The translations under genes and the position numbers were made by a program. From Pirellulaceae bacterium (GTDB taxonomy: Bacteria > Planctomycetota > Planctomycetia > Pirellulales > Pirellulaceae), in assembly GCA_022448645.1 (NCBI GenBank), contig JAKVBZ010000109.1, forward strand, positions 1-14,781: a stretch of DNA of 14,781 nucleotides, in the 5' to 3' direction. Shown in pieces: positions 1-14,781 of this stretch (its first letter is position 1; every line of letters starts with the position of its first letter). The notes beneath the pieces are model-generated. The model saw nothing but the letters and a program-made list of their open reading frames with translations. It had not been told where the DNA came from and did no database searches.

Positions 1-444
1 CGGCGCCGCCCACATCGGACAGGTGCAAGCTGCCGGTCAAAGGGCTGACCGCAGACTGTCCGTAGACTAGGTAGCTCTCACCACGGTCGGAACCACCTGC
101 GTTTGCCCCATATGCCCCAATCAGAAGATCATCAAGACCATCTCCGTTGACGTCACCTGCACCGGAGACAGAGACGCCGGACTGGTCATGATTCGCGATG
201 CCGTTGAACTTGGCACCAGCTACCGCGCCGCCCAGATCAGACAGGTTCAAGCTGCCGGTTAAAAGGCTGTCCGTAGACTGACCATAGACCAGATAACTTT
301 CGCCACGATTGGTCCCGTCCGCATCGGCCCTATATGCCCCAATCAATAGGTCGTCCAGACCATCACCATTGATATCACCAGCACTGGAGACGGAGATACC
401 CGATTGATCACCATTTGCGATCCCGTTGAACTTAGCACCCTCTA
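1..444 (-). repeat. 222-bp coding tandem repeat (FG-GAP units)
   Basis: Bases 1-222 and 223-444 align without gaps at an offset of exactly 222 bases, matching the 74-residue protein repeat. The stretches around CGCCGCCCA, CAAGCTGCCGGT and CCGTTGAACTT are nearly the same in both copies, while many other differences fall at third codon positions. The copies are therefore clearly related by duplication but not very recent. More copies probably continue to the left of the window. Confidence 0.85.
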
Positions 445-667
445 GCGATTCCCCCACATCAAACAATGAAAGGGTTCCCGACAGCTGAGCCGCGTTCACC
501 GATACCAATGGAACCATGAACGGAACAGCAAGAACCAAAGCGCAAATAGTCAATAAAGAGACTCCGTCCAAACGCCACAAACGAAATGCCAGCGTGGGAC
601 GAAAGGTTGCCACCTTATGCGGCAAATGGCTACTCGTCTTCTTCGGATTACGTGTTTGATTACGCAT
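1..667 (-). CDS. Secreted FG-GAP/VCBS repeat protein, N-terminal part (runs off the left edge)
   Basis: The 222 visible residues start at an ATG (667-665) with an AAGG-type ribosome site 8 bases upstream. A charged N-region of about 34 residues precedes a hydrophobic segment (about 36-56) and a likely signal-peptidase site near VNA-A (58-60); long N-regions are common in planctomycete exported proteins. Then come two copies of a 74-residue unit (about 78-151 and 152 onward). Each carries an integrin-like FG-GAP calcium loop, D-x-N-x-D-G-x-x-D, at D98/N100/D102/D106 and D172/N174/D176/D180, followed by LLIGAY and later ESYLVYGQ. FG-GAP units of this sort form beta-propellers used in adhesion or as modules of large surface proteins. 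Export and calcium binding are inferred; the partner is unknown. The C-terminus and total number of repeats lie outside the window. Confidence in the family is high, in any function low. Confidence 0.9.
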   Translation of the reverse strand, partial: MRNQTRNPKKTSSHLPHKVATFRPTLAFRLWRLDGVSLLTICALVLAVPFMVPLVSVNAAQLSGTLSLFDVGESLEGAKFNGIANGDQSGISVSSAGDINGDGLDDLLIGAYRADADGTNRGESYLVYGQSTDSLLTGSLNLSDLGGAVAGAKFNGIANHDQSGVSVSGAGDVNGDGLDDLLIGAYGANAGGSDRGESYLVYGQSAVSPLTGSLHLSDVGGA

Positions 668-1630
668 CGCAACTACCTTCTTGAGCTATTCATTTATTTC
701 ATTCGCTCGTGTTCAGCCAACCCGTAACAGCCGATTCAAATATGGTATAGGGTTTTTGTCTCAATGGACGCACATGCCCTGCCGCGATCGGCACCCTATC
801 CTTCGACACGGCGTTTGTTTTTTATCCAACACAACTACGGTTGCAAGTAAAATTCGGTCGCACGATCGTCTGCCACGCATGGATGAAGTACGATCTGAGA
901 TCAGGTCCCAAATAACACTTCAACCACTCCCTGCGCACCTGTGACAGGAGTAAGCAAACACGAAGGCTACTACTTATTTCACCTGTGCCCCACTAACTCG
1001 TTCAAGCAACTTTCTGGTTACACCATAAAAGAGGTAACTTGATTAACGTGATCCCCAATTAGTTCTGGCCAGACGTCAATGAGGAAAACAAGTTGCACCA
1101 TTGCGCAACAGCCAGGCAGGTTGAGTTCTACTACTATTATACCAGTAGAGACGTGAACCTTTCTGCTTATTACCGTGGGCATATTATGGCTAAAGCACGT
1201 ACATAATAAGGGAAAGGCCTGGGTGTGAAACCGAACGGGAGGAGAAACCCTTAAACCTTTTGAGGGGCCCATAGGGCGCACGATCATGGCGATCGGCCAA
1301 GGAGTTGCCAGGAGAAAGCCCTCCTATTGATATGACCTGACCCCCATCGTGCCGCCTCAAAAAGCATCGTTCACGGTGGTCTTAGGAACGTGGCAAGCTA
1401 AAAACGCAAGCACATTCCTAGGAAAAGAAAATCCAGGCTGCGCGAAGTGCAGACCAAATGCCTTTCAGTGACATCTCCGGAACGCTGACTCCCGACTAAC
1501 TAGTACCAGAGTCCTGACACTCTCGACCAGAACGCGCTCGGCCACTTCCGATGGGAGGACCGATTTAAAACGTTCATAAAACTAATCGTCCGCCCTTTGT
1601 GAACGACACATCGCACCGTGTGGTTGGCGT
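668..1630. other. 963-bp region with no convincing gene
   Basis: The open frames here (about 681-944 plus and 1018-1287 minus) have low-complexity, Cys/Pro/Arg-rich translations, no good ribosome sites and no family I recognise. The region holds a hairpin at 1381-1422, a weaker one at 1310-1325 (AGGAG and CTCCT around a 6-base loop), and a minus-strand GGGGTCAGGTC string near 1335-1350, of a kind I have seen beside IS200/REP-type transposases; no transposase is present. It probably contains the divergent promoter of the FG-GAP gene and old decayed sequence. Confidence 0.6.
1381..1422. repeat. Inverted repeat, 12-bp arms
   Basis: The left arm 1381-1392 (CTTAGGAACGTG) pairs with the right arm 1411-1422 (CACATTCCTAGG) with one mismatch and one G-T pair around an 18-base loop. 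No T-run follows on either strand in the sense needed for an intrinsic terminator. The nearest supported feature is the decayed minus-strand gene ending about 210 bases away, so its role is unknown; it could be a relic of a mobile element end. Confidence 0.5.
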
Positions 1631-1862
1631 CTATTGTATCCGGGCCCGGCCTAACAGCAGCAGTCCCAGCGATACCCAAAAAAACAGAAGGCTCTGGGGT
1701 GGCGGAGTTCCCATAGCCATCCGGCGCAAAGTTCGACGCTAAAAAATTAAAGTCCGTAATGTCGACATCTTGGTCGCCATCCGTGCAACATTCGACGGAT
1801 GCCTCGATCATGATTGGACTAACTACTAGAGGGGCAAAGTTAAAGCGTCCGTCGAACAGTGC
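1631..1862 (-). pseudogene. Decayed 3' end of a dockerin-like, PEP-CTERM exported protein gene
   Basis: Just after an in-frame TGA (1865-1863), about 60 coherent residues can be read. They contain a dockerin/EF-hand-like loop, D-G-D-Q-D-V-D-I-T-D-F, then N-F-x-x-N-F-A-P-D-G-Y-G, then P-E-P-S, the start of a PEP-CTERM sorting signal. In this frame the hydrophobic stretch breaks down and reads on into an unstructured tail. Removing one base from the run of seven A (plus strand 1678-1684) restores a classic tail: a hydrophobic segment, V-S-L-G-L-L-L-L, a short basic end, G-R-A-R-I-Q, and a stop at 1633-1631. Upstream no protein body is recoverable before the neighbouring plus-strand gene. The fragment is therefore a truncated, frameshifted remnant; a sequencing slip in the A7 run could explain the frameshift but not the missing 5' part. 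PEP-CTERM proteins are normally processed by exosortase. Confidence 0.65.
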
Positions 1863-2041
1863 TCAAGCCCTTTTCTGGTGTTGGTTACGGCATGCGGCCG
1901 GATCTTTACATCACCGCAGCCGCATGAGTGGCCTTGTGTGAATTGGCATTTACCATCCTCGGGGTTCGAACCAAATTTCCCCTCTGTTACAATGTCGGAA
2001 TCAGAAATGAAAACCATTTCTCGCGCACTGGAGAGCAAGAC

Positions 2042-3574
2042 ATGACATTGCGACATACACACACTGAGCTGGTGATCTCCGTTGTCTTGCTGGCGCTTCT
2101 TTGGTCGCCAACAACGTACGCCATCCCACATAAAACGGTCGTAGATGTTGATTCCAAGTCTCAACTGTTCATCGATCAAGAACTGGTTTATGAGGCGCGC
2201 GGGGTCAGCTTTACGCTGCATCCGGGAAAGAAAGCTTCTCGCGAACCGTTAGTCAAACCCGATCGGCCCTGCGAGGGCTGGCACCTACAGATGTATGGGT
2301 CGGTGATGTACGACGTGGACGAGAAACTTTTTAAGATGTGGTATCTTGGCTCTGCCAGTGATTACTTCTCTTACGAGACCACCTTTTATGCGACCAGCCG
2401 TGACGGAATTCACTGGGACAAGTCGCATGAAGGGACTATCTTGTCGAACAACGGCCAAGCTCATCATGCTGTCTCGAAGGCGCTCCTGGCCAGCGTCATG
2501 AAGGACAGGCATGATCCAGATCCGCAGCGGCGTTACAAGATGATTTGCTACGTCTACGATCGTGGCTATTGTGCGATGGTTTCTCCAGACGGAATGCACT
2601 GGAAAGACGCAGCACCCGGGACGATCGTGCCGATTTCTTACGTCGACGACGTCATCTGCGCCAGCTGGAGCGAAACACACCAGCAGTACGTGACGTTATT
2701 CAAACAAGCCATGCCCGTGATGGGCCGGCGTCGCCGATCGCTATGGCTGTCGGCCAGTCATGACTTTGTCCACTGGTCAAAACCCGCTCCGGCAATCTGG
2801 GCCGATCGACGCGACGACTATGGGACTCGTATCCGGGCCGCTCAGGTTCGTCCGCTACTAAATTACCCCGATAACCCGAACGTGATGCGGACCGAAGTCT
2901 ATGGGGCCGGCATGTACGCCGCAGAAAGTTGTCTGATTGCTTTTCCTTGGATGATCAGTATTACTACGAATGTGCCTAAGTTTGGCAACCACGAAGGTCC
3001 CTTGGAAGTACAACTGGCCGTTTCGCGTGATCTGGAGGAGTTCGAACGCCCGTTCCGAACTCCCGCTATCCGGCCTGGCAAGCCGGACGAATGGGACAGC
3101 GGTACCTTCAGCACGGCCTCCTATGCCTTTGACTACCAAGACGAAGTCTGGTTGTACTATTCTGCTGGTAACTACACTCACGGGGCACCCAGGTGGTGGG
3201 GAATCCAAGATGAAGACAAACCCGAACACCGCTCGGGCATTAACTTGGCAAAATGGCGAAAAGACCGTTTCGTATCAGCCGACGGACCTGTGACTGGCGC
3301 CATATTGACTACCGTACCAATTCAGTTTTCTGGGCGGCGACTGGAATTGAATGCCGAGGTCGCAGCTCAAGGAAAGATCGTGGTAGAACTACTTGACCTG
3401 TCTCTGAACAGAATCGCCGCCTGGCCCGCATCGGATCCAATCCAAGGAGACGACCTGCGGCATGTCGTCCAGTTTGGCGATCAGTTCGATGTATCATCTC
3501 TTGCCGGGCAGCCCCTGGTCCTCCGATTTCATCTATATGATGCGCAATTGTTTGCCTTTGCGTTTCGCCATTGA
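2042..3574 (+). CDS. Secreted five-bladed beta-propeller, glycosidase-like protein
   Basis: I chose the ATG at 2042 over one at 1928 because GGAG sits 8 bases before it and it opens directly into a signal peptide (MTLRHTHTEL then a hydrophobic core, cleavage near TYA-IP at residue 27). The protein has 510 residues. It carries repeated propeller-blade strings: YATSRDGIHW (116-125), MVSPDGMHW (179-187), SASHDFVHW (237-245) and LAVSRDLEEFER (325-336), plus KMWYLG (98-103). Such S-x-D-G-x-x-W strings are typical of GH32/GH43-like and sialidase-like planctomycete proteins. Residues from about 420 to the end (FSGRRLELNAEV through RFHLYDAQLF) look like a beta-sandwich, as in GH32-type C-terminal modules. 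A role in binding or cutting a polysaccharide outside the cytoplasm is inferred; I cannot assign catalytic acids or a substrate. The gene is followed at 139 bases by the SFPD-repeat gene on the same strand. Confidence 0.82.
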   Translation: MTLRHTHTELVISVVLLALLWSPTTYAIPHKTVVDVDSKSQLFIDQELVYEARGVSFTLHPGKKASREPLVKPDRPCEGWHLQMYGSVMYDVDEKLFKMWYLGSASDYFSYETTFYATSRDGIHWDKSHEGTILSNNGQAHHAVSKALLASVMKDRHDPDPQRRYKMICYVYDRGYCAMVSPDGMHWKDAAPGTIVPISYVDDVICASWSETHQQYVTLFKQAMPVMGRRRRSLWLSASHDFVHWSKPAPAIWADRRDDYGTRIRAAQVRPLLNYPDNPNVMRTEVYGAGMYAAESCLIAFPWMISITTNVPKFGNHEGPLEVQLAVSRDLEEFERPFRTPAIRPGKPDEWDSGTFSTASYAFDYQDEVWLYYSAGNYTHGAPRWWGIQDEDKPEHRSGINLAKWRKDRFVSADGPVTGAILTTVPIQFSGRRLELNAEVAAQGKIVVELLDLSLNRIAAWPASDPIQGDDLRHVVQFGDQFDVSSLAGQPLVLRFHLYDAQLFAFAFRH

Positions 3575-3712
3575 TGGCATCCTAGCTGCACCGACAATCC
3601 TAGTCCCCGCGCTGGCAGGGCCTAAAGTTGGTGGATGTGTACAGCCGGTCGGGATTTTGATGCTAAACTGATGACTTGCAGAAAACGTATTTTTCTACGG
3701 GAGAAAAAATCC

Positions 3713-4078
3713 ATGCGTAAATTGGTTTTGGCAGTTGTTCTGGGAACATGTTTTATTGGCTCTATTGCCCAGATAAACGTTTCGTTGGCTGATGAACCCA
3801 GCACCATGGCGATAGCACCCTCCGGCAATACTGCCAAGCTGAAAGTAAATGTCTCGAGGATCTACGGAAACATCATGTACGTCGATTCATTCCCCGACTA
3901 CAAGGTACAGGTCGTGAATTCTTTTCCTGACCTGAAGGTTCAGATCGTCAAATCATTTCCTGACAAACCAGGTAAATGGAAGATTGTCAATTCCTTTCCG
4001 GACTACAAGATTCAAATTGTCAACTCTTTTCCGGATTTCAAGATCCAGTACGTCAAATCGTTTCCTGGAGCACCTTAG
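3713..4078 (+). CDS. Small secreted SFPD-repeat protein, candidate 7(1) septoil knot domain
   Basis: This 121-residue protein starts at the ATG at 3713, with GGGAG 9 bases upstream, and opens with a signal peptide (MRKLVLAVVL, core to about 20, cleavage near LADE at 25-27). The mature part is almost all repeats. The motif S-F-P-D/G occurs at residues 59, 70, 81, 94, 105 and 116, giving spacings of 11, 11, 13, 11 and 11. Between motifs lie short beta-like strings (YKVQVVN, LKVQIVK, YKIQIVN, FKIQYVK); the central one carries a KPGKWK insertion. The serine codons differ across copies (TCA, TCT, TCA, TCC, TCT, TCG), so the repeats are conserved at protein level and are not a fresh DNA duplication. 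From memory, short SFPD-repeat proteins are placed in the 7(1) septoil knot family (Septknot); I could not check this. No enzyme residues are visible and the function is unknown. Confidence 0.85.
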   Translation: MRKLVLAVVLGTCFIGSIAQINVSLADEPSTMAIAPSGNTAKLKVNVSRIYGNIMYVDSFPDYKVQVVNSFPDLKVQIVKSFPDKPGKWKIVNSFPDYKIQIVNSFPDFKIQYVKSFPGAP

Positions 4079-4083
4079 GCGTG

Positions 4084-4109
4084 CCCCCCGAGGATGGTGG
4101 GTTTTTCTT
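4084..4109 (+). terminator. Probable intrinsic terminator after the SFPD-repeat gene
   Basis: Six C (4084-4089) can pair with GGTGGG (4096-4101) with one mismatch across a 6-base loop, followed directly by TTTTTCTT (4102-4109). It begins 6 bases after the stop codon and lies in the 35-base space between two convergent genes. On the minus strand no T-run follows the stem, so it would serve the plus-strand gene only. Confidence 0.45.
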
Positions 4110-4113
4110 CGAA

Positions 4114-5427
4114 CTACCAGTCCACGACAGATCCGTCATCCCTGTCGTAGCTGTGCGGGTATGGTTGCGGTGGCCCGACCTGGGCCTGCAGTTTGTCTTC
4201 GTCGATCTCGATACCTAACCCCGGTGCTTGCGGGATGGGCAGATAAGAATCTTGTTGCTTAAAAGGAACTTTGAGTAAATTTTCGTAAGTCCGCGCGCCT
4301 CCTTCCTGGATCAGGAAGTTCGGAATACTGGCCGCGATCTGGCAACTGGCGGCCAACGAGCAGGGCCCCTGCGGGTTGTGCGGAGCCAGAGGTACGTAGT
4401 AGGCCTCAGCCATCCCCGCAATGAGCCGCAGTTCGGTGATTCCTCCTGCGTAACATACGTCGGGTTGCAAAATGCTGGCCGCCTGCTTCTCCAGGATTTC
4501 GCGGAAACCCCACTTTGTAAAAATGCGCTCACCGGTCGCAATCGGGATGTGTGTCTTTCGAGCTAGTTCCGCCAACGCGTCCACATTCTGGCACGCAATC
4601 GGCTCTTCAAAAAAGAAGGGCTGGTACGGTTCCAACGCCTTGATGAGCAGCATGGCCGTCTGCGGTGAAGGGATACCGTGAAAATCAATCCCCACATCGA
4701 TCTCGCTGCCAAGGTGTTCCCTCAATTGCTTGAAGTTCTTGGCCAGGCGTTGCACGTAACCAGGGTTTTCGACATACCGGTGAGCGGTACGGCCATCGGC
4801 GTTCGCTCCCACCTTGATTGCGTTCACGGTTCCGTCTTCAGCTTCCCCTTTGCGTCCGTAGACACGAATCTTGTCACGGGTGGGGCCTCCGAGGAGTTCG
4901 TAAACGGGCATGCCGAGCGCCTTCCCTTTGATGTCCCAGAGAGCCATGTCGATACCACTCAGCACGGCCGTCAGCACAGGTCCTCCACGGTAAAAGGCGT
5001 GCCGATAAATGGCCTGCCAGTGGTGAACGACTTTTCGCGGGTCCTTTCCGAGCAGATACGGTTCCACCTGTTTTGCCCCCGCTGCACAGGTCAGGCTGCG
5101 ATCCTTCAGCATCTCGCCCCAGCCAACAAGGCCCACGTTCGTGGAGAGTTTAACAAACACCCAGCTGTTCTTAAGCACAAACGTTTCGAGTTTGGTGATC
5201 TTGATCGGTTCCCGGCGTGACACCACCGCGCGGCTAGTATTGTCGGCCTCAACAGCCTGCACCAGTCTTCCCAGTCCGATCGCTCCGCCACCGACGGCTG
5301 CTTGCATCAGGAATCGCCGCCGTGACGACTTCTTGGTTGATGTACCTTCCTCTCGCTTGGCGAGCCATTGGGTGGTAGCTCGATCGGCCAGCGGAAAGTG
5401 TAATTTTGCAACGTGTTCAGCAGGCAT
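4114..5427 (-). CDS. Galactonate dehydratase-like enolase-superfamily enzyme with Tat signal
   Basis: The 437-residue protein starts at an ATG (5427-5425) with AGGGA 8 bases upstream. A twin-arginine signal, S-R-R-R-F-L-M (35-41) followed by a hydrophobic segment, implies folded export. The rest is the enolase superfamily, mandelate-racemase subgroup: an N-terminal capping domain (about 75-190), then the TIM barrel. Compared from memory with E. coli DgoD, every key residue lies at a constant offset of 65: D248 and H250 (DFHG), E274 (EEP), E300 (GER), D323 (QPD), H350 (APHNPQGP) and E375 (IQE). These are the three metal ligands, the two acid/base histidines, and the Asp and Glu partners. The expected reaction is dehydration of a sugar acid to a 2-keto-3-deoxy acid. 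Residues 191-240 diverge from DgoD, so another aldonate is possible. Cytoplasmic DgoD lacks a Tat signal; exported homologues are known in Planctomycetes. Confidence 0.85.
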   Translation of the reverse strand: MPAEHVAKLHFPLADRATTQWLAKREEGTSTKKSSRRRFLMQAAVGGGAIGLGRLVQAVEADNTSRAVVSRREPIKITKLETFVLKNSWVFVKLSTNVGLVGWGEMLKDRSLTCAAGAKQVEPYLLGKDPRKVVHHWQAIYRHAFYRGGPVLTAVLSGIDMALWDIKGKALGMPVYELLGGPTRDKIRVYGRKGEAEDGTVNAIKVGANADGRTAHRYVENPGYVQRLAKNFKQLREHLGSEIDVGIDFHGIPSPQTAMLLIKALEPYQPFFFEEPIACQNVDALAELARKTHIPIATGERIFTKWGFREILEKQAASILQPDVCYAGGITELRLIAGMAEAYYVPLAPHNPQGPCSLAASCQIAASIPNFLIQEGGARTYENLLKVPFKQQDSYLPIPQAPGLGIEIDEDKLQAQVGPPQPYPHSYDRDDGSVVDW

Positions 5428-5448
5428 GGTTTTGGTCCCTATCCTCAG

Positions 5449-5463
5449 GGGGCGCTGCGCCCC
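5449..5463. repeat. GC-rich palindrome in the leader of the dehydratase gene
   Basis: GGGGCGC (5449-5455), a single T and GCGCCCC (5457-5463) form a perfect 7+1+7 inverted repeat. It lies about 22 bases upstream of the dehydratase start codon on the minus strand. It could fold in the mRNA leader as a five-base-pair stem with a five-base loop, or be an operator; no T-run follows. Confidence 0.5.
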
Positions 5464-5479
5464 GGGTGCACGGATTTCC

Positions 5480-5629
5480 TCAGCAACAAAAGCTTCCCAT
5501 TGGCGGCAAAGCTGTGCCCGCATTGTACAAGATCTGCTTGGTATGTCCGAACTGGCCCGCCGTGCAGGGCCACCGCATGCCGCTCCGGCTACATTTCCAT
5601 TCCGTGTGGGTGCCAACATGGGCCGACAT
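5480..5629 (-). CDS. Possible 49-residue small protein in the gap (weak)
   Basis: An ATG (5629-5627) opens a 49-codon frame ending in TGA (5482-5480), with a G-run only 2 bases before the start. The translation contains W-K-C-x-x-S-G-x-x-W-P-C, which faintly recalls small W-x-C-x-x-C-x-x-x-W-P-C proteins, but one cysteine of that pattern is serine here. Nothing else supports it, and the same segment has other open frames on both strands. It may well be chance. Confidence 0.15.
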   Translation of the reverse strand: MSAHVGTHTEWKCSRSGMRWPCTAGQFGHTKQILYNAGTALPPMGSFCC

Positions 5630-5781
5630 ATCCCCCGCCATTAGCGGATACCGACGCGTTGGGAATGCACCTCGTGGACACTGTTTTCCACGTCGATTCG
5701 AAAGCTACGGGCAACGACGAAGCACCATTCCTCGCTTCAGTGACACTACAGGACTCAGCACAGACCTGGTCCCGACCGTCA

Positions 5782-6852
5782 TCAGCCGCGACTTGATGTA
5801 GAAATCTGTCGTCGCGCCTCTTGGGCGCCGTGGACCATCGCCGACAGTTTTTTTCGGGCCACTTTGCTGTTCAGCGGCAGCAGGCCGCAATCTGGTGCCG
5901 CTTGAATTTGCTCGGCTGGCATATGCCGGGCAGCTGCGAGTAACTTCGTGGCCACCTGTTCTGGCGTTTCCACTCGGTCCATACCAAGAGCACCGTTATC
6001 GATACAACCAAACAGAATCGTCTTGGACGGGCAAAGTCGCAGCAGCTCTGGATCGAGACCTGAAGCTTCGAATTCGAGGGCCAGTTGATTCACGCATGAC
6101 GACTCCAGTGCCTCAAGAATCACGGGGTAGCTATCCACAATAGGTCGTGGCACGCCAGGCATCGGGTAGCTGTAGCAAACGTGCACACAGGTCTTTGCTT
6201 GCAATCCCTGCACGCAACGATCCAGGGCTTCGATGCCCCAATCAATAACTTTTTCCGGGTAACGGCTGAAGACCGGCTCGTCAAACTGAATCACCGCAGG
6301 ACCGACTGTATCCAAATCTCGTGCTTCGGCGTTGACAGCGTCGGCAACCGCCAACGCCATGGTCCGTTCGTCTCCATAGTATTCGTCCGACGTCGAGTCG
6401 ACGACGGTCATCGGACCCGGCAGAGTAATCTTCACGGGTCGCGGCGAGTGTTCTTTGAGGAACTTCAAATCCTGCTTCAGAATGGATTGCTTTCGTTGAA
6501 CGGGTCCAATACACCGTCCCACCTCGGCCAGCCGCCTTCCCTTACGAGTCCATTTTTTGGTCAGCTGTTCGTAATCAAATCCATCCAGGTTCCTGACCAC
6601 CTCTGACACGTATGACTTGCGGCGTTGTTCGCCGTCAGTAATGATGTCGACGCCGGCATGCACCTGGTCATGGATCGCCACCCGTACGGCGTCATCTTGG
6701 GCCTGACGCAGCAATTCTCCTTCAAAGGCCCAACTCGCTCCTTGGCCATGCACCTGTTTGCCAGCCTCATTCAAAGGCACTTGTTCCTGCAGCCAAGCCG
6801 GTTTGGGTAAACTACCAATTACCGTGGTCTTGAAGGGACCATTTTCGTTCAC
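5782..6852 (-). CDS. MetE-type cobalamin-independent methyltransferase, catalytic domain only
   Basis: The start is GTG (6852-6850), with AAGGA 8 bases upstream; the adjacent ATG is followed at once by TGA in its frame. The 356-residue protein matches the MetE C-terminal (UROD/MetE-like) barrel. It shows IGSLPKP (12-18), ITDGEQRR (71-78), LPGPMT (144-149), IQFDEP (188-193), the zinc-binding H-V-C at H224/C226, E262 in FEASG, and C322 in APDCGLLPL. All four expected zinc ligands are therefore present. It is about half the length of E. coli MetE (about 750 residues) and lacks the folate-side N-terminal barrel. Stand-alone forms of this type move methyl or alkyl groups between thiols and corrinoid or other donors, so methionine synthesis is possible but not assured. 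It is cytoplasmic, with no signal peptide. Confidence 0.85.
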   Translation of the reverse strand: MNENGPFKTTVIGSLPKPAWLQEQVPLNEAGKQVHGQGASWAFEGELLRQAQDDAVRVAIHDQVHAGVDIITDGEQRRKSYVSEVVRNLDGFDYEQLTKKWTRKGRRLAEVGRCIGPVQRKQSILKQDLKFLKEHSPRPVKITLPGPMTVVDSTSDEYYGDERTMALAVADAVNAEARDLDTVGPAVIQFDEPVFSRYPEKVIDWGIEALDRCVQGLQAKTCVHVCYSYPMPGVPRPIVDSYPVILEALESSCVNQLALEFEASGLDPELLRLCPSKTILFGCIDNGALGMDRVETPEQVATKLLAAARHMPAEQIQAAPDCGLLPLNSKVARKKLSAMVHGAQEARRQISTSSRG

Positions 6853-6893
6853 ATCATCGTTCCTTGAGGAAAATCCTAATCCGCGTGCGCGTC

Positions 6894-6903
6894 TGTCGCG
6901 ACA
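6894..6903. promoter_or_regulatory. 10-bp palindrome in the divergent intergenic region
   Basis: TGTCGCGACA is a perfect palindrome lying about 42 bases before the methyltransferase start and about 68 bases before the DUF6067-like start, so it could be a shared operator site. A ten-base palindrome can occur by chance; there is no other support. Confidence 0.25.
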
Positions 6904-6918
6904 ATAGCACCTTATAGT

Positions 6919-6946
6919 GATATTATGGTATGGATATTATGGTGAT
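6919..6946 (+). repeat. Tandem GATATTATGGT repeat upstream of the DUF6067-like gene
   Basis: GATATTATGGT occurs at 6919-6929 and again at 6933-6943, 14 bases apart, each followed by ATG or GATG. The second copy overlaps the extended open frame of the downstream gene, whose first ATG at 6930 lies between the copies. This may be a short slippage duplication in the promoter/leader. AT-rich strings such as TATAGT (6913-6918) here could be a -10 element. Confidence 0.4.
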
Positions 6947-6971
6947 GGAAGTCTTTAGAGACGAGAGCAAT

Positions 6972-8993
6972 ATGCAACGAATCCAACTTCTGCTGGCACT
7001 GATTTGCGTAGGGACCGCACTTTCCGAAGGCGCGTGCGGTTACGACTTGGGGGATCCTAGCGAGCCGTGGACCACCGCCCGGGCTGGCCTGGTGACAGAA
7101 GTTCCCTTTCCCTTCGAGTCCTTGGACACGAATGGCAATCGTGTGTCGATATGGGGGCGGACATACGAGCTGGGAAGCATGCTACCAGCGCAAATCAAGA
7201 ACCAGGGTGTTACTGTCTTTCGTCGAGCACCTCAGGTCGTCATCCAAGCGGGAGGCCAACGCTACGAACTAGTAGAAGGAACCGCGGTGTTGGGCCTCGA
7301 TCGGCCGGATCGTGTGGAATGGACGGGAGAGCGTTCCGCTGGCACCGTCCGCTTCCGCGCGGCAGGTTGGCTCGAATACGACGGCGTGATGAGAGTCGAC
7401 CTGACCGTTTCCGCGGAAGAATCCACTGAGGTCGAGTATCTTGGTATCGAGTTTCCCCTCGTACCTGACGTAGCCCGATTCATTCATTATCACACGGTAT
7501 GGGGGAAGCATGACAATCTGGCCGTGCCCAACGAAGTGGGAGACTCCTTGGAATTCCCATGGCAATCAACGTGGTGGTTGGGCGACCATGATCGTGGCCT
7601 TACGGTGTTTACCGAAAACGACTTTGACTGGTCGAATGGTCCCGCCGCCATAAGCATCGAACGGCGCGACGACGCCTTGGTCCTGCGACTGAACATCTGG
7701 ACCCAGCCACGGCAACTGAATACGCCGGTTACATTTTCGATTGGTTTGCACCCCACACCCTCAAAGCCACTGCCGCGGCAGTGGCAAGCACGCTACGTAT
7801 CCTTTTCCGGAGGTAAATTGCTGCCCGCATCCTATACAACGATGTGGCACCAGAATCAAAAGTTTTACTCTTATCCCCAGCCAGCGGATGCGGACGGTTA
7901 TCGAAACTCCATTGAAAAAAAACACCAACAAAACGAACGCGTTTGCCCTTACTTCACGCCGTCGGGCACCAGCCCCGACGCGCCGGCTGTCGTCCGGCAT
8001 TACGACGACTGGATCCGCACACAGAAGAGTGGACAGCCTCTGTGGTTATCCGACAGCGTCGACAGTGGTCCTAGTCGCAATGTTTGCCTCTGCACAGCCA
8101 GCACATTTACCGATTTCATGACGTGGGGGATGACAAAGTTTTTACAAACCTATGAAGTCGACGGTCTGTATTTCGACAACTCATGTCCCTATCCTTGTGC
8201 CAACACACGTCACGGTTGCGGGCGCAATGGCCGAGTCTCGTATCCGATTTTCGCCAACCGTGCTTTCTTCAAACGCATGTACACGATCTTGCGACAGTGC
8301 CGCACAGATTCCCAACAACCCATCATCTGGCAGCACAACAGCCGTTACATGTTGAGTCCCGCACTAAGCTTTGTGGACGTCTATTCGGACGGTGAACAGT
8401 TTCGGTTTGACAAGCACTCCCAGCCGTTAGCGGATATTACGCCAGAATTCCGCGCCATGACGTTTACCGGCGTCCAGTGGGGAGCACAGCCGTGCTTTCT
8501 ACCGACGATGTCTTCGGCCAAACCGTGGCTCACGCTCTGGGGGATGGCCGCCACCATGCCGTACGGCAATATTTTGATTCCAGCACCAGGCTGGACCGAC
8601 TTCACCTCGCAGATGGGACGACTCAAAAAGCGACAAGAGTTCGTGCAATCGAGTGAACAGGTACGTTTCTATCGGCCACATGAATTGCCCTCGTGGGTAC
8701 AAGTTCGTATCGAGGTTGAGAGGGACGGCAATCGTGTCACGGGCGAGAGCGTTGTCGGAGCCTATGTTCGGCCAGAAGACCAAAACGTGTTGTTGATTGT
8801 AAGCAACCTGTCAGACGAGGCCGGCGCGCTAAGGCTGCACGTGGCAGCTCTAGCCCAGCAACTCGGAGGACGAATCGAGGTGGCCGACGCACTCACCGAC
8901 GCCCCGTCGCTGCGCGCGAATGCCGATGCGTACATGCGGCTATCGATTGCAGCACATTCCTGTCGTATGCTGCACATCTATCCACTCAAATAG
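6972..8993 (+). CDS. Secreted DUF6067/GH123-like glycoside hydrolase family protein
   Basis: The frame is open from an ATG at 6930, but I prefer the ATG at 6972, which directly begins a signal peptide (MQRIQLLLALICVG, cleavage about residue 22-24); GAGAG lies just upstream. This gives 673 residues. The N-terminal half is beta-rich and holds WWLGDHDRGL (201-210) with TENDFDW (214-220), a signature I associate with the N-terminal domain of DUF6067/GH123-like proteins. The second half reads as a TIM-barrel hydrolase: LWLSDS (357-362), VDGLYFDNS (396-404) at a likely strand end, a cysteine-rich patch (405-417), VYSDGEQF (470-477) and a C-terminal beta domain (about 575-673). D473 and E475 are candidate acids, unproven. 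It is probably a periplasmic or secreted glycosidase; the substrate is unknown. It is transcribed away from the methyltransferase gene. Confidence 0.78.
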   Translation: MQRIQLLLALICVGTALSEGACGYDLGDPSEPWTTARAGLVTEVPFPFESLDTNGNRVSIWGRTYELGSMLPAQIKNQGVTVFRRAPQVVIQAGGQRYELVEGTAVLGLDRPDRVEWTGERSAGTVRFRAAGWLEYDGVMRVDLTVSAEESTEVEYLGIEFPLVPDVARFIHYHTVWGKHDNLAVPNEVGDSLEFPWQSTWWLGDHDRGLTVFTENDFDWSNGPAAISIERRDDALVLRLNIWTQPRQLNTPVTFSIGLHPTPSKPLPRQWQARYVSFSGGKLLPASYTTMWHQNQKFYSYPQPADADGYRNSIEKKHQQNERVCPYFTPSGTSPDAPAVVRHYDDWIRTQKSGQPLWLSDSVDSGPSRNVCLCTASTFTDFMTWGMTKFLQTYEVDGLYFDNSCPYPCANTRHGCGRNGRVSYPIFANRAFFKRMYTILRQCRTDSQQPIIWQHNSRYMLSPALSFVDVYSDGEQFRFDKHSQPLADITPEFRAMTFTGVQWGAQPCFLPTMSSAKPWLTLWGMAATMPYGNILIPAPGWTDFTSQMGRLKKRQEFVQSSEQVRFYRPHELPSWVQVRIEVERDGNRVTGESVVGAYVRPEDQNVLLIVSNLSDEAGALRLHVAALAQQLGGRIEVADALTDAPSLRANADAYMRLSIAAHSCRMLHIYPLK

Positions 8994-9014
8994 CATGGCA
9001 GCAAATTGACAAGA

Positions 9015-9036
9015 AGCTTTCCAAAGATGGAAAGCT
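9015..9036. terminator. Perfect 9-bp hairpin after the DUF6067-like gene
   Basis: AGCTTTCCA (9015-9023) and TGGAAAGCT (9028-9036) form a perfect stem with an AAGA loop, 21 bases after the stop codon at 8993. No T-run follows on the plus strand, so it is either a non-canonical terminator, an RNA-stabilising 3' hairpin, or an unrelated inverted repeat. Confidence 0.45.
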
Positions 9037-9390
9037 AGACTTACGGATACTTTCGACAGAAGAGCTACTGTCGGTTGGGCCAGAGCCACATCAGCGGTAA
9101 TGTTTGTAGGCGGCTTTCTCGGGCTTAGACTTTTCCCGAGACGGCATCTTTCCAGATCGGCTTATCCGGTTCGACATCCTCTAACAGCCGCATCCAGCGA
9201 CTGCCAGGACCACGCAACCATGGCAGGCAATGCTATGGTCGTGTTGCATCAACGATGCGTTCGATTCCCATCTCGTATTTTTCTAGGCTCCCTAATGTTA
9301 AACTGCACGTTTTCGCTAAAAAAGGTATGCACGGAATGAAAAGGATGGCACACCATGGCCACACTACCTGCATGGGTTGGTTACGTGGGC

Positions 9391-9396
9391 TATGAT
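9391..9396 (+). promoter_or_regulatory. Possible -10 element before the YihY gene
   Basis: TATGAT lies 72 bases upstream of the GTG start. The hexamer 17 bases further upstream is a poor -35 match (CTGCAT-like), so this is a weak promoter call based on the -10 alone. Confidence 0.2.
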
Positions 9397-9467
9397 AAAG
9401 TCAGAAAGAGTCGAGACGAGCTGTGAAACTAGTTTGCCGGCGGCGTTGCAAGCGTAGGAGGTGAAAA

Positions 9468-10820
9468 GTGGTGATCCGATCGTTCCGATCCATTGTATCC
9501 TGGCTCAAACGCGTTATCACTCAACCGCGCGAAGAGCTTGGTCGTTGGCAGCAGGCTGTGCGCTTTGCCTATGATTTGTGTCGTTACGGCGCTCGACAAC
9601 TTCGTCGAGACCGCGCTTCTCAAATGGCAGCAGCACTGGCCTTTCGTACCTTATTTGCCTTACTGCCCGTGTTGATCGTCGCCATGATCGTGGTCAAGTC
9701 GACACAGGGCATGTCTGGATTTCTTGATCTGACGAATGAGTTGTTTTTGGCCGCCGAATTGGATGACATCCATATCACGTTGCCATTAACGGGCTTAAAT
9801 AGCCAAACAGCACAACAATCGACGTCTCTTGCCGAATGGTTGCAAGGACTTGTTCGCCAAGCTGGTGAAATCAATCTAGCAGCGGTCGGCTGGGTTGGCG
9901 TGGCGCTGATCAGTTACGCAGCGCTGAGCCTGATGATGACCATTGAAAATGGATTCAACACGATCTACGGTGCTTCGCATGGCCGCCATTGGACCCGCCG
10001 CGTGCCACTTTATTGGTTTGTGCTCACGATGAGCCCCGTAGCGATCGGCTTAATGCTGTATGTCAATTCTCTGGTTTCCGAATCACTTGATTCGGTTCTG
10101 GTTGGGCAGATGGTATTTACGTTACTCACGGCAGCCTGGAATCTTTGTATTAGTTGGTTGATCCTGTTCTCGATCTACGCACTGATGCCTAACGCAAACG
10201 TAGAACTTCGGCCTGCGGCGATCGGCGCTCTGGTTTCAGCCTTACTTATTGAAATCGGCAAAGGTTCCCTGGGAGCCTATTTGGACAAGGCATTTGCCGT
10301 AAGCCAGCTTTACGGATCCCTGGGACTGATACCATTATTTATGTTTTGGGTTTACTTAATGTGGTTAGCGGTGCTCTTTGGCCTGGAGGTCAGTGCAACG
10401 CTGCAAGCGCTTCATGGCCGTGAACTCGAATCCATGTCAACGAAACCGTCACCGTCCAGGCTGCTAGATTCGGCAACGGTGATCCCCATCATGGAAACGG
10501 TGGCCAAACGTTTTAAAACAGGACAATCTACGACAGCGCGTTTTGCCGCCGAGGAATGCTCGGTTCCAGAACCGTTAGTAAGGAGTATGTTTTTACTGCT
10601 CAGTGAACGACAAATCCTGCATTTGATCGATCGTGAGACATCCTGTGTTAGCTTGGCGATGCCACCTGAACAGGTAAACGCAGACCAGCTCATCCAAATT
10701 GGCTTTGAGCTCGCTGGCGATGCAATCGGGAACTACCATTCTGATTTCTTACGGCGACTACGTGACGCCCAATGCCAGGTTGCTCGCAATACGACCCTCG
10801 CACACTTGGTAGCTAAGTGA
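9468..10820 (+). CDS. YihY/virulence factor BrkB family inner-membrane protein
   Basis: The start is GTG at 9468, with a perfect AGGAGG (9456-9461) 6 bases upstream; the next codon, also GTG at 9471, would sit at 9 bases and is an equal alternative. The 450-residue protein has six likely membrane segments (about 56-77, 137-157, 180-200, 214-240, 248-266 and 282-312). It has the family's hallmarks: RDRASQMAAALAFRTLFALLP near 47-67, ENGFNTIYG (160-168) and the YGSLGLIPLFMFWVYL segment (282-297). The tail (about 335-450) is soluble and contains a winged-helix-like stretch, as in several long YihY proteins. The family was once misnamed RNase BN; the true function is unsettled, with transport or envelope roles proposed. 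The long loop at 80-136, with little sign of a membrane segment, is somewhat unusual. It is probably monocistronic. Confidence 0.93.
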   Translation: MVIRSFRSIVSWLKRVITQPREELGRWQQAVRFAYDLCRYGARQLRRDRASQMAAALAFRTLFALLPVLIVAMIVVKSTQGMSGFLDLTNELFLAAELDDIHITLPLTGLNSQTAQQSTSLAEWLQGLVRQAGEINLAAVGWVGVALISYAALSLMMTIENGFNTIYGASHGRHWTRRVPLYWFVLTMSPVAIGLMLYVNSLVSESLDSVLVGQMVFTLLTAAWNLCISWLILFSIYALMPNANVELRPAAIGALVSALLIEIGKGSLGAYLDKAFAVSQLYGSLGLIPLFMFWVYLMWLAVLFGLEVSATLQALHGRELESMSTKPSPSRLLDSATVIPIMETVAKRFKTGQSTTARFAAEECSVPEPLVRSMFLLLSERQILHLIDRETSCVSLAMPPEQVNADQLIQIGFELAGDAIGNYHSDFLRRLRDAQCQVARNTTLAHLVAK

Positions 10821-10840
10821 ATGCCGTCAGCCGAATGACG

Positions 10841-10884
10841 TTGATCAGCTTGTTATGAAACCAACATTTCAGCTGTATGATCAA
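10841..10884. repeat. Inverted repeat downstream of the YihY gene
   Basis: TTGATCA (10841-10847) pairs with TGATCAA (10878-10884), with an inner AGCT/AGCT pair after a small bulge. A separate 5-bp stem (CGTCA/TGACG, 10825-10840) precedes it. Neither is followed by a clear T-run, so they are only possible weak terminator structures in the 182-base convergent gap. Confidence 0.3.
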
Positions 10885-11002
10885 GCAGATCGTTGTCACC
10901 ATCGGTGGGCCGGCAACGAGTGTGTCGCACTCTACGGCTCGCATGGGTTTCGTCTGTGCAACGCTGGCTGATAGAAAAGCTCATCCGCGAAAGGCTTCAA
11001 AC

Positions 11003-11530
11003 TCATTGCGATCGAGTGTCCGTCCCCTCCATGTCTAAGAGCAATTCTTCGCCGGGGCCGATGACCTTAAAGGCCCACTCCATGATATTGTCACCGCTGA
11101 ACTTCCAGTGGCCTTTCCCCCGGTAACCGTGGCCGTAATCGGCTTGCCAGTTTAATGTTTTTGATTCGGCGTCCCAGCTACCGATTGTTTCCCCACGTGG
11201 AGACGTGGAATTGGAGAAGCTCCAACTTCGATAAACACGTTCCTTTTCATCGTAGTTAACAAGCTCCAGTGACTCGGAAGCGATGGACGGGTAATTGGAA
11301 TTGGTTTCGATAAATTTATCGCCTAACGTCCACCGTATCTTGGTTTGGCCGGTGCTTTTAATTTCCAAAGGGGTCCAGTCAGCCTTTTTGAGGGTGATTT
11401 CCGCGTCCCAGGTGCCGATTCGTAGATTCAAAGGCTCTAAGGGATCGTCCTGGGCTGCCACGTCGCTGTAAAAAACTCCACAAAAGAAAAGGAATGTGAG
11501 TAGCGCGATAATATGTTTTAGTTGGACCAC
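11003..11530 (-). CDS. Small exported DUF1579-like (lipocalin-like) protein
   Basis: The frame is open from 11656, but that extension is unlike a protein start. I chose the GTG at 11530-11528 because GGGAG lies 8 bases upstream and it begins a signal peptide (hydrophobic 7-21, cleavage near VAA-QD at 26). The 175-residue protein then shows LRIGTWDAEI (36-45), W67 in KIRWTLGDKFIE (64-75), YDEKERVYRSWSFS (93-106) and IGSWDAESKTLNW (116-128). This matches the opening and alternating-strand pattern of the DUF1579 family: small beta-barrel-like proteins frequent in Planctomycetes, of unknown role. It ends convergently with the YihY gene and lies 240 bases from the dioxygenase gene on the same strand. 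Confidence 0.75.
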   Translation of the reverse strand: MVQLKHIIALLTFLFFCGVFYSDVAAQDDPLEPLNLRIGTWDAEITLKKADWTPLEIKSTGQTKIRWTLGDKFIETNSNYPSIASESLELVNYDEKERVYRSWSFSNSTSPRGETIGSWDAESKTLNWQADYGHGYRGKGHWKFSGDNIMEWAFKVIGPGEELLLDMEGTDTRSQ

Positions 11531-11770
11531 CAGTTTGACTCCCAGGATAGTTGCGATGGGTGATGTCCGATTTGCCTCACGATTTGGCGAATGGCGTTCG
11601 GAGTAAATCCAAGTCGTAGGCCAGGTCGAACAGTTTGTCATTAATAACACTGTCATTATAGGATCGACCGAGTTACCTGGGCAACATGTTCAACTGCATA
11701 GAACCAGGAACACGGTTTACTACCAGCGCGATTGGCTCCGTCGTCCATCGCAAACTGCCATCATTGGAAC

Positions 11771-12625
11771 CTATTCTGGGCTGACCGACCGTGTATTGAG
11801 CCGTCGACGTTTGTAAGCCAGCAGGCAATCGTCCGCCTCGCACTGGATCGCTGTAAAATCTCGGTGTGCGATCCATTCCTCGCGTTGGAACCGGCGGATG
11901 TGGTTGTCAACGTGACAGGCACTGACATACACAATGGTACGGTTCCAGGGAGAAATATTTGCCGGAGAAGCGTGGACAAGATTGCAATGAAACATCAGTA
12001 ATGATCCGGGTGGCCCCTTGGGCGACACCAATCCGCCTTCTTCAATCAGACGGCTGACCGTGTCCTTGTCCAATGTCCAAAGCGGGTAGGACGTTGTGCC
12101 CAAGTCGTGTCCGGCGGCGAGAGTACCACCGGTATGACTTTTGGGAATCATCATTAAAGGTCCGTTAAATTCGTTGACTTCATCAACAAAGACTGCGATG
12201 TTCATCGCCCGTGGTTCTGGCATCAGATCGTCCCGTGCCCAGGTTCCATAATCCTGGTGCCATTGCCAAACATCGCCGTCGAACGCCGCCTTGGCGTTGA
12301 TCTTGAACTGATGGATGTAAACCTCTCCATCTAGTAGTTCCATCACCGGTTTGATCATGCGAGGGTGATGAGCCAGCAGCCGGAAAGCCTCATTGTAACC
12401 GTGGGCGGCAAAAGCCGTACGCACTGTCTCTTTGTCTTTTTCTTTCCAGACTTCCGGACGTCGCTGGGCAAAAACTTCCGGCAATTCTTCCCTGAGCACG
12501 TCCATCTCTTCTGGTGAAAACGTGCCTGGCAGGAACAAATAACCTAGCTCTTCGAATTGACGAACTTGATCCGGGGTTAACATATGGCTCGTGTTCCCAA
12601 ATTCACAGGATCCCGTTTTCGACAT
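11771..12625 (-). CDS. EctD-like phytanoyl-CoA dioxygenase (PhyH) family oxygenase
   Basis: This is a 284-residue Fe(II)/2-oxoglutarate oxygenase. Iron ligands are visible as H123-x-D125 (QWHQD) and H218 (LVHAS), with R229 (NRT) in the place of the 2-oxoglutarate-binding arginine. The stretch YIHQFKIN (103-110), then WHQDYGTW (122-129), LMPEPRAM (134-141) and FNGPLMMIPKSH (153-164) is close in layout to ectoine hydroxylase EctD, where W-H-x-D-F-E-T-W and N-G-P-L-M occur. No ectABC genes are in the window and several EctD residues differ, so hydroxylation of another small substrate is just as likely. Two starts are possible: ATG at 12625, with only ACAGG directly before it, or ATG at 12583, one codon before the LTPDQVRQF domain start. 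No signal peptide, so probably cytoplasmic. Confidence 0.85.
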   Translation of the reverse strand: MSKTGSCEFGNTSHMLTPDQVRQFEELGYLFLPGTFSPEEMDVLREELPEVFAQRRPEVWKEKDKETVRTAFAAHGYNEAFRLLAHHPRMIKPVMELLDGEVYIHQFKINAKAAFDGDVWQWHQDYGTWARDDLMPEPRAMNIAVFVDEVNEFNGPLMMIPKSHTGGTLAAGHDLGTTSYPLWTLDKDTVSRLIEEGGLVSPKGPPGSLLMFHCNLVHASPANISPWNRTIVYVSACHVDNHIRRFQREEWIAHRDFTAIQCEADDCLLAYKRRRLNTRSVSPE

Positions 12626-12633
12626 CCTGTGTC

Positions 12634-12672
12634 AAAAAACACCGGCAACAGAATCACAGCATCTGCCGGCAT
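12634..12672 (-). terminator. Intrinsic terminator of the large right-end gene
   Basis: Read on the minus strand, CCGGCA (12669-12664) pairs with TGCCGG (12647-12642), extendable outward by G-T and A-T pairs, followed by TGTTTTTTG (T6 at 12639-12634). It begins a few bases after the stop codon at 12677 and ends 9 bases before the first possible start of the dioxygenase gene. Confidence 0.75.
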
Positions 12673-12676
12673 TTAG

Positions 12677-14781
12677 TCATGGGTAGGAAACTGACTCATA
12701 ATACGATTGCACGTGAATGTAGTTATACATCAGCTCCCGTCCGATTTCTCCGCCAGGTGTCGTGTCATCCGACCAGTCAGAAACGGTCAGCTTTGCGGTC
12801 GTGTCATTAGCTCGGAATAGATACCAATGATAGGTCATCCAGGCCTGGCGTTTGTTACCATCGTAAGGCGGATAACTCCCCCACGTGGGATTGGGGAAAA
12901 GTTTTGTGATCGTTCTTTCTGGGATCAGCGTCACACCATCCAGCCGAACCGAAACGGCATGCTTCGCCTTATTCGACATATCTTTAAAGTCGCTGGTCAT
13001 CATACGAAAGGAATACAGTTGGCCCGGTTGCAGGTCCTTGATTTTCTGTGAAAAACGATTCGCTCGAGCGGCACTTCTGACCGTGACCAGGGCGGTATCA
13101 CCGGGCGCTCCGTCATAGCGTGCCTGGAGACGGCCAAAACCGGGACTGGGAGCGCTGCGGATACTTTCGTTTTCTGCTTGATCCACCGTCCAGCCCGTCA
13201 ACCCCTCGACAAAGTCAGGGTTCACAAGATGCGGTAAGACATACGGCTCGCTGCTAGCTGGCTCGGTCCTGCCTTCGATTCCATAGTGACGGAACAGCTG
13301 CGCTCCCCAACGAATCATTTCCTCGTCCGCATAGCTTGAGTGATAAGTCATTAACCCGTAAGTACCCACAAAGGCCGGGTCGGTGACCACCAGGTGAAAC
13401 TGCATATCCAGATATTTCTTGTAGTTGACCCAAGGAGTGCTGTTGAGCAGATGGCCACCGGGAAGTGTAAAGTACGCTAAGCATACGGCGATGTGTTCCA
13501 GCGATTCTGGACACAGTTTGCGATAGTTTTGCGCATGTTTGACGAGCTCGTCGTGAAGGAATTCCCTTGCGGCCTGCGCGTCATCTTGGGTCGGCAGATA
13601 TCGTTTCCAGGCAAGGACCGCGCCCGTATCGCTGAGCGCCTGCACCAACTCTTGTCCATCGGGTCCACCGTAGAGTTGGTTGACATATGCATAAAACAAG
13701 CGATCCTCAAACGCTGGAGTCGCGTGGAGTTTTCGGACCGCATTGGCAAAAATGGCACAATTGGGTTCCGAGTTCATGAACTCGTCGGCCATGAGTCCAT
13801 GAGAAAGCGGATGGGTGTATCCGGGAGTCACCGAAATGTGATGGTAGGCATCCGCATAATCTCTAATGTCATTATCCTGAATGGCGCGGAGCACCGTCCA
13901 GGCGGCCAGCCATCGCCTGCCACTCGATTGCAACTTCCTGTAGGCGGGTGTATCCAGTCGGGTGGGATCGACGTTGAATGTGTTGACGTTTTTGAGGACA
14001 TGTTCCTCAAAGTATCCACCTACCTCGAGCGGGAACTCATGATAGAGCAATTCCGGTATGGCGCGGACAATGAGTTCCTGTGGTGTTCCGTCGATCTGGA
14101 GAAGATGGCGGCCTGCAGGGAGATGACGCATGACCTCGACCGGCTTTTCATCTTTCCTTGACACTAGCAATGGCTGATCGTCGGAATCAAGACTGATGTT
14201 CGTGTTGCCAGCCAGACGGAAGAAGCACCAGCCGTCCCGCGGGTTCATGAACTCTATTTCAGACGCGTCGCGAAGCTCTCGCGCTGCCGTGTTCATCAGC
14301 TCACAGGTCACGTTGTTAAGCCGCTGAATTCGCTGTTTGCCGCCAGGAAGCAACACGGCGACGGTTTCTGAAGCCACCATTTCGCGGCCACCACTGTCCT
14401 CGAACCAGGCACGCACATCATAGGCGCCCCATGGAAGTCGGTCGCTAGCAATATCCATTTCGATGCTCTTGGCAGGTGCGGTGGATTTCTTGGAAATCAC
14501 GACCTCACCGGTTTTCCGAGATGTCAAAGTGATTGCCAAGTTTCCGGTTTGGAGATGAACCGCCGGGAGCTGCGTGTGGACACGGATGGAAATATCCCGC
14601 GGCTGTGCCGATAAGACGTGCTCTGGCCAGGCGTCATCGACTTCGAGTGTCAACGCTTTGTACACCCAAGTTAATTGTTCACGAACTAGCGTGGTCGAAA
14701 GGATCGCCCCTGTTTCAGTATCGGTGACGACCACCTTCTTGGTCTGCGGCTTGATGCGGATCGCTCGGCGGTCAGCAAGCG
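12677..14781 (-). CDS. Large carbohydrate-binding protein of unknown activity, C-terminal 700 residues (runs off the right edge)
   Basis: The frame is still open at 14781, and no start with a ribosome site appears near the GTG at 14734, so the gene begins outside the window. The visible part starts with a beta-rich region (to about 14300) resembling Ig-like or macroglobulin-like strands (SIRVHTQLP, WGAYDVRAWFED). A second small domain follows (to about 14000). Then comes a long alpha-helical domain, about 13990-13230, with RRWLAAWTVLRA, GLMADEFMNSEPN and DEEMIRWGAQLFRHYGIEG. From about 13222 to the end (NPDFVEGLTGWTV, LQPGQLYSFRM, VRLDGV) lies a beta-sandwich with the look of a CBM4/9 or galactose-binding-like carbohydrate module. 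I do not recognise a catalytic family; lyase-like or hydrolase-like helical domains occur in such architectures. The size and binding module suggest an extracytoplasmic polysaccharide-acting protein. Transcription ends at the hairpin at 12634-12672. Confidence 0.8.
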   Translation of the reverse strand, partial: LADRRAIRIKPQTKKVVVTDTETGAILSTTLVREQLTWVYKALTLEVDDAWPEHVLSAQPRDISIRVHTQLPAVHLQTGNLAITLTSRKTGEVVISKKSTAPAKSIEMDIASDRLPWGAYDVRAWFEDSGGREMVASETVAVLLPGGKQRIQRLNNVTCELMNTAARELRDASEIEFMNPRDGWCFFRLAGNTNISLDSDDQPLLVSRKDEKPVEVMRHLPAGRHLLQIDGTPQELIVRAIPELLYHEFPLEVGGYFEEHVLKNVNTFNVDPTRLDTPAYRKLQSSGRRWLAAWTVLRAIQDNDIRDYADAYHHISVTPGYTHPLSHGLMADEFMNSEPNCAIFANAVRKLHATPAFEDRLFYAYVNQLYGGPDGQELVQALSDTGAVLAWKRYLPTQDDAQAAREFLHDELVKHAQNYRKLCPESLEHIAVCLAYFTLPGGHLLNSTPWVNYKKYLDMQFHLVVTDPAFVGTYGLMTYHSSYADEEMIRWGAQLFRHYGIEGRTEPASSEPYVLPHLVNPDFVEGLTGWTVDQAENESIRSAPSPGFGRLQARYDGAPGDTALVTVRSAARANRFSQKIKDLQPGQLYSFRMMTSDFKDMSNKAKHAVSVRLDGVTLIPERTITKLFPNPTWGSYPPYDGNKRQAWMTYHWYLFRANDTTAKLTVSDWSDDTTPGGEIGRELMYNYIHVQSYYESVSYP

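What the first reader, a model, noticed from the sequence alone, without database searches (positions are those of the whole stretch)
3713..4078. Secreted six-repeat SFPD protein with symmetric 11-11-13-11-11 spacing
The mature protein is little more than six S-F-P-D/G turns joined by short beta strings, with one two-residue expansion exactly in the middle. Synonymous codon divergence between copies shows long-term selection on the protein repeat. From memory, proteins of this type belong to the 7(1) septoil knot family, among the most complex known protein knots. A secreted copy beside a polysaccharide-type propeller protein hints at a role in the envelope or in substrate binding, which is unknown for the family as far as I know.
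Basis: partly seen in the sequence, partly recalled or inferred. Interest (0 to 1): 0.7.

Follow-up and report, generated by a model that had tools for sequence, protein, structure and literature searches.

The report
Exported member of septoil-knot protein family
The window holds a small, probably exported protein made of six near-identical turns; it belongs to a known family whose solved member is tied in one of the most complex protein knots, and relatives of it turn up inside several kinds of bacterial viruses, a hint at what this family of unknown function may do.

Summary
ORF 3713-4078 encodes 121 aa: a leader, then six SFP(D/G) turns spaced 11-11-13-11-11. That spacing is the family pattern, not special to this gene. 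The knot type of this copy (7_1, or the 5_1 reported for another homologue) could not be computed: no coordinates were available. The polysaccharide-neighbour idea finds no support. New here: most relatives sampled look exported, one branch has a Cys pair seen only in exported forms, the gene is rare and patchy, and relatives sit in six settings in viral contigs, often beside tail-hub or lysis genes. It is a new member of a known family; the best functional guess is a stand-alone envelope protein, carried in part by temperate phages.

The parts
3713..4078 (+). septoil-knot family CDS, 121 aa
   Evidence: (phrog_6462 E 2.5e-25)
3713..3790 (+). probable signal peptide (residues 1-26, cleavage after SLA inferred by eye)
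   Evidence: hydrophobic leader, best 12-residue mean 2.88; not run through a predictor
3791..3847 (+). weakly constrained linker before the domain (residues 27-45)
   Evidence: residues 1-45 taken together have dN above dS against L001
3848..4075 (+). knot domain, residues 46-121: N-terminal element VNVSRIYG, six strands, six SFP(D/G) turns, central expanded turn SFPDKPGKW
   Evidence: (strands at model residues 13-17, 24-28, 35-39, 49-52, 59-63, 70-74; model residue 1 is residue 40)
3699..3709 (+). purine-rich stretch in front of the start codon, possible ribosome-binding site
   Evidence: by eye

Best explanation
The gene encodes an exported member of the septoil-knot family (PF19647 / PHROG 6462). 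Shown by calculation: the family, the repeat anatomy, the fold match to the solved 7_1 knot Q9PR55, purifying selection on the domain, and no partner gene fixed beside it across phyla. Inferred: the leader delivers the domain across the membrane, where it folds into a small, knotted, therefore probably very stable beta-protein that shows several near-identical SFPD turns and works alone in the envelope or outside the cell. Inferred, weaker (about 0.25): it is a lysogenic-conversion-type or defensive envelope factor, for instance one that hinders further phage infection or an attacking enzyme, because relatives ride in several kinds of phage as single, mostly exported genes.
Confidence: 0.8

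Rival explanations
1. It is a phage structural or assembly protein by origin (part of the tail baseplate or of phage release), and cellular copies such as this one are domesticated remnants with a new use.
For: In L081 and in the viral contigs L083-L091 and L110, L112-L119 (by eye) a relative sits in line just before a baseplate J gene. L098, L099 and L100 carry it beside a hub or tail gene.
Against: It has a Sec-type leader in the Leptospira-type copies too, unusual for a tail part. In L098-L100 it is on the opposite strand from the tail genes. In L092, L093 and L095-L097 it sits by terminase, minor tail or lysis genes. Cellular copies occur in many phyla, most with no phage-like gene noted.
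Confidence: 0.15
2. It is a secreted adhesin or substrate-binding module linked to polysaccharide use; the repeated SFPD turns bind a repeated ligand.
For: Probable export; repeated identical turns; the window also holds one GH123_N-like and one enolase-superfamily protein.
Against: No neighbour is fixed beside the gene across phyla; the upstream protein has no family match; relatives occur in viral contigs, Ureaplasma and Fusobacterium, which do not share one life style. The turn residues may simply be structural.
Confidence: 0.15
3. It is a simple unknotted beta-solenoid or other repeat protein; the knot label is by name only.
For: No coordinates were available to compute a knot; the local Pfam model PF19647.4 (DUF6150) did not report the protein nor any of six genomes that hold relatives.
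Confidence: 0.05

Closest known systems
Q9PR55 / UU089.1 of Ureaplasma (PDB 8IWA, 8IWB, 8IWC, 8JRM, 8W68), the solved 7_1 knot
   Different: Q9PR55 shows five turns spaced 11-13-13-11 and no C-terminal SFPG turn (counted by eye from the residues printed; the same spacing is counted for P0144 and P0190), and its close relatives read mostly have no leader; this one has a leader and six turns spaced 11-11-13-11-11.
Pfam PF19647 (DUF6150; UniRef name 7(1) septoil knot domain-containing protein)
   Same: Precomputed PF19647.5 label on this very protein and on the other 119 listed hits of 1,184.
   Different: Nothing that takes it outside; the local older model PF19647.4 did not report it.
PHROG 6462 (phage protein family, unknown function)
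   Same: E 2.5e-25 over residues 40-121.
   Different: The window copy is not beside phage genes.
P73136, the homologue with a predicted 5_1 knot (Brems et al. 2022, PMC9278004)
   Same: Reported as 48% identical to Q9PR55; its sequence was not in hand here.
   Different: Simpler knot; shows that family membership alone does not fix the knot type.

Membership tests
Septoil-knot family (PF19647) | Sequence match to the family | tested here: met
   PF19647.5 precomputed; phrog_6462 matches this protein and 141 of 142 aligned relatives. Against: local PF19647.4 gave no hit.
Septoil-knot family (PF19647) | Homology to the solved 7_1 knot chain | tested here: met
   phmmer E 3.6e-12; profiles E 1.2e-24 and 3.8e-30
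Septoil-knot family (PF19647) | Same fold | tested here: met
Septoil-knot family (PF19647) | Backbone forms a 7_1 torus knot | not testable with these tools
Septoil-knot family (PF19647) | Six-turn 11-11-13-11-11 layout common among relatives with a leader | tested here: met
   of 343 sequences (243 proteins with the window's own, 100 locus ORFs, duplicates not removed) 232 end in the exact pattern, 195 of them with nothing else matched (strict F/Y turn motif)
Phage moron / superinfection-exclusion factor | Carried by phages as an independently placed accessory gene | tested here: inconclusive
   fits several relatives; in line with tail genes in Leptospira-type contigs; not true of the window copy
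Phage moron / superinfection-exclusion factor | Blocks phage infection of the lysogen | not testable with these tools
   needs plaque assays

The most novel reading that the evidence does not exclude
Septoil-knot proteins are a class of exported, protease-proof knotted factors spread in part by temperate phages, which change the envelope of the lysogen (for example to exclude other phages); in one branch a disulphide ties the N-terminal element to the central expanded turn and so locks the knot. The window copy would be a chromosomal, settled descendant.
Probability: 0.18. Interest if true: 0.75.

Novelty: new member of a known kind. Interest (0 to 1): 0.42.

Why it matters
No function is known to me for the family with the most complex solved protein knot, and three terms for it (DUF6150, PF19647, septoil knot domain) occur in none of the open-licence papers searched. 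Its place by tail and lysis genes in viral contigs, its usual export and a strictly paired cysteine give three direct handles for experiments on what so complex a knot is for.

Tried and rejected
A first AlphaFold job on 35 close relatives gave pLDDT 41.5 and was discarded; 142 diverse rows solved it. BFVD search with the model gave nothing at E 0.001 or better. Local Pfam and NCBIfam scans did not name the family. No match in the 50,697 phage records; three plasmid records. A scan with the Ureaplasma-like subgroup in viral contigs confirmed nothing.

Neighbour hunting: of the 80 genome loci I dropped 23 near-duplicates; the residue cap left 135 crude ORFs from 46 of the other 57, and I dropped one more (775 aa), so 134 were scanned: no Pfam family in more than 4, no defence family in more than 2. 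By blastp clustering some common families do recur at varying distances (a sulfatase-like one in 6 loci, GFO/IDH/MocA-like in 5 planctomycete loci, DUF1501-like in 4, an aldolase at +1 or +2 in 4 verrucomicrobial loci), but none in one place across phyla; ORF calls in G+C-rich loci include spurious frames.

The tree of 91 domains (78 columns) is poorly resolved, 53 of 87 inner branches open; phyla need 21 changes (least possible 8) and the leader 10 changes over 90 rows, so transfer is suggested, not proved. Promoter and terminator scan of 3500-4200: none found. The genome of L001, as held, has no close copy of the window's enolase-superfamily protein (best 31%), so it gave no synteny. Repeat-loss forms: P0032 and P0099 (four turns) and P0233 (five turns) may be natural deletions or assembly collapse; not settled. 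In one search, 83 of 343 sequences did not parse and the window's own protein was mis-scored as lacking a leader, so its leader counts are rough; several of the 17 rows with only an N-terminal Cys have that Cys in the leader. The genome surveys show their sensitivity only through the centre genomes; no control genome rings, and the short leaderless forms may be missed. VIA-align compared only the 58 chains that Foldseek ranked highest, so other folds are not excluded by it.

Full report
OBSERVATION. The frame at 3713-4078 (+) encodes 121 residues. SFP[DG] turns start at residues 59, 70, 81, 94, 105 and 116, a spacing of 11-11-13-11-11; none of 20,000 shuffles of the mature part had more than two such motifs. 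Codons for identical residues differ in 35 of 65 comparisons among the first five repeats. Repeats keep their own identity: matching repeats of the window and L001 agree at 8-10 of 10 positions, repeats within the window at 4-8 of 10. So the copies are old, not a recent expansion. The domain shows dN/dS 0.12 against L001, residues 1-45 above 1.

FAMILY. The protein search found 1,184 relatives at E 0.001; of the 120 listed, this protein included, all bear the precomputed label PF19647.5, and some relatives carry the name 7(1) septoil knot domain-containing protein. The solved chain 8IWA (Q9PR55, UU089.1) is matched at E 3.6e-12 by the single sequence and at 1.2e-24 and 3.8e-30 by profiles. PHROG 6462, a phage protein family of unknown function, matches at E 2.5e-25 and matches 141 of 142 aligned members. 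The local copy of the Pfam model (PF19647.4, DUF6150) did not report the protein nor any match in six genomes that hold relatives; I cannot explain this beyond the model version or HMMER's filters.

LAYOUT ACROSS THE FAMILY. The 11-11-13-11-11 layout is general: of 343 sequences, duplicates not removed, 195 show exactly this series and 37 more show it after one extra upstream match, with a strict F/Y motif. Three branches are visible by eye: the window's branch (VDVSKIYG start), a Cys branch (CTFKGKKLYG start, central ..CGKW), and the short Ureaplasma-like branch, mostly without leader. In 260 parsed sequences all 58 with a central-turn Cys also have an N-terminal Cys and all 58 are scored as having a leader; none has the central Cys alone; 17 have only an N-terminal Cys (42, 0 and 16 distinct, Fisher p about 2e-29, not corrected for relatedness; 83 of 343 did not parse). 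This predicts a disulphide between the N-terminal element and the central expanded turn, and so contact between the two; it also offers a reason for the two-residue expansion in the middle. The window copy lacks the pair.

EXPORT. Of 101 ORFs (100 loci and the window) 88 have a hydrophobic leader; 13 start at the domain: L003, L023, L051, L062, L070, L076, L077, L079, L092, L094, L098 by script, and L036 and L073 by eye, where the script had chosen an earlier start. The start choice favours leaders, the 80 genome loci are the best 80 of 365, and the 101 include 19 Pseudomonas and 10 near-alike Leptospira-type loci. On the poorly resolved tree the leader needs at least 10 changes over 90 rows.

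DISTRIBUTION AND NEIGHBOURS. The family is rare: 6 of 294 genomes of the phylum of G002, a Mariniblastus, 6 of 240 of the phylum of G003, a verrucomicrobial genome, 9 of 247 of the phylum of G004, a Chitinophaga (two of these matches hold stop codons), 17 of 249 of the genus of G005, a Pseudomonas protegens (one holds a stop codon), 0 of 14 control genomes. Each count includes the centre genome; the handles' groups are named from the loci that gave them. Across unrelated cellular loci no neighbour holds a fixed place, though common families recur at varying distances, and no Pfam family is in more than 4 of 134 neighbours. Within Pseudomonas the setting is partly kept: the same binding-protein-like gene is at +1 or +2 in 11 of 19 loci. 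The window's own neighbours (a 548-aa protein without family match, an enolase-superfamily protein, a Meth_synt_2 protein) are in no cluster shared by three or more independent loci.

PHAGE COPIES. Three viral-contig scans gave 9, 9 and 17 contigs, 31 distinct since four recur by name; a fourth gave none. Eighteen contigs are of a Leptospira type (9 by the hub cluster; 9 more, L110 and L112-L119, by eye) and, like an annotated Leptospira plasmid, hold the gene in line between a 120-aa gene (phrog_5564 in L081) and baseplate J; in L081 it starts 3 bases after the gene before and overlaps the next by 4. L099 and L100 hold it on the opposite strand between two genes labelled baseplate hub; their hub family, phrog_4930, is also that of L081. 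L098 has it beside a tail gene, with a tape measure gene beyond. L095 has it beside a minor tail gene, with terminase and endolysin genes nearby; L093 and L096 share its neighbours. L097 has it beside a spanin and an endolysin gene; L092 near terminase genes. For L108, L109, L111 and L122 I saw no clear phage gene nearby, and L094 was not examined. So six settings, in 26 of 31 contigs, in two modes (in line, or as a separate unit); two of the six share a hub family, so the phages are not all unrelated. That these contigs are prophages is likely but was not tested.

MECHANISM. Committed view: an exported, single-gene, very stable knotted domain that acts in the envelope or outside. Shown: domain, fold match, selection, lack of fixed partners, phage carriage of relatives. 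Inferred: location, stability, action. The specific role as a phage-exclusion or protective factor I hold at about one in four; a tail or release role by origin at 0.15; a glycan-binding role at 0.15.

NOVELTY. This is a new member of a known family, so the core finding is ordinary for those who know the family; the phage settings and the Cys pair are the parts a specialist may not expect. A search for DUF6150, PF19647 or septoil knot domain found no paper in the library, which holds open-licence papers only.

Noticed in passing
L081:5911-6225 and L083-L091, L110, L112-L119: Septoil-knot gene with leader in a fixed slot of Leptospira-type tail operons, directly before baseplate J.
   Followed up: partly
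L099:5926-6279, L100:5667-5960, L098:5769-6017: Knot gene on the opposite strand beside tail or hub genes in viral contigs.
   Followed up: partly
P0032, P0099, P0233 (protein ids): Close relatives with only four or five turns; either natural repeat loss, which should alter the knot, or assembly collapse.
   Followed up: partly
L082:5896-6216: Burkholderia plasmid copy with TIAPD-like turns in place of SFPD, same spacing and the Cys pair by eye; the record's gene table is nearly empty there.
   Followed up: no
P0132, P0133, P0134, P0136, P0137 (protein ids): Short Leptospira forms that keep the leader but lose the repeat frame; they look like decayed copies.
   Followed up: no
window:1500-1811 (-): Small frame with a dockerin-like DGDQDVDITDF stretch followed by a PEP-like segment (recalled motifs, not searched).
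   Followed up: no
window:12680-14734 (-): 685-aa protein without a Pfam match at E 0.01.
   Followed up: no
L122:452-778 and L111:265-591: Knot genes near genes that look like type I restriction (HsdM-like), or macro-domain and ADP-ribosylglycohydrolase-like proteins (judged by eye).
   Followed up: no
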